A stretch of DNA of 64,000 nt, from the NCBI RefSeq assembly GCF_001562055.1, contig NZ_LLWE01000025.1, positions 372,001 to 436,000 of the forward strand, read 5' to 3'. This DNA comes from Polycladidibacter stylochi. GTDB taxonomy: Bacteria; Pseudomonadota; Alphaproteobacteria; Rhizobiales; Stappiaceae. A program made the translations under genes and the position numbers. Below are positions 1 to 64,000 of this stretch, piece by piece. How positions within the stretch are numbered: position 1 is the stretch's first letter; every line of letters begins with the position of its first letter. Below the pieces are notes generated by a model, which did no database searches, was not told where the DNA came from, and was given only the letters and a program-made list of their open reading frames with translations.

Positions 1-180
1 TATGTGAGATCTCAGCTACTGGCCGGGGTTGAAGTGCCAAGTAGCTTGAGCTAAGCGGTAACTCTCCAACCGTTTAATTATTACTGCTTCTATGATCCCA
101 GCGAATGGGGTAGTAATTGAAGGTAGAAGTCTCAATCAATACAAGTCTCTCAACCCCATATCGGGGTTGAGAGACCGTTG
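1..180. ncRNA. Structured intergenic stretch, possible RNA (unidentified)
   Basis: No convincing reading frame is seen. Read on the plus strand, the stretch is a chain of stem-loops. AGCTACT (14-20) plus GGC (21-23) pairs with GCC (36-38) and AGTAGCT (40-46), leaving one bulged A. AAGCGGT and ACCGTTT near 54-75 form a second stem. ATTACT (80-85) pairs with AGTAAT (112-117) around an inner CCCA/TGGG stem (97-100/106-109). A 13-bp perfect hairpin closes the series at 145-175. The loop sequence GGGGTTGA (25-32) is also the exact complement of TCAACCCC (150-157) in the last hairpin, so the two pairings would exclude each other. This resembles a cis-regulatory or small RNA, but I cannot assign a family. 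The 5' end may lie outside the window. Confidence 0.3.
145..175 (+). terminator. Perfect 13-bp hairpin, terminator-like
   Basis: GTCTCTCAACCCC (145-157) and GGGGTTGAGAGAC (163-175) are exact reverse complements around a 5-nt loop. No clear T-run follows on the plus strand, so intrinsic termination is not certain. It could close the structured region to its left. Confidence 0.4.
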
Positions 181-470
181 CTATCTTTGCCTAAAATACA
201 AGCATGACCAATAGTGCATATTATAATTTATCAACTAACAAAATAGCTTACATTTACAGCGATCAAGTTCGTTTTCTGCTTCAAGTTATCAGTTATTCTC
301 AAAGTGGTAGCGTGGTTATCGCATGCTATTACCTATACATATCAAGCAAAAAGTACACGATCATTTGATTTTTTAAATATTTAAAAATCGGTTTCATAAA
401 GAGTATATAAAGTTATTCGTTGGGCACAATTAATTGCAACATTTTGAGATGAAATTTTTTGTGAAGGAAG
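181..470. other. AT-rich gap without recognisable features
   Basis: Between the left-edge hairpin and the tRNA gene I see no reading frame with a ribosome binding site and no strong inverted repeat. Since the tRNA is on the minus strand, its 3' trailer lies here. Confidence 0.5.
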
Positions 471-547
471 TGGTGGGCCCGGAGGGACTTGAACCCCCAA
501 CCAATCCGTTATGAGCGGATGGCTCTAACCAGTTGAGCTACAGGCCC
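471..547 (-). tRNA. tRNA-Ile2 (anticodon CAT)
   Basis: On the minus strand a 77-nt cloverleaf starts GGGCCTG and ends CGGGCCC-A-CCA, with the 3' CCA encoded (471-473). The acceptor stem pairs with one G-U. The anticodon stem ATCCG/CGGAT encloses CTCATAA, giving anticodon CAT, and the T arm carries TTCAAGT. CAT can mean Met or Ile2. The acceptor start and the CTCATAA loop resemble the lysidine-modified isoleucine tRNA that reads AUA rather than initiator tRNA, which would have C-A at position 1-72 (here G-C). That makes Ile2 more likely, and it would depend on TilS. Confidence 0.88.
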
Positions 548-778
548 GATATCCCTCTCCTATACCAACCTTTTAGCCTGAGTAAATAGTTTTGTTTCAA
601 CTATAAACACCCAATTCCATAAAAGGCTCCGGGATTTATAAAAAAATGCTTTGTGTAACCCTAAATACAAACTACCCTGTTTTAATCATGAGCTGTTAAC
701 AGACATTCACGTACTGCTTTAATATGAAAATACGAGCGCAATTATGCATCCCGCCATTGCACATTTTGGAAAAATCTC

Positions 779-1858
779 ATGCGCAACACTTTAGTCCAAA
801 CTTCAGCAGCTCTAATCCTACTGTGCTTATTTGGTTATTTATTGGTTATCGGCCGCTCGCTGCTCATACCCTTTATTATTGCGTTCATCGTCTGGTACAT
901 CATCAACTCACTCGCCAATGCCTTTCACGACATACCGTATATTGGCAAAACCCTGCCAAGGCCAGTGACTATAATATTTGCACTATTTCTGATTTTTTAT
1001 ATAGCCAGCTTTGTATTCGATATGGTGACCAGTAACCTACAACTACTGGCGCAAGATGCCCCCACATATCAAGCGCGGCTTGATGAAGTCTTTCAGCTCA
1101 TATCACAAAAACTGAAACTCAAAGAACCCATAACAATTTCTGACCTCATACCGAATTTTTCGCTTTCTCAAGCCATATCAACCGGTGCCAGCGTGTTGAC
1201 CAGTCTGGCTGGTTCTGGCTCATTGGTGTTTATTTATGTCTTGTTTTTAATTCTCGAAGCAGCAACTTTTGACATCAAACTTATGGCCCTCTTTGAAACA
1301 CAACAAAAGCAACAGCTTGCCCTCGCTATTCGTGATGAAGTTGCCCAAAGAATGCGTCACTATCTAGGTATCAAAACCGCTGTAAGCTTGGCGACCGGAT
1401 TTTTAACTTACTTATTGCTTGAGCTTGTGGGCCTTCCCTACGCACCCCTTTTCGGTTTTATCGCCTTCCTGTTAAATTACATCCCGACAGTTGGCTCGCT
1501 CACTGCTGTATTGTTCCCGGCAATTCTCTCGCTTGTTTACTACGATACTTTTACCAACTTTCTCATCATTTCCATTGGCCTAGGATCTATTCAGTTTTGC
1601 ATAGGAAATTTGATAGAACCAAAATTAATGGGCAGCTCCCTCAATATTTCGCCGCTGATTATCATGATTTCCCTTAGCCTTTGGGGCTCTATCTGGGGAA
1701 TTATAGGCATGGTTCTTTGTGTGCCGCTTGTCGTGCTTATCATGATTATCTGCGCGCAGTTCCCTGCCTCACGCCCTTTTGCCATCCTCCTCTCCGCCAA
1801 CGGAAATGTAGGGGAGCCACTAACTTTGTCCGTGGATAAAGAAAATAACCCGCAATAG
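779..1858 (+). CDS. AI-2E family transporter (PerM/YdiK type)
   Basis: This 359-residue inner-membrane protein has the AI-2E transporter (formerly UPF0118) layout: hydrophobic helices at about 8-70, a soluble loop with amphipathic helices at 75-140, and a second block of helices at 145-345. The conserved segment near 230-250, with PLFGFIAFLLNYIPTVGS, and the LIEPKLMGSSL motif near 278-288 are family signatures. Members export small molecules or exchange ions, and the substrate here is unknown. The start has only a weak ribosome binding site. It is transcribed towards the SIMPL gene, 87 bp away, and may share its transcript. Confidence 0.85.
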   Translation: MRNTLVQTSAALILLCLFGYLLVIGRSLLIPFIIAFIVWYIINSLANAFHDIPYIGKTLPRPVTIIFALFLIFYIASFVFDMVTSNLQLLAQDAPTYQARLDEVFQLISQKLKLKEPITISDLIPNFSLSQAISTGASVLTSLAGSGSLVFIYVLFLILEAATFDIKLMALFETQQKQQLALAIRDEVAQRMRHYLGIKTAVSLATGFLTYLLLELVGLPYAPLFGFIAFLLNYIPTVGSLTAVLFPAILSLVYYDTFTNFLIISIGLGSIQFCIGNLIEPKLMGSSLNISPLIIMISLSLWGSIWGIIGMVLCVPLVVLIMIICAQFPASRPFAILLSANGNVGEPLTLSVDKENNPQ

Positions 1859-1945
1859 CCGCCATTTTGCCCGAAAATCGCTCTAGTTTTTTATTCTCAA
1901 TAAACAAACTTTTATTCGTTTTCGCACTTAACAGAGGAACTCTTC

Positions 1946-2695
1946 ATGCGCTCAATAACCAAGCAATGGACCGCCTTGCTAATAGCTGCAATCATTACGG
2001 CTCCGTTAGCGACAACAACAGCCTTTGCCAAATCATTAGAACGCTCCACAATCACTATTACGGGCAACAGTACAGTGATGGCCACGCCAGATAGCGCTCA
2101 AATTACTTCAGAAGTTGTCACAGAGGCCGAAGACGCCCAGCAAGCCTTGCAACAAAACTCTGCTAAGATGCAAAAGATAATGGAGCTTTTAAAACAGCAA
2201 GGCATTGAGCCGAAAAACGTGCAAACTTCCAGCTTTCGCATTTATCCCGTTTATCAAGAGCGTGACTATAACAACCGCAATAGCGATAATAACCAACCAC
2301 CTCGTATTGTAGGATATAATGTACAAAATGGATTGGAAATTACCTTGAATAAGGTAGAGGCACTGGGGCCCTTGCTAGACAAGCTGGTCAAAAGTGGCTC
2401 AAACCGTATTTCTAATATTCGCTTTCTTGTTTCTAACCAAGACGCTTTACTTAACAAAGCCCGCGGTGCCGCAGCCTTGGACGCAAAGAAAAAAGCCCAA
2501 CTCTACGCCAATGCACTCAATATGAAGCTTGGGAACGCTATAACTATTACTGAAGGCGGCTATTCAGCTCCACGCCAACCGCGCGGCGAAATGGTCATGC
2601 TAAAAGCGGCGATGAATTCTGCGCCGCCAATCGCTGCGGGAGAAGAACAGCTGACCACATCAGTCACCATTAAATTTGAGCTGCTGACACAATAA
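1946..2695 (+). CDS. SIMPL domain (DUF541) periplasmic protein
   Basis: This 249-residue protein has a clear signal peptide (positive start, hydrophobic 9-22, cleavage probably after the AFA at 26-28) and a SIMPL/DUF541 domain over the rest. The ITITGNSTVMATPDSAQI start of the domain and the LNKARGAAALDAKKKAQLYA helix are typical. Family members form periplasmic oligomers linked to stress or outer-membrane functions, and biochemical activity is not established. A GAGGAA ribosome binding site sits 8 bases before the ATG. No terminator is obvious after it. Confidence 0.85.
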   Translation: MRSITKQWTALLIAAIITAPLATTTAFAKSLERSTITITGNSTVMATPDSAQITSEVVTEAEDAQQALQQNSAKMQKIMELLKQQGIEPKNVQTSSFRIYPVYQERDYNNRNSDNNQPPRIVGYNVQNGLEITLNKVEALGPLLDKLVKSGSNRISNIRFLVSNQDALLNKARGAAALDAKKKAQLYANALNMKLGNAITITEGGYSAPRQPRGEMVMLKAAMNSAPPIAAGEEQLTTSVTIKFELLTQ

Positions 2696-2902
2696 CAATA
2701 GCTCAAAAACCATTGTTTGAAAGCTCACAATTAAAACAGTGTGCCTGCCACATAAAAAAGTAAAGCAGGCACACAATTCTCATTTATAAAGTTGTTGAAT
2801 TATATTCCTGTTACAATTTGTGACAACTCTGACAAACATATGCAACTTCACTGATGTATTGAATAAATAAATTTCGCCAAAACGTTCTAAGTGAGTCTTC
2901 AA

Positions 2903-3406
2903 ATGTCTAAAACTTCACCACAAACATACAGTTCTCTTCAAATTTGGTTGCATTGGCTCGTAGCCGCTCTAGTTTTCTTTCAACTTGCATTTGGAGATGC
3001 CATGGGAAAAATGGGGCATATGCTTCGAAATAGACAGCAACCTGATGCAACAACCGCATTCATGGCGGACGCCCATATATATGCGGGCTTTACCGTACTA
3101 GCCCTCATTATAATCCGTCTCGTACTTCGCTTTACACATGGCGCACCAGAAGCACCAGCTGGAACAAAACCCATAGCTGCTTTGGTAGCTAAAGCACTTC
3201 ATGCGCTGTTTTACCTACTACTCATTGCAGCCCCAGTTTCAGGCGCACTCGTTGTTTATGGTGGTTTAGGCGAACTTGCAGGTCCGCACCATTTACTAAA
3301 ACCCGTCTTTATTTTCACAATCCTGCTTCATGTGGTTGCGGCTCTCTGGCACCAGTATGGGCTCAAGGACGGTCTTATGCGGCGTATGATGACATCAAAA
3401 GCCTAA
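2903..3406 (+). CDS. Cytochrome b561
   Basis: A 167-residue four-helix membrane protein of the bacterial cytochrome b561 family, which moves electrons across or within the inner membrane using two haem b groups. Histidines placed to bind haem are visible in the LHWLVAA helix, the DAHIYAGF segment, KALHALFY, and LLHVVAALWHQYG. I chose the ATG at 2903 because AAGTGAG lies 7 bases upstream. A GTG at 2891 in the same frame has no such site. An intrinsic terminator follows directly, so the gene is probably monocistronic. Confidence 0.87.
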   Translation: MSKTSPQTYSSLQIWLHWLVAALVFFQLAFGDAMGKMGHMLRNRQQPDATTAFMADAHIYAGFTVLALIIIRLVLRFTHGAPEAPAGTKPIAALVAKALHALFYLLLIAAPVSGALVVYGGLGELAGPHHLLKPVFIFTILLHVVAALWHQYGLKDGLMRRMMTSKA

Positions 3407-3426
3407 TCCCAATTACCCCTTGGCAA

Positions 3427-3450
3427 AGCCCGGTACAAGCCGGGCTTTTT
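3427..3450 (+). terminator. Intrinsic terminator after cytochrome b561
   Basis: AGCCCGG (3427-3433) pairs with CCGGGCT (3440-3446) around a 6-nt loop, followed by five T. Confidence 0.88.
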
Positions 3451-3500
3451 CTGGCCTAATTAATAAAATAAGCATTTACTTTCTAAATAGTACTCATTAA

Positions 3501-3524
3501 TAAACTAAGATATATCTTAGTTTA
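3501..3524. promoter_or_regulatory. Perfect 24-bp palindrome, probable repressor operator
   Basis: TAAACTAAGATA is followed directly by its reverse complement TATCTTAGTTTA, a perfect 24-bp palindrome that ends 12 bp before the MFS transporter start. Its core AAGATATATCTT resembles sites bound by PadR-like winged-helix repressors, though that identification is inference. No PadR gene is in the window. A T-run does not follow, so termination is unlikely. Repression of the transporter, relieved by a ligand, is the simplest reading. Confidence 0.7.
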
Positions 3525-3536
3525 TTAGAGGCGCAC

Positions 3537-4985
3537 ATGGAAACCCAACCAACAAAATCGGCATTTGAAGCGCATAAACTGAGGCAAACCCAGCCAAAAC
3601 TATTTCACAGGCAATACATTTTAGCTGCCCTCACACTTGCTCTTGGCGTCGGTTCCCATGCTATTAACGGCTTTGTATCTTCGGCAGTTCTGCCTGACAT
3701 AATTAGCCAACTAGGTGGTGAAACACGGGCATATTGGGTCTTCAGCCTGTTTCAAGTGGCTTCTATCTTAGGCGGCACATTAACCGGCTCACTCAAGCAG
3801 CGCTTTGGAGCCAAGCAACTTTATATATTGGCTACATTTATCTTGGCTATGGGTTCACTCGTAGCGGGCTATGCCTCCAACCTGAACGCACTACTTTTAG
3901 GTCGCGCACTACAGGGTTTTGGTGAAGGCATAATTATCGCCCTCTCCTATGCCGTAATCTATGAGCTATTTCCAGAAAAACTAGTAGCAAGTGTTTTCGC
4001 CATGTTGGCCACTGTCTGGGCCATAGCAGCAGCGGTTGGACCAGTTACAGCAGGCTACTTAACTCAAATCTGGAGTTGGCGTGCCGCTTATCTTGTAAAC
4101 CTACCACTCACACTTATTCTGCTTACACTGGCACTTTTCGTTATGCCAAAACACCAAAGCGACAACCTGAAAACCGATCTCTCTCAAGCCCTGAATAAGC
4201 TGGCGCGTCTGAGTTTACTGGGCTTCGCCATATTGTTGCTAAGTTATGTTGCGCAAACCCAATCCGTAACACTGGCAACTGTCATTTTCATTTCAGGTCT
4301 TGCTTTGCTCGCCCTTACCCGCCAATGGGACACTAGGAGCGAAAACCCGCTTATTCCGCGCACGGCGTTTAACAACAAGCGCTTGATTGGCGCGATTATG
4401 TGGGTGCTGCTGCTGGATTCTTGTGCAAGTGCAGTACGTATGGTCTACGGTAACGCACTGGGTCGCGAATTGTGGGGGCTCAACATCAGCCAATCCGCTT
4501 ACCTGCTCACAATCCTTGCCTTTGCATGGTCCATAAGCGCTTGGTATGTATCTGGCAATACCGCCCGTGAAAACCAGTTCAAGCGCATCACATTTGGAAC
4601 ACGCCTCATTGCCCTTGGTCTGCTCACCATGGCTGGCGCACTGAATACTGCCAGCATGCCGCTATTTGCCCTTGGTCTTGCGATTTCCGGTGCGGGCTAT
4701 GGTTTTTCCAACCAGTTCCTCAATCAAGTGGTGATCTTTTCCGCTGATGAGCAAGACCGAGACCGCGCGACCGGCTTTCTACCCGCCCTTGCCTCCGCCG
4801 GTATTGCCATTGGCGCAGCAATCAGCTCTCTGCTAGCCCGTCTCACAGGACTAACCGAACACGGTAGCGGCACTTTGCTAACCAAACAAACCGCTATTGA
4901 ACACGCCCCGCTAGTATTTACGATAATGGCGAGCTTTGCCTTGCTGGCAGCAATGAACGCTTCTCGCCTATCTCGCCTGAACTAG
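3537..4985 (+). CDS. MFS transporter
   Basis: This 482-residue protein has 12-14 predicted membrane helices and an N-terminal cytoplasmic tail of about 30 residues. The MFS loop 2-3 motif is recognisable as GSLKQRFGAKQL near 82-93, and motif C-like glycine/proline spacing (AVGPVTAGYLTQIWSWRA) occurs near 163-180, as in drug:proton antiporters. The substrate is unknown. It stands alone, with a perfect palindrome just upstream that suggests control by a dedicated repressor encoded elsewhere. It converges on rpoD. Confidence 0.85.
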   Translation: METQPTKSAFEAHKLRQTQPKLFHRQYILAALTLALGVGSHAINGFVSSAVLPDIISQLGGETRAYWVFSLFQVASILGGTLTGSLKQRFGAKQLYILATFILAMGSLVAGYASNLNALLLGRALQGFGEGIIIALSYAVIYELFPEKLVASVFAMLATVWAIAAAVGPVTAGYLTQIWSWRAAYLVNLPLTLILLTLALFVMPKHQSDNLKTDLSQALNKLARLSLLGFAILLLSYVAQTQSVTLATVIFISGLALLALTRQWDTRSENPLIPRTAFNNKRLIGAIMWVLLLDSCASAVRMVYGNALGRELWGLNISQSAYLLTILAFAWSISAWYVSGNTARENQFKRITFGTRLIALGLLTMAGALNTASMPLFALGLAISGAGYGFSNQFLNQVVIFSADEQDRDRATGFLPALASAGIAIGAAISSLLARLTGLTEHGSGTLLTKQTAIEHAPLVFTIMASFALLAAMNASRLSRLN

Positions 4986-5005
4986 AAAGCAAGTAAGGCA
5001 CCAAA

Positions 5006-5035
5006 CAGCAAAAGGGCCACCCAATGGGCGGCCCT
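5006..5035 (-). terminator. Terminator of rpoD
   Basis: AGGGCCACCC (5013-5022) and GGGCGGCCCT (5026-5035) form a 10-bp stem with one G-U pair and a 3-nt loop. On the minus strand the hairpin is followed by TTTTG, so it fits the end of rpoD better than the converging MFS gene. Confidence 0.75.
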
Positions 5036-5062
5036 CTCACACAACTGAGTTGTAACAGTCTA

Positions 5063-7129
5063 TTAGCTATCCAGGAACGAACGCAGTTTGCGCGAACGGC
5101 TTGGATGTTTCAGCTTACGCAATGCTTTCGCCTCGATCTGACGAATACGCTCACGTGTCACCGAGAACTGCTGGCCTACCTCTTCCAAAGTGTGGTCAGT
5201 GTTCATGCCAATACCAAAACGCATCCGCAAAACGCGCTCTTCACGCGGTGTCAAGGAAGCCAACACGCGGGTTGTGGTTTCGCGCAGGTTCGCCTGAATG
5301 GCCGCATCGATTGGTAGAACAGCATTCTTATCCTCGATGAAGTCACCCAAGTGGCTGTCTTCCTCATCACCAATCGGCGTTTCGAGGGAAATTGGCTCCT
5401 TGGCGATTTTCAGCACCTTACGAACCTTCTCAAGCGGCATCTGCAGCTTTTCGGAGAGCTCTTCCGGCGTTGGTTCACGGCCAATCTCATGCAACATCTG
5501 GCGCGAAGTCCGCACGATCTTGTTGATCGTCTCGATCATGTGCACAGGAATACGGATTGTGCGCGCCTGATCAGCAATCGAACGGGTAATCGCCTGACGA
5601 ATCCACCATGTAGCATAGGTGGAGAACTTATAACCACGGCGATATTCAAATTTATCAACCGCCTTCATCAGACCGATGTTACCTTCCTGAATCAAATCGA
5701 GGAACTGCAAACCACGGTTAGTGTATTTCTTGGCAATGGAGATAACCAAACGCAAGTTGGCTTCCACCATTTCCTTTTTCGCAATACGCGCTTCGCGCTC
5801 ACCCTTTTGCACCATAGAAACGATTTTACGGAACTCGGTGATTTCCAAACCGGTTTCTGTGGCAAGGTTCTGAATCGCCATACGAATTTCGCGGATCATA
5901 TCGCCTTCATTGGCGACAAATTTCTTCCAGCCACGCCCGGAAAGGTTCGCGATTTTGCGAATCCAGTTCGGGTCCAGCTCGCTGCCTTGGTATTGCTTAA
6001 TAAAGTCGGCGCGGTTCACACCATTGCTATCTGCAAGGCGCAGCAATCGACCCTCATAACCCATCAGCTTCTTGTTGATGTCATAAAGCTGACCCACAAG
6101 CGCTTCAATACGGTTCGAGTTCAAGGACAAGCTTTCAACTTCAAGAACAATATCGTCTTTCAGCTTCTTGTAACGGCGCTCTTGCGAAGGAGACAAGCTT
6201 TTGTTGGCCAGCTTGTTTTCGACCAACTGGTCCTGCAACTTACGCAGCTTTTTGTAGTCTTCGGCAATGCGGTCGAAAATTTCAACAACTTTCGGCTTCA
6301 GCTCGGCTTCCATGACAGAAAGTGAAACGTTGGCTTCAAATTCATCGTCATCATCACCGCTTGCTTCACCACCTTCGCCCTCACCTTCGCTAGGTGCGGC
6401 TTCGCCATTGGCTTGCTGTTTTTCTTTTGCCTTGCGCTCGGCTGCTGCCTTGCGCTCTTTTTCGCGTACAGCATCGGGCACTTGCCCCTCACCCGCTTCT
6501 TCCTGCTCGGCAATCTCTTCATCAGAAGGACCGCCGCGCCCGTCAGGACCGGCATAGGTAGCGTCAAGATCAATAATATCGCGTAAAAGAACAGTACCTT
6601 CCGCCAGCTCTTCACCCCAGATGATAATCGCCTGGAAGGTTAAAGGGCTTTCGCAAAGACCGGAGATCATGGCCTCGCGGCCTGCCTCGATGCGCTTGGC
6701 AATAGCGATTTCGCCCTCGCGCGACAACAGCTCAACAGAACCCATCTCGCGCAGATACATACGAACCGGATCGTCCGTCCGATCAGAAGGCTCTTTCGTC
6801 GTCGTCGTTTTGGTAACAGCCGTGGAAGATGCGACAACCAGATCGCCACCCTCTACTTGCTCTTCAGCTGCTTCCTCAACTTCCTCTTCTTCAACCACAT
6901 TGATGCCCATTTCGGAAAGCAATGACATGGTGTCTTCAATTTGCTCCGAACTTACCTGATCTGGTGGCATCACTTTATTCAGTTCGTCATAAGTGATGTA
7001 ACCGCGCTTCTTTGCGGCCTTAATCATCTTCTTGACGGCGGCGACCGACAGGTCGAGCAAAGGTCCGTCTTGACCTTCCCCTGATGCCGGTTCCTGTGTT
7101 TGTTCAGCTTGTGTCGCCTTCGTCGCCAT
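5063..7129 (-). CDS. rpoD: RNA polymerase sigma factor RpoD (sigma-70)
   Basis: This is the housekeeping sigma factor, 688 residues. An N-terminal region 1.1 is followed by a long acidic, alanine/glutamate-rich non-conserved segment, then region 2 from about 456 ([20 protein letters not shown], with [10 protein letters not shown] for -10 recognition and melting), region 3, and region 4 with the -35 helix-turn-helix near 649-670 ([18 protein letters not shown]). The start [10 protein letters not shown] is chosen because TTGGAGC lies just upstream. The frame remains open 92 codons further but that translation is not sigma-like. It lies 578 bp downstream of dnaG, the usual alphaproteobacterial order. 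A hairpin lies just in front of the ribosome binding site. Confidence 0.97.
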
Positions 7130-7707
7130 ATTTTGCTCCAAAGCCGCTGACAAAAAAGTCAGCGCAAATCCGCACTTAAAGAACTCACAGCCTCCTGGAA
7201 TACTGCCAGGAGAGCCAAAAGCACTCACTCTGAATAAGGAATTCGTCGGCTCATTGTTAAGCCAGACTGAACCCCATGCCTCATTCCTGATGCTCGACAT
7301 ATGTAAAGTGGATAACAATACCCACAACATATAATAGGGCCCACGAGGTACCCACGTGTGCCCACTACACCGGAAACCGGCCGAACTGGATGACGACAGC
7401 ATCAACGTCTTTTAAGATTACTTCGCTTCGTTAACGTGGTATAAAGCCACATGAAGCGCTGACAGTTGCTGTCTAATAATGCTTATTTAGCCTGCTTCAC
7501 ACGATTCGCAAGGGTGATTCTGTCAAGATCTGTTGTTTTCGTGCAAAAACAGGGGTGTTTCACGCTAATTATCCGTCAATATCGTGCCAGCTGCCTCCAA
7601 TTCCCAAGATAACACTAGCAAAAGCCAATTAATAAATTGCAATTGCAACTGATTCGAAGGCTAAGACTCATTATGCCTACCAATAATGGAATGAAGTGCT
7701 TATAACC
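7130..7707 (-). promoter_or_regulatory. Long leader between dnaG and rpoD
   Basis: These 578 bp hold no supported gene and presumably the rpoD promoter or promoters, read on the minus strand. TTGACA occurs at 7521-7526 and AT-rich TATTATATG near 7326-7334, but I cannot pair a -35 and a -10 with good spacing. Two hairpins would form in the mRNA: CTCCTGG/CCAGGAG (7192-7212) and CGCTGAC/GTCAGCG with a six-U loop (7145-7164). The second ends 15 nt before the rpoD start, next to its ribosome binding site. Translation control is possible but unproved. Confidence 0.5.
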
Positions 7708-9672
7708 CTATTGGAATTTCGTATTACTGCGAATTTTCACTGCGCGCTCGGCAAGTTCCTGCTCCTGTCGGCTACACTCTTCGCGGCGTCGCGATAAATC
7801 CTGTGTCAATGCTTGCAGTCTCAGCCAACTGTTTTCATCCAAATCATTTTCAACACGCTCCAGCTCACGGGCCATTTCAGCCTCTAGGCCTGTAAGCTCA
7901 ATAAGGTCCATATTCAATACAAACATCTGTTCGATAAAATCTTCAGGTGGTTCCACCTGCAAAATCGGCACACGGTCTTGCAGCGCACTCCAATGCCGCA
8001 CGCCTTTGGCTACCCTGTGAGTACCTTCTACCGCTGTGCTCTCTTGTACTTCTTGCAAAATCAGGAAAAACCTATCGCCCAGTTCCTGAAAGCTATCGGC
8101 AATGCTTTCCCCTGCATCAGCATCGGCAAGTTGACAAAGCGAGTGAATAAAATCGGCATGTAATTTATCAGAGAATTTCAATGCGATTAAACGCTCAAAG
8201 TATCGCTCAAATAACTCTGGGTACTTGAGCGACATTGCACAAAGCGTACGCTCTACCCCAAAGTTACTTGTTTTGGGAGCTTCAACACGCGCCGCCAATC
8301 CACCGCCGCGTTCCTTGCTAAAACGTCCTGACGATTCTTGAGAGCCTCGACGTGAACCGCTACCGCTGCCCCGTTGTTGCCGGCTACTTTCCCAAAATAA
8401 GTTGGATAGGCGCAACCGTAAATCCATACGATAACGCTTTTTGATCCGTTCATCACGTATGGTTTCAACCAGATCATCAATTGCTTTTTCTAGAGCGGCG
8501 CGGCGCTCGGGTGTATCCAGTCGGGCAGAGCCACTCTCACGCTCCCATACCACTTGCGAAAGTGGCATGGCTTTATCCAGCTCTGCCTGTAAAGCCGGCG
8601 CACCGCCTGCCTGCAATAAATCGTCCGGATCTTTTCCTTCAGGCAAAAACACAAACTGGAACGACTTGCCAGCAGTCAAAACCGGCAAAATCCGGTCGAC
8701 CGCCCGTTGTGCTGCTTGTGTTCCCGCCGTATCCCCATCAAAACATACTATGGGCTCATCGGCAAAGCGCCACAAGCGCATAATCTGGTCTTCTGTAAAC
8801 GCTGTTCCCAAACTGGCAACAACGCCTCTAAACCCTGCTTGCCAAAGGGCTACCGCATCCATATAGCCTTCCACCACCAACGCCTGACCGCTTTCATAAG
8901 CTGGCTGGCGTGCACGATGGGCATTAAACAGCATCGTTCCCTTATGAAAAATCGGCGTTTCCGGGGAATTGAGGTATTTCGGTTGCCCTTTCGGGTCCAA
9001 GGTCCGTCCACCAAAAGCAACAGGACGGCCACGCTCATCATGAATGGGAATCATCATCCGGTTACGAAACCGGTCATAACTGGGCCGACCATCATCGGGC
9101 TGTATCACCAAACCAGCTTCAATCAACAAGCGTTCTTCAACACCTAGCTCCATCAGAGCCCGTTTTAAGGTGTCTCGACCGGCAGGCGCAAAACCGAATT
9201 GAAACTCGCGCAATGTGGCGTCGCTAAGTCCCCGCTGGCGCGCATAGCGCACAGCACTGTCCCCGTTTGGCCCCCAAAATTGCTTTCTAAAAAACTCGCT
9301 TGCCAACCCGCAAACATCCGAAAGGCTGGTTCGTTGAGCTTGACGCTTCGCCGCTTGCGGGTCAGGTGCTGGTATAGCAATTCCTGCTTCCCCTGCGAGC
9401 TGCTCAACGGCTTCAGGGAAATTCAAACCTTCCGTATCGCAAACAAACTTAAAATGGTCGCCTGATTCGCCACAACCGAAACATTTGTAGCGATTACGAC
9501 GGTCATCCACATGAAAACTAGGTGTTTTTTCAGAGTGGAAAGGGCAACATGCCCAATAATCACCCTTACCTGGTTGCGACTTTCGCTGATCCCACGTAAC
9601 CCGCCGCGCCACCACTTGTGAAAGCGGCAAACGATTTTTGATTTCCTCAAGGAATTGCGGAGTAAAACGCAT
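7708..9672 (-). CDS. dnaG: DNA primase DnaG
   Basis: This 654-residue primase makes RNA primers at the replication fork. The N-terminal zinc-binding domain shows C43-x2-H46 and C64-x2-C67 ligands (CPFH and CFGC). The TOPRIM catalytic core has E268 in VVEGYMDAV and the aspartates of FDGDTAG (312 and 314). A serine/glycine/arginine-rich linker near 436-460 precedes the C-terminal helicase-binding region. The start at MRFTPQFLEEI is typical, with only a weak upstream site. It sits between the GatB/YqeY gene and rpoD on the same strand. Confidence 0.97.
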   Translation of the reverse strand: MRFTPQFLEEIKNRLPLSQVVARRVTWDQRKSQPGKGDYWACCPFHSEKTPSFHVDDRRNRYKCFGCGESGDHFKFVCDTEGLNFPEAVEQLAGEAGIAIPAPDPQAAKRQAQRTSLSDVCGLASEFFRKQFWGPNGDSAVRYARQRGLSDATLREFQFGFAPAGRDTLKRALMELGVEERLLIEAGLVIQPDDGRPSYDRFRNRMMIPIHDERGRPVAFGGRTLDPKGQPKYLNSPETPIFHKGTMLFNAHRARQPAYESGQALVVEGYMDAVALWQAGFRGVVASLGTAFTEDQIMRLWRFADEPIVCFDGDTAGTQAAQRAVDRILPVLTAGKSFQFVFLPEGKDPDDLLQAGGAPALQAELDKAMPLSQVVWERESGSARLDTPERRAALEKAIDDLVETIRDERIKKRYRMDLRLRLSNLFWESSRQQRGSGSGSRRGSQESSGRFSKERGGGLAARVEAPKTSNFGVERTLCAMSLKYPELFERYFERLIALKFSDKLHADFIHSLCQLADADAGESIADSFQELGDRFFLILQEVQESTAVEGTHRVAKGVRHWSALQDRVPILQVEPPEDFIEQMFVLNMDLIELTGLEAEMARELERVENDLDENSWLRLQALTQDLSRRREECSRQEQELAERAVKIRSNTKFQ

Positions 9673-9857
9673 GAATAGCTTTCAGATTTCGCACGAAGGT
9701 ACAACAAATACACAAGCCAGCATAATCATTTGCCACCCGTACCGGCAAGTGTAATCAACAAACAACGAAAAACCCGCAAAACCACCCTTTAAGGAGTGTG
9801 GTCAACCTACGTAATTCATTGACGTACAAACAAATTAATACCAGCTAGGTGAATAAC

Positions 9858-10319
9858 TTAGTGTGCCTGCGGATTGCCACTCAGAATTTCTTTCACAAGG
9901 CAGCTGGCACGAGCAAAATCCATTTGCCCCGGGTAACGCGATTTCAACTCGCTCATACAACGCCCCATATCACGTAAGCCCTTGGCTTCAATAGAATCTA
10001 CAAGTGTTGAACATACCAGTTTCATCTCGTAGTCGCTCAATTGTGGCGGTAAAAGCTCTTTAATGAGCGCGACTTCTTCACGCTCGCCTTCAGGCAAGTT
10101 CGTGCCCGCACAATCATCCGATTGCTTCAATCGCTGCGCCAACATCGTGTATAAGAGTTGTTGTAACTCATCATCGCTCAGGCCATCGCGTCCCAACTCA
10201 CGCGCAGAAACATCACGATCATGTATAGCAGCGTTAATGAGCCTCAATGTGGCGACACGCTTTTTTTGACCATTTTCCTGCGCGTTTTTTAAAGCACAGT
10301 TGATTTTTTCACGAAGCAT
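9858..10319 (-). CDS. GatB/YqeY domain-containing protein
   Basis: A 153-residue all-helical protein of the GatB/YqeY family, related to the C-terminal tRNA-binding part of the amidotransferase subunit GatB. It starts MLREKINCAL and shows the conserved KELLPPQLSDYE and LKSRYPGQMDF-like segments. The ATG at 10319 is chosen because AGGGA lies 9 bases upstream. A TTG two codons earlier would be too close to that site. It precedes dnaG by 185 bp and is divergent from carA, an order seen across Hyphomicrobiales. A role in tRNA metabolism is inferred from the domain only. Confidence 0.87.
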   Translation of the reverse strand: MLREKINCALKNAQENGQKKRVATLRLINAAIHDRDVSARELGRDGLSDDELQQLLYTMLAQRLKQSDDCAGTNLPEGEREEVALIKELLPPQLSDYEMKLVCSTLVDSIEAKGLRDMGRCMSELKSRYPGQMDFARASCLVKEILSGNPQAH

Positions 10320-10522
10320 CAACAACGATCCCTAAACTGAAAACAATCCAAATCCGAACTATAAACTGACAATTTAATGCCGCAAGCCTAATAGATGTGA
10401 TCAATTCAACAGACTATTTTAAACCCTGATATTGACCATGTCGGACCATTCTCCTAAGTTGCCAGCCTTGATGCGGCCGAAACGCGCCATTGTCAACCCC
10501 TGGCGCCGATAAGGGTGAACGC

Positions 10523-11728
10523 ATGTTGTCATCAACCGGATCAAGAAAGCAAGTTATGAAACCAGCAGATGGGTGGACAGCCAAGCCAGCAACAGCAAGA
10601 CTGGTGCTCTCAGATGGAACTGTCATTGAAGGGCATGGCCTTGGTGCCGTTGGCACCGCAACAGGCGAAGTTTGCTTTAATACAGCAATCACAGGATACG
10701 AGGAGATCCTCACCGATCCTTCCTATGCTGGACAAATAATAACATTCACATTCCCACACATTGGTAACACAGGTACCAACGAGGACGATGTTGAAACCGT
10801 AAATATGGATGCGATCAAAGCAGCCCGCGGCGTTATCATTCGTGCAGATATAACAAATCCGTCAAACTATCGCGCCACACGTCACCTAGATGAATGGCTC
10901 AAGCAGCGCGGCATTATCGGGCTATGTGGTATTGATACCCGTGCACTCACGGCATTAATACGTGAAAAAGGCATGCCAAATGCCGTCATCGCACACAATG
11001 AATCCGCCGAATTCGATCTTGACGCTCTCAAAGCTGAAGCAAAAGCTTGGGCTGGCCTTGAAGGTATGGACCTTGCAAAAGAAGTCACCACCGACAAGAC
11101 CTATGAGTGGAAAGAAACCGTTTGGCAGTGGGACGAAGGTTACAGCGAATCTCAAAGCGGTGAACGTCATGTTGTCGCGCTCGACTTTGGTGTCAAGCGT
11201 AACATACTGCGCCTATTGGTAAATGCCGGCTGTAAAGTGACTGTTGTCCCTGCAACCACTTCTCCTGAAGAGGTTTTGGCACTCAAACCCGATGGTATAT
11301 TCCTGTCAAACGGCCCAGGCGATCCGGCAGCCACCGGTGTTTATGCAGTACCAACCATCCAAAAACTACTTGAAACAGACACACCTATTTTCGGTATCTG
11401 TTTAGGGCACCAAATGCTCGCGTTAGCGCTTGGGGCGAAAACACTCAAAATGCACCAAGGTCACCATGGGGCAAACCACCCGGTTCATGACCACACAACA
11501 GGCAAAGTGGAAATAACTTCCATGAACCACGGCTTTGCTGTTGACGCTGCAACATTGCCAGAAAACGTTGAAGAAACACACGTTTCATTGTTTGATGGCA
11601 CAAACTGTGGCTTGGCTGTAAAGGGTAAACCTGTCTTCTCCGTTCAATACCATCCTGAGGCCTCCCCAGGACCACAAGACAGTCACTACTTGTTTGACCG
11701 TTTTGTCAAACATATAGACAATCACTAG
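10523..11728 (+). CDS. carA: Carbamoyl-phosphate synthase small subunit CarA
   Basis: Glutaminase subunit (401 residues) of carbamoyl-phosphate synthase, feeding arginine and pyrimidine synthesis. The N-terminal half interacts with CarB ([31 protein letters not shown]). The C-terminal class I glutamine amidotransferase carries the nucleophile Cys in [10 protein letters not shown] and the His/Glu pair in [10 protein letters not shown]. The ATG at 10523 follows AAGGGTGA. The next ATG at 10556 would give the N-terminus more usual in relatives and cannot be excluded. The TAG stop lies inside a dispersed two-hairpin repeat. carB is 2.2 kb away, with two other genes between them. Confidence 0.96.
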
Positions 11729-11832
11729 AGCGTATTCCCGAAAATTGCCTACCAGTTTTCGCGTAAGAAGACGCTTCAATAGAATAGGTTAAAGCAGTTT
11801 AAGTGCTTCTATGAAACAGCAAACTGCTTCAG
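11726..11832 (+). repeat. Two-hairpin intergenic repeat, copy 1
   Basis: This roughly 105-bp element begins at the carA stop (TAGAGCGTATTCCCGAAAA). Stem 1 is CGAAAA (11739-11744) with TTTTCG (11756-11761), with AGCGT/ACGCT outside it. Stem 2 is AAGCAGTTT (11792-11800) with AAACTGCTT (11821-11829). A second copy at 50101-50205 shares the order and most of the sequence. It matches the general form of intergenic repeats I know from rhizobial genomes (AGAGCG...CCGAAAA...TTTTCGG..., then a second stem); the family name is not certain. Confidence 0.75.
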
Positions 11833-11870
11833 GGCGACCAGCCAATATATTTTCAAGATTAATATGAAAA

Positions 11871-11904
11871 AAAAACCCCGCGACGATAAAGTCGCGGGGT
11901 TTTT
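11871..11904. terminator. Bidirectional terminator between carA and merR
   Basis: AAAAACCCCGCGAC (11871-11884) and GTCGCGGGGTTTTT (11891-11904) form a perfect 14-bp stem with loop GATAAA, giving a GC hairpin plus T-run on both strands. It ends the MerR gene from the right and carA from the left. Confidence 0.9.
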
Positions 11905-11923
11905 AACCAAAAAGCAAATAAAA

Positions 11924-12400
11924 TTAGCTCTCTGCCTCAATCATAACACCCAGAGCAGACATGACGCCGTTGACTTCCGCAATCTGTTCTTTGAGTGCAA
12001 TCTCTTGCTCTGAGAGCAGTTTTTCTTGTGATACGCAGATTTCTTGAAGCTCAACCAGCTGATCTTTACGCGGGCTATTGCTCTCCACAAGCTTAATGAT
12101 GCGCCGCACTTCCGCAAGTGTCAGACCAATCTTCTTCGCCTGTAAAATTACTTTCATGCGGCCAATGTCTTTAGGACGATAAAAGCGGCGGGCCCCACGC
12201 CGTACAGGGTTTAGAAGACCTTTTTCTTCATAAAAGCGCAATGTACGCAATGTAACATTGAAAAGCTCTGACATTTCGGAGATTGCCAGCAGTTGGCTCT
12301 CACCATCCCCTTCAGATATTGGTCCAGCGATATCAGGAATTAGCTCTATACTGTTTGGAATTGTATTCATTACCATTTGCCCGGTGGTTCTCTGTTTCAT
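11924..12400 (-). CDS. MerR family transcriptional regulator
   Basis: A 158-residue regulator. An N-terminal tail of about 40 residues is followed by the MerR winged HTH (ISEMSELFNVTLRTLRFYEE, then RRFYRPKDIGRMKVILQAK) and a coiled dimerisation helix at 105-150. No cysteine cluster typical of metal sensors is visible in the C-terminal helix, so the signal is unknown. Starts at 12400 and 12373 (MVMNT) are both possible, and neither has a strong binding site. It is the only minus-strand gene between carA and carB, and its target is not evident from the context. Confidence 0.82.
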   Translation of the reverse strand: MKQRTTGQMVMNTIPNSIELIPDIAGPISEGDGESQLLAISEMSELFNVTLRTLRFYEEKGLLNPVRRGARRFYRPKDIGRMKVILQAKKIGLTLAEVRRIIKLVESNSPRKDQLVELQEICVSQEKLLSEQEIALKEQIAEVNGVMSALGVMIEAES

Positions 12401-13543
12401 TTTTTGAATCCATACAAAAGTTAGCTAAATCGGCTTCCCACCCAAGAAATTCAGCTATCCCCTTTTCTTTTGCACTTCTTCGATAAATGCTCGTGCTGAG
12501 TATTAAAAATATTAATATGGATGCCTTATTAAAGGCATATAGGCCCCACAGCACAAACATGGGTTGTATTTATCATCTCACACAACCATTGCATGAGTTG
12601 ATATTCACTAAATTACACAACCATTCGTCAAAAATATAGCCTAACGTAAAAAAAACCCTCGATAGCAGCAAACGTATACATTAATGGCCGTACAATAAAC
12701 AAAGTATAATATATATAATATTTACCTTTACACATAATAAGAATGTATTTATATGTAATAATCAATATTCTCTTTGCGTCAGCTTAAAAATTGCCACAAT
12801 TGTTGCTGCGTCAAAAAAAATCTACTCTAGTAAGCAGCCTGTCATTTTCAAAACTAACCTATCGCACATGCTATATATATCAATGTAAAATTACATTTTG
12901 AATGAATCTACTATTAAACCGAGGTATTTTGCAGTGATCAATTAACCAAGGGTGAGGAAAAGAATTCCACAGAAACCAATTACATTTTTATAGACCTATT
13001 GGTCGATCAAATATTATCCTTGAAATAATACATAATAATGTAATTGGTACCATTCAAATAAATTCAGAAACTGAAAACATTTCTATTATCTAGTTCAGCA
13101 TAAGTCGTTGAATAAAATTTTAATTTAAATTAATAATATTTAAACTTCAACTAAGATACACTTTTAGTTTAACACCCCCTCATATCTATACTTATGAGGG
13201 GGTAGTTATTACCTGTTTAAGGCTATTATTTTTTTGAAAATTTTTGCGACTCCTAAGCGAAATTGTGCGAATCGGTGCACATCTACTTTTTCAAAGTGTA
13301 AAGCACTCCGATACAATATCATTTCGTTCAGCATCTTTCCCTCCTACATTACCGCCTCGAGACCAATCCGCCTCAACAATAAATATAGGCGCACATTGTG
13401 CACTTTTCAAGGCAGCAGTGCACTGATTGCGCTTTTTTAGGGGGAGCCTCTTTATATCGAACCGCTAAGCATGATATATCCAGTTATTACTAAAGGAGTT
13501 GCCTACACAATTGGCAGAGTGATAACGGCTCTAGGATAGTTAA
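12401..13543. other. 1.1-kb AT-rich intergenic region
   Basis: No open frame with coding character is seen. The one strong structure is the perfect inverted repeat ACCCCCTCATA (13174-13184) and TATGAGGGGGT (13193-13203) with an 8-nt loop, extended by AAC/GTT after one bulge. It could end a small RNA or bind a protein. The stretch is unusually long and AT-rich for this window, and may be a decayed or acquired segment. Confidence 0.5.
13174..13203. repeat. Perfect 11-bp inverted repeat
   Basis: ACCCCCTCATA and its exact complement TATGAGGGGGT are separated by TCTATACT. No T-run follows on the plus strand. The possible roles are an operator or the 3' stem of an unannotated RNA. Confidence 0.6.
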
Positions 13544-13834
13544 ATGCAACCAGATCAATTCAAAGCTTGGCGCCGCTCTCTAGGCCTAAAACAAAAAGAC
13601 GCAGCCGAGGTTTTGGGCCTTAAAAAACGCATGATCCAATACTACGAAAAAGGTGACCGAGATGGCCGCCCTGTAGAAATTCCCAAGTCAGTACGTTTAG
13701 CCTGCTTTGCCCTCTTGCAAGGTATAGGGGATTTTAATGGTGAGCAGATAGAACCACTCATCATGCCTTCATCAGACAACAAATCCGATATTCTCAACAA
13801 TATTGTAGAAAAAAACCATCGCGAGACTCAATAA
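13544..13834 (+). CDS. Small helix-turn-helix protein (Xre-like)
   Basis: A 96-residue protein with one N-terminal HTH, at about 5-35 (FKAWRRSLGLKQKDAAEVLG, then KKRMIQYYEKG), of the kind found in Xre/Cro-type regulators, and a short C-terminal helix near 48-60. AGGATA lies 6 bases upstream of the ATG. It is 136 bp in front of carB on the same strand, so it may be cotranscribed or act locally. No toxin or partner gene adjoins it, and its targets are unknown. Confidence 0.7.
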   Translation: MQPDQFKAWRRSLGLKQKDAAEVLGLKKRMIQYYEKGDRDGRPVEIPKSVRLACFALLQGIGDFNGEQIEPLIMPSSDNKSDILNNIVEKNHRETQ

Positions 13835-13970
13835 TTATCATTTTAGCCCTTCCCAGCTAAGACGTTTATTCTTATAACACGCGCTCAGCCATAAAATTTT
13901 AGATGACCCAAACAGCTTTGCCAAAAATACATCTGGCAAAGGCCGTCAACACGAGCACATGTGAGCCATC

Positions 13971-16900
13971 ATGCCTAAACGCAACGATATCCAGTCTATT
14001 CTCATTATCGGGGCCGGACCTATTGTCATTGGTCAAGCCTGCGAATTCGACTACTCGGGAACTCAGGCTTGTAAAGCGCTGCGAGATGAGGGCTACCGAA
14101 TTATTCTGGTGAACTCTAATCCGGCAACTATTATGACGGATCCAGATCTTGCCGATGCCACATACATCGAGCCAATCACGCCCGATATCGTCGAGAAAAT
14201 CATTGCCAAGGAAAAGCCGGATGCACTGCTTCCTACGATGGGTGGCCAAACAGCCCTGAACTGTGCCCTTGAACTGGACCAACGCGGCGTTTTGCAAAAA
14301 TACAATGTCGAAATGATTGGCGCACGCGCCGATGTTATCGATAAGGCAGAAGACCGCGAAAAATTCCGCGCGGCCATGGACAAAATTGGCCTGGAAAACC
14401 CCAGGGCGGCAATTGCATCCTCCCCTGCCATTAAAAACGAAAATGGCACTATTGTTGGTTATGATCGCGCAGCCGGTGTGGCGGAAGCCATGAAGCACCT
14501 CGATTCCATCGGCTTGCCAGCCATTATTCGCCCTGCCTTCACACTAGGTGGCACTGGCGGCGGCGTTGCATATAACCGCGAAGAGTATGAGCAAATAGTT
14601 CGTTCAGGTATCGATGCCTCCCCGAATGGTCAGGTCTTGATTGACGAGAGCTTACTCGGCTGGAAAGAGTACGAGATGGAAGTCGTTCGCGATACTGCGG
14701 ACAACTGTATCATTATCTGTTCCATCGAGAACATCGATCCCATGGGTGTTCACACCGGTGATTCCATTACCGTTGCTCCGGCCCTCACATTGACCGATAA
14801 AGAATACCAAATCATGCGCGACGCCTCTTTGGCTGTTTTGCGTGAAATCGGCGTTGAAACCGGCGGTTCGAACGTTCAGTTTGCAGTTAACCCTGATAAC
14901 GGCCGCTTGGTGGTTATCGAAATGAACCCACGCGTGTCCCGCTCTTCTGCACTGGCTTCGAAAGCAACAGGCTTCCCGATTGCCAAGATCGCAGCCAAGC
15001 TGGCCGTTGGTTACACACTGGATGAGCTGGAAAACGACATCACAGGCGGAGCAACACCAGCATCCTTCGAGCCGACAATTGACTATGTCGTCACCAAAAT
15101 TCCGCGTTTTGCCTTCGAGAAGTTCCCAGGTTCCGAACCCACACTGACAACAGCAATGAAGTCGGTAGGTGAAGTTATGGCCATCGGCCGTACTTTCAAT
15201 GAGAGCATGCAAAAAGCCCTACGCGGCTTGGAAACAGGTTTGTCTGGTCTCGACCCGATTGAAATTGATGGCCTCGGTCAAGGAGACGACGAAAACGCGA
15301 TCCGTAAAGCGCTGGCAATCCCAACCCCAACACGCTTGCTCAACGTTGCCCAAGCCATGCGCCATGGCATGGGGACAGAAGAGATCCATCAAATCTGTAA
15401 AATCGACCTATGGTTCTTGGAACAGATTGCCGATGTAATCGCTATGGAACAGAAAATCTCCGAGCTTGGCCTGCCAGAAAACGCAACAGCCCTGCGCCAA
15501 ATCAAAGCCATGGGCTTTTCCGACCAGCGCATTGCTCAGCTGGCAAACACCACGGAACGAGCTGTCGCAGACATGCGAAACAAGCTTGCTGTAAAGCCAG
15601 CCTTTAAGCGCATTGATACCTGTGCTGCCGAGTTTGCTTCACCAACCGCTTACATGTACTCCACCTACGAAACACCTTTAGCTGGCTCTTTGGCTTGTGA
15701 AGCAAACCCGAGCGAGCGCGAGAAGGTCGTTATTCTGGGTGGTGGTCCGAACCGCATTGGTCAAGGTATCGAGTTCGACTACTGTTGCTGTCACGCAGCT
15801 TTCGCCCTGAAAGATGCAGGCTACGAAGCTATCATGGTCAACTGTAACCCAGAGACCGTCTCGACAGACTACGACACATCTGATCGCCTCTATTTCGAGC
15901 CACTAACCTCTGAGGATACCTTGGAAATCCTCAAGCTCGAGCAATCCAAAGGCAACTTGAAAGGTGTCATTGTTCAGTTTGGCGGCCAAACACCGCTCAA
16001 ACTTGCCCAGTCTCTTGTGGAAGCAGGTATCCCGATCCTTGGTACCTCGCCAGACATGATCGACCTTGCAGAAGACCGCGATCGCTTCCAGAAGCTGCTA
16101 CATAGAATCGGTCTCAAGCAGCCGGAAAACGGCATTGCCTATTCTGTCGAGCAAGGTCGCTTGATTGCCGGTCAGCTGGGTCTGCCTCTGGTTGTTCGTC
16201 CTTCTTATGTTCTGGGCGGCCGCGCCATGCAGATTATTCGTGACGAAGAAGCACTGAATAATTACCTGCTTGGCACTCTGCCAGAGCTGGTTCCACACGA
16301 TATCCGTGCCAAATATCCAAACGATAAAACCGGACAGATCAACACTCTGCTGGGCACCAATCCGCTGTTGTTCGACCGTTATCTGGAAGGCGCTATTGAA
16401 GTAGATGTTGATGCACTTTGCGATGGAGAGGATGTCTTCGTTTGTGGTATCATGCAGCATATTGAAGAAGCAGGCATTCACTCCGGTGATAGTGCTTGCT
16501 CTTTACCTGCATACTCGCTTGACACGAAATTAATTGCTCAACTGGAAGAGCAAACAAGACGCTTGGCCCTTGAGCTAAATGTCGGCGGCTTAATGAACGT
16601 ACAATACGCGATTAAAGACGACGAAATTTATGTTCTCGAAGTGAACCCTAGGGCATCGCGTACTGTGCCATTTGTGGCCAAGACCATTGGTGAGCCTCTT
16701 GCCAAGATTGCTTCTCGCCTCATGGCTGGAGAAAAACTGGCCAATTTCGATCTCAAAGCTGCCGAACTAGAGCACATTGCAGTTAAAGAAGCAGTGTTCC
16801 CGTTTGCACGCTTCCCGGGTGTCGACACTATTTTAGGTCCGGAGATGCGCTCAACTGGTGAAGTCATGGGCCTCGATAAAGACTTCGCCGTCGCTTTTGC

Positions 16901-17333
16901 TAAGTCGCAACTAGGTGCTGGCGTAACTTTACCCACAAGTGGCTCAGTATTTATTGCTGTAAAAGATGCCGATAAACCGAAAATAGTAGAAGCCGCTCAA
17001 AGGCTCCACAATCTGGGTATGACCATTTTGGCAACAAGCGGAACCCAAAGATACTTGGAAAAACAAGGGATACCTTGTTCAAAGGTCAATAAGGTGCTTG
17101 AAGGGCGACCGCATATCGTTGATGCTATCAAGAACGATGAGATTGCACTTGTCTTCAACACCACAGAGGGCGCACAAGCCTTGTCAGACAGTCGGTCGTT
17201 GCGTCAAGCTGCATTAATGCATAAAGTACCCTACTACACCACACTTGCAGGTGCGATTGCAGCCGCTAAAGGGGTTGAGGCATCAAAAGCAGGTAATCTT
17301 GAAGTCAGGTCTCTCCAGTCCTACTTCTCATAA
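13971..17333 (+). CDS. carB: Carbamoyl-phosphate synthase large subunit CarB
   Basis: The large synthetase subunit (1120 residues) makes carbamoyl phosphate from bicarbonate, ammonia channelled from CarA, and two ATP. Two homologous ATP-grasp halves are visible: the first starts at [20 protein letters not shown] with [12 protein letters not shown], the second at [20 protein letters not shown] with [11 protein letters not shown]. The C-terminal MGS-like domain from about 980 ([25 protein letters not shown]) is the usual allosteric site. The length is slightly above the enterobacterial form, as usual in the order. A terminator follows. Confidence 0.97.
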
Positions 17334-17345
17334 ACTAGTCAATGC

Positions 17346-17383
17346 CCGGGCAGGGAATAGTCATCCCAGCCCGGTCACTTTTT
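17346..17383 (+). terminator. Terminator after carB
   Basis: CCGGGC (17346-17351) pairs with GCCCGG (17369-17374), with an inner GGGA/TCCC stem and one A-A mismatch between them. Five T follow at 17379-17383. Confidence 0.78.
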
Positions 17384-17432
17384 GTTGAACCGGGTTTGGG
17401 TGCTCGGTCAACCTTAGAAAGGTAAACGTGTC

Positions 17433-17906
17433 ATGGAAAAGATACCAATGACAGCTCAGGGGTTCGCACAGCTCAACGACGAGCTAAAGCAGCGCACCTC
17501 AATTGAGCGGCCACGTATCATTGACGCTATTTCTGAAGCCCGTGCCCATGGCGACCTCTCAGAGAACGCCGAGTATCATGCTGCAAAAGAACAGCAGAGC
17601 CTCAACGAAGGCCGGATTCACGAACTTGAAGAAAAATTAGGTAGAGCGGAAGTTATCGACCTAACAAAACTGAGTGGCGACACCGTCAAGTTCGGAGCAA
17701 CAGTTTCTCTTGTCGACGAAGATACAGATGAAGAGAAAAAGTACATGATCGTTGGCGATGTCGAGGCCGATGCAAAAAATGGCCGTATCTCAATTTCTTC
17801 GCCCATTGCACGCGCTTTGATTGGCAAAGAAGTCGGCGATAGTGTTGAAGTTGCGGCACCTGGCGGCGCTCGTGCTTTCGAAATTCTTAAAGTCGAGTTT
17901 ATTTAA
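17433..17906 (+). CDS. greA: Transcription elongation factor GreA
   Basis: A 157-residue factor of standard length that rescues backtracked RNA polymerase by stimulating transcript cleavage. The N-terminal coiled coil (residues 5-75) contains the acidic tip region [20 protein letters not shown], whose Asp/Glu pair reaches the polymerase active site. The C-terminal FKBP-like domain ends in [19 protein letters not shown] lies upstream of the ATG. It follows carB on the same strand after a terminator and has its own terminator. Confidence 0.96.
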
Positions 17907-17935
17907 CATATACAAAAGTACGTATTAATGAATCA

Positions 17936-17961
17936 GGGTCGATATAAATCGACCCTTTTTT
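17936..17961 (+). terminator. Terminator after greA
   Basis: GGGTCGAT (17936-17943) and ATCGACCC (17948-17955) form an 8-bp stem with a 4-nt loop, followed by six T and a further T-rich stretch. Confidence 0.92.
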
Positions 17962-18216
17962 ATTTTTTAATGAGTAAAATTATTCAATCCTAGTAAATTT
18001 ATTAACAGCATAACACTTTTTTTCGACGCCATAAAAATCGATAATATTTTGCGAATGACTGTAATCATTAGTAAAATAACGAATGTATTAATTGTAATTT
18101 TACTCAACTTTTATACATATTAGCTTTACAGCAATAACTAATTGACAGTAGGACTAAGTGAAATATAACCCTGCTAAGAATTCAAATAATTATAATTCGC
18201 AGTAGGTTACGAGTTA
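17962..18216. other. Upstream region of the globin-coupled sensor
   Basis: AT-rich non-coding DNA containing the promoter region of the chemoreceptor gene. I see no clear operator or small gene. Confidence 0.4.
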
Positions 18217-19557
18217 ATGTCTGGCCAGTTAAAAGCAGAGTATAAATTGCAAGTCCAATTTTTCGACTTGGACACTAATGCAATTCAGCAACTACAACAG
18301 CTATGGCAAAAAATAAAAGAGTTGCTTCCTTCTATTTTAGACCGCTTTTATAATAAAATCGAAAGTACGCCGAATTTGGCCTCTAAAGTTGCAGGCGTTG
18401 TACCGCAACTCAAAGAAGCTCAAATGAAGCATTGGCAGTGCTTATTTACTGATGGCTTCAGCTCTACATACTTTGAACGTGTTGAAAGTATTGGTCGTGC
18501 GCATGTGAAAGTGGGCCTTGAACCAGATTGGTATATTGGCGGTTACACATTCTTTCTTAGCGAACTGACAACTGCTCTCTCAAAAGCCAACAAGTTTTCA
18601 CGGGCAAATTACATAACTCAGCTTAGCTTGGTACAAAAAGCGCTCTTGCTTGATATGAGCTGCGCTGTACAGACATATCACGACCTATATGATGAACAAA
18701 TCCAAAAGCACTCCAAAGAAATCGACAGTGCAATTATTGAATTTGATCAAGCTATTAATAATCATATCAAAACCGCACAAAATGCAGAAACAAGCATGCA
18801 AGAATGTGCAGTATCTTTAGCACAAACTTCGCAGGCCAGTCAGGCGTCAGCTCATGCGGCTTCACAATCTGTATCCAATACCGCACTAGATGTGCAAAGT
18901 GGTGCAGCATCCGTTGAGCAAATGTCTGTTAGCGTCTCCGAAATAGGTGAGCAAATCACCCGTTCAGCCGGCGCAGCCAAATCGGTATCCGATGATGCAG
19001 AAAACACCACACAAACTGTTCTGGGTTTACAAGCTGCAACCGATGAAATTGGTAAAGTTACCGAACTAATCCGAGATATCGCCGAGCAAACCAACCTACT
19101 AGCACTTAACGCTACCATTGAAGCCGCAAGAGCTGGAGAAGCAGGCCGAGGCTTTGCGGTTGTCGCAAGTGAAGTTAAAAATCTGGCTGAACAAACCGGT
19201 AAAGCAACAGAGGAAATTGCAGAAAAAATCCAGGCAATTCAGAATGAAACGCATCGCTGTGTTTCAGATATTACGAATATCTCCCATAGGATTCAAGAAG
19301 TCAGCCATACCTCCACAGCGATTGCCGGTGCTGTTGAGCAGCAAGCTGCTGCAACCAACGAAATTTCTCGCTCGATACAAAGTGCTTCGGAGAATGCTGC
19401 AAGCGTAAAAAATGAAATTGGCGATATTCTAGACCATGCACTCAGCGCTAATGTTGCTGTTACTGCCTCGAATAAATCTGCGGCACAATTACAGTCGACA
19501 AACAGCGCAATTACAAGAGAAATCCAGGAATTTCTAACTCTTGTGAAAAGCCTCTAG
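18217..19557 (+). CDS. Globin-coupled methyl-accepting chemotaxis protein (HemAT-like)
   Basis: A 446-residue cytoplasmic receptor. Residues 10-175 match the protoglobin sensor fold. The proximal haem ligand is probably H96 in [20 protein letters not shown], a motif typical of globin-coupled sensors. After a helical linker, the MCP signalling domain occupies about 230-440, with the conserved hairpin tip [20 protein letters not shown] followed by [20 protein letters not shown]. No membrane helix or periplasmic domain is present. It probably senses oxygen or another diatomic gas and signals to CheA. No che gene adjoins it. The ATG has a weak AGTAGG site 10 bases upstream. Confidence 0.93.
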
Positions 19558-19570
19558 CTCAAATTGAATG

Positions 19571-19607
19571 TTGGCACTGGAGTAAATTAAGCAAAATCCA
19601 GTGCCAA
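19571..19607. terminator. Hairpin between converging receptor and lrp genes
   Basis: TTGGCACTGGA (19571-19581) and TCCAGTGCCAA (19597-19607) form a perfect 11-bp stem with a 15-nt loop. Neither side has a strong T-run, so it may slow or process both transcripts rather than act as a classical terminator. Confidence 0.55.
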
Positions 19608-19614
19608 AAAATCA

Positions 19615-20127
19615 TTAAACCATAGCAGCAATAGGCACGCTTGGCTCGTCTTTTACCCTACGAATTGTAAGCGCAGTCCGCACATTATCTACATTTGGAG
19701 TAGATGTCAGTTCGCTAATAATAAACCGCTGGAATGCTTCAAGGTCAGTGGCAACGCATTTTAAAATAAAGTCAACCTCACCTGAAAGCATATAGCTTTC
19801 ACGAACAATTTCCCAAGACTGTATTTTGGCATCAAAAGCAACCAAATCGGCTTCGGTCTGATTATGTAAACCGACCATGGCAAAAGCAGTCACTTCATGC
19901 CCCAGCTGCTTTTCATCAAGCAAAGTCCGGTAGCCGCGAATTAACCCCGCCTCTTCCAGCGCACGCACACGTCGCAAGCATGGCGGAGCAGAAATACCCA
20001 CCCGTCGTGCAAGCTCCACATTAGTTATACGGCCATCCTCCTGCAATTCTTTCAGGATTTGCCAATCAATACTGTCCAGACGCGCTTTCAAGCTCGTCTC
20101 CTTTGCATTATGATCAATAAGTGCCAA
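19615..20127 (-). CDS. Lrp/AsnC family transcriptional regulator
   Basis: A 170-residue regulator. The N-terminal winged HTH spans about 17-75 (LDSIDWQILKELQEDGRITN, then VELARRVGISAPPCLRRVRA). The C-terminal RAM (AsnC-type ligand-binding) domain contains ESYMLSGEVDFILKC, the segment that usually lines the effector pocket. The family binds amino acids and acts as octamers, with either local or global targets. It is divergent from the ELM1-like gene, separated by a short gap, and may control it or itself. Confidence 0.9.
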   Translation of the reverse strand: MALIDHNAKETSLKARLDSIDWQILKELQEDGRITNVELARRVGISAPPCLRRVRALEEAGLIRGYRTLLDEKQLGHEVTAFAMVGLHNQTEADLVAFDAKIQSWEIVRESYMLSGEVDFILKCVATDLEAFQRFIISELTSTPNVDNVRTALTIRRVKDEPSVPIAAMV

Positions 20128-20256
20128 TGAGCATGACTACTGCTGCCTCACGAATAACGAAACAGTGCAGAAAACCAATTGGAATGTTATGCTTTATTAC
20201 TGTTATGCGACATTCTATACCAAAAATGCAACCAGATCCGACAGATTAGAAAATAT

Positions 20257-21222
20257 ATGGCAAAATCCAATCAAAAACTGTGGGTAATAACAGATGGGAA
20301 AATTGGGGACGTAAACCAATGCCTTGGCATTGCAGAAGCACTTGGCGGGCATATCCACCAGTTTATTGTATCCCCTAGAAAGCTCTATTCGCTATTAAGC
20401 CCATGGGGACCAGTAGACCACAAGGCCCTCAACAACGCTTCCCAGTTCTTCCTTGGGCCTTTTCCGGATATTGCCATTGCCTCGGGAAGGCGGGCCGTGC
20501 CGTATTTACGATACCTAAAAAAGAAATCTAACAATAAAACACTAACCGTTTTCCTTAAAGACCCAAGAGTTGGTTGCAAAGCTGCCGATCTTATTTGGGT
20601 GAATTCGCACGACAAACTGCGCGGTAAAAATGTTTTAGTCACCTCTACCGGCCCCCACAGAATTACAGAACGAAAACTGGAGATGGCCGCTAAGAATGCA
20701 CCAAGCCACTTAAGATCACTGAAACAACCTAGAACCGCAGTTTTGGTAGGTGGTAATTCTAGACATCACTTTTTTTCCGAAAGCGACATTCAAAGCTTTG
20801 CTCAGGCCCTCAAACAGCACAATAAAACACACAGCCTCATGATTACTGCCTCAAGGCGAACTCCTGCAAAACTTGCCCAAATACTCGCAACTCTTGGAGA
20901 AAAAGAAAACAATTACCTTTGGGATGGCAGCGGCGATAATCCCTTGCTTCCCTTCTTGGCGCTCTCGGATAACATAATCGTCACGACCGATTCTGCAAAT
21001 ATGCTAGGTGAAGCTGCCGTAACTGGAAAACCAATCTATGGTTTTCAACCAAGTGGCGGCCACCCTAAATTCGAGCAATTAACAAACGAGCTCAAACGGC
21101 TGGGAGCCCTAACTGATTTTCCATATGAAACGACAGCTACAAACTACGAACCCATTAATGCAACCCCAATTATTGCAAATTGGATTCGCAAGCAACTAGA
21201 CCAACGCAACAATAAAGGCTAG
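20257..21222 (+). CDS. ELM1/DUF1022 family protein
   Basis: A 321-residue protein of the mitochondrial-fission ELM1 family (DUF1022), common in alphaproteobacteria and plants. Visible features are the start LWVITDGKIGDVNQCLGIAE, the middle VLVGGNSRHHFF and the glycosyltransferase-like end TTDSANMLGEAAVTGKPIYG, matching the GT-B-like pattern of the family. Its bacterial role is unknown; a glycosyltransferase function is plausible. The ATG at 20257 is chosen because it starts the conserved region. An earlier in-frame ATG at 20179 adds 26 residues that look non-coding. trxB follows 39 bp later. Confidence 0.85.
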   Translation: MAKSNQKLWVITDGKIGDVNQCLGIAEALGGHIHQFIVSPRKLYSLLSPWGPVDHKALNNASQFFLGPFPDIAIASGRRAVPYLRYLKKKSNNKTLTVFLKDPRVGCKAADLIWVNSHDKLRGKNVLVTSTGPHRITERKLEMAAKNAPSHLRSLKQPRTAVLVGGNSRHHFFSESDIQSFAQALKQHNKTHSLMITASRRTPAKLAQILATLGEKENNYLWDGSGDNPLLPFLALSDNIIVTTDSANMLGEAAVTGKPIYGFQPSGGHPKFEQLTNELKRLGALTDFPYETTATNYEPINATPIIANWIRKQLDQRNNKG

Positions 21223-21261
21223 ACCCACTCTAAAGGGCAGCTTCCAAAAAAGGTACAATCC

Positions 21262-22227
21262 ATGAGCACCAAGCATTCCAAAATGCTCATCATTGGTTCC
21301 GGTCCAGCCGGTTATACAGCAGCCATATATGGCGCACGAGCTATGTTGGAACCAACACTGGTCACAGGCATACAAACTGGTGGTCAATTGACCATAACCA
21401 CCGAGGTTGAAAATTACCCAGGTTTTGCCGATCCCATACAGGGACCTTGGCTGGTTGAAGAAATGCGCAAGCAGGCCGAAAATGTTGGCACCAAAATCGA
21501 ATACGATACAATCGTTAATGCTGATCTAAACGCAAGGCCAATCAAACTCACCGGAGACAGCGGCACCACCTATACCGCCGACACGCTCGTCATAGCGACA
21601 GGTGCCCAGGCAAAGTGGCTTGGTCTACCCTCCGAAGAAAAATACCAGTCCGGCGGCGTCTCAGCATGCGCCACATGCGATGGATTTTTCTATCGCGGCA
21701 AGAAAGTGGTTGTGGTCGGAGGCGGCAATTCCGCAGTCGAGGAAGCACTGTATCTAGCCAATATTGCTGAGAAAGTAACTCTCGTTCACCGCCGCGACAG
21801 TTTGCGTGCGGAAAAGATCCTACAAGACCGCCTTTTCAACAATGAAAAGGTTGAGATCCTCTGGAACCAAGCTATTGAGGAAATAACTGGTACGGAAGAA
21901 CCGGCATTTGTGACAGGCGTTAGATTACGCGACACACAAACCAATGCCGTCTCCACACTTGAGACAGACGGTGTCTTTGTTGCCATTGGTCACTCTCCAG
22001 CTGTTGCTTTATTCAAAGACCAGTTGGAAATGACCGAAACGGGTTATATCTGGACTAAGCCAGATTCCACGCAAACTTCCATAGCAGGAGTTTACGCGGC
22101 TGGCGATGTAACAGATGACAAATATCGTCAAGCGGTAACAGCGGCGGGAATGGGCTGCATGGCCGCTTTAGAAGCAGAGCGGCATTTGGCAGAGCAGGAA
22201 GCTGCCACGCCACAGGCTGCACAATAA
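21262..22227 (+). CDS. trxB: Thioredoxin reductase TrxB
   Basis: A 321-residue flavoprotein that transfers electrons from NADPH to thioredoxin. The FAD-binding motif [16 protein letters not shown] is at 12-27, the redox pair is C136-A-T-C139, and the NADPH-binding motif [14 protein letters not shown] follows. The C-terminal FAD motif is [24 protein letters not shown] precedes the ATG. It stands 43 bp upstream of the lsrB/vtlR regulator, a pairing conserved in Hyphomicrobiales that links redox state with that regulator. Confidence 0.97.
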
Positions 22228-22270
22228 ACACAAGACTGTGATAGGGAGCCGCCCATTCGGCGGAATCAAA

Positions 22271-23167
22271 ATGGATTGGGATAAGCTGAGAATTTTTCAT
22301 GCAGCGGCGCAAGCGGGAAGCTTCACCCATGCAGGTGAAGCACTCAATATGAGCCAATCTGCTGTAAGCCGCCAAGTCAGTGCCCTAGAGGCCGACTTGG
22401 GTGTCTCCCTATTTCACCGTCACGCCCGTGGCTTGATCCCCACAGAGCAGGGCGAACTACTTTATCGCACTTCGCGTGAAGTCCTGATGAAGTTGGAATC
22501 CGTACAAACGCGGCTCACAGATAGTAAGGAAAAGCCTTCAGGCTTACTACGTGTAACAACCACAGTCGGATTGGGATCAACGTGGCTCACCTCGCGTGTT
22601 AATGAATTCGTCGACTTATACCCAGACATGCGCCTTGAAATTATCTGTATGGATAATGAGCTGGATTTAGGCATGCGTCAGGCTGATGTAGCCATCAGAC
22701 TACGTCAACCAACGCAACCAGACTTGATCCAGCGTAAGCTATTCACAGTGCATTTTCATGTTTATGCAGTTCCCTCATACTTGGAGCGCTTCGGCACCCC
22801 AAACTCGGCAGCGGATCTTGATAACCATCGCATTGTTACCATGGGGGATGTTACACCGTCATATTTACGCGGAATGAACTGGCTGGAAACCACAGGTCTA
22901 CCACCGGGCGAAACCCGAGACATCACATTAAAGGTCAACAACCTTGTGGGTATTAAACGTGCTGTCCAAAAGGGCATTGGGTTGGCAATCCTGCCCGATT
23001 ACATGGTCGAAGCCGATGCAGGTATGGTTAAAATCATGAGTACGCGGCGCGAAGACCTTCCCTCCTATGACACTTATTATGTTTACCCCTCAGAGCTGAA
23101 AAACACCGCAAGGGTGACAGCTTTTAGAGACTTCCTCGTTTCGTATGCTGAGCGTTGGACACACTAA
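22271..23167 (+). CDS. lsrB: LysR-type regulator LsrB/VtlR
   Basis: A 298-residue LysR-type regulator. The DNA-binding HTH is at 1-60 (MDWDKLRIFHAAAQAGSFTH, then SQSAVSRQVSALEADLGVSL), followed by a periplasmic-binding-protein-like effector domain. Sequence and position behind trxB match LsrB of Sinorhizobium and Agrobacterium, called VtlR in Brucella, which governs redox, envelope and host-interaction genes and activates abcR small RNAs. The start at 22271 has GGCGGAA 7 bases upstream. Only one cysteine (C126) is visible, so thiol switching by several cysteines, reported for relatives, may not apply. An AbcR-like sRNA follows. Confidence 0.9.
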   Translation: MDWDKLRIFHAAAQAGSFTHAGEALNMSQSAVSRQVSALEADLGVSLFHRHARGLIPTEQGELLYRTSREVLMKLESVQTRLTDSKEKPSGLLRVTTTVGLGSTWLTSRVNEFVDLYPDMRLEIICMDNELDLGMRQADVAIRLRQPTQPDLIQRKLFTVHFHVYAVPSYLERFGTPNSAADLDNHRIVTMGDVTPSYLRGMNWLETTGLPPGETRDITLKVNNLVGIKRAVQKGIGLAILPDYMVEADAGMVKIMSTRREDLPSYDTYYVYPSELKNTARVTAFRDFLVSYAERWTH

Positions 23168-23182
23168 ACTTTATACGAGGAG

Positions 23183-23219
23183 ACTTAAGAGCACTCTGCG
23201 CTCCAGATTGCTCTTAAGT
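23183..23219 (+). terminator. Hairpin after lsrB
   Basis: ACTTAAGAGCA and TGCTCTTAAGT form a perfect 11-bp stem around a 15-nt loop, within 60 bp of the lsrB stop. It is followed only by TAAAACC, so termination may be weak. Confidence 0.6.
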
Positions 23220-23544
23220 AAAACCGATTCGCGCATCCTCCCAATATAAAACACCTCAAGACAAAAGTAGATAATTGCGTCTTACAACCCTTTGGGAACG
23301 GGAGTTGCCAAATCGAGAGAGATTCGCTTTTCCTTGTTCTATAGGAAAAACTAAAATTGGCATGAACTGCTTTTGCAGAGGAAAGAAAGGGAACCTAAAT
23401 TTTATACACAGCCCCTCAAAAGGCTGCTACAGCACTTTTAGCTTAACCGTAAAATATATTTTTATAAATAATTACAGCCAGTTACTACAAATTATCTGCG
23501 ACGTCATGACCTATCGAAAACTAGCTCACCAAGATATACAGTAA
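23220..23544. other. Gap between lsrB and the sRNA locus
   Basis: AT-rich DNA. An open frame at 23275-23544 lacks a binding site and any recognisable domain, so I treat it as non-coding. No second small RNA with the same motifs is apparent here. Confidence 0.5.
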
Positions 23545-23605
23545 TTGCATATCTGCAATGCAATATTGTTCATTGAAGATCAATAAATGCACTGCATATA
23601 TGCAG
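23545..23605 (+). promoter_or_regulatory. Promoter with two dyads for the AbcR-like sRNA
   Basis: A promoter can be read: -35 TTGAAG (23573-23578), 18-bp spacer, -10 TATATG (23597-23602). Two palindromes share its region: TTGCATATCTGCAA (23545-23558), just upstream of the -35, and the perfect CTGCATATATGCAG (23592-23605) over the -10. They share the TGCATAT core. Paired sites upstream of and across the promoter are the usual arrangement for a LysR-type activator, and LsrB/VtlR, encoded next door, is the likely candidate. This is inference. Confidence 0.6.
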
Positions 23606-23608
23606 CAG

Positions 23609-23746
23609 CTGTTAGCTGATGTTCATCACAACTCTCCTCCCTGTGACGTTCAATTTCAGCTAGCTGTTCCCCTCTGGAAGGTGATTGCACCAAAACTTTG
23701 GTGTTAAATCAAACTAACTGCCGGGCCTTTGGCCCGGCTTTTTTTT
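23609..23746 (+). ncRNA. abcR: AbcR-type (alpha-r15) trans-acting small RNA
   Basis: The predicted transcript, about 138 nt, starts some 7 nt after the -10 and ends in a strong intrinsic terminator. It contains two CU-rich single-stranded anti-Shine-Dalgarno motifs, CTCTCCTCCC (about 23632-23641) and CTGTTCCCCTCTGG (about 23664-23677), as in AbcR sRNAs that repress ABC-transporter mRNAs with Hfq. A small CACCAA/TTGGTG hairpin lies before the terminator. In Agrobacterium abcR1/abcR2 sit beside the lsrB/vtlR gene, so the position supports the assignment. Only one copy is evident. The exact 5' end is inferred. Confidence 0.72.
23720..23746 (+). terminator. Rho-independent terminator of the sRNA
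   Basis: GCCGGGCC (23720-23727) and GGCCCGGC (23731-23738) form an 8-bp GC stem with a TTT loop, followed by eight T. It is one of the strongest terminators in the window and lies over 500 bp from any supported coding gene, which itself argues for a small RNA. Confidence 0.93.
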
Positions 23747-24153
23747 GCCTAAATCATTGTAATAATGTTACTTATTCTTACATCCCATTACAATTAAATG
23801 GGTAAGAGATAAAAATATCTTAGCAATATCAGCTTATACAATTAGTTTAAAAAAGCACGGCAGCTTCTCCAATCATCAATAACTTGTGAGGCTTATAGAT
23901 TAAGCACTATTGATGAAACTTTCATCAATTCGGTAGGTCATGGACAGCTATCATGAAAACTTGAAAAACAAATATTACCAAAGGCTATTGACAAACGACA
24001 TTTCTTAAAAGTTGCCATAGATTGTAACAATATACACCGTTACTCTCTCATTTACGCGATCGCCTTTAATTAATGCATTGCTAATATCTTATCTCCTATG
24101 CTCACAAAAGCTCTCTTTGAAACCAGTGCTCTGGCACACTTCGAGTTCACAGC
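23747..24153. other. AT-rich gap after the sRNA
   Basis: No gene of normal size is visible. A TTGACA occurs near 23989, but no convincing -10 follows it at normal spacing. Confidence 0.4.
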
Positions 24154-24240
24154 ATGTCAAATAAATGGATAGCTTTGGTCGTACTTATTCTATGCCTCGC
24201 TCTGATCGCAATAGGCGAGGCAAATTCGTGGCCCTTATAA
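24154..24240 (+). CDS. Possible 28-residue membrane peptide
   Basis: ATG at 24154 opens a 28-codon frame ending TAA at 24240, five bases from the converging msrP stop. The peptide is MSNK followed by one hydrophobic helix (about residues 5-21) and a short polar tail. There is no good ribosome binding site. It could be a small membrane protein or chance; I list it because the hydrophobic pattern is complete and it fits the space. Confidence 0.25.
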   Translation: MSNKWIALVVLILCLALIAIGEANSWPL

Positions 24241-24244
24241 CGAC

Positions 24245-25207
24245 TTATCTATAAAGCGTTTCATTCTGTAAATCTTTATATAAGTAGGCAACCTGCTCTC
24301 CATACCCGTTAAAGAGTAGCGTTGGTACCTCCTTGCTCAAACCTAGAGGGCGTTCACTTGCCTGCGACCATCTGGGGTGAGGCACATCTGGGTTCACATT
24401 CGCCCAAAAGCCATATTCGTCCGCAGCAACTTGCTCCCAAAAACTAATGGGACGTTCTTCAACCAATTCAATGCGCGTTATTCCCTTGATCGACTTAAAA
24501 CCATATTTCCATGGCACAACCAAACGCAAAGGAGCTCCAGATTGCTTGGCAAGTGGCTTGCCATAAAATCCAGTTGCCAAAAACGCCAGTTCGTTTCGCG
24601 CCTCTGCAATGCTAAGGGCCTCCACATAAGGCCAGGGGTACCAAGGTTGCCGTTGTCCGCTAGCAACTTCAGGCATCGAAAAGCTCTCAAACCGTACATA
24701 TTTTGCAGTACTTAATGGTCCAGCCTTATCCAGTAACGCTGCTAAAGGTATTCCTTGCCAAGGTACCACCATGGACCAAGCCTCAACACAGCGGTGGCGG
24801 TATATACGCTCTTCAACGGGCACGGCTGCCAGCAATTCATCCATTGCAAACTTTTTCGGTGTCTCCACCAAGCCATCAATTGTTATCACCCACGCGTCAA
24901 GCGGCAATGCTTGTGCCGCTTTGGCAATGTATTTATGCGAACCAAACTCAAAATAATTATTGTAGTTGACCGCTTCATCATATGGGGTCAGCCGTCGTCC
25001 ACCTATGGCCACTTGTGACTGACTTTGTTCTGTACGCTTTTGCGCCAATACTGGGTTAACTCCAGTTGCAGTAACACCAATGGCTCCTGCAAATCCTAGG
25101 GATTTTAAAATCTGGCGGCGGTTCAAAAAATGCTTTTCATCTGTCACCTGTGCTTCCGAAAGCTGCCATGGTTTTCCTGCATTGTTTGGGGTGTTGTTTT
25201 TATACAT
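24245..25207 (-). CDS. msrP: Protein-methionine-sulfoxide reductase catalytic subunit MsrP (YedY)
   Basis: A 320-residue periplasmic molybdoenzyme that repairs oxidised methionines in envelope proteins. The twin-arginine export motif N-R30-R31-Q-I-L-K precedes a hydrophobic stretch ending near VLAQ. The molybdenum-ligand cysteine is C140 in IYRHRCVEAWSMVVPW, and the pterin-binding segments RLVVPWKYGFKSIKGI follow. The ATG at 25207 has AAGGAGAG 7 bases upstream. The haem membrane partner MsrQ, usually encoded next to it, is not in the window. MoaD and MoaE at 56-57 kb would support its cofactor. Confidence 0.93.
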   Translation of the reverse strand: MYKNNTPNNAGKPWQLSEAQVTDEKHFLNRRQILKSLGFAGAIGVTATGVNPVLAQKRTEQSQSQVAIGGRRLTPYDEAVNYNNYFEFGSHKYIAKAAQALPLDAWVITIDGLVETPKKFAMDELLAAVPVEERIYRHRCVEAWSMVVPWQGIPLAALLDKAGPLSTAKYVRFESFSMPEVASGQRQPWYPWPYVEALSIAEARNELAFLATGFYGKPLAKQSGAPLRLVVPWKYGFKSIKGITRIELVEERPISFWEQVAADEYGFWANVNPDVPHPRWSQASERPLGLSKEVPTLLFNGYGEQVAYLYKDLQNETLYR

Positions 25208-25321
25208 GGGTCTCTCCTTAAAACCCAAGATAGCGCCATTGGCACTCACCCCCAAATAAAACTGTTGTGATGAGAAATGAAAGAGGGTTGCTTTTCACAA
25301 CGTCGAAAGTGAAACCATCTT

Positions 25322-25876
25322 TCATGTCAATTTCTCCAAGTTGCGCCAGCCATAGGCAATTTCATTCAAGACAACGTCCGCGCGTTCATCCTTTCTAGTC
25401 GCGACGACGGCACCTTTCAGGTGATCGTAAAACAGCACCGCGTTCGAATTCCCTTCCAACACCCAAAGAGCCGTACCGCGATATCTCTCATTTTTTAGAT
25501 GCTGCGCAGCGGCTTTGACAAGCGCAAGGCCGATGCCGGCCCGTTGAAAAGATTGCAGGACATAGATTGCTGAAATTTCGCTGTCGTATCCGTTTTTCTG
25601 GAGATCATCGTCGCGCTGTTTGTTGCAGGCGCAAAACCCGACAAGCCTGCCGTCAACAACGGCCTTGTAAACTTTAATGTCGTCATAGGCATGCGGTTTT
25701 TTAAGCATGGCATGCCACCGCGCTGTACGGTCCGCGACTGACAAGGCATCAAGCATGGGATTCGGAAGAAGACCGCCATAGGTTTCGCGCCAAGAGTTTA
25801 CATGTACTTTTGCGATAGCCGCTGCATCCTCCTCAGACACAGCCTCGATTTCGTAATTACTCTTCGATGTATCCAT
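25322..25876 (-). CDS. GNAT family N-acetyltransferase
   Basis: A 184-residue acetyltransferase. The acetyl-CoA motif is visible as QRAGIGLALVKAAAQHLKNE (about 116-135), with preceding strand SAIYVLQSFQ and following GTALWVLEGNSNAVLFYDHL. The substrate is unknown. Its base composition is richer in GC than its neighbours, and it is flanked by a 12-bp direct repeat (ATGAAAGAGGGT at 25277-25288 and 25971-25982) and by an intergenic repeat on its upstream side. It may therefore be a later insertion between msrP and the EF-G-like gene. Confidence 0.87.
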   Translation of the reverse strand: MDTSKSNYEIEAVSEEDAAAIAKVHVNSWRETYGGLLPNPMLDALSVADRTARWHAMLKKPHAYDDIKVYKAVVDGRLVGFCACNKQRDDDLQKNGYDSEISAIYVLQSFQRAGIGLALVKAAAQHLKNERYRGTALWVLEGNSNAVLFYDHLKGAVVATRKDERADVVLNEIAYGWRNLEKLT

Positions 25877-25897
25877 GACTAATTTCGCTTTTCAAAG

Positions 25898-25960
25898 TTA
25901 GAGCGCGTTCGTCGGTTTGGGCTCATCCAAACCGTAGGAATTGGCTCCAATAAAAGTTTG
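25898..25960. repeat. Inverted-repeat intergenic element, second type
   Basis: TTAGAGCGCGTTC is followed by GTTTGG, loop GCTCAT, CCAAAC, and then GGAATTGGCTC, so an inner perfect 6-bp stem lies within an imperfect outer stem (GAGC..TTC with GAA..GCTC). The AGAGCG start recalls the repeats at 11726 and 50101, and the form with a GTTTGG core resembles other rhizobial intergenic repeats. The family assignment is from memory only. Confidence 0.5.
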
Positions 25961-25978
25961 CGACAGAACCATGAAAGA

Positions 25979-26002
25979 GGGTGCCCCGATACCGGGACAC
26001 CC
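25979..26002 (-). terminator. Hairpin after the EF-G-like gene
   Basis: GGGTGCCCCG (25979-25988) and CGGGACACCC (25993-26002) form a 10-bp stem with one mismatch and a 4-nt loop. On the minus strand it is followed by TCTTTC, a weak T-run. Confidence 0.65.
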
Positions 26003-26027
26003 CTTATAGACACACTACCAATGCTTA

Positions 26028-28094
26028 TTAGGCAGCTTCAGCAGCTTTCTTGCTAACAACATCTTCCGCAGCCTTGCCAGTCAACTCCGCTAAATGGTCA
26101 AACTGCTTTTGAAAACCGGCGACACCGGCAGTTGCCGAGCGCAATTCGACGATCATGTCGTCCAATTCACTCTCTGGCATCATAGCTTCGACCTGATCCC
26201 AGCCTTCCCAGCCATCACGCGCATCAAAGCCAAGGATTTGCCCACGCCGACCAGAAATAATCGCATTAATCCGCGCAGTAGTATCGGAAGGGCACTGAAC
26301 GGCAACTTTGGCTATGGGTTCCAGTAATACTGGCTTACACTGCTTCAAACCATCGCGCATGGCCAAAATAGCGGCCATTCTAAAGGCTTGATCTGAGCTA
26401 TCCACGTTGTGATAAGAGCCGTCTTTCAACTCCACCGCCACATCAACCACAGGAAAACCAAGTGGTCCTTGCTGCAAGGCTTCTTTCACTCCCTCGCCAA
26501 CGGAAGGAATATATTGTTTTGGCACCACGCCACCAGTAATGCTGTCGCTAAATGCATGCCCTTCACCACGGCTCAAGGGTTTGATTTCAAGAACCACATC
26601 ACCAAACTGGCCATGACCGCCACTTTGTTTTTTATGCCGCCCGCGCAGCTCAATAGTTCCACGAATGGTTTCTCGATAATCAATGGTCGGTGTTCGCCGC
26701 ATAGCGTTCAAACCAAAGCGGCTTTTCAAGCGCTCGAAGGCCACCCGCAAGTGCATTTCCCCCTGCCCTTCCAGCAAGGTTTCGCCGCTCCCTTGTACAT
26801 GACTAATTTTGAGAGATGGGTCTTCCTCACATAATTTACCCAGAGCAGCAGACAGCTTCACCTCGTCTTTGCGTTCTTCAACCTTAATAGCCACAGAAAG
26901 CACAGGCTTAGCCACAACTTGCTCACCAAGCTGCACTTCAGCACAAGCATCAACGCCCAGCGTATCTCCGGTTTGCACGCTTTCCAGCTTGCCAAGCGCC
27001 ACCAGTTCACCCGCTTCTGCACGAGTACACTTATTCACTTTATCTCCCATAACCTTGGAGAGAGAAGAAGCGCGGACCTCGTTGCCCTTTGCATCATAAA
27101 GCGTTGTAGTCTCTTTCAAATTACCGCGCAGCAATCGCGCTACCGACATCTTGCCGCCATGGGCCGTTTGCAAGGTCTTAACGACTTGCAATAAACCATT
27201 ACCCTCAGCTTCAACTCCAAGTCGCTCACAAAGCTGTGTCACACCAGGGGCTTCATGTCGTAAAGCTTTAAGTAGGCGCCGAATACCATTGCCATTCTCG
27301 GCTGAACCGATAAACACAGGGCAAACTTCACCGCGCTGGAGCTCAAGCACCAAATCTTCAAAAACATGATGTGTGTCAGGGGCTTCATCTTCCAAGAGCT
27401 GCTCCATTAACGCATCGTCGTGATCCGCTAGTGTTTCAAGCATCTGGTAACGAGCTTCAAGCTCCCTGTTCAGCTCCTCATCAGGTAATGCAATGGCTTC
27501 GCTTGGTCCATTTTCGTGATAAACAAAGGCACGCTCCAGTGCCAGGTCAATAAAACCGGTTGCAACTCCGTCTTTCCAAATAGGAATTTGCCGAAGCAAT
27601 AGCGGCACGGTTGAAGCGGGCTGCAAAGCAGCAAGCGTTTCTCGAACGCGGTGATTGGCACGGTCAATTTTGTTTAAGAAAAGAACCCGTGGGATATTCT
27701 TGTCTTCCAGCTGCTTTAATATCACTTGCAAAGATGGAATTTTCTTTTCATCCGGCTCGGCAACCACGATGGCCATATCAACACCATCAAGAACGTTTGC
27801 GCCTTCGGTTAAAAATTCGATAGAGCCAGGACAGTCAATAAAAGTGTAACGATCTCCCTTATATTCACAATCAGCAATATTGAGCTCAACACTCATGGAA
27901 TGATTTCGTGCTTCTGCTGAGCTATCTCCCAACGTAGAGCCAGCTCCCACTTGGCCCTGTCTTGGAATGGCCCCCGTTCGTGCCAGAAGTGCTTCCAGCA
28001 AGCTGGTTTTGCCGCTTGCAAAAGGCCCCATAATGGCAACACAACGAGGGCTGCGTTCCCTGCCTCCGGCAGCTCCAGATTTTTTTTCTCCCAT
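26028..28094 (-). CDS. Elongation factor G-like GTPase (EF-G paralogue)
   Basis: A 688-residue translational GTPase resembling EF-G but not the housekeeping FusA. The P-loop is GPFASGKTS (23-31), G4 is NKIDR, and domains II to V follow with typical segments (GHGQFGDVVLEIKPL, SVGEGVKEALQQGPLGFPV). The G3 motif is DCPGS, whereas classical EF-G has DTPGH, so the catalytic histidine is replaced by serine. This is usual for this alphaproteobacterial subfamily, whose role in ribosome handling is unsettled. The ATG at 28094 has GGAG 8 bases upstream. No str-operon genes adjoin it. Confidence 0.88.
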   Translation of the reverse strand: MGEKKSGAAGGRERSPRCVAIMGPFASGKTSLLEALLARTGAIPRQGQVGAGSTLGDSSAEARNHSMSVELNIADCEYKGDRYTFIDCPGSIEFLTEGANVLDGVDMAIVVAEPDEKKIPSLQVILKQLEDKNIPRVLFLNKIDRANHRVRETLAALQPASTVPLLLRQIPIWKDGVATGFIDLALERAFVYHENGPSEAIALPDEELNRELEARYQMLETLADHDDALMEQLLEDEAPDTHHVFEDLVLELQRGEVCPVFIGSAENGNGIRRLLKALRHEAPGVTQLCERLGVEAEGNGLLQVVKTLQTAHGGKMSVARLLRGNLKETTTLYDAKGNEVRASSLSKVMGDKVNKCTRAEAGELVALGKLESVQTGDTLGVDACAEVQLGEQVVAKPVLSVAIKVEERKDEVKLSAALGKLCEEDPSLKISHVQGSGETLLEGQGEMHLRVAFERLKSRFGLNAMRRTPTIDYRETIRGTIELRGRHKKQSGGHGQFGDVVLEIKPLSRGEGHAFSDSITGGVVPKQYIPSVGEGVKEALQQGPLGFPVVDVAVELKDGSYHNVDSSDQAFRMAAILAMRDGLKQCKPVLLEPIAKVAVQCPSDTTARINAIISGRRGQILGFDARDGWEGWDQVEAMMPESELDDMIVELRSATAGVAGFQKQFDHLAELTGKAAEDVVSKKAAEAA

Positions 28095-28399
28095 GACCGT
28101 CACTCCGTATCGTTCGTGTGAAGTCGACACGTTGTCCGGGCGCCTATCAGGAGGCGCTCAAGAACGACGCGCCTTTCTCCGCTTTAGCGGAATTTGATGG
28201 TCGCAGGAGAAAGCCCTTTCTGGCAAGTAAAAAAACAAGCAAATATATTTGAGAGAGAAAAATGTGACAGTCCGCCGCATACTGTGCAATATCACAGATG
28301 AAATATAGGTACATCAACGTATAAACGCACTTTCATTCAAGCGAGCGGGGTAAAGCAAGTATTCCTCCACCCCACACCATTTTTCAATCCGCTGGCACC
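28095..28399. other. Upstream region of the EF-G-like gene
   Basis: Non-coding. Small stems occur at GCGCCT/AGGCGC (28140-28157) and CCGCT/AGCGG (28179-28190), both within the probable 5' leader of the minus-strand gene. Confidence 0.4.
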
Positions 28400-29005
28400 T
28401 TACTTGGTTGCCGTTAATGTTAATCCGGTAATACCAGCACGGATATTCGCACCCGTCTGGCTTTGCAAACTAACCGGTTGCAAGGTGAAAGCATCAAGTG
28501 AACCGCCAATAAGAATGTTGGACTGAACCCCGGCACCTAAAGCAAACCCAGCAGAAACACCTCCATAAGAACCTTCCAAGGCACCAGGCTTCATATTAAC
28601 AGAAGGGGCAAGAACTCCCCAAACAATTGTACCAGATTTAACCGGACCAATATCTATTCCAAACCCGGTGATTGTTCCTAAATACTTTTCACTCCGGCCA
28701 CTTGTTGCTTGCTTGAAAGTACACCCAAGCTCATGCTTGGATCCAATAATAAAGGTTGAGGCTTTCGTAATTTCACAAACCAAGCGGCCAACCTCAACAC
28801 CTGCTCCACCTTTCTTCTCACCCCCTTTTTTGGGCTCAGATGTAGATTTAGGCGCTGCTTTGGGCGTAGCCTTGTTTTCCGCAACTTGCCAACTAACCCC
28901 GTGCACGTGAGTGAGCGTAGAATTACTTTGCCCAAGGACACTTGATGAGCTGATAACTGAAAAACCAAATAAGCTGGCAAGAAGAAGTGACTTTGAATAA
29001 TTCAT
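28400..29005 (-). CDS. DUF992 domain exported protein
   Basis: A 201-residue protein with a signal peptide (cleavage near SSVLGQ) and a C-terminal DUF992 domain: VGRLVCEIT, GSKHELGCTF, EKYLGTITGFGIDIG and GSLDAFTLQPVSLQSQTG are recognisable. Two conserved cysteines may form a disulfide. Between them lies a lysine/proline/glycine-rich linker of about 30 residues (residues 45-70) that typical members lack. Function is unknown; the family is envelope-located and largely alphaproteobacterial. The ATG at 29005 has GGAGG 7 bases upstream, and an earlier ATG is less likely. Confidence 0.85.
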   Translation of the reverse strand: MNYSKSLLLASLFGFSVISSSSVLGQSNSTLTHVHGVSWQVAENKATPKAAPKSTSEPKKGGEKKGGAGVEVGRLVCEITKASTFIIGSKHELGCTFKQATSGRSEKYLGTITGFGIDIGPVKSGTIVWGVLAPSVNMKPGALEGSYGGVSAGFALGAGVQSNILIGGSLDAFTLQPVSLQSQTGANIRAGITGLTLTATK

Positions 29006-29306
29006 CGATTGACCTCCATGATTACAGCAACAGAGGCTCACTCAAAGTTAGTATTGTCAAACAATCTTCAAGTTACTGGTAAACCAGAAAAATACAAAAG
29101 CCGTAAACTTTGCATACTTATAATAATTATACGATGCAACCGATAGGCATTTACTATATAAATTACGACAAATTTTATCTTTAATAAAAAATTAAGCATA
29201 TATTCAAAATACTTAATTAGTGTTTCATATCTCGATAAATGAATTTGATTTATTGAATACTACAATTCAAAATATGGTTAATTATTACCATGGAGAATCG
29301 CTAGTT
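29006..29306. other. Divergent promoter region, DUF992 and outer-membrane gene
   Basis: AT-rich DNA between two divergent envelope genes. No operator with clear symmetry is seen. Confidence 0.4.
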
Positions 29307-30023
29307 ATGTCAGTGCAGAAGAAAACAGCACTTGGGCTGCTGTCCCTATCACTGGTGGTAGCGCTGAATTGCACAGCCCGCGCAGAGCAAGCGGTCACAC
29401 GTGTTTCCGCAGGATTAGGCCGCGTTGACGGCTATGTTATGGGAATGGGTGGCGCGAATTTCCGTTATGATGTGGGCGAAGGGCTTATAAGCCAATACGA
29501 TATCTCAGGCGGCGGCTTAAACAACTACGGCTTTCTAAAAGGTACTGCCCATGTTGGTTTTCGCAAGTTAGGTGTTGGGTACTTCGGCTTTTTTGGTTCA
29601 GCCTCATATATAAACAGAGAGAATGGATCAATCGGCCACGCTGGAGCAGAAGCCCAACTCAACTATGGCCCTGTTACAGTTGATAGTAAGATTGGCTTTA
29701 ATATAATTGAACGTAGCGGCTCAATAATGGGTGGAGCCGACATATCCTATTATTTTAATCCTGATCTGCGCGTATACGGCGGATATCATTATGTACGTGA
29801 GCAGAACCTCTACGCCGCTGGTATAGAATTTCGCCCTTCACAATTTAATGGCAGCAATGTCACATTCTTCGCTGACGCCCGCGCGGCCACAGACGATATT
29901 CGCAACATAACCGTCATTGGCGGCGCGAAAATCACATTTGATGCCTATAGGTCTTTACTGGATGAGAATCGTAATCGTTTCTTGTCAAGCGATTACCTAT
30001 TAGATCAACTGACGGTGAAATAG
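29307..30023 (+). CDS. Outer-membrane beta-barrel-like protein
   Basis: A 238-residue protein with a signal peptide (MSVQKKTALG, cleavage near ARAEQ) followed by alternating strands rich in glycine and tyrosine (YFGFFGSASYINREN, GADISYYFNPDLRVYGGYHY). This suggests an 8- to 12-strand barrel, though it does not end in the usual terminal phenylalanine. The start at 29307 follows GGAG at some distance; earlier ATGs exist in frame. I do not recognise a specific family. It converges on the orphan gene at 30071. Confidence 0.7.
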   Translation: MSVQKKTALGLLSLSLVVALNCTARAEQAVTRVSAGLGRVDGYVMGMGGANFRYDVGEGLISQYDISGGGLNNYGFLKGTAHVGFRKLGVGYFGFFGSASYINRENGSIGHAGAEAQLNYGPVTVDSKIGFNIIERSGSIMGGADISYYFNPDLRVYGGYHYVREQNLYAAGIEFRPSQFNGSNVTFFADARAATDDIRNITVIGGAKITFDAYRSLLDENRNRFLSSDYLLDQLTVK

Positions 30024-30070
30024 CCGATGTGTTAGGGCCTCTCAAAGCAGAGGCCCCAACTTTTTGACAA

Positions 30071-31510
30071 TTAACGCTGCACTTGCGAAAGCAACCTCAA
30101 CGCCTCCTGTAACTTGTCAAGATCAATCTTGGGTTTACCGCTTTCGTTCTTCTTTGCATCGTTCTGCTTGCTATCTTTAACCTGCGCATCAGTCGCCGCT
30201 TGACCCTGAACAACTTTTTGTTGGCTCGCTCCCGCAGTAGCTTGACTTGCATTAGCTTGGCTATGTTCAACCTGACTTTGCCTTACAGCACCATCACCCA
30301 CACTTTTGATAGCTTCCAGCAAACTATTGAAGGCCTTAGACTCCGAAGCCAAAACTCCAAGTTCAACACTATTCATTGCAATCAGTTCATTAAATGTCAC
30401 ATCATCACCAACATTCATGCCGGGCATGTCATGGGCCACACCGGCAAGGCTGGGGTTATCATGATTAAACTGATAGTTATCTAACGCTTGGTCTTTCCGT
30501 TCATGATAAAAGACACCATATTTTTCTTTCAAATTGAAGATATCGCTTGATCGGGGGGTTTCCATTAGCAAGCCGATTTCTACATCCGCATAGGGGTTTC
30601 CTTGGATATCAATAAGATCACGTAGGACCACCAATCCACGTCCCCCAAGATCACGCTCCAAAACTAAATTACCGTGCTCCAGCACCGGCTTGATAGTTTT
30701 ATTGGGGTGCACACCACCCAAATCAACGAAATTGTAAAAGTTGTAATTCTTGATTGCGCTTGCATCATCCATCGCATCGCTGCTGAGAGAAAGTGCCAGA
30801 CCAGTTTCCATCAGGCTATGATGATACTGCAAAACCATCGTTGAAATAGGCACCAGTTCTTCACCCGCGGCAATAGCAGCCTCGGCATTATTCTTTAAGT
30901 CTTTATAGCCTAGGACGCTCATATTGAATGCCGCCAAAACCGCCAGGCTGTCAGTTGTGGTGCCAGAGATATCCGCCCCGATATAGGGGCCGTAAAACCG
31001 CTCCATAAATTTAACTGTACTGCGGTCCAAAAGGTGGTTTTTGAAAATACCCAAATCCGGCCACTCGTTAATGGCGAAGTCTAAAATCGGTTGCCGCGCC
31101 CTACTCGCCGTATTAAAAGCAATTTTGTTGCGCAGTCCTTTGCGAAAAGCTTCTATTTGCGTGCCATAATCACCGCCGCCCCCCAGCTCGAAATACTCGC
31201 CAACAGCCCGCAGCGCATCACCCACTGCAAAAACATCATCCACCTGATTGCCGGTATTAAACTGTTTCACAAAAGCCGCAGCCCGATTGATTTGCGTAAC
31301 AGCACGCGCCGAACCCTCCGCATCAGCTTGCAGTTTCAATACCCATTTGGTGAACAGATTTGAAAATGCACTGCCAAAATACGAATTATCCGGTTTCTCA
31401 CCGCTATATAAAACCGTACGCAGCACATCAAACATGGTCGAAATTTGCGCAGAACGCAGCACATTTCGTGCCTCTTGAACAGCTTGACCATAAATAATAA
31501 TAGGGGCCAC
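30071..31510 (-). CDS. Orphan 479-residue cysteine-free protein
   Basis: I do not recognise this protein. It starts with GTG at 31510, supported by AAGGAG 7 bases upstream, giving MAPIIIYGQAVQEARNVL. There is no signal peptide or membrane helix. Residues 1-370 look globular and mixed, with an N-terminal helical half and a strand-rich part near 290-345 (GGRGLVVLRDLIDIQGNPYA). Residues about 410-460 are low-complexity, rich in Q, A, S and K. The last 20 residues form an amphipathic helix. No cysteine occurs in the whole chain, which is common in secreted or self-assembling proteins but proves nothing. Its neighbours give no hint. Confidence 0.75.
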   Translation of the reverse strand: MAPIIIYGQAVQEARNVLRSAQISTMFDVLRTVLYSGEKPDNSYFGSAFSNLFTKWVLKLQADAEGSARAVTQINRAAAFVKQFNTGNQVDDVFAVGDALRAVGEYFELGGGGDYGTQIEAFRKGLRNKIAFNTASRARQPILDFAINEWPDLGIFKNHLLDRSTVKFMERFYGPYIGADISGTTTDSLAVLAAFNMSVLGYKDLKNNAEAAIAAGEELVPISTMVLQYHHSLMETGLALSLSSDAMDDASAIKNYNFYNFVDLGGVHPNKTIKPVLEHGNLVLERDLGGRGLVVLRDLIDIQGNPYADVEIGLLMETPRSSDIFNLKEKYGVFYHERKDQALDNYQFNHDNPSLAGVAHDMPGMNVGDDVTFNELIAMNSVELGVLASESKAFNSLLEAIKSVGDGAVRQSQVEHSQANASQATAGASQQKVVQGQAATDAQVKDSKQNDAKKNESGKPKIDLDKLQEALRLLSQVQR

Positions 31511-31599
31511 AGTTTTCTCCTTGCTAAAACGTCGAGTTGTGGGAGTACGCCTCCCCTCTGTTTGCAAGACGCTTCAAAACAAGTGCTGTGAACGAAAAA

Positions 31600-31620
31600 C
31601 GCCCCGGAGTTTTCGGGGCG
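31600..31620 (-). terminator. Terminator of the aminotransferase gene
   Basis: CGCCCCG (31600-31606) and CGGGGCG (31614-31620) form a 7-bp stem with a 7-nt loop. On the minus strand TTTTTCG follows. It lies between the aminotransferase stop and the start of the orphan gene, so these two are separate transcripts. Confidence 0.85.
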
Positions 31621-31650
31621 CTCAGTTATTCTATTCGCTGACTATATTGA

Positions 31651-32940
<1,290 letters not shown>

Positions 32941-33113
32941 TCACTCGAAGATTCCTCGGCTTATCCCGTCTCCCCTAGTAAAATATTGCATCTGCTGTTA
33001 ATTTCTGCATGAACAATCTTGCTACCTCATCAAGCAACTCTTGTAGTGAGCTCAAGTAAGCAGTAAACGCCCTTCTATCAGGGAAACAATCTTCAAAGAA
33101 TCGTCACAGGCAA

Positions 33114-33551
33114 ATGATCCGCTCTCCACAAATCCGTATTTTTATCGAAAAGCTCTATAACAGCAGCTTCATTCGCTTTTGCATTGTTGGCACAACCGGA
33201 CTGCTCGTTGATATTCTGGTACTCTATATTCTATTGGCTTGGACAAACCTTAACCCGTTTGAAGCACGTGTTCTTTCCATTTGGGCCGCCATGTCCAACA
33301 ACTGGTTTCTAAATCGGGTATTTACATTTCAATCCACTAGGCACTCAACCCGATGGCGCCATATCACAAGCCAGTACCTGCGCTTTGTAATGGTTAATAC
33401 ACTAGGCGCATGCATCAACTATGCAGCTTATTCGCTCTTACTCATTTCTTTTGTGCAGCTTCCACCAACCTTAGCAGTTGCTATCGCTACGTTTGCTTCA
33501 CTAGCGTTTAATTATCTCGGCTCAAAGGCTTTTGCCTTTAGGAGTAATTAG
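33114..33551 (+). CDS. GtrA-like family membrane protein
   Basis: A 145-residue protein with four membrane helices (about 20-40, 48-64, 86-108 and 113-133) and the GtrA/GtcA pattern FIRFCIVGTTGLLVDILVLY, NNWFLNRVFTFQ and LAFNYLGSKAFAF. Such proteins are thought to flip or carry lipid-linked sugars for glycosylation of surface polymers. No glycosyltransferase adjoins it here. The gene is alone and divergent from the aminotransferase. Confidence 0.86.
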   Translation: MIRSPQIRIFIEKLYNSSFIRFCIVGTTGLLVDILVLYILLAWTNLNPFEARVLSIWAAMSNNWFLNRVFTFQSTRHSTRWRHITSQYLRFVMVNTLGACINYAAYSLLLISFVQLPPTLAVAIATFASLAFNYLGSKAFAFRSN

Positions 33552-33720
33552 AATAAAGGCAATTTATCTCATTAACGTATAGATAACCGCTCAAAATGAT
33601 ACCCCAGCATTGCCTTTGTATTGCCTTACTGGCGTATGTTTTTGGTCTTAATGCAACGCATATAATTCTTCATCGCGCATTCAGCGACACACTCTACCTA
33701 TTGATTTAAGGAGGATTGAT

Positions 33721-33852
33721 ATGCAAACAACCAAATTACAAAGAATAGTAGCCCTAACCAGCACATGGCCAAACTGGTCACCGGTAAGCTATGCAAGCAT
33801 TGCCGCTGCACTACCACTGTTTGCCTACATTGCAATGTATTTAACAAACTAG
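33721..33852 (+). CDS. Small membrane protein, 43 residues
   Basis: A very strong ribosome binding site (AAGGAGG at 33709-33715) precedes an ATG at 33721 that opens a 43-codon frame. The peptide begins MQTTKLQRIVAL, has a tryptophan pair (TWPNWSP), and ends in one hydrophobic segment at about 24-41. It is probably a single-pass protein with its tail in the membrane. No family is recognised. A hairpin with a short pyrimidine tail follows, so it looks like a complete one-gene transcript. Confidence 0.65.
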   Translation: MQTTKLQRIVALTSTWPNWSPVSYASIAAALPLFAYIAMYLTN

Positions 33853-33895
33853 CTATGAGTTATATTTCCAAGCACAAACAACAAGTGAGCATTAC

Positions 33896-33923
33896 AGGCC
33901 GGCAGCCATAACCCTGTCGGCCT
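33896..33923 (+). terminator. Hairpin after the 43-residue gene
   Basis: AGGCCGGCAG (33896-33905) and CTGTCGGCCT (33914-33923) form a 10-bp stem with one G-U pair and an 8-nt loop. TCCTCT follows, so termination strength is uncertain. Confidence 0.65.
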
Positions 33924-34052
33924 TCCTCTAACATCCCCGACAAAACAAATAGAAAATTTATCCTATACACATATAACAAAAACTTCTACTTGCGAGCTAT
34001 TGAAGAAAGTAGGATAGTTATAGCAACCAAATAATATTGCGGAGGAGAGAAT

Positions 34053-34460
34053 ATGGTCGACCTCAACCTGTCCGCTGCGTCAATACGCATGATTGCCCAA
34101 AAAGCACGCGCTCTATCAACCTCAATTCCAGATACTTACGAGGACGGCCACGAAGGCGATATGAACTTCAATCCGGTCTCGCTAAAGCTCAACCGTTCTG
34201 CCGAAGGGCTCGCAGAGGAAGAAAATGACGACCTGCTGGACGATGAATTACGCGAGTTAATCGCAGATCTCAATGTTGACGAAGCAGCAGAGTTGGTTGC
34301 AATAACTTGGATAGGACGTGGCGATTTTGACCCAGCAGATTTTGATCAGGCGGTTATTGAGGCTAAGGAGCGGGCCACTAATTCCACTGCAACCTATTTA
34401 CTTGGGCTTCCTCATTTGCCCGATCACTTGGAAAATGGCTTAAATGAGTTGCAACTATAG
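34053..34460 (+). CDS. DUF3775 domain-containing protein
   Basis: A 135-residue acidic cytoplasmic protein. The family pattern is clear: LNLSAASIRMIAQKARAL at the N-terminus, an acidic linker, then LRELIADLNVDEAAELVAIT and WIGRGDFDPADFDQAVIEA. Function is unknown, and members are found mostly in alphaproteobacteria. GCGGAGGAG is the ribosome binding site. It lies between two very small membrane protein genes on the same strand, separated from each by more than 150 bp. Confidence 0.84.
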   Translation: MVDLNLSAASIRMIAQKARALSTSIPDTYEDGHEGDMNFNPVSLKLNRSAEGLAEEENDDLLDDELRELIADLNVDEAAELVAITWIGRGDFDPADFDQAVIEAKERATNSTATYLLGLPHLPDHLENGLNELQL

Positions 34461-34615
34461 TAGTGTATTTAGCAAAGGAATGGCTAATCTACTGAAATTT
34501 CCCTGACTATCTCTACGTATATTTGTAAACATACCCATAGACAGCAAAGTAAAAATATATAATCTCTACTTCATTCCATGAATCATTGGGATACTAGGGA
34601 GCTTTGAGACAAGTT

Positions 34616-34780
34616 ATGACACTTTCAAAAAAGAATAGCCCGCTCTATAATTATAAAAAGAAGAACGAGTACACATTGTCTGACCGAGATTCACAAAAAT
34701 CACCTTGGCCGACAGCACTTGTAACTGCCGCTGCTGCTATTTCCCTGATACTCATAAGTCAGCTGGTATTTACTTCCTAA
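34616..34780 (+). CDS. Small membrane protein, 54 residues
   Basis: ATG at 34616 opens a 54-codon frame. The first 32 residues are basic and polar (KKNSPLYNYKKKNEY, SDRDSQKSPWP), then comes one hydrophobic helix to near the C-terminus. The composition (lysine-rich tail, single C-terminal anchor) looks protein-like, but the binding site is weak (GGGAGC 14 bases upstream). It is followed by non-coding DNA up to the EamA gene. No family recognised. Confidence 0.5.
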   Translation: MTLSKKNSPLYNYKKKNEYTLSDRDSQKSPWPTALVTAAAAISLILISQLVFTS

Positions 34781-35009
34781 TCAATTGATTTTATATCTTA
34801 AATACATTTACTCGCGATTACACAACGTTGTTACCCGACGACGTGCAACTACGAGAGAGCAAATTATGGCGAAATCTTGATTATGCGCTATGCAATTTAT
34901 ATGTAAAATAACTAACCACCATTAGTTTCTGTTATAAATTTAGCTTCTGTAACGAACAACTGAGTAGAACTGTCTTGTATTAAACAGGTCTCTGAAATAA
35001 TTTGCCACT

Positions 35010-35912
35010 ATGTCTAGACCTGTCGCAAACCTTCTCCTTCTCTGTACCGGCCTGATTTGGGGCATGGCATTCATAGCACAATCAACCGCTATGGAATCTA
35101 TGGGTCCCCTCCAATTCGTCGGTCTTCGCTTTTTACTAGCAGCATTCGTTATTTTGCCGTTACTGTTTTGGGAGGCAAAACGTAGTAATAAGTCGATTTT
35201 AAAAAAGAACACCTTACCCAGTATGCTAGCTGTCGGTCTTTGCTTTTTGCTGGGTAGCTTGTTGCAGCAATATGGTATCATCCTTACATCGGTGACCAAC
35301 TCCGGCTTTTTGACGGCAGTTTATGTTGTGCTAACACCAATACTCGCCTTACTGATGTTTCGCCAACACCCGCACCCCTTAGTTTGGGTAGCCAGCCTTA
35401 TAACGCTAGCAGGCGTTTATTTGCTCGGGGGGGGAAGCCTAACCAGCTTGAATATGGGCGATGCCTATATGCTGATAGGTGCTGTATTCTGGGCACTTCA
35501 AGTAATTCTTGTCGGGAAGCTCGGTGCTCAAACAGGCCGCCCAATTGCCATTGCCTTCATCCAATTTCTCATGGTTGGCTGTTTTGCAACAACGATAAGT
35601 TTGTTCACTGAACCAATCTCTATTGCAGTACTCAAGTCTGGTTGGGTTGAGCTTTTCTTTGCCGGTGTTTGTTCTGGTGGTATTGCATTCACGCTGCAAG
35701 CTTTTGCCCAGCAATACACAAAGCCCGCAGATGCTGCCATTATGCTTTCATCCGAGGCACTCTTCGCGGCTCTATTTGCTGCGCTGTTACTAGGCGAGCG
35801 CATTCCGCCAATTGGTCTCATTGGCTGTGCACTTATCTTCCTCGCGATCTTAATGGTGGAGGTATTACCTCATCTTATTAAGAAAAAGGCTCAAGCAGGT
35901 TACACAAGCTAG
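35010..35912 (+). CDS. EamA/DMT family transporter
   Basis: A 300-residue inner-membrane protein with ten predicted helices in two EamA repeats. The first contains LLLLCTGLIWGMAFIAQSTA and the second GDAYMLIGAVFWALQVILVG, each with the typical aromatic-rich start. The C-terminal half ends AALLLGERIPPIGLIGCALI followed by a basic tail. Substrates of the family range from amino acids to nucleotides, and none can be named here. The ATG lacks a good binding site. A hairpin (35925-35943) follows the stop. Confidence 0.86.
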   Translation: MSRPVANLLLLCTGLIWGMAFIAQSTAMESMGPLQFVGLRFLLAAFVILPLLFWEAKRSNKSILKKNTLPSMLAVGLCFLLGSLLQQYGIILTSVTNSGFLTAVYVVLTPILALLMFRQHPHPLVWVASLITLAGVYLLGGGSLTSLNMGDAYMLIGAVFWALQVILVGKLGAQTGRPIAIAFIQFLMVGCFATTISLFTEPISIAVLKSGWVELFFAGVCSGGIAFTLQAFAQQYTKPADAAIMLSSEALFAALFAALLLGERIPPIGLIGCALIFLAILMVEVLPHLIKKKAQAGYTS

Positions 35913-35924
35913 CTCAATTGTGAG

Positions 35925-35943
35925 GCTGGGCAAAGCGCCCAGC
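35925..35943 (+). terminator. Hairpin after the EamA transporter
   Basis: GCTGGGC (35925-35931) and GCCCAGC (35937-35943) form a perfect 7-bp stem with a 5-nt loop, followed by only two T before CAAT. Confidence 0.65.
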
Positions 35944-36058
35944 TTCAATAGCCTATAAGTTCATTTTGACAATTAAATATTACACGTGTTGAGTTATAAC
36001 CGGGTTCAAGTAATCTGCGCAGTTTAATGCTCCAGCCAGACAAGCACCTTACTCATGT

Positions 36059-36553
36059 TTAGCCCTCCCCACCGGCCAAATGAGCGCGTAGGAACCAGGC
36101 CATTTTCTCATGTTTAAGAATTAGATCCTCCATTAGGCTAATCGTACCCACATCATGTTGCCGCTGCTCAATACTGTCGTGGTACAAACGTAATTCACGT
36201 ACAATTGCCTCATGGTCCTGTACAAGCGCACTCACCATCTCCTGTGCATCTGGCAAAGGCTTGCTATGAGGTATTTCCTTAAGCCGCGTATGCTCATGAA
36301 ATGCGTGCATCGAACCAAGAGGGTGGCAACCAAGTGCACGCATTCGCTCGGCGACGTCATCAACAATTTCAATAAGTGAGTGATACTGCTCATCAAGCAA
36401 CATATGCTGACTGAGAAACGAGTTCCCACGAATATTCCAATGACAGTTCCATGTCTTAACCAGTAAGACAAATTCATCGGCAAGAAGACTATTCAAAACT
36501 TTCGCGGTTTGCTCACGCGCACTGCTGGTTAAACCTAACGACGCCTGTTCCAT
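36059..36553 (-). CDS. dps: Dps family DNA-binding ferritin-like protein
   Basis: A 164-residue mini-ferritin that stores iron with hydrogen peroxide as oxidant and coats DNA under stress. The ferroxidase ligands are recognisable in TWNCHWNIRG, the QHMLLDEQYHSLIEIVDDVA helix and ERMRALGCHPLGS, at the usual spacing. The N-terminal tail is short and not lysine-rich, so DNA binding may be weaker than in the E. coli protein. A perfect 11-bp inverted repeat lies 15 bp upstream of the start and is probably regulatory. Confidence 0.93.
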   Translation of the reverse strand: MEQASLGLTSSAREQTAKVLNSLLADEFVLLVKTWNCHWNIRGNSFLSQHMLLDEQYHSLIEIVDDVAERMRALGCHPLGSMHAFHEHTRLKEIPHSKPLPDAQEMVSALVQDHEAIVRELRLYHDSIEQRQHDVGTISLMEDLILKHEKMAWFLRAHLAGGEG

Positions 36554-36567
36554 GCATGCCTCTACAA

Positions 36568-36596
36568 TTACATTGTTGTTGCAGGCAACAATGTAA
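36568..36596. promoter_or_regulatory. Perfect inverted repeat upstream of dps
   Basis: TTACATTGTTG (36568-36578) and CAACAATGTAA (36586-36596) are exact reverse complements with a 7-bp spacer, ending 15 bp from the dps start. It would be an operator for an iron or peroxide regulator, or a stem in the dps leader. It does not match the OxyR, Fur or Irr consensus I know well enough to name one. Confidence 0.6.
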
Positions 36597-36699
36597 ACAG
36601 AAGGAATGAGGCAAGCTTTGCAAAGCCCGTTAAAATAAGCTTGAATGACGTAAGGATAAATCAGGAACTTTCATCTTCATCTCACCCAAGCTTTAACGA

Positions 36700-39474
36700 C
36701 TATTTTTTAGGATGACCGCGCGTACCGGGGCGTCCAGCGGTGCTACGCCCACGTTGCTTCCCTGTTGTCGCATCGCTCAATGGTATCGCCACATGAGCAC
36801 CCATTTCATCTAAACTAGGTTTATGAGCCCGGCTTTTCTGAGGGATATTTCCCTTTGCGCCATATTTTTTCTGTCCCTCAAAACCACCGGATTTTTGCTC
36901 CACATCCCGTTGGCGCGCCATCGGATCATCACTAAGTACCATTTCGGTTTCTTGCAAACGTTTCACTTCATCACGTAAGCGCGCAGCTGTTTCAAATTCA
37001 AGATTTGCCGCTGCTTCAAGCATTTGCTTTTCAAGGTCCTCTATATGTGCCTTTAGGTTATGGCCAATAGTAGCTCCCTCCTCTGCAAAGCCAGAATCAA
37101 CACTCACATGATCTTGCTCGTAGACACTTTCAAGAATATCCCCAATGTTCTTGCGGACACTTTCAGGGGTAATACCATTATCAAGATTGTAAGCTTCTTG
37201 CTTCTCACGTCGGCGATTGGTCTCACCTATTGCCCGCTCCATGGAGCCGGTCATTCGATCCGCATATAGAATGACCCGCCCATCAACATTACGAGCTGCA
37301 CGACCAATTGTCTGAATAAGTGATGTTTCCGAGCGCAAAAAGCCCTCCTTATCAGCATCAAGTATAGCAACTAAAGAGCACTCGGGAATATCGAGCCCCT
37401 CACGCAACAAGTTAATACCGATAAGGACATCAAACACGCCAAGCCGTAAGTCTCTAATAATTTCAATACGTTCTAACGTATCTATATCCGAGTGCATATA
37501 ACGGACGCGAACACCGTTATCGTGTAGATACTCGGTTAAATCCTCTGCCATCCGTTTGGTCAGTGTTGTGACAAGGCTACGGTTTCCACGCAGCGCTTGC
37601 TGCTGCACTTCACCCAAAAGATCATCAACTTGCGTTTTAGCGGGACGAATTTCAATATCAGGATCAGTTAATCCTGTAGGGCGAATAACCTGCTCGGCAA
37701 AAGTACCGCCAGACTCATCCATTTCCCAAGACCCCGGTGTGGCAGAAACCGCAATAGTTTGCGGCCGCATCGCATCCCACTCTTCAAATCGTAATGGCCG
37801 ATTGTCCATACAAGATGGCAAGCGGAACCCATATTCAGCCAGCGTTGCTTTACGACGAAAGTCACCACGATACATCGCACCAATCTGCGGAACCGTAACA
37901 TGACTTTCATCGATAAAAACAAGTGCATTATCAGGTAAATACTCAAAGAGCGTTGGGGGTGGTTCCCCCGGAGCACGCCCGGTCAGGTAACGGGAATAGT
38001 TTTCAATACCAGCGCATGCGCCGGTTGCCTCAATCATCTCAATATCAAAAGTACAGCGCTGATCCAATCTCTGAGCTTCAAGTAAGCGCCCATGGTCATT
38101 CAACTCTTGCAGTCGCGCCTTAAGCTCGGCTTTAATTTTCTTAACAGCCTGATTTAGCGTGGGCTTAGGAGTCACATAGTGCGAGTTGGCATAGATTTTA
38201 ACTTCTTGAAGCTCCCCCGATTTTTGACCGGTCAATGGGTCAAATTCAGTTATGGCCTCGATCTCGTCACCCCATAACGAAATACGCCAGGCGCGGTCTT
38301 CATAGTGCGCTGGAAAAACTTCTATCGTATCGCCACGAACCCGAAATGTGCCACGCTGGAAAGCCGCATCATTTCGCTTGTATTGTAGAGCAACCAAGTC
38401 AGCTAGTAACTGGCGTTGCTCTATCCGCTCGCCCACCTTCATTGAAAAGGTCATTTCAGTATAGGTTTCTACCGAACCAATACCGTAAATACACGAAACC
38501 GAAGCCACAATAATTACATCATCACGCTCCAATAGTGCACGTGTTGCCGCGTGGCGCATCCGGTCAATTTGCTCGTTTACCGAGCTCTCTTTTTCAATGA
38601 ATGTATCCGAGCGTGGCACATAGGCTTCAGGCTGATAGTAATCATAGTAGGAAACAAAATACTCAACAGCATTGTCGGGGAAAAAAGCTTTAAACTCCCC
38701 ATACAGTTGGGCTGCAAGTGTCTTATTGGGTGCTAAAATCAAGGCTGGTCGCTGTGTTTGCGCTATAACCTGCGCCATACTGAATGTCTTACCAGATCCA
38801 GTAACCCCTAATAGAACCTGGGTTTTATCATCAGTTTGAACACCCGAAACCAATTCAGCAATCGCAGTTGGTTGGTCACCTTTCGGCTCAAACGGGGAAT
38901 CCAGTCGAAAAGAGACCCCACCCTCGGACTTTTCGGGGCGCTCTGGCCGGTGAGGTACCCATGATTCTTCGCTATCAGCCAATCCTCGTTCAATACGATC
39001 AGCCAAGGCTTGTACCGTGGCAGTTGCTCCGGTAACAGCTGGTTCTTTGGCTTTTTTCTTTTTCCGCTTATTGTCTTTTCTATGTTTTTCTAGAAGCACC
39101 TCGGCCTCTTCAAGAGACATATCAACACCAGCAACAGCGCTTAAACCGCCCTCAACACGTTCGCGTGGCGTTTGCCCGGCACCAAGAGAAGTGCCACGTA
39201 CAGTTCGGTTGGCTTGAGCATCTTGCTTTTTATTAGCTGCACTCTTTTTAGAGGTTGAACGAGCTGATACAGACTTTTTCTTGTTTTGTGATGCCTGTTC
39301 TTTTTCTAGTTTGCTTATAGTCTCGTTTAGCTGTTCGTCGCCAATCGCTTCGGCCCAACGTTCAATTCCACCATCAGGCAATTCAGCAATAAATGCCGCT
39401 TGAGGCGCTTCTGCAAAGCCCTCCTCATTAATTTCATCATTGACTTGATTTCGAGATGACGTTGGCTTTTTCAT
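36700..39474 (-). CDS. uvrB: Excinuclease ABC subunit UvrB
   Basis: A 924-residue helicase-like damage-verification subunit of nucleotide excision repair. A charged N-terminal extension of about 190 residues (lysine-rich near 45-75 and 130-145) precedes the core and is usual in this order. The Walker A motif is [10 protein letters not shown], the damage-probing beta-hairpin [12 protein letters not shown], and helicase motif [11 protein letters not shown]. The C-terminal UVR domain that binds UvrC is at about 800-840, and a basic tail follows. GGAG lies 7 bases before the ATG. An SOS box lies 61 bp upstream. Confidence 0.96.
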
Positions 39475-39534
39475 GGCGCACTCCGCTAATCAATGGCCAC
39501 ACTATCTTCTAAAGGCTCACCAAAATCAAGCATT

Positions 39535-39549
39535 GTTCATCTTTTGTTC
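39535..39549. promoter_or_regulatory. LexA (SOS) box upstream of uvrB
   Basis: GTTC-ATCTTTT-GTTC is a perfect match to the alphaproteobacterial LexA consensus GTTC-N7-GTTC. It lies 61 bp before the uvrB start, so uvrB is probably induced by DNA damage. A TGTTCAATGAACA palindrome overlaps its right end. Confidence 0.85.
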
Positions 39550-39694
39550 AATGAACATAATACGCCGACTTCGATGAAGTCAGTTAGTATTTAATTTAGT
39601 ATAACCAGATAAAAACAAACAATTATTAGATAAAAAACAAATTCAAAACCACTTTTGTTTTAGCATCATAAAAAAATCAGAAAAGACCATCCAA

Positions 39695-40180
39695 GTGCCA
39701 AATAAAATTATAGAAATAATATTTATCTTAACTTTACCACTATTTCTTTTAGTGGCTAGAGGCGGTTATGTCCATGCTGCTGGTAGCCCCCCCATATCCA
39801 GCCGTTTCACGGCACAAGTAAAGCATGCCCAAGGCATTCATCTTGATGGGAGACCAGCACCAGAGTTCAAAACAGCCTGTCTTAAGCGCTACAGCCAATT
39901 CATCGGACCAAAAGCAATTGCTACATATAACTCAAAACCAAATCCTATAGTGATAATGAGTTATTTAAACACAACCATAAAGCTCGAGAAAATGAAGATT
40001 ACACAATTAAGTGCTTTCTTCACCACGAGGCTACCTGAAAATCTACATAGCCAAGGCCTAAGGCACATCATCTTTGTTTTACCGCAGGGAACAAGCCAGC
40101 CCCTTTTGCATTTGCAATTACAGTTAAACGCTACAAGTCAATGTTATCTTGGCTCAAAGCCGCTTGGAATAATCAAATAA
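39695..40180 (+). CDS. Hypothetical exported protein
   Basis: A 161-residue protein starting with GTG. A long hydrophobic signal sequence (about 6-21) ends near VHAAGS. The mature part is basic, with two cysteines about 90 residues apart that could form a disulfide, and no recognisable domain. No clear ribosome binding site is seen, so the start is uncertain. The codon use is more AT-rich than in the neighbours. It converges on the FadL-like gene, with a shared hairpin between them. Confidence 0.55.
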   Translation: MPNKIIEIIFILTLPLFLLVARGGYVHAAGSPPISSRFTAQVKHAQGIHLDGRPAPEFKTACLKRYSQFIGPKAIATYNSKPNPIVIMSYLNTTIKLEKMKITQLSAFFTTRLPENLHSQGLRHIIFVLPQGTSQPLLHLQLQLNATSQCYLGSKPLGIIK

Positions 40181-40183
40181 AAA

Positions 40184-40205
40184 GGCGCACCAACAAGGAT
40201 GCGCC
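40184..40205 (-). terminator. Terminator of the FadL-like gene
   Basis: GGCGCA (40184-40189) and TGCGCC (40200-40205) pair around a 10-nt loop. On the minus strand five T follow. Confidence 0.75.
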
Positions 40206-40229
40206 AGATCAGTGAAAACCTAATACAAT

Positions 40230-41504
40230 TTAGAATGCCAGCCGTATTTTCGAACTTACTGCGAAGTTCCATGAAGAATCATAGTCATATGTTGCGGCAA
40301 GCCCTGTAGGTACATTGCTGTCCAAAATGCGGATTTCTTCATCCTCACTTGCGCTCTTATAAATCGCAGCTGTACCAAGTGAGAACTTCACATTGTCATT
40401 TACGTCGTAGGAAAACCCGACACCCAAATTGTAAGTGTCAGAGTAGCTTCCTCCAATACCTTTATCCCATGTTAAGCTTGTGCCCACACCCAGCTTATCG
40501 GTCAACTGGTGCTTAACAAAGCCGCGTACTGTCCACCCGTCACTATATCCGAGCACACGTGTGCGGAATGACTTATCTGCAAAGTCAACACGAAGTTCAT
40601 CTAGTGTACTCCAGTCCATCCACTTGGCACCTAAGCCAACTAGCCACCCTGGCGCAACGCCGGATTGCAATGCTACCTCAACTGATTGCGGCAATGTAAC
40701 AGAGGCCGTACCAGGGCGAGCTGGTATCATGCCTAACCCCTCAATGGTTCTGTTACCTTCTAAATCAACAGTCGTTTTTGAATCATAACTAACAACAGCC
40801 CGCAATGCATATTCCGGCAATTCATAGGCCGCCCCGACGCGCCAGCCAACACCTACCGAGTTGGAATTAAAGTCCAATATGGCCTTATAATCCTTCCGCG
40901 GGTCCAAAACCGATGTAGGTAAAGAAACGCCCTGCTTTGCCAAACTAGCTGTAATAATTGAGCCATGCGCATATGTCGTGGAATAATAGGAAAGATCCAT
41001 AGCGCGTGCACCGCCAAAGATACGAATATTATCGTTTTCACTCAGTTGAAACTTATAGGCACACATACCATCAATGGCTAAGCTCGTAGCATCAGTTGAG
41101 TCAATTTGGTAACGCCCTATCCAATTTTCGGAGAATTGCTCGCTTATCTCCCAAGGGTTATGGACTTTAGCCATACAATCCAAATTATCAACCACACGGA
41201 ACTTAGCGGCAAAACCATAACGCCACACATTAGGGGTTAGAGGAGATGTTGTTGAGCCATCACTAACATCAATGGCAGCAACTGTTGTAGGGGGGGTAAA
41301 ACCTAACCGCTTTGCTTTGGTGTTTTTCACTTCAACATTTCGATTAACAACCGTTGCGCCCAGCTCAAAGACGTATTTCTCTTTTGCAAATAAAATATCA
41401 AATGAGCCTAATCCTTGAGTGTCGTAGCCACCAGCCATAGCCGAAGTCGAACCGGCAACAAACAAAGTGGCAACCACACTTTTCTTAAATACCCCAGAAA
41501 TCAT
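40230..41504 (-). CDS. FadL/OmpP1-type outer-membrane channel
   Basis: A 424-residue protein with a signal peptide (cleavage near AMAGGYD) and a long barrel of alternating strands ending in IRLAF, the terminal phenylalanine typical of outer-membrane insertion. The segment ending GVAPGWLVGLGAKWMDWSTL and the strands after it resemble FadL/TodX channels, which carry long-chain fatty acids or hydrophobic compounds by lateral diffusion. The N-terminal hatch is less clear. The ATG at 41504 is chosen over a TTG four codons earlier; the GGGGGGA run in front of it is unusually close. Confidence 0.82.
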   Translation of the reverse strand: MISGVFKKSVVATLFVAGSTSAMAGGYDTQGLGSFDILFAKEKYVFELGATVVNRNVEVKNTKAKRLGFTPPTTVAAIDVSDGSTTSPLTPNVWRYGFAAKFRVVDNLDCMAKVHNPWEISEQFSENWIGRYQIDSTDATSLAIDGMCAYKFQLSENDNIRIFGGARAMDLSYYSTTYAHGSIITASLAKQGVSLPTSVLDPRKDYKAILDFNSNSVGVGWRVGAAYELPEYALRAVVSYDSKTTVDLEGNRTIEGLGMIPARPGTASVTLPQSVEVALQSGVAPGWLVGLGAKWMDWSTLDELRVDFADKSFRTRVLGYSDGWTVRGFVKHQLTDKLGVGTSLTWDKGIGGSYSDTYNLGVGFSYDVNDNVKFSLGTAAIYKSASEDEEIRILDSNVPTGLAATYDYDSSWNFAVSSKIRLAF

Positions 41505-41914
41505 ATATCCCCCCAACCAACAAAAGGTCGTTACAAAAAGTTAGAATTTTTCAGCTGTGGCTATCACCATCAACTATTAGTTACTTGAAGATATGTAAAA
41601 TTTGTCATTGATTGAAATCATAGGTATAAAAATATAAGGGTCAATACATACAATTGATGCAATTTTCTGGGATAACAGGGTTGTAAATATCGTATTGAGC
41701 AATATTAATAATCAAAATGCCGACAAAAGGTTCATTTGCACTAATATTTCAGTATCTACATTCTGATATAGGTGAATTTTTCTTAATTTAATCCTGGCAT
41801 TAATTTCAAGTTTGCCAAGTAAATATAAATATATAAAAAGAACAGTGTCATATTTACAACAAATTTATGACATTGTGCCAACTGGAATCTTTAATACGAT
41901 ATCGCGTAGGACTA
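41505..41914. other. Upstream region of the FadL-like gene
   Basis: AT-rich non-coding DNA. A near-palindrome TTGAT-TGAA-ATCAT (41608-41621) matches an FNR-type box at nine of ten positions, about 105 bp upstream of the FadL-like start. An open frame that begins near 41812 on the plus strand runs antisense into the acyltransferase gene and is rejected. Confidence 0.4.
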
Positions 41915-42868
41915 TTAGAAACCACGGCAACTTTCATAGGCTTGCTGCAATGTTGACCGCAAGCGATCACTATTATCGTTACTTAAAACCATATTCCATG
42001 CGTCATGCTTTTGCAGCTCACGCAAACTACAGCTGCATACTTGCTGGCATAGCGTTTTTTCTTGTCCAACGACACAATTGTTTACGCAGCTATTTACAAA
42101 TGCTTGCTCTTGTAGTCGCTGAACTGGAAATACGATTAAACTCAAGTTAATCGCGACAATGAGTACCGGCTGATGCACGAGATAGATTAAAAGGGACTGT
42201 CGCCCCGCCCAGGAAAGTGGACCACTTTTAGGCTTTACAGTATTTGTAGCAAACAACATGCGGCGCGCATTTAAAACCTTGGCACAAACAATACCCGCAA
42301 GCATTACGGCGAACCAAGGAAAAACAGGAACAAAGTCAACCGACCTGGGTGCATGTGAAGTAAGCCCAGTCCAAAACAACCAACGGCCTCCGTATTCCAG
42401 TGGCGGCAAGTACCACCAGAGAAGCAATACGAGGGAAATACCAATAAGGCTGATAAGTGCCGGGGCCGACAAAAACAACAGCGCGATGAACGAGAAAAAG
42501 AAAATAGCATGCAAGATGCCGAACCTTACAAACCCATCGCCCATTAAGTAAAAACTTGCAAGACTGACGAGCAGAGCTGCGATAAGCAACTTCACTTCAC
42601 GGCGTAAAAAACGCCGCCAACTCCAACTGTTAAGCGCAAAAATTTGCAGGCTAACACCAGAAAGAAATATAAAGCTGCCAGCAACGAAACGGGCAAACCA
42701 CTGCCATTGCGGCACGGCCATAATATCAACCGAAATAATATGGTAATACGACAAATCCCAGGTGAAATGGTAAACCACCATTAATAACAGTGCGATACCC
42801 CTAGCACGATCAAGCCAAACAAGCCGTGCTCCCTTCGATTTATCTAGTATCTCAATATTATGTTTCAA
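41915..42868 (-). CDS. DUF1624 family membrane acyltransferase (heparan-alpha-glucosaminide N-acetyltransferase-like)
   Basis: A polytopic membrane protein. The N-terminal LDRARGIALLLMVVYHFTWD and the membrane histidine in it match DUF1624 proteins related to heparan-alpha-glucosaminide N-acetyltransferase. Seven or more helices follow, ending with SLLIYLVHQPVLI. The last 60 residues are soluble and cysteine-rich, with spacing C-x3-C-x8-C-x3-C-x-C and one more Cys near the end. The start is uncertain: no ATG precedes the conserved part, so I take TTG at 42868 (317 residues); the frame stays open to a GTG at 43027. Confidence 0.75.
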   Translation of the reverse strand: MKHNIEILDKSKGARLVWLDRARGIALLLMVVYHFTWDLSYYHIISVDIMAVPQWQWFARFVAGSFIFLSGVSLQIFALNSWSWRRFLRREVKLLIAALLVSLASFYLMGDGFVRFGILHAIFFFSFIALLFLSAPALISLIGISLVLLLWWYLPPLEYGGRWLFWTGLTSHAPRSVDFVPVFPWFAVMLAGIVCAKVLNARRMLFATNTVKPKSGPLSWAGRQSLLIYLVHQPVLIVAINLSLIVFPVQRLQEQAFVNSCVNNCVVGQEKTLCQQVCSCSLRELQKHDAWNMVLSNDNSDRLRSTLQQAYESCRGF

Positions 42869-43007
42869 TCCAGTATCCCACAAGTTGGCAAGAGCATACT
42901 TACGCAATCCAATACCATAACGCAATTTACTTCGAATAATCGGAACCAATAGCTTGTCGCATATTGAATGCCCTAGAAAAAACAAGTTTTGATAATTATC
43001 AGGAAAA

Positions 43008-43550
43008 ATGTTTAAGCAAGATAACACGCAGCCTTACAAACCTGCTCCGCTAACATTTAAGGTTAAGCGCAATGCCCTTATTGTAAGCGCCCTGACAGTC
43101 ATTACTCTTATTAGTGTAGCGTGCACGCCGCAAACGATCGCACCTGCTGAGTACAATCACCTGATACAGGCCATACCGGTAAATGCCACTCAAAGCAGCC
43201 CGGCAAAAAAAGCCCCCCCCAAAAAAGAAAAGGATTACATTTGCGCCAAGGCATCTTGGTATGAATTAACGTCACGAACCGCAAGCGGAGAAATGGCAAA
43301 CCCAGAGAGTTTATCTGCGGCTCACCGAACACTCCCGTTCGGCACTTTAGTTGAATTAGTCAATCCCAAAACACACCGTAAAGTCATTGTACGTATTAAT
43401 GATCGTGGTCCCTATGCCAAGCAACGAACAATTGATGTAACCCGCCGTGCTGCCCGCGAATTGGGCTTTTTACAGCAAGGCCAAGCAATACTGCATATGC
43501 ATGTTGTTAATGGTAATACGGCAAGCCTACGTGGCAATAGGTGCCAGTAG
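43008..43550 (+). CDS. rlpA: RlpA-like lipoprotein, double-psi beta-barrel
   Basis: A 180-residue lipoprotein. A basic n-region and hydrophobic segment (about 26-38) end in the lipobox ISVAC, giving a lipidated Cys39. The C-terminal RlpA double-psi barrel includes ASWYELTSRTASGEMANPES, LPFGTLVELVNPKTHRKVIV and RINDRGPYAKQRTIDVTRRA, with the catalytic-type His and Asp. RlpA proteins bind or cut denuded septal peptidoglycan. There is no SPOR domain. DUF1402, also murein-related, follows 84 bp downstream. Confidence 0.9.
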   Translation: MFKQDNTQPYKPAPLTFKVKRNALIVSALTVITLISVACTPQTIAPAEYNHLIQAIPVNATQSSPAKKAPPKKEKDYICAKASWYELTSRTASGEMANPESLSAAHRTLPFGTLVELVNPKTHRKVIVRINDRGPYAKQRTIDVTRRAARELGFLQQGQAILHMHVVNGNTASLRGNRCQ

Positions 43551-43634
43551 CCCCCTGAAATCGCGGTGTTGCCCTGAAGCGAGATTAGCGCCAATTCTTG
43601 TGCTAGGAATAGCAAAGAAACAAAGGTAGCAGCA

Positions 43635-44663
43635 ATGCGCAGGGCAGCACGAGAGAGTAAAAAGCGACCGTTTTTCAGCCCGATTGTAAAACAAATTTGT
43701 ATAACAACAATAGCTTATTTCCTATGCTTTTCACTCGTTAGCCCCCCCCTATATGCTGCAGATAAACTGCCCTTACAAGTCGTGCCCGGAGGCAACCGAA
43801 ATGAGAAGCAACCCACCATACCCGGAGCATCACACCAAAGAACGAAAGCGCGCAAAACTTCGTTCGAACGTAAGTATCAACGTATCCTAGCTTTATTGAA
43901 GCGGGATAAATCGCTACACCATATGATTAGCTCTGTTGCCAAAACCTATGATATCCCGCCATCCCATTTGGCAGGTGCTATAATTGGTGAGCACACCTAC
44001 AACTACGACAGTCTTGATACTGCACAAAGCTACTACCTCAAAGCCCTTGAATACGCCGGCATCCCAATCGTATTTCAATATAATGGCGAGGCACTTATTA
44101 GCTTTATAAAACGCCCCCAGTTTTCTGGTTGCCTACCTCAATCCAGCGCGAAGAAGTGGCGCTGTATCGAGCAAACCTGGAAGAACAAATTTCAAGGGAA
44201 AGGCATTGGAAATGAATCATTTCCCAATATATCTTTCTCAAAGGCTTTCTTGCATCCACTTTTTGCCGGACAAAGCTTTGGCATTGGTCAAATCACACCG
44301 CTTACAGCCCTCAAAATGGACGACATCACTGTACAACTCGGTCATCTGCAACCGCTTGATATCAACAATCCTAAAGACCTGTACCGCAAAATAATGGATC
44401 CCAAAACATCGCTACATTACTCTGCTGCCGTGATTAAAGATGCAATTACTGCCTATAAGGAAACAGCTCGAACAGACATTACCAATAACCTTGGCATAAC
44501 CGCAACGCTTTACAACCTAGGCAACCCTTGGGAACGGGCAAGACAGCACTTAAAAAAGCGGATAAAACACCCGGGTCTTCTTCCGCAAGAAAATTACTAT
44601 GGCTGGCTTATCAACGTAAAACAGCGAGAAATCACGGCTCTTTTTGAGCAAACCAGCCATTAA
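43635..44663 (+). CDS. DUF1402 family exported protein
   Basis: A 342-residue protein with a signal sequence (hydrophobic about 21-38, cleavage near LYAAD). It matches DUF1402, an alphaproteobacterial family with a lytic-transglycosylase-like fold. The possible catalytic glutamate is in GAIIGEHTYNYD, and the FGIGQITPLTALKM segment resembles the lysozyme-like core motif GxxQ. Two cysteines, 160 and 168 region, may pair. It follows rlpA on the same strand, suggesting a common role in cell-wall remodelling. Activity is not shown for the family as far as I know. Confidence 0.83.
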   Translation: MRRAARESKKRPFFSPIVKQICITTIAYFLCFSLVSPPLYAADKLPLQVVPGGNRNEKQPTIPGASHQRTKARKTSFERKYQRILALLKRDKSLHHMISSVAKTYDIPPSHLAGAIIGEHTYNYDSLDTAQSYYLKALEYAGIPIVFQYNGEALISFIKRPQFSGCLPQSSAKKWRCIEQTWKNKFQGKGIGNESFPNISFSKAFLHPLFAGQSFGIGQITPLTALKMDDITVQLGHLQPLDINNPKDLYRKIMDPKTSLHYSAAVIKDAITAYKETARTDITNNLGITATLYNLGNPWERARQHLKKRIKHPGLLPQENYYGWLINVKQREITALFEQTSH

Positions 44664-44676
44664 TTCTATAAATAAA

Positions 44677-45357
44677 CTATTTCAAGAAAGGGTTGTGCAA
44701 CCGCTCTTCACCAAAGGTCGATGCCTCACCGTGGCCTGGCAAAAATGCAACATCATCCCCCAAAGGCAACAGCTTTTCCTTTATCGAAGCGATCAAATGC
44801 CCATGGTTACCACCGGGCAAATCCGTTCTACCTATTGAACCTTGGAATAACACGTCACCGCTAATCGCAACTTTCATATCACTTTGATAAAAAACTACAT
44901 GACCAGGCGTATGGCCGGGGCAATGCAAAACATTAAATTCCAAACCAGCGGCAAGAACAACATCACCTTCTGACAGCCAGCGGTCCGTTACAACATTCTC
45001 AGTCCCTGGCAAGCCAAAGCGTTCTGCTTGTTCCACAACACTCTCAAGCAAAAACTTATCGTCCAAATGCGGGCCTTCAATCGGTACAGCAAGTTTTTTA
45101 GCAAGCTCGGTAGCACCACCAACATGATCAGCATGCCCGTGCGTAATTAATATACGCTCTATTTGCACACCCATCTCGTCAAGTGCTTGGCAGATCATAT
45201 CCACATCCCCACCGGGATCGACCACAACTCCTTTTAAGGTTGCAGGTGACCATAAAACACTACAATTTTGCTGAAAAGCCGTCACTGTTAAAACAGTAAT
45301 CTGTAGCTTAGGCAATTCATCGCCCATCTCTTGAGTTCTATCAGCCTCATGCGACAT
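44677..45357 (-). CDS. MBL-fold metallo-hydrolase
   Basis: A 226-residue metallo-beta-lactamase-fold hydrolase. The metal-binding motif is THGHADHVGG (HxHxDH), with further ligands in HCPGHTPGH and the final LPGHGEAS. The layout is that of small glyoxalase II-like thioesterases (YcbL type). The substrate cannot be named. The ATG at 45357 has AGGAG 6 bases upstream; an earlier ATG and the full open frame are less likely. It converges on DUF1402 with only 13 bp between stops. Confidence 0.88.
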   Translation of the reverse strand: MSHEADRTQEMGDELPKLQITVLTVTAFQQNCSVLWSPATLKGVVVDPGGDVDMICQALDEMGVQIERILITHGHADHVGGATELAKKLAVPIEGPHLDDKFLLESVVEQAERFGLPGTENVVTDRWLSEGDVVLAAGLEFNVLHCPGHTPGHVVFYQSDMKVAISGDVLFQGSIGRTDLPGGNHGHLIASIKEKLLPLGDDVAFLPGHGEASTFGEERLHNPFLK

Positions 45358-45880
45358 ACGCATCTCCTGTAATTGATTTGAATGATCGAAAATCTCTTTT
45401 TGCTGGCTATTACTTATCAATATATTTTTCGAAGAACCACTTTCATTTTAGAAATGATGACAGCGACTAACGACCACGGCCTAATTTTCCGCCTATCCCG
45501 ATCCTACTATAAGCATCATTAACAATGAAAATTCACTCTTATCACGAATTACCTGAAACAAATTAATTGTTATACTCTGTAATCATATCTTTAAAACACA
45601 ATACAATTTGAAAGAAAAAGTATAAAAATGATAATACCCATAAATTTACAGGGGTGACAGCTATATTTTCACTATAAATACTTGCTCAAAGACCCAACTG
45701 CCACTTATGATAGACTATCTCTTACGTAGAGCACCGTCCTTGCTAATTATTAGTTGGCAAATCGGGTCCTAAGGAATTCGCCATAATTCTCTTTGGATGG
45801 ACTTGTATGTCCTTATTTTTGATAGTGGCTTTTTGAGTTGCGGGCGAGAAGGAAGTACCCGCAGGAAAGGCGATATTGTA
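45358..45880. other. Intergenic region before the cold-shock-domain gene
   Basis: The region is divergent and probably holds two promoters and a long leader for the cold-shock-domain gene. TGCGGG (45839-45844) and CCCGCA (45858-45863) would form a hairpin in its 5' UTR, 18 bp before the start. Long structured leaders are common in cold-shock mRNAs. No gene is seen. Confidence 0.45.
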
Positions 45881-46651
45881 ATGCATAATGGGAATTCGGG
45901 TCGTCGCACTCGCAACAAACGGGGCGGCAAGCGCGAATTTGGTGCTGAACAGGAATTTGGTACAGAGTTTGCTCCCCCAGAATTTTTGCAGGAATCCCCA
46001 AGAGATTACTCAAGGGATTCATGGGGAAACGCAAATAATTCCCAGTACAACACCCCTGATAACTCCAGATCTTCAAATAACAATATGGCAGATAGAGGTT
46101 TTGGTGCAGGTGGCTATAATGCCAATTCACAACGCGGTGCAAACCGCTCCCAGCCTTACGCCCAACAACCATCACCAGCTTATCAAGCCAGCGGCTATGG
46201 CAATAATAATGAGCGCGGTGGTTTTGGCGGCGACCATGGTAACAATCATGGCGGCGGTAATAGTGGTGGGCCGAGGCGCTCCTATCCCCCTGTTGAGCGT
46301 GGTCCAAGGCAGTATGGAATAGTAAAATTTTTCAAGCTTGATAAAGGCTTTGGTTTCATCACACCGGATGAAGGCCCCAATGATGTTTTTGTCCACATTT
46401 CAGCGGTTGAAAGATCAGGGCTCAATAACTTGTTTAGCGGGCAAAGAATTTCATTTGAAACCGAACCCGACAGACGCGGCAAAGGCCCCAAAGCTGTCGA
46501 ACTGCGGCTAGAAGAAGCTTCCCAAGCTCCAGCTCAAGGTGCAAGCCAGCAACAGCAAACGCCGCAAAACGCACCGCAAGCTAACAATCATCATAGCAGT
46601 GAACAGCCTGAGGTGGTTTGGGACCAGCCCATGCCCGACGAAGTAGACTAG
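45881..46651 (+). CDS. Cold-shock-domain RNA-binding protein with disordered arms
   Basis: A 256-residue protein. Residues 1-145 are disordered, rich in N, G, Q, R and S, with repeated GG and RG patterns. A single cold-shock domain spans about 147-215: the RNP1 motif is KGFGFITPDEG and RNP2 is DVFVHISAVE. The C-terminal 40 residues are Q/A/N-rich and acidic. Ordinary bacterial Csp proteins have about 70 residues, so the arms dominate here. Such proteins bind single-stranded RNA or DNA, and the arms may promote condensation. The start at 45881 follows AGGAAAGG. An upstream ATG at 45797 is less likely. Confidence 0.87.
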   Translation: MHNGNSGRRTRNKRGGKREFGAEQEFGTEFAPPEFLQESPRDYSRDSWGNANNSQYNTPDNSRSSNNNMADRGFGAGGYNANSQRGANRSQPYAQQPSPAYQASGYGNNNERGGFGGDHGNNHGGGNSGGPRRSYPPVERGPRQYGIVKFFKLDKGFGFITPDEGPNDVFVHISAVERSGLNNLFSGQRISFETEPDRRGKGPKAVELRLEEASQAPAQGASQQQQTPQNAPQANNHHSSEQPEVVWDQPMPDEVD

Positions 46652-46857
46652 ATAGCAATTAAGTAGTGTGGTCACATTGCTGCCTACACTACTTTTACCA
46701 CTGGCATCTGCCATTATATGTTTTGCTTTGCTTACAATGTGCTGGCAAAGCGCAATACCCGTACTGCGTTCAAAAACGGTTCTTGTTTAGAGTAACTTGA
46801 CAATTCATCGGAATATCGTTTTATCCATTTCAGCACTTGAAACAGGAAATAACGCCT

Positions 46858-47718
46858 ATGAATTATCGCCACATTTACCATGCAGGAAACATAGGCGACG
46901 TACTTAAACACATTGTTCAAGCCAACATCATTCGGTATTTGCAGAAGAAGGAAGCCCCATTTCGTGTCTTCGATACCCATGCAGGTATAGGCCTATACGA
47001 TTTAACCAGCGAAGAAGCCCAGAAAACAGGCGAGTGGCAAGCTGGGGTCGGCAAGGTCTTAACAGCAAAACAAGAAAAGAAAATACCAGCATCTGTTGAA
47101 GCCGTGTTAGCCCCTTGGCTTACAACTATTACCGATATGAACGAACAAGGGACAATTACCTGCTATCCTGGATCACCAGAAATCAGCCGTCGTCTGCTAA
47201 GAAAACAAGATCGCCTGACATTGACTGAACTACACCCAAATGATTTTGAGCAGTTAAAGCACAACTTCGGTGGTGATAAAAAAACAAAACTAATACAACT
47301 TGATGCCTGGTTGGCGCTCGGTAGCTTCCTTCCTCCCCGTGAACGCCGCGGTTTGGTTTTGGTTGACCCAGCCTATGAGGTTGAAGACGAATTCGAACGC
47401 TTGGAACAAGCCACCGCAAAAGCCTACAAAAAGTGGGCAACCGGTGTTTACGCACTCTGGTTTCCGGTGAAAGACCCGAGATCGGTTAAAAGGTTATCGC
47501 AGGGCTTAAAAGCAAAGGGTGTCAAAAATCTCTTAAGTGTTGAATTATCAGCTGGTCGCATCTCTCCTGATCAACCCATGCGCTCCAGTGGCATGTTTAT
47601 TATCAATCCGCCATACACACTTAAGCAACAACTTGATTGCGCCTTGCCTTGGCTCACCAAGTGCCTCGCCCAATCAAACGAAGCCTATTTTAAACTCGAG
47701 CAACTCATACCCGAGTAA
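46858..47718 (+). CDS. rlmJ: 23S rRNA (adenine-2030-N6)-methyltransferase RlmJ
   Basis: A 286-residue SAM-dependent methyltransferase that modifies A2030 of 23S rRNA. Signature parts are the start MNYRHIYHAGNIGDVLKHI, the SAM-binding FDTHAGIGLYDL, and the catalytic motif IV as DPAYE, where DPPYE is more usual. MFIINPPYTL follows near the C-terminus. The ATG at 46858 has AGGAAA about 9 bases upstream; an in-frame ATG at 46837 is upstream of that site. A large stem-loop follows the stop. Confidence 0.93.
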   Translation: MNYRHIYHAGNIGDVLKHIVQANIIRYLQKKEAPFRVFDTHAGIGLYDLTSEEAQKTGEWQAGVGKVLTAKQEKKIPASVEAVLAPWLTTITDMNEQGTITCYPGSPEISRRLLRKQDRLTLTELHPNDFEQLKHNFGGDKKTKLIQLDAWLALGSFLPPRERRGLVLVDPAYEVEDEFERLEQATAKAYKKWATGVYALWFPVKDPRSVKRLSQGLKAKGVKNLLSVELSAGRISPDQPMRSSGMFIINPPYTLKQQLDCALPWLTKCLAQSNEAYFKLEQLIPE

Positions 47719-47730
47719 GTACTGGCAATT

Positions 47731-47787
47731 TACCTGCGAGAATTGAGAAATTGCATAAACTGGCATTTTAAGCCAATCTCGCAGGTA
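47731..47787 (+). terminator. Large stem-loop after rlmJ
   Basis: TACCTGCGAGA (47731-47741) and TCTCGCAGGTA (47777-47787) pair perfectly over 11 bp, enclosing 35 nt with an inner TGGC/GCCA hairpin. No T-run follows. It could stabilise the rlmJ mRNA 3' end rather than terminate it. Confidence 0.5.
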
Positions 47788-47865
47788 GTTATAAAGCCGA
47801 TGCTCATGTTTTATTGTTGGGACAAATAAATCGTTTTATCGACTGGGTGAAAAAGGCTGCAAATG

Positions 47866-47879
47866 TTGACCTTTATCAA
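47866..47879. promoter_or_regulatory. FNR/Anr-type box
   Basis: TTGAC-CTTT-ATCAA fits the FNR-family consensus TTGAY-N4-RTCAA. It is 99 bp upstream of the start of the periplasmic protein gene at 47979, a normal activating position. FnrN/FixK-type regulators read such sites in this order. No such regulator is in the window. Confidence 0.6.
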
Positions 47880-47978
47880 TTTGCTAGCTTAGCCGGTGTG
47901 GTTCGCATCTCAATAAATACGAGACGCAAAATATTCTTGGGCGTACAATAGGGTTTCGGTAAAACAAAGGAGCGTGTT

Positions 47979-48467
47979 TTGCGAAATAGTTTGCACAAGA
48001 TCATGAAGATCATCCTAGGGAGTTTGGCTATAGCACTGGCAACACTCTCAATAGCGAGCTTAACGCAAAGTGCACAAGCCGCCGACTATAACCATAAAAA
48101 CCCAACGGCTTACACCACACCCAACGATCGCATACCCTATTGCGATGCCACATCGTCACAATCCGCTGTTGCCAGCCGTATTGCAAAGGCTTTCTACGAC
48201 TACTATGAAGGTAGAGAGCTTGAGGCACTACACTTGATACAAGAAACAGGCTATCGCATTGATAACCCAAGCCCATTAGCAAGGCGCTATTGTCAAGCAG
48301 CTGCAACACTTTCCGACGGTCAAAACTACCAGCTATATTTCAGTATCGTAGAGGATTTGGGGCTCTTCGGTGTCACTTGGGATGTTGAAGTTTGCATATT
48401 AGGCTTGGATAAATACCATGTTTACGGCGGCAAATGCAGGGTTGTAAGACCCCCCTCCTACCACTAA
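47979..48467 (+). CDS. Conserved periplasmic protein of unknown function
   Basis: A 162-residue protein starting with TTG, supported by AAGGAG 6 bases upstream; the next ATG is eight codons on. A signal peptide ends near AQAADYN. The mature part has conserved cysteines in PYCDA, ARRYCQAAATLSDG, VCILG and KCRVVRP, so two disulfides are likely. I recognise the pattern RRYC..A...SDG followed by an FG..WDVE.C segment from hypothetical proteins widespread in Hyphomicrobiales. Function is unknown. An FNR-type box upstream suggests low-oxygen expression. Confidence 0.82.
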   Translation: MRNSLHKIMKIILGSLAIALATLSIASLTQSAQAADYNHKNPTAYTTPNDRIPYCDATSSQSAVASRIAKAFYDYYEGRELEALHLIQETGYRIDNPSPLARRYCQAAATLSDGQNYQLYFSIVEDLGLFGVTWDVEVCILGLDKYHVYGGKCRVVRPPSYH

Positions 48468-48636
48468 GCCCCTCCTACCACTAAACAGGGCGTTTATTTC
48501 GCTTCATAGTTTGGACCCTTAACGCCTATGCGCAACCGGCATTATCTACGTGTATATACCTTTGATTTTATTTCAATTTTATTTGATATTAATAAGAATT
48601 AAATTTTACCAAGCTATTTGAGAGATCCGGTTTACT

Positions 48637-49257
48637 ATGAAACAACTCACAACACCTACAAACACCCACTTAGGGCAAGAGACATCGGAAAGCTATACAT
48701 ACTTATTAGTTTACGCCACACGAGAAGGCCAAACACGGGAAATAATAAAAACTATTTCTTCAGTACTCGAAAGCGAAGGGCACACATGCCACTACTTGCC
48801 TCTCATTACAGGTTCAGAATCGATACCGGCACTTCCTAAAGAAACAAAAATCATCATTGGGGCACCAATTCACTTTGGTTATCATCATTGTGCAGTAAGT
48901 AAGTTCATAAATTTAAACAAAGCAAAGCTTCATTGCCACCAAACTGCTTTCTTTTCAGTCAATCTATTAGCGCGTCATAAAGAAAAGAGCACACCAAATA
49001 CCAATATCTATCTCCAAAAATTCTTAAAACATCAGCAATTTCGCCCTAGTATTACAGAGGTATTTGCAGGCGCGGTAAACTACCCCAAACTGGGACTAAT
49101 GAGTAAAATCGCACTCCTTGCAATAATGAAACTGACAAAAGGTCCCACAGATACCTCCCAAAACCACGTTTTTACAGACTGGCGAAAAGTCAAAAGCTTC
49201 GCAAAAGACTTATCGCACTGGCCCAAGACAGCAAAACATAAACGCGCTCTCATTTAG
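48637..49257 (+). CDS. hemG: Menaquinone-dependent protoporphyrinogen IX oxidase-like flavodoxin (HemG)
   Basis: A 206-residue flavodoxin-fold protein. The FMN loop YATREGQTREIIKTI, then IIGAPIHFGYHH, AFFSVNLLARHKEKSTPNTN and KLTKGPTDTSQNHVFTDW all match HemG, which oxidises protoporphyrinogen IX to protoporphyrin IX in haem synthesis. HemG is best known in gammaproteobacteria, whereas alphaproteobacteria mostly use HemJ, so this copy may be transferred. The codon use is AT-rich. The N-terminus has about 20 extra residues before the flavodoxin fold. No other haem gene adjoins it. Confidence 0.87.
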   Translation: MKQLTTPTNTHLGQETSESYTYLLVYATREGQTREIIKTISSVLESEGHTCHYLPLITGSESIPALPKETKIIIGAPIHFGYHHCAVSKFINLNKAKLHCHQTAFFSVNLLARHKEKSTPNTNIYLQKFLKHQQFRPSITEVFAGAVNYPKLGLMSKIALLAIMKLTKGPTDTSQNHVFTDWRKVKSFAKDLSHWPKTAKHKRALI

Positions 49258-49438
49258 TTTTGAAAACTACAAAATGATTACTTCATTAAACATTGGCTTT
49301 GCAGCAATCCATAAACCGTTCTAAGGGAGAACAACGTATTGGGTGCGGGGTCAAAACAAAAATTTGCAAGCTCTTTAAAGATCTGCTTAAAATATTACTC
49401 ACTGCAATTTTTAAACATATACCCTAAGAGGTCGTAGT

Positions 49439-50047
49439 ATGCTGGTTTTAAGAAGTGCCCCCCCTTCTCCATTTGGGCGAAAAGTAGTTATCGCTGCCGC
49501 CGTTTTAGGATTTAAAGATAAAATCACTGTAGAACAGGCAGATTACACCTCAGAAACCGACAGTTTGCGGCAACAAAATCCTTTAGGAAAGATACCCGTA
49601 CTTATCCTTGAAGACGCAACAACACTGTACGATAGCAGGGTAATAACCGAGTATTTGGATTTTCTGGCAGGCGGCGAAAAGCTCTATCCTGCAGGTGCAG
49701 CGCGATTTGAAGTCCTGACGAAACAGGCCCTAGCTGATGGTATTTGTGATGCAGCAATTCAAATCGTTTATGAAAAACGGTTCCATGAAGAACAAAAGCA
49801 AAATGAAGAACTCATTTCCTATCAAAAACAAAAGATTATACGTGCATTAGATGCTTTCTCAACCAACCCTCTTCAAAAAATAAAGCACAGTTCCCCAAAT
49901 GGAGCGCAAATTGCACTTGCTTGTGCACTAGGCTATTTAGATTTGAGAATGGAAGGTTTTTGGCGTAACGATTATCCGCAACTCGTAGAGTGGCTAGAAG
50001 ATTTTGCCGCTAATATACCTGAATTTAATGCGACAAAATGCGTATAG
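49439..50047 (+). CDS. Glutathione S-transferase family protein
   Basis: A 202-residue GST. The N-terminal thioredoxin-like domain (1-78) shows the catalytic-type serine in SAPPSPFGRKV, NPLGKIPVLI with the cis-proline, and the glutathione-binding DSRVITEYLD. The C-terminal helical domain follows, with LALACALGYLDLR-like sequence near 160-175. The substrate is unknown. AGAGG lies 8 bases before the ATG. The gene is followed after about 55 bp by the second copy of the two-hairpin repeat. Confidence 0.9.
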   Translation: MLVLRSAPPSPFGRKVVIAAAVLGFKDKITVEQADYTSETDSLRQQNPLGKIPVLILEDATTLYDSRVITEYLDFLAGGEKLYPAGAARFEVLTKQALADGICDAAIQIVYEKRFHEEQKQNEELISYQKQKIIRALDAFSTNPLQKIKHSSPNGAQIALACALGYLDLRMEGFWRNDYPQLVEWLEDFAANIPEFNATKCV

Positions 50048-50100
50048 TAGCGAGGAAATATAATAGGGTGGGTCAAAACTCTTCCACGCTTTATAAGGGA

Positions 50101-50205
50101 TAGAGCGTATTTCCGAAAATTCCTATCGTTTTTCGGGTAAGAGTACCTGTAAAATAATGGTTAAAGCAGTTTGATTGCTTCTATGAAATCACAAACTACT
50201 TTAAT
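50101..50205 (+). repeat. Two-hairpin intergenic repeat, copy 2
   Basis: The order matches copy 1 at 11726: TAGAGCGTATTTCCGAAAA, then CCGAAAA (50113-50119) pairing with TTTTCGG (50130-50136), then GGTTAAAGCAGTTT and TGCTTCTATGAAA, closing with AAACTACTTT. Stem 1 is perfect here and stem 2 has one mismatch, the reverse of copy 1. Both copies lie just downstream of a plus-strand gene. Confidence 0.75.
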
Positions 50206-50220
50206 ATTCATCAAACAAAA

Positions 50221-50240
50221 AGGGGCGCATTCACACCCCT
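50221..50240 (-). terminator. Terminator of the Omp25-like gene
   Basis: AGGGG (50221-50225) and CCCCT (50236-50240) pair, with a partial extension inwards. On the minus strand TTTTTGTTTG follows. Confidence 0.7.
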
Positions 50241-50262
50241 CTTTGCCAATTATGTATTAAGC

Positions 50263-50916
50263 TTAGAAGCGATAGCTCAAACCGGCACGAACGAGGTTCT
50301 CTTTAAGGTCGGCTTTTTCTGGCCCTGAACCCAAATCAAACTTTTGTGTACCAAAATCTTGGTAAGAGTATTCAACACGTGTAACCAGCTGATCCGTAAG
50401 AGCGTGCTCAACGCCAGCACCTAATGTATAACCGGTTGCGGTTTTACTATCTTTTACGCCAGCATCTTTCGCTTCGAACTCGGCAATCGCAACACCCGCT
50501 GTACCGTAAAACAATGTGCGATCAACAGCATAACCGGCGCGGCCTCGAACGGAGCTATTCCAGCTGGAAGAAAACCGGGAATCGCCAACCTTATTATTGA
50601 TATCATTGTATTGAATGTCAGCCTCAGCACCGACAACGATGTTTGGTGTCACCATAAAGTTATAACCACCATGAACACCGACACTAGCACCGTTATTATT
50701 ATCATCCAGGGCACCAACTGAGGTTCCTTTGCCGTCGACACCAGCAAAACCCCAACCTACATTCCCACCAACATAAGCACCGGTCCAGTCATATGTATCA
50801 TAGGTTACTGCTTGGTCATAAGCTACCGGCGCTTGTTCCTGCGGTAAATCCGCAGCAAAAGCACTGGTAGAAAGCAAACCCAAGGTAATAGCAGTTAAAG
50901 TGGTTGTACGCAGCAT
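50263..50916 (-). CDS. Omp25/31-like outer-membrane beta-barrel protein
   Basis: A 217-residue protein with a signal peptide (cleavage AFAAD) and an eight-strand barrel ending in RAGLSYRF. The segments DWTGAYVGGNVGWGFAG, GVHGGYNFMVTPNIVVGAEA and VRGRAGYAVDRTLFYGTAG are typical of the Omp25/Omp31 family of Hyphomicrobiales, which are abundant surface proteins linking envelope stability and, in pathogens, host interaction. It stands alone with its own terminator. The ATG is close to GGAGC. Confidence 0.92.
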   Translation of the reverse strand: MLRTTTLTAITLGLLSTSAFAADLPQEQAPVAYDQAVTYDTYDWTGAYVGGNVGWGFAGVDGKGTSVGALDDNNNGASVGVHGGYNFMVTPNIVVGAEADIQYNDINNKVGDSRFSSSWNSSVRGRAGYAVDRTLFYGTAGVAIAEFEAKDAGVKDSKTATGYTLGAGVEHALTDQLVTRVEYSYQDFGTQKFDLGSGPEKADLKENLVRAGLSYRF

Positions 50917-51387
50917 TACTCAGCTCCAAAGTATCTCTTTATCATCTAACAACCAAGACCCTAGATGCCCCGGGCCTTGAAGATGCTTAAGATATGGGAG
51001 CCCAATGTGTTACAACCTGAGGCAAAAAAAGGAAAAATTGAGACAAATCTAGGTAAGTTTATGTCATTGGTTTTAACTAATTGATTTTTATAGCACTACG
51101 TGCACACAAGCGCTGTAGATAAGCCTTCACACACGGTTACAGTTTATTTCATCTGTTGAATATCCAACAGATATCTATTCATTTTCACATATGCCCCTTC
51201 AAGCAAGCACCTTCAATGCCTATATAGCCAAGTGTAATAGCTTGAAGGCGCAAAAGGGTGTAAGCGCACAACACTATTACATGTATAGGTATAAGGCATT
51301 CCCATGAGAACGAGTGCTATAACAATTAATTAAAATGCTAAGATAATGGCATCGGCTACGGCTGCAAAGGTAAAATCGGAAACAATA
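50917..51387. other. Upstream region of the Omp25-like gene and antiporter
   Basis: Non-coding, with the 5' leader of the abundant porin on the left. Two inverted repeats stand out: ATCTGTTG/CAACAGAT (51151-51172, 6-nt loop) and CCTTCAAGC/GCTTGAAGG (51196-51204 and 51240-51248). They may be operators for either divergent gene. Confidence 0.45.
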
Positions 51388-52374
51388 ATGCCACATGGAT
51401 ATATTTACCTCATAGGGGGCATGACAGCACTCATTTTTACCGGCGATTTGCTGGTACGCGGCGCTGTTGGTATCGCCCAGAAGCTGGGCATCCCCTCGAT
51501 GATTATCGGTTTAACAATTGTGGCGTTTGGCACTTCAGCACCAGAGCTCATGGTTTCCATTAAGGCGTCCTTAAACGGCAATAGTGGCATTGCCATAGGA
51601 AATATCGTTGGTTCAAATATTGCCAACGTTCTAATGGTGCTAGGTCTTCCAGCGCTTTTATTTTCAACTTCTTGCAATGAAAACGGTGCGCTCAAAAGCG
51701 CCAAATTCATGATATTTATATCATTTGTTTTTGTAATCCTAATGATGCAAGGAACTCTTGGATTAAAAGCAGGCTTCATCCTTCTCACATTTCTAGGCTA
51801 CTTCCTTTACGAATCTTTCCTCGAAACCAAACAACATCGTGATCTCAACAAGGCGATACAAAACGAAGAGAAAGATGAGTTGGACGTGGAGGACATAGAC
51901 CCAGAATCCATACCAAGCAAAACATGGGTTTCTGTTGCTTTTATTATTGTTGGTCTAATCGGCTTACCCATCAGCGCCAAGTTTGCGATTGACGGGGCGA
52001 CCGTCTTAGCACGTTCTTGGGGCGTCACAGATGCGGTAATAGGCCTAACTGTTGTAGCTCTCGGCACATCCTTGCCCGAATTATCAACGACATTAATGGC
52101 CGCTATGCGTAACCACTCAGCAGTCGCGCTTGGAAATGTCATCGGCTCGAACATCTTTAATATTCTCGCCATTATGGGCATAACAAGTATCATAACGCCC
52201 GTTCCAATACCGCAACAGTTAATAGACTTTGATGTTTGGGTTATGCTCTCGTGCGCGGGTCTGGTCCTGTATTTTGCAACACATGGCAAGCAGCTTGGGC
52301 GCCGATGGGGGCTTTTTCTAACCATAAGCTATATTGCGTACACTTATGCGGTATTTATTCTCGGAAAGGCTTAA
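51388..52374 (+). CDS. Calcium/sodium antiporter (CaCA family, YrbG-like)
   Basis: A 328-residue cation exchanger with two repeats, each carrying the alpha motif: GLTIVAFGTSAPELMVSI in the first half and GLTVVALGTSLPELSTTL in the second, with GNIVGSNIANVL and GNVIGSNIFNIL following. A central acidic cytoplasmic loop lies at about 153-180. It exchanges Ca2+ or a related cation for Na+ or H+ in the inner membrane. The ATG at 51388 is chosen because GGAAA precedes it and it begins the first helix. An ATG at 51346 is possible. Confidence 0.9.
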   Translation: MPHGYIYLIGGMTALIFTGDLLVRGAVGIAQKLGIPSMIIGLTIVAFGTSAPELMVSIKASLNGNSGIAIGNIVGSNIANVLMVLGLPALLFSTSCNENGALKSAKFMIFISFVFVILMMQGTLGLKAGFILLTFLGYFLYESFLETKQHRDLNKAIQNEEKDELDVEDIDPESIPSKTWVSVAFIIVGLIGLPISAKFAIDGATVLARSWGVTDAVIGLTVVALGTSLPELSTTLMAAMRNHSAVALGNVIGSNIFNILAIMGITSIITPVPIPQQLIDFDVWVMLSCAGLVLYFATHGKQLGRRWGLFLTISYIAYTYAVFILGKA

Positions 52375-52416
52375 CCCTTCCTCCTCCAATAGATTACGCA
52401 ACAATACAGCCGGTTT

Positions 52417-52431
52417 GTTCTTGTTGTGTTT
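52417..52431. promoter_or_regulatory. Degenerate LexA-like box upstream of uvrC
   Basis: GTTC-TTGTTGT-GTTT matches the SOS consensus GTTC-N7-GTTC except for the last base. It lies 75 bp before uvrC. Whether LexA binds is uncertain. Confidence 0.35.
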
Positions 52432-52505
52432 TCCATGCTACAATATGGGCAACACAACACATAACTAAATTATCATTAGGCTTCGCTCCTACCAGCAATG
52501 ATTAG

Positions 52506-54545
52506 ATGATGAACAAACCAGACCCGCAAGTTCCTAATAAAACAACAAATTTTGATAGCGATAATTCAGATACAATAGCAAATAGCGACACCTCCACGAA
52601 AACAGAACCTGTCAAGGTCGGCGTTGAAGTCATTAAAGATTTCGTGAAGCGATTACCAATGGGGCCTGGCGTTTACCGTATGCTGGATGCGCAAGAAAAC
52701 GTCCTTTACGTTGGTAAAGCGCGTTCTCTAAAAAAGCGGGTCTCCAGCTATACGCGTTTGCAAGGGCAGCCCAACCGCACCATGCGTATGATAATGGCAA
52801 CAAGTTCCATGGAATTTATCGAAACGGAAACTGAGCCAGAAGCCCTTCTTCTTGAAGCAAACCTTATCAAGCAGCTACGACCACGCTTTAACGTTTTGTT
52901 GCGAGACGACAAGTCCTTTCCCTATATTCTGGTCAGCTCCGATCATCCCTCCCCAGCACTTATTAAGCACCGTGGCGCACGTACACGAAAAGGCGACTAC
53001 TTTGGTCCTTTCGCCAATGCCAGCGCAGTTAACGACACAATAACCGCAATGCAAAAAGCATTTTTGCTTCGAAACTGTACTGATAGTTACTTTGCCAATC
53101 GCTCACGTCCTTGCCTGCAATATCAAATCAAACGTTGTGCAGCCCCTTGCACAAACGAAATATCTAAGGATGGCTATAATCAACTGGTGAAAGAAGCCAA
53201 GGCCTTTCTTTCCGGCCGTTCTCATCAAATTAAAAAAGACATGGCAACAGCAATGGAAGAGGCAGCCGAACAACGGGACTATGAAACAGCCGCCGTTTTT
53301 CGCGACCGCATCTCGGCCCTATCCCATGTGCAATCACACCAAGGCATTAACCCTCAAAATACAGAGGAGGCAGATGTCTTTGCGCTTCATAATGAAGGTG
53401 GTCAGTCGTGCATTCAGGTATTTTTCTTCAGGACTTGGCAAAACTGGGGCAATCGCTCCTATTTTCCAAAGGCCGATAAAAGCTATGAAGCAGAAGAGAT
53501 ACTGCAAAGCTTTATAACCCAGTTTTATGGGGACAAACCGGTACCCAAACTGGTTTTGATCTCACATCAATTGCCAGAGCAAAGCTTGCTAGAACAAGCT
53601 TTATCTGCCAGCACGAACAGAAAAATTGAGGTAATCCAACCCAAACGAGGCGAAAAGAAAGAGCTGCTTGATCACGCTTTAAGCAATGCTAAGGGAGCAT
53701 TGGGTAGAAAACTGGCCGAGACCTCCAGCCAAACGCGCTTGCTCAAAGGAGTTGGCGAGGCATTTAATCTAGACCGTCCACCTCGTCGTATAGATGTCTA
53801 TGATAACTCGCATATCCAAGGTGCCCACGCTGTTGGTGCCATGATCGTTACTGGCTCAGAAGGTTTTGCAAAAAAGCAATATCGCAAATTCAATATCAAC
53901 GCCAGCGAGACAACTCCAGGCGATGATTACGCCATGATGCGCGAAGTCCTAACAAGAAGATTTAAGCGCTTGTTGAAAGAGGCCCCAGACGAAATCAATT
54001 CAACGGCACGCTTTCGAGATGCAGCTGCGAATACAACCAACAACCACCAAGAACGAGACCAAGAGCAGCTCTCGCAATCGGAAACGACCGATATCCCCCA
54101 ATGGCCAGACCTGGTACTAATCGACGGTGGCCAGGGTCAGCTCCAGGCTGTGCGCACTGCTCTGGAAGAAATCGGTATAACGCATATCCCGCTTGTTGGT
54201 ATTGCTAAAGGCCCCGACAGAGACGCAGGCAAAGAAAAGTTCTTCATTCATGGCAAGCCAAGCTTTATGTTCAAGGAGCGAGATCCAGTTCTGTACTTTG
54301 TTCAGCGCTTACGCGATGAAGCACACCGCTTTGCAATTGGCACACATAGAAGTAAGCGAAAAAAAGAAAACCTTGCCAACCCGCTTGATGAAGTTACAGG
54401 CATAGGTCCGGCAAGAAAACGAGCTCTGTTACGCCACTTTGGCTCTGCAAAAGCTGTTTCGAGAGCAGGCTTGGGGGACCTGGAAGCCGTTGAGGGTATT
54501 TCGGCTAAAATCGCTCGCATAATCTACAATCATTTTCATGAATAG
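52506..54545 (+). CDS. uvrC: Excinuclease ABC subunit UvrC
   Basis: A 679-residue nuclease subunit that makes both incisions in nucleotide excision repair. After a 45-residue polar extension comes the GIY-YIG domain ([20 protein letters not shown]), then the UvrB-binding UVR segment ([20 protein letters not shown]), the RNase H-like 3' nuclease domain ([19 protein letters not shown] with catalytic Asp), and C-terminal HhH motifs ([20 protein letters not shown]). A short insertion rich in N, Q and E lies near 505-525. A degenerate LexA box lies upstream. Confidence 0.96.
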
Positions 54546-54669
54546 TCGGCGACAACCCCTACTATCGTGCATTGCCTGTTAGTAACATTGTGATGTGCCA
54601 CACCCGGCAGCGAATCTCTGTAAGAAAGCATCAAACAGCATCTAACCTAGGGACCATCAAGATCCGCAT

Positions 54670-55299
54670 ATGGCAAAGCTATACTTTAATTTCTCTGCTA
54701 TGAATGCAGGTAAGTCGACCTTGCTTCTCCAAGCCTCCTACAACTACCAGGAGCGGGGAATGCAGACATTGCTTTTTACAGCTGCAATTGATGACAGAAC
54801 AAGTGTGGGTGAAATCTCTTCCCGTATTGGCCTGAACGCTCAGGCCCAAATCTATGATGACAATCTTGACCTCTTCCAAACAGTCCAAAAACAGCATAAA
54901 TTAGAAAAACTTAGTGCAGTATTTGTGGATGAAGCACAGTTTCTGTCTAAGCAGCAAGTTTGGCAACTGGCTCGTGTGGCAGACGATTTAAAAATACCAG
55001 TTATGTGCTATGGTTTACGGACTGATTTTCAAGGGAAGCTATTTCCTGGTAGCGAAGCGCTATTAGCTATTGCGGACATCCTGCGCGAAGTCAGAACCAT
55101 ATGCTGGTGCGGACGTAAAGCAACAATGGTCGCCAGATTGGACGAGCAAGGGAAGATCTTGGAAGAAGGCGACCAAGTTGTGATTGGCGGCGAGCAAACA
55201 TACATTTCACTATGTCGCTCCCACTGGTCAAAGCGCCAGTTAAGTTCTCAGCTTGGCGAAGAGCCCCCAATACAGGACCTCAAATGCCTTCCCGCATAA
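54670..55299 (+). CDS. tdk: Thymidine kinase
   Basis: A 209-residue class II thymidine kinase that salvages thymidine by phosphorylation with ATP. The P-loop is FSAMNAGKSTLLL (about 8-20), the Walker B-like segment FVDEAQFL, and the lasso-domain zinc site is built from CWCG and a later cysteine and histidine (LCRSH). The length is usual. The family is less common in Hyphomicrobiales than in gammaproteobacteria. It is 124 bp downstream of uvrC and 20 bp ahead of the HlyU-like gene, which is probably cotranscribed. Confidence 0.94.
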   Translation: MAKLYFNFSAMNAGKSTLLLQASYNYQERGMQTLLFTAAIDDRTSVGEISSRIGLNAQAQIYDDNLDLFQTVQKQHKLEKLSAVFVDEAQFLSKQQVWQLARVADDLKIPVMCYGLRTDFQGKLFPGSEALLAIADILREVRTICWCGRKATMVARLDEQGKILEEGDQVVIGGEQTYISLCRSHWSKRQLSSQLGEEPPIQDLKCLPA

Positions 55300-55319
55300 T
55301 TCGAAAAAAGGATAGTGAC

Positions 55320-55598
55320 ATGTCTTTATTCTCTCGTTTATTCGCCGGCAAACAACAACCAGAAAAAAAACAAAAAGAAGTCTACAAGGGCTTCGAAATA
55401 CAACCCAACCCGGCAAAGCGTGGGGGTACTTGGCAAACACAGGGCATAATAACCAAACAAATTGATGGCGAAAACAAGCAGCATGAGTTCATTCGTGCCG
55501 ATACTCATGCCACAAAAGAAGAGGCTCAAGCCCACAGCCTACGAAAAGCAAAGCAAATAATTGATGAACTCGGAGAAGATATTTTCAATCAAGCATGA
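55320..55598 (+). CDS. HlyU family protein
   Basis: A 92-residue protein of the HlyU family (PF10115-type): the start MSLFSRLFAGKQQ, then YKGFEIQPNPAKRGGTWQTQ and FIRADTHATKEEAQAHSLRK. The family name derives from a Vibrio activator, but this small alphaproteobacterial form lacks an HTH, so a regulatory role is doubtful. The ATG at 55320 has AAAGGA 6-7 bases upstream. It follows tdk closely. Confidence 0.82.
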   Translation: MSLFSRLFAGKQQPEKKQKEVYKGFEIQPNPAKRGGTWQTQGIITKQIDGENKQHEFIRADTHATKEEAQAHSLRKAKQIIDELGEDIFNQA

Positions 55599-55776
55599 AG
55601 TTGCGTTTCTCCAACCCAGCCCTTAACAAACCCACCAAAATAGAAGGCATGTCATACACGATATACAAAGGCTGCATAAATTCATCGTTGTATCAAGGGC
55701 TATCTATGTTTATGTAGTCATTACCATAATATTTAAACATGATCTGAGCATTCAACGGCAAGTCAGTTAGGGTAAT

Positions 55777-56358
55777 ATGTCACGCCAAACACTTTTTGCA
55801 CTCCCCAACGTACTTACCTACCTGAGAATTCTTGCAGTTCCGGCGGTAGTCATTGCCTTCTACTTCCCAGGGCATACAGCCAGATGGGTCGCCTTTTTCA
55901 TATTTGCATTTGCAGCTATAACAGACTTTTTTGACGGATATCTTGCCAGAGCCTGGAAGCAACAATCTTCACTCGGAAAAATGCTTGACCCGATTGCAGA
56001 TAAGCTGTTGGTCTCTGTTTGCCTTCTCATATTGACATGGAAAGGTACAATAGGCAGCGTATCAGTAATTGCAGCTCTAATCATTCTTTGCCGTGAAATT
56101 CTTGTTTCTGGACTGAGAGAATTCCTAGCTGCACTACAAGTTTCTGTACCCGTTACAAAACTTGCAAAGTGGAAAACCACAACACAATTACTTGCCCTCG
56201 GCTTTCTTCTTGTAGGTCCTGCAGGTAATATTATCCTGCCGAAAACAACTGAAATCGGTATAACCCTTTTGTGGATCTCGGCTATATTGACCATCTATAC
56301 CGGCTACGATTATTTCAAAGCCAGCATTGGCCACTTGGTAAATGAAGAACAAACATAA
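55777..56358 (+). CDS. pgsA: CDP-diacylglycerol-glycerol-3-phosphate 3-phosphatidyltransferase PgsA
   Basis: A 193-residue membrane enzyme that makes phosphatidylglycerophosphate, the first step to phosphatidylglycerol and cardiolipin. The CDP-alcohol phosphotransferase motif is complete: D50-x2-D53-G-x2-A57-R58, then G67-x3-D71-x3-D75 (seen as TDFFDGYLARA and GKMLDPIAD). Five or six membrane helices are predicted. The order pgsA, moaD, moaE after uvrC is typical for the order Hyphomicrobiales. AGGG precedes the ATG by 5 bases. Confidence 0.95.
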   Translation: MSRQTLFALPNVLTYLRILAVPAVVIAFYFPGHTARWVAFFIFAFAAITDFFDGYLARAWKQQSSLGKMLDPIADKLLVSVCLLILTWKGTIGSVSVIAALIILCREILVSGLREFLAALQVSVPVTKLAKWKTTTQLLALGFLLVGPAGNIILPKTTEIGITLLWISAILTIYTGYDYFKASIGHLVNEEQT

Positions 56359-56387
56359 ACTGCGTTAAACAAGCAGGAGTAAGAACA

Positions 56388-56639
56388 ATGAAAATTCGCT
56401 ATTTCGCTTGGTTACGCGAACGTATTGGTACCGCCGAAGAAGAGCGCGATCTCCCGGAAAACTTAGTTACTGTAGCAGATTTAATTGCTTGGTTAAGCCG
56501 AATTGACGAAGGATATGCTTACGCTTTCGAGCAACCGGAGACTATTCGCGTTGCCATAAACCAAGAGCATGTTGAAATAACGCAGCCCTTGTTAGATGCA
56601 AAAGAAATCGCCTTTTTTCCCCCGATGACTGGCGGCTAG
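56388..56639 (+). CDS. moaD: Molybdopterin synthase sulfur carrier MoaD
   Basis: An 83-residue ubiquitin-fold protein whose C-terminal Gly-Gly (MTGG) is thiocarboxylated and gives sulfur to precursor Z. The start KIRYFAWLRERIGTAEE and the end IAFFPPMTGG are typical. AGGAG lies 9 bases before the ATG. It is 29 bp after pgsA and 29 bp before moaE, so one operon is probable. Confidence 0.95.
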   Translation: MKIRYFAWLRERIGTAEEERDLPENLVTVADLIAWLSRIDEGYAYAFEQPETIRVAINQEHVEITQPLLDAKEIAFFPPMTGG

Positions 56640-56668
56640 TACGATTTCATTTAGCGAGGGGAAAAGAT

Positions 56669-57127
56669 ATGTCTGCATTTAAAGTCCGCGTTCAAGAAGA
56701 GAATTTCAATTGCGAAGAGGAAACAAAGTCCCTCAGCGCAAATCGTAAAGACATTGGCGCAATTGTCAGCTTTACAGGGTTATGCCGTGATGAAAATCAA
56801 ACCTTAGCAGCCCTTGAGCTCGAACACTTTCCTGGTATGGCAGAAAAACAGATCAGCTTTTATTGCCAGCAAGCCGTAGAACGATGGCCATTAACAGGGC
56901 TTACCGTGATACACCGCTTTGGAAAAATCCCCGCTGGCGAGCAAATTGTACTGGTTATTGCCTGTTCAGCACACCGCAGGGCAGCATTTGAAGCGGCTGA
57001 TTTCTTAATGGACTTCCTCAAAACAAAAGCGCCATTCTGGAAAAAAGAGCATTTTCTAGACGGCCAGACTGGCGGCTGGGTTGAGGCAAAACAAGAAGAT
57101 GAAGAAGACACCAAGCGTTGGCAATAA
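56669..57127 (+). CDS. moaE: Molybdopterin synthase catalytic subunit MoaE
   Basis: A 152-residue catalytic subunit that, with MoaD, converts precursor Z to molybdopterin. Recognisable parts are GAIVSFTGLCRDEN, LELEHFPGMAEKQI, VIHRFGKIPAGEQIV and the catalytic lysine segment FLKTKAPFWKKEHF. GAGGGG lies upstream. Together with moaD it would serve MsrP and any other molybdoenzymes of the cell. Confidence 0.95.
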   Translation: MSAFKVRVQEENFNCEEETKSLSANRKDIGAIVSFTGLCRDENQTLAALELEHFPGMAEKQISFYCQQAVERWPLTGLTVIHRFGKIPAGEQIVLVIACSAHRRAAFEAADFLMDFLKTKAPFWKKEHFLDGQTGGWVEAKQEDEEDTKRWQ

Positions 57128-57316
57128 TTAGACGGTTGTGTGTTTTTTGGAGAGCCGCCCCTTGCAAATAAGAATGTTAACACATTAACCACTTTATTGC
57201 CTTGACTTGTTTTCTTATTTTCTCCTAATTGTTTCCTAACCTTCCCATACGGTTTCAACGAATTATCACACTTTTTCTAGTATGAACTGTGCACCAACAA
57301 CACAGCAGGTTTAAAC

Positions 57317-58558
57317 ATGGCTCCATCTGCGCCTAATGATAAAAATTCATCTAACGCTCTTTCTTTTATCGAGTTTATATTAATTGTTGCTGCCTTGATG
57401 GCACTTAACGCCCTAGCAATTGATACCATGTTGCCTGCACTTCCCCAGATGGGCGAAGCATTAAACGTAATACACGAGAATGACCGACAGCTCATTATCA
57501 CTGCATATCTCATTGGTATGGCAGCTGCATCACTACTGTTCGGACCACTATCAGATGCCGTTGGCCGCAGAAAACTGCTGATTATTGGCTTGCTTATCTA
57601 TAGCTTGGGAGGAATTCTATCTATTTTTGCCACAGACTACGAGCATATGCTGGCAGCGCGAGTGCTTCAAGGTATAGGTGCAGCTTCACCACGCGTTCTA
57701 ACAATATCCATGGTACGCGATTGGTATTCTGGCCGTGATATGGGCAGGGTTATGTCATTAGCAATGATGATTTTTATGGCAGTTCCCATAATTGCCCCCT
57801 CAATTGGGCAGTTAATATTGCTAATGGCCCCATGGCGCGCAATCTTCATCGTCCTAACTTCGTTTGGTGTTCTTTTACTTATATGGCTGCAATTCCGCCT
57901 ACCAGAAAGTCTACCACCTGAAAAGCGTAATAAATTCAACCTTAAAACTATATATTATGCCTATAAAAAGGTGATTGTAACACCAATTAGCTTTGGTTAC
58001 ATGCTCGCCATTTCCCTAATCATGGGAGCTTTGTTTGGCTTTATTAATTCAATTCAGCAGATCATGGTCGATATATTCGATATGGGAAAAGCATTTCCAA
58101 TTATCTTTGCGGGCATCGCGGTGACTATGTCTCTGGCCGCTTATCTAAATGCCACCTTAGTTCGGAAAATTGGTATGCGAAAGCTTGCCCACGGTGCCCT
58201 ATTAATGTTCACGCTCTGCGCATTGATCAACAGTTTCCTAGCCTACAGTGGCCATCAAACCATAGTAACTTTTGTTATCCTTCAAGCACTCACAATGTTC
58301 TTCTTTGGTTTTGTGGGGAGTAACTGTAATGCCATGGCTATGGATCCAATTGGCGATATCGCCGGCACAGCCTCTTCGCTAATTGTATTCTTCACCACAC
58401 TTGTTGGCGCATTAATTGGCGCTGCTATCGGTGCAAGTTTCAATGACACCACAATTCCGTTAACATTAGGCAGCGCTGTGCTTGGCTCTCTTGCTGTGAT
58501 TGTCGTTTACTTCACAGAAGGACAACGCCTCTTCACACCAAAACACGACGACGACTAA
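57317..58558 (+). CDS. Bcr/CflA family multidrug MFS transporter
   Basis: A 413-residue, 12-helix MFS antiporter of the Bcr/CflA branch. Typical signatures are LAIDTMLPALPQMGEALN in the first helix region, the loop motif GPLSDAVGRRKLLI, LQGIGAASPRVLTISMVRDW and FVGSNCNAMAMDPIGDIAGT. Substrates in the family include bicyclomycin, chloramphenicol and sulfonamide-type drugs; none can be specified. Its binding site is weak. It converges on ilvE, with a terminator between them. Confidence 0.9.
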   Translation: MAPSAPNDKNSSNALSFIEFILIVAALMALNALAIDTMLPALPQMGEALNVIHENDRQLIITAYLIGMAAASLLFGPLSDAVGRRKLLIIGLLIYSLGGILSIFATDYEHMLAARVLQGIGAASPRVLTISMVRDWYSGRDMGRVMSLAMMIFMAVPIIAPSIGQLILLMAPWRAIFIVLTSFGVLLLIWLQFRLPESLPPEKRNKFNLKTIYYAYKKVIVTPISFGYMLAISLIMGALFGFINSIQQIMVDIFDMGKAFPIIFAGIAVTMSLAAYLNATLVRKIGMRKLAHGALLMFTLCALINSFLAYSGHQTIVTFVILQALTMFFFGFVGSNCNAMAMDPIGDIAGTASSLIVFFTTLVGALIGAAIGASFNDTTIPLTLGSAVLGSLAVIVVYFTEGQRLFTPKHDDD

Positions 58559-58566
58559 CGCAAAAA

Positions 58567-58582
58567 GGGGGCAACTGCCCCC
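58567..58582 (-). terminator. Terminator of ilvE
   Basis: GGGGGC (58567-58572) and GCCCCC (58577-58582) form a compact 6-bp GC stem. On the minus strand TTTTTG follows. It may also stop the converging MFS transcript. Confidence 0.85.
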
Positions 58583-58619
58583 AATTATTGAAAGTCTCGT
58601 ATGTGAATTTCACTTGGAC

Positions 58620-59516
58620 TTACTCTGCAGCTTGAGCCGCATTTTTAGGTTGTACTTCAACAGCGTAATCTTCAACCAGCTGTTTAACAATGTCACCAAC
58701 AACAAAATTATAAGGTCCAATTTCGCTCACTGGTGTCACTTCAGCAGCCGTACCCGTTAAGAAACACTGCTCAAAGTCGGCGAGCTCTTCAGGTTTAATC
58801 ACACGTTCAATCACTTCAATGCCGCGTGCTTTCGCAAGCCCGATAACAGAGCGCCGTGTGATACCGTCAAGGAAACAGTCAGGTTTAGGCGTGTGGATTT
58901 TGCCATCCTTGACAAAAAACACATTGGCACCTGTCGCTTCAGCAACATCGCCTTTGTAATCCAACATCAATGCGTCGGTATAGCCTTTAGCCTCAGCCGC
59001 ATGTTTGGAAATCGTACAAATCATATATAGGCCGGCCGCTTTTGCCCGAAATGGTATAGTTGCCGGGTCTGGACGGCGGTAGGTTGCCATATCCAGACGA
59101 ATACCTTTTAGCTTTTCTTCCGGAGAGAAATAGCTAGGCCACTCCCAAGCAGCAATTGCCAGATGAATTGTGTTTTTCTGCGCGGCAATACCCATTGCTT
59201 CACTACCGCGCCAAGCCACAGGGCGGAAATAGGCATCCACAAGTCCCTGCTCTTTCATGAGCAACTCACAAGCGCTATTTATTTCTTCAACGCTGTAGGG
59301 AATTTCAAAGCCCAACTCTCTTGCAGAGAACAACAATCGCTCTGTATGCTCTTGCAGCCTATAAATTTTCCCACCATATGCGCGCTGTCCCTCAAATACC
59401 GAGCTGGCATAATGAAGGCCGTGCGAAAGCACATGCACCTTCGCCTCAGCCCAAGGAACCAACTTTCCATCATACCAAATTACACCATCGCGCTGGTCAA
59501 AAGGGATACCCGCCAT
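58620..59516 (-). CDS. ilvE: Branched-chain amino acid aminotransferase IlvE
   Basis: A 298-residue class IV (fold-type IV) PLP aminotransferase, last step of leucine, isoleucine and valine synthesis. The start GIPFDQRDGVIWYDGKLVPW, the PLP-lysine in PFRAKAAGLYM, GYTDALMLDYKGDVAEATGA and the phosphate loop ANVFFVKDG are family marks. The start at 59516 is chosen for the conserved N-terminus and the upstream AGACAGG; the open frame extends 17 codons further. It is divergent from the petP-like MarR gene, a conserved neighbourhood. Confidence 0.93.
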   Translation of the reverse strand: MAGIPFDQRDGVIWYDGKLVPWAEAKVHVLSHGLHYASSVFEGQRAYGGKIYRLQEHTERLLFSARELGFEIPYSVEEINSACELLMKEQGLVDAYFRPVAWRGSEAMGIAAQKNTIHLAIAAWEWPSYFSPEEKLKGIRLDMATYRRPDPATIPFRAKAAGLYMICTISKHAAEAKGYTDALMLDYKGDVAEATGANVFFVKDGKIHTPKPDCFLDGITRRSVIGLAKARGIEVIERVIKPEELADFEQCFLTGTAAEVTPVSEIGPYNFVVGDIVKQLVEDYAVEVQPKNAAQAAE

Positions 59517-59826
59517 AACCTGTCTCTTTCCAAAAATGGCGAACAATTCACAGTGTCTATCAAGCATGAGCCGACAAACATGGCCTGTTCAACTGAAAAC
59601 TGATAATAGATAGTCAGTGTCACTGTCCTAATAAATCGGCAAGAGACACAAACCCAACAGTGCAAATGAAGCAGAGTACAGAATGGTAATAATCGAAAAC
59701 CTAATCTGTAATAATTATTGTTTCATTGCGCCGTTAACACCATATAGGTAACAACTTTGCAAAAATAAGTCAACATAGCTTACCCATTTTTTGAGGGATA
59801 GTTTTGTGGCATAAACTGGAGAACCC
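59517..59826. other. Divergent promoter region ilvE / marR
   Basis: Non-coding, AT-rich, 310 bp. It must hold promoters for ilvE and for the MarR-two-component operon. No strong palindrome stands out. Confidence 0.4.
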
Positions 59827-60318
59827 ATGGGCATGGTAAAGGCCGAAAGTGAAAAGCCTCGATTTGATCTCATTGAATTGCTGTTCTTTGCTTATCGCGA
59901 CTTCACAAGTGACCCAGATATACTGCTCGATAAAATAGGGTACGGCCGTGCACATCACAGAATTTTGCACTTTGTGCATCGTAACCCCGGTTTACGTGTT
60001 TCAGATTTGCTCAATATTTTGGGAATCACCAAGCAAAGCTTAGGAAGGGTCCTCAAGCAACTGGTTGATGATGGCTATATCACGCAAGAACCTGGCCAGT
60101 TAGATCGAAGAGAGCGCTTACTATACACAACAGATAAAGGAAACGGGCTTTGTACCGGCTTATCAAAGTTGCAAACACAGCGCATCAATGAAACCATAGC
60201 GTTAATGCCAGAAGGCAGCGATGAAACCATAAAGCAATTTCTATATCTCATGATTAATGAGGACCAACGCAATTTGGTTGCTAAAATGATTGCAAGTAGC
60301 ACAGCGGGGGAGAATTAA
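59827..60318 (+). CDS. petP: MarR family regulator (PetP-like)
   Basis: A 163-residue winged-HTH regulator. The DNA-binding part is visible in LRVSDLLNILGITKQSLGRV and the wing LDRRERLLYTTDKG. Its position directly before an OmpR-type regulator and divergent from ilvE resembles petP-petR, first described in Rhodobacter. In that system the pair is needed for respiratory/photosynthetic cytochrome expression. GGAG lies 5-6 bases before the ATG. The stop is one base before the start of the response-regulator gene, so translation is probably coupled. Confidence 0.85.
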   Translation: MGMVKAESEKPRFDLIELLFFAYRDFTSDPDILLDKIGYGRAHHRILHFVHRNPGLRVSDLLNILGITKQSLGRVLKQLVDDGYITQEPGQLDRRERLLYTTDKGNGLCTGLSKLQTQRINETIALMPEGSDETIKQFLYLMINEDQRNLVAKMIASSTAGEN

Positions 60319-60319
60319 A

Positions 60320-61024
60320 GTGAATGCAGCAACACCACCTGAAGATAATGCCCCGCATCTCCTATTGATTGACGACGACAGCCGCATCCGCGACCTTCTA
60401 AAGCGATTTCTGGGCGAAAATGGTTTTCGGGTTACAGCTGCGGCAGATGCAGCAGAAGCACGGCGCCGCATGAAAGGCTTGGAGTTCGACCTTCTTATTT
60501 TAGACGTTATGATGCCGGGAGAAAGCGGTTTAGAACTTGCCAAGGATTTAAGACAAAAAAGTGCAATACCCATACTCATGCTCACAGCCCGCTCTGAAAC
60601 AGAAGATAGAATCAGCGGCCTGGAAGCCGGTGTCGATGACTATGTTGCCAAACCTTTTGAGCCCCGAGAACTGCTCCTACGCATATCGGCAATTCTCCGC
60701 CGTGGCGGCCCTCGCTCAACAGCTAAACCCCAAGCAATGAATTTCGGGCCCTTTCGTTATAACCCAGAGCGCGGCGAGCTAAAAAAGGATGAAGAGCACA
60801 TTCGCCTTACGGATAGGGAAAAGCAAATCCTGAACCTGTTCGCTCAAAACATGGGACAAACAGTTGCCAGAGAAGACTTGGTGGGTGCAGATAACACCCA
60901 AGGCGAACGCACAGTCGATGTACAGGTCAACCGCCTGCGTCGAAAGCTGGAAGATGACCCGAGCAACCCGCTTTATCTACAAACAGTCCGTGGTATCGGA
61001 TATCGCTTAATTACCGATAATTAA
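60320..61024 (+). CDS. petR: OmpR-type response regulator (PetR-like)
   Basis: A 234-residue response regulator starting with GTG, one base after the MarR stop, with GGGAGA upstream. The receiver domain has the acidic pair D18/D19, the phospho-acceptor D62 in LLILDVMMPGESG, and the lysine of DDYVAKPFEPRE. The C-terminal winged HTH includes LTDREKQILNLFAQN and VQVNRLRRKLEDDPSNP. It likely pairs with the sensor kinase encoded 37 bp downstream. Confidence 0.92.
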   Translation: MNAATPPEDNAPHLLLIDDDSRIRDLLKRFLGENGFRVTAAADAAEARRRMKGLEFDLLILDVMMPGESGLELAKDLRQKSAIPILMLTARSETEDRISGLEAGVDDYVAKPFEPRELLLRISAILRRGGPRSTAKPQAMNFGPFRYNPERGELKKDEEHIRLTDREKQILNLFAQNMGQTVAREDLVGADNTQGERTVDVQVNRLRRKLEDDPSNPLYLQTVRGIGYRLITDN

Positions 61025-61061
61025 TTGCAAAGCAGGCACAAGGTGACTTAGGGAAGATATA

Positions 61062-62525
61062 ATGCCCCATCAGATACGCTCCCCTAAATTTTTTGAAAGG
61101 ATGCATAATAGTCTCAAGCGGCTTTGGAAAAGTATTCTCCCGCCCTTAAATGCAATCCACTCAAAAATAGAACCTATACTTAGCCTCTTATTAAAGCCTT
61201 ACCATAGTGCAACAAAATGGTTGCACGCCCACCTACCCAAAGGTCTTTATTCGCGATCTTTGCTTATTATCATAATACCTATGGTGTTACTGCAGTCGTT
61301 TTTGGCCTTCGCCTTTTTGGAGCGCCACTACGATCTAGTCACCCGAAGGCTATCAGAGGCTGTTGTAAGAGAAATAAGAGCTATCGTCGAGGTTGCCGAA
61401 ACCTATCCGCAAGATGCCGATTTTAAACAACTCCGTACACTTGCCTCGCAGGCTTTAAATCTCACAGTCTCGGTATTGCCGAAAGAGCCATTGCCACCGC
61501 CAAAGCCAAAACCTTTTTTTGACTTGGTAGACCGTTATATGAGTTCCCAAATCGCAGTCACAATCAAGAAACCATTCTGGATTGACACGATTGGCAACTC
61601 GCGCTTTGTTGAAATTCGCATACAGCTCAAAAATCACACACTCAAATTTATTGCTAGACGCTCTCAAGCACACGCCTCCAACTCTCATATCTTTATCGTC
61701 TGGATGGTAGCAACCTCAACGGTGTTGGTTACTATCGCCATATTGTTTCTGCGCAATCAAATCCGCCCTGTCATTGAGCTTGCCGATGCTGCCGAAAGCT
61801 ATGGTAAAGGGCGCATTGTCAAAGAATTTCGCCCTCATGGAGCAAGAGAGGTTAGACGAGCAACACTCGCATTTTTAGATATGCGGCGGCGTATTGAACG
61901 ACATGTAGAACAACGCACAACAATGTTAGCTGGCGTTAGTCACGATTTACGCACAATCCTCACCCGTTTTCGACTTCAACTTGCGTTATTTGACGATTCA
62001 CCGGAGGTGGCAGCATTACGCCGTGATGTTGATGAAATGAGCCGGATGTTAGAGGACTACTTATCCTTCAGCAAAGGGGATAAACAAGAAATCCCTCAAA
62101 TGGTTGACGTTTCTTTATTGCTAGAGGACCTGGAAGTAGAGGCCGAAGTTGTTGGCGCGGACGTCTCCTCAAAATTCGAAGGTGACCCACTTGTCATGTT
62201 GAAAGGCCAATCATTTCGCCGCTGCTTACTCAACTTGATCTCAAATGCCGCCCGGCATGGCAAAACAGTTAGAATGATGGGCAATAGAACCCCAGATTGG
62301 CTAGTGGTCACGATTGACGACGATGGTCCGGGAATTTCTCCCGAAGAACGCGAAAATGTTTTCCGCCCCTTTTACCGCATAGACAGCTCAAGGAACCAAG
62401 ACAGTTCCGGTTCTGGGCTTGGTCTATCCATTGCAAGAGATGTTGTGCGCGGCCATGGCGGAGAAATTTTCCTACGCGAAAGCCCAATGGGGGGACTGCG
62501 GGTCCGCGTACGTATCCCAATTTAG
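61062..62525 (+). CDS. EnvZ-type sensor histidine kinase
   Basis: A 487-residue membrane kinase. The order is: an unusual 60-residue basic cytoplasmic tail, first membrane helix about 66-86, periplasmic sensor of about 120 residues with a proline-rich stretch (142-152), second helix about 210-230, HAMP, then the dimerisation/phosphoacceptor domain with H294 in LAGVSHDLRTILTRF. The ATPase domain has N box NLISNAARHG, G1 DDGPGI and G2 SGLGLSIA. AGGGAAG precedes the ATG. It is the likely partner of the OmpR-type regulator; the stimulus is unknown. Confidence 0.92.
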   Translation: MPHQIRSPKFFERMHNSLKRLWKSILPPLNAIHSKIEPILSLLLKPYHSATKWLHAHLPKGLYSRSLLIIIIPMVLLQSFLAFAFLERHYDLVTRRLSEAVVREIRAIVEVAETYPQDADFKQLRTLASQALNLTVSVLPKEPLPPPKPKPFFDLVDRYMSSQIAVTIKKPFWIDTIGNSRFVEIRIQLKNHTLKFIARRSQAHASNSHIFIVWMVATSTVLVTIAILFLRNQIRPVIELADAAESYGKGRIVKEFRPHGAREVRRATLAFLDMRRRIERHVEQRTTMLAGVSHDLRTILTRFRLQLALFDDSPEVAALRRDVDEMSRMLEDYLSFSKGDKQEIPQMVDVSLLLEDLEVEAEVVGADVSSKFEGDPLVMLKGQSFRRCLLNLISNAARHGKTVRMMGNRTPDWLVVTIDDDGPGISPEERENVFRPFYRIDSSRNQDSSGSGLGLSIARDVVRGHGGEIFLRESPMGGLRVRVRIPI

Positions 62526-62549
62526 CAATAGGGCAATTATTGCAACCGC

Positions 62550-62885
62550 TTAGTGCAGGCGAGCGCCTAAGGGTGCGTCTTTTGCGACTCCGGCAAGCAC
62601 AATCTCCCCACCTTCATCGCGAACACCTAATACCAGTACCTCTGACATAAAACTGCCTATTTGGCGGGGTGGAAAATTAACGACTGCGAGCACCTGCTGC
62701 CCCACAAGCGCTTCCATACTGTAATTACCTGTAATTTGCGCCGAAGACTTTTTCAGCCCGATTTCAGCACCAAAATCAATGAGCAATTTATAAGCGGGTT
62801 TACGCGCTTCTGGAAACGCATTCACTTCAATTATTTTTCCAAGGCGAATATCAAGCTTTAAAAAATCTTCAATAGTTGCACTCAT
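62550..62885 (-). CDS. csaA: tRNA-binding protein CsaA
   Basis: A 111-residue tRNA-binding (EMAP II/Trbp111-type OB-fold) protein. The start IEDFLKLDIRLGKIIEVNAF and the LRxGxI-like segment, then KPAYKLLIDFGAEIGLKKSS and VVNFPPRQIGSFMSEVLVLG, are the usual CsaA pattern. It has export-chaperone activity in Bacillus, while in alphaproteobacteria its role is mostly inferred. It converges with the kinase gene and precedes the TetR gene in the reverse direction. Confidence 0.92.
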   Translation of the reverse strand: MSATIEDFLKLDIRLGKIIEVNAFPEARKPAYKLLIDFGAEIGLKKSSAQITGNYSMEALVGQQVLAVVNFPPRQIGSFMSEVLVLGVRDEGGEIVLAGVAKDAPLGARLH

Positions 62886-62964
62886 TCAAACACCACATCT
62901 CAAAACATCTCTAAGGCAGTCAGGATGCATATTGACCACCTCTCATCAAGCCATTGCATCTCAA

Positions 62965-63633
62965 TTAGGCAGTGCGCGATCGCCGACACCTTTTGAAAGC
63001 CGCAAGGGGTGACTGGCGAACGAAACAATCAACCCGCTTTGCCAGCGGTCCAATTTGTTTTTCTAGCTTATCAGCACGAGACAACCAAACGCCACCCTCT
63101 CGCAACATACGGTCCATTTCCGCCATGGATTTTGCATTATTCCCGTCCTCCTCCTTCAACCATTGCCGTACGACGCGGTTGAAACCGACCATCAGCGCTC
63201 GTGCCATTGCTTGCCGCCGAAAACCAGACACCTCGATACCGGCCCCTGCCATCATCCAAAACATCGAGCTACTTTGTAAACTCATCAGACGACAAGCAAG
63301 AAAAGGTTCGCATCGAGCTTCCCTACAAATATTGGCAAATGCCTTGCGATATTTCTCCATAATATCAAGCCGTGTCATCAAAACATCAAACAAACGTTCT
63401 CTTGCAGGCTCCTCTGCCATATCACTATCAATATTCGCGAGAACCTCTTGATCCACTTTATGTAAGAATGCACTAAGTAACTCATCACGACTACGATAAC
63501 AGGTATGTACTTCAGCTAAGCTCATCTCGCAGCGCTGCGCAATATCGCTAAATTGTATTTCAGTATAATTCACTTCGCCCATCACATTTATAAAGTGATT
63601 AAGAACTTTCTGCTTGGTCTTTTCGGTGGGCAT
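62965..63633 (-). CDS. TetR family transcriptional regulator
   Basis: A 222-residue regulator. The N-terminal HTH spans about 8-55 (VNYTEIQFSDIAQRCEMSLA, then EVHTCYRSRDELLSAFLHKV), followed by an all-helical ligand domain. The C-terminus is basic (FKRCRRSRTA). The ATG at 63633 has AAGGAGGA at good spacing; the ATG two codons earlier would overlap that site. It is encoded between csaA and proC, a neighbourhood seen in the order. The ligand and targets are unknown. Confidence 0.87.
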   Translation of the reverse strand: MPTEKTKQKVLNHFINVMGEVNYTEIQFSDIAQRCEMSLAEVHTCYRSRDELLSAFLHKVDQEVLANIDSDMAEEPARERLFDVLMTRLDIMEKYRKAFANICREARCEPFLACRLMSLQSSSMFWMMAGAGIEVSGFRRQAMARALMVGFNRVVRQWLKEEDGNNAKSMAEMDRMLREGGVWLSRADKLEKQIGPLAKRVDCFVRQSPLAAFKRCRRSRTA

Positions 63634-63756
63634 TGGCATTCCTCCTTAAGCTTGCGCAGTATGAATTATTCTAGGCTACAATAAATCTAAGACTAACTAA
63701 ACCCAATAATCTCTAAATCAATCAATAAGAAGTATCAGTACAATCAAAAGTGCAAA

Positions 63757-63781
63757 AAGGGGAAGGCATCCCCTTCCCCTT
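63757..63781 (-). terminator. Terminator of proC
   Basis: AAGGGGAAGG (63757-63766) and CCTTCCCCTT (63772-63781) pair over 10 bp with a 5-nt loop. On the minus strand five T in total follow the GC part of the stem. Confidence 0.88.
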
Positions 63782-63834
63782 AACATATTCATAAATCGGC
63801 ATAACAATCATTATGCACGAGAAAAACAAAACCT

Positions 63835-64000
63835 CTACGCCAACTCTTTTGCGCGTTGGGCAGCAGCTGCAACGGCTGCATTCATCAATGGCTGCATACC
63901 ATCTTCAGCCATAAGCGCAGCAAGTGCAGCAGCCGTTGTTCCACCTGGTGACGTCACATTTTTGCGCAATGTCTCGGCGCTGAGCTCTGATTGGTGTAAC
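63835..64000 (-). CDS. proC: Pyrroline-5-carboxylate reductase, 3' end (partial)
   Basis: The last 54 codons of proC lie in the window, the rest being beyond the right edge. Read on the minus strand, the translation contains LRKNVTSPGGTTAAALAAL, the highly conserved dimer-forming and active-site segment of P5C reductase, which performs the final NADPH-dependent step of proline synthesis. The stop is TAG at 63835-63837. A clear terminator follows, so the TetR gene downstream is transcribed separately or by read-through. Confidence 0.93.
   Translation of the reverse strand, partial: LHQSELSAETLRKNVTSPGGTTAAALAALMAEDGMQPLMNAAVAAAAQRAKELA

Follow-up and report, generated by a model that had tools for sequence, protein, structure and literature searches.

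The window analysed here is a 64,000-nt stretch of a Stappiaceae genome, close to Polycladidibacter/Pseudovibrio, that is 99.98% complete in 43 contigs. Along its forward strand the genes trxB and lsrB are followed by a predicted AbcR-type small RNA (sRNA) and, on the opposite strand, by msrP (Table 1); in A. tumefaciens trxB likewise precedes vtlR (PMC7486931, seen in excerpt). No open reading frame of at least 80 aa overlaps the sRNA, and an 89-aa frame with a TTG start stops at 23544. A 16-nt inverted repeat, 94% complementary and without a T-run, lies right behind the lsrB stop at 23183-23219.

Table 1. Features of the trxB-lsrB-abcR locus, with the one further open frame discussed in the text
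Feature	Position	Strand	Basis or remark
trxB, thioredoxin reductase	21262..22227	+	TIGR01292, 408 bits, above cut-off
lsrB/vtlR orthologue, LysR-type	22271..23167	+	HTH_1 and LysR_substrate
LsrB/VtlR box GCATATCTGCAATGC	23547..23561	+	about -62 to -48 from start 23609; predicted from consensus, position and conservation
-35 element (TTG core)	23573..23578	+	TTG (23573-23575) invariant in 34/34
Conserved promoter block TGCACTGCATATATGCA (includes the -10)	23588..23604	+	TGCACYGCATATA near-invariant, n=34
AbcR-type sRNA	23609..23746	+	138 nt, predicted; 5' end 23606-23609
aSD1 CTCCTCCC	23634-23641	+	wholly inside predicted loop of 5' hairpin; equals S. meliloti aSD1 (PMC8844928, excerpt)
aSD2 TTCCCCTC	23667-23674	+	between hairpins 1 and 2; equals S. 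meliloti aSD2 (PMC8844928, excerpt)
Intrinsic terminator and U-tail	23720..23746	+	terminator search, covariation
72-aa frame, strict LsrB box upstream	L189 1501-1853 (G000:C12:238640-238992)

The regulator reads as 298 aa from an ATG at 22271, the open reading frame being listed from a GTG at 22238. Full-length similarity and synteny with trxB identify it as LsrB/VtlR: its best PDB match is 9hh1 (407 bits, residues 1-297), which we infer to be the A. tumefaciens LsrB of PMC11975290. The closest LysR match, at 87% in the best segment, comes from Pseudovibrio hongkongensis, now listed as Polycladidibacter (Stappiaceae). The near-full-length alignment, the upstream neighbour and a conserved box are all shared with the known LsrB/VtlR proteins; however, two residues differ. 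PMC11975290 (excerpt) reports that A. tumefaciens, S. meliloti and B. abortus all have C144 and C273, and 9hh1 has cysteine at both aligned sites, whereas the protein here carries V140 and V271 and has C126 as its sole cysteine. It thus lacks the thiol redox pair, and sensing by C144-C273 is therefore impossible in this LsrB; redox sensing via the single C126 is conceivable from the sequence. Among 81 aligned homologues, 12 have a cysteine at the first site and 7 at the second, and no member of the Stappiaceae-like set has one at either.

Promoter and LsrB box

The region upstream of the sRNA was compared across 34 promoters—that of the window and those of the 33 out of 36 Stappiaceae-like named loci with a match to R1, a covariance model described below (L065, L070 and L075, without such a match, were left out; L052 is titled Rhodobacterales bacterium). 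The initial annotation had described two TGCATAT-core palindromes here and taken both for LsrB dyads. Both are present, and a repeat search lists them as a direct repeat and within an inverted repeat pair; the upstream dyad (TTGCATATCTGCAA, 23545-23558, 14 nt) is imperfect, and the second (CTGCATATATGCAG, 23592-23605), perfect in the window, is a palindrome in only 2/34 promoters.

The upstream dyad fits the published box. The first 13 bases of the box (23547-23559, about -62 to -50) agree exactly with the LsrB/VtlR consensus GCAT-N3-TG-N3-T (PMC8844928 and PMC7486931, excerpts), and the S. meliloti LsrB box is placed at -61 to -49 (PMC8844928, excerpt). The box GCATANCWGNNNTGC is invariant in 34/34 promoters; where W is T (14/34) it contains the published consensus, and where W is A it is one base off. 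Beyond this set, 17 of 27 other promoters hold the exact consensus, 19 hold GCA-N9-TGC and 22 hold either, the same two motifs occurring in 0.2% and 0.7% of mononucleotide shuffles. Because the short consensus alone is common (8 in the window against 14.5 expected), the argument for the box rests on position and conservation.

As an equal LsrB site the second dyad is rejected, being the -10 region and no conserved palindrome. It matches the longer box with two mismatches, which is not beyond chance: at up to three mismatches the longer box occurs twice in the window against 1.26 expected, and 39 of 100 shuffles have as many. The short LsrB consensus is matched by the second dyad on the minus strand, so a second LsrB contact at this -10 half-site is possible. 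The promoter first proposed, TTGAAG and TATATG 18 bp apart, is present in its letters but is not listed by a sigma-70 consensus scan; only TTG and GCATATA (23594-23600, one position at 97%) are conserved in the 34 promoters, and the -10 hence probably lies a base or two further upstream, as CATATA or ATATAT.

These elements also bear on whether a stress sigma factor might drive the sRNA outside LsrB control, as in S. meliloti AbcR2, where RpoH1 uses CTTGAA-N16-CCTATAT (PMC8844928, excerpt). The window has ATTGAA and locus L043 has CTTGAA, in keeping with such a promoter, but the other compared promoters carry CTTGTT, CTTGCA or similar at -35, and the -10 is GCATATA. Moreover, PMC8844928 found no further conserved motif before abcR2, whereas the LsrB box stands before 34/34 of the sRNAs compared here; we regard stress-sigma control as improbable.

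The RNA and its family

The alpha-r15 family (ar15, RF02345), to which AbcR1 and AbcR2 belong, is found in most Rhizobiaceae and Brucellaceae (PMC8844928). An Rfam scan placed no family on the sRNA stretch at the gathering cut-off; RF02345 scores 23.6 bits there (E 0.024) against a cut-off of 40, so the sRNA is no formal member. This match is one of 19 weak Rfam matches in the stretch searched, two unrelated families having slightly lower E-values; it is the best ar15 match in its own genome (runner-up 21.2 bits, elsewhere), and with a threshold of E 10 ar15 also matches weakly in 12/14 control genomes. The low score is probably due to Rfam's choice of members.

The R1 model, built with the window sequence included, gives the sRNA 120.2 bits in its own genome, the next match having 23.4. 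Since R1 contains the window, a second model, R2, was built from 37 rows (27 from the Stappiaceae set and 10 others) with the window and P. hongkongensis left out; its consensus keeps 21 pairs, the outer part of hairpin 1 being dropped. R2 scores the sRNA at 107.6 bits; E-values of both models are rough. An R2 side match at 11869-11957 (20.3 bits) was set aside as a terminator behind a MerR-like frame, judged by eye. Among 20 loci run through Rfam, ar15 exceeds its cut-off in seven, at the same position as the R1 match, and is absent at cut-off from the other 13, including four Stappiaceae-set loci. Six ar15-positive loci are among the 37 rows of R2 (L082, L090, L091, L093, L094 and L101), and it is through this joint model that the sRNA is homologous to accepted ar15 members. 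The initial annotation had offered an Rfam covariance scan as a refuting test; that test points the wrong way here, giving no match at the gathering cut-off although homology is clear.

The central claim of that annotation, an AbcR-type sRNA beside lsrB/vtlR, is supported by predicted structure, covariation, synteny—lsrB adjoins the sRNA—both aSD 8-mers and the R2 score. The sRNA shares with AbcR1/AbcR2 of Sinorhizobium, Agrobacterium and Brucella the aSD1 motif CUCCUCCC in the 5' loop followed by aSD2 UUCCCCUC, the hairpins with a terminal intrinsic terminator, the trxB-lsrB neighbourhood and an LsrB box at about -61. In contrast to their tandem pair there is one copy here; the second hairpin is longer, appearing as an insert in the ar15 alignment, the score falls below the Rfam cut-off, and the sRNA is followed by msrP, on the opposite strand, where theirs are followed by arsR (PMC7486931 and PMC8844928, excerpts).

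The Rfam result would also suit a different aSD-bearing sRNA family that had converged on CU-rich loops; aSD motifs are known in other sRNAs, such as NfeR1 (PMC8844928). NfeR1, however, is reported to carry three aSD motifs, all identical (PMC8844928), and the position of the locus, the order of its elements, both exact 8-mers and the joint alignment with six ar15-positive loci make convergence still less probable than stress-sigma control.

The predicted fold consists of three hairpins, the last being the intrinsic terminator, plus an extra mini-hairpin at aSD2; at -49.5 kcal/mol (z -6.0) it is equalled in stability by 0/200 shuffles. The two CU-rich anti-Shine-Dalgarno motifs first noted, CTCCTCCC and TTCCCCTC, are both there, and so is the terminator: at 23720-23738 a stem of 8 G-C pairs encloses a 3-nt loop, and 8 T follow. 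In an alignment of 34 sRNAs the last 7 bases of aSD1 and the whole of aSD2 are invariant; fold prediction half-covers aSD2 with a weak mini-hairpin of 4 pairs. The same 34 sequences show two-sided changes in 13/30 pairs, 3/8 in the terminator, and 97.8% of cells paired, against 92.1% in shuffles; the observed paired percentage, two-sided counts and covariation score are each reached by 0/500 shuffles, and sliding the pairing partners drops paired cells to 26-45%. Further standard pair types in this alignment are not above shuffles, 498/500 being as high.

At the DNA level a match was found in 42/61 genomes, including 37/37 of the same family, some of these matches being short. If the element were not an RNA gene, it could be a distal lsrB terminator or intergenic DNA that happens to be rich in hairpins; the compensatory changes, the invariant promoter and box and these family-wide matches make this extremely improbable.

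Copy number and spread

Searches of the genome with the DNA, ar15 and R1 give one clear sRNA copy and no tandem AbcR1/AbcR2 pair. Three candidate second copies were rejected: a hairpin at L124 has no aSD motifs, L125 lies at the end of a ribosomal-protein-like gene and L010 precedes an rpsB-like start (both genes named by eye). The single copy proposed in the initial annotation is supported but is nothing unusual: 56 of the 58 matched lsrB loci show a single plus-strand R1 match in a 3-kb flank, a count in which R1 could miss diverged second copies. Two Chelatococcus species (L110 4053-4433 and L112 4045-4426) have two alike tandem copies with a box-like site before each, which may be a duplication separate from that in Rhizobiaceae. 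In Rhizobiales bacterium IMCC20636 (L092 4031-4788) three weak tandem AbcR-like matches stand behind lsrB, with TCTCCTCCC kept and CCTCCCC in place of TTCCCCTC.

Across the order, R1 matches 111/297 genomes (E 0.001). Within the named lsrB loci, the best 80 of 168, R1 matches downstream of lsrB on the same strand at 58 (60 plus-strand matches) and is without a match at 22, some of which have weak R2 matches; two weak minus-strand R1 matches lie beside the terminator at L059 and L064. Since the sRNA is 2.3-2.6 kb from lsrB at three Stappiaceae-set loci (L067, L068 and L077), it may elsewhere fall outside the flank examined. At L065 and L075, where R1 has no match, lsrB is followed by an opposite-strand frame of ~580 aa. 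Our literature search, with most subscription papers outside its scope, returned no paper joining AbcR1 with Pseudovibrio or AbcR with Stappiaceae.

Probable regulon, candidate targets and proposed circuit

A genome scan finds the strict box four times, against none for the reversed control. Two of these boxes are inside open frames and one belongs to abcR; the fourth, alone with that of abcR in lying outside a long frame, is 134 bp upstream of a frame of 72 aa. A second homologue of this frame lies ~8 kb away (C12:247040). Homologues are found in 14/41 genomes and, at E 1e-6, are absent in 12/15 other genomes of the genus; a box with up to two mismatches is upstream at 14/16 homologue loci, some of them near-duplicates, against 16% of random stretches, and the strict box at 2/16. 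The 72-aa protein has one Pfam match, below cut-off, and none in NCBIfam or in plasmids; a DUF1127-like identity was dropped, being backed by no search. The VtlR regulon of A. tumefaciens comprises abcR1, atu1667, which encodes a small protein, and vrsA, the first two being activated by VtlR (PMC7486931, excerpt). In both species a box stands before the sRNA and before a small-protein gene; here these two are the only strict boxes that long frames do not cover. A small LsrB regulon is probable from this pattern.

Candidate mRNA targets were sought as complements of the two motifs before start codons, where all counts are small. The aSD2 complement precedes an ATG at 15 sites (reversed control 12), five with frames of at least 60 aa: three ABC substrate-binding proteins, MoaE and a polyprenyl synthase. 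For aSD1, a motif close to the ordinary Shine-Dalgarno, there are 14 sites against 2 reversed, one being the sRNA's own complement; the nine with frames of at least 60 aa comprise one ABC ATPase, one TRAP DctM and seven others. The control motif AAGGAGGA gives 11 sites (reversed 7), six with frames (L196 left out), which include no nutrient transporter and two proteins without a family. Duplex energies were compared among sites preselected for complementarity. At the aSD2 complement that precedes an oppA-like gene, the exact GAGGGGAA recurs in 0/16 other loci (L230 is partial, and the other starts were picked automatically), and the L165 protein has no match at E 1e-60 in 30 other genomes. The predicted targets, few in number, are suggestive of a lean towards uptake proteins.

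Very probably, then, the locus holds a single-copy AbcR-type trans-acting sRNA with its own promoter, activated by the adjacent LsrB/VtlR and blocking translation of uptake and metabolic mRNAs. LsrB/VtlR would bind 23547-23561 and activate transcription of the sRNA; aSD1 and aSD2 would pair with the ribosome-binding sites of these mRNAs, and the sRNA, probably with Hfq, would block their translation. Transcription, LsrB binding and activation, the role of Hfq and target repression are carried over from published relatives; the analysis itself shows the sequence and copy number of the locus, its synteny, the conservation of the box, and the predicted structure with its covariation. This is a known regulator-sRNA gene pair in a less studied bacterial branch, and not a new kind of system.

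A more speculative extension, which we think rather unlikely, is that LsrB-AbcR in Stappiaceae controls nutrient use and has no C144-C273 thiol switch: LsrB would sense some other signal, activate abcR from the box at -60 and, through the conserved inverted half-site over the -10, also limit this activation. If true, redox sensing would be a later addition, in a Rhizobiaceae-like branch, to an older one-sRNA nutrient switch.

The LsrB-AbcR module, described for rhizobia, Agrobacterium and Brucella, is here extended to marine Stappiaceae, in which the sRNA escapes the Rfam cut-off. Single copies seem to be common from our comparison, and the regulator and sRNA seem to be linked even in lineages whose LsrB does not have the conserved cysteines—what LsrB senses could consequently be tested by comparing branches.
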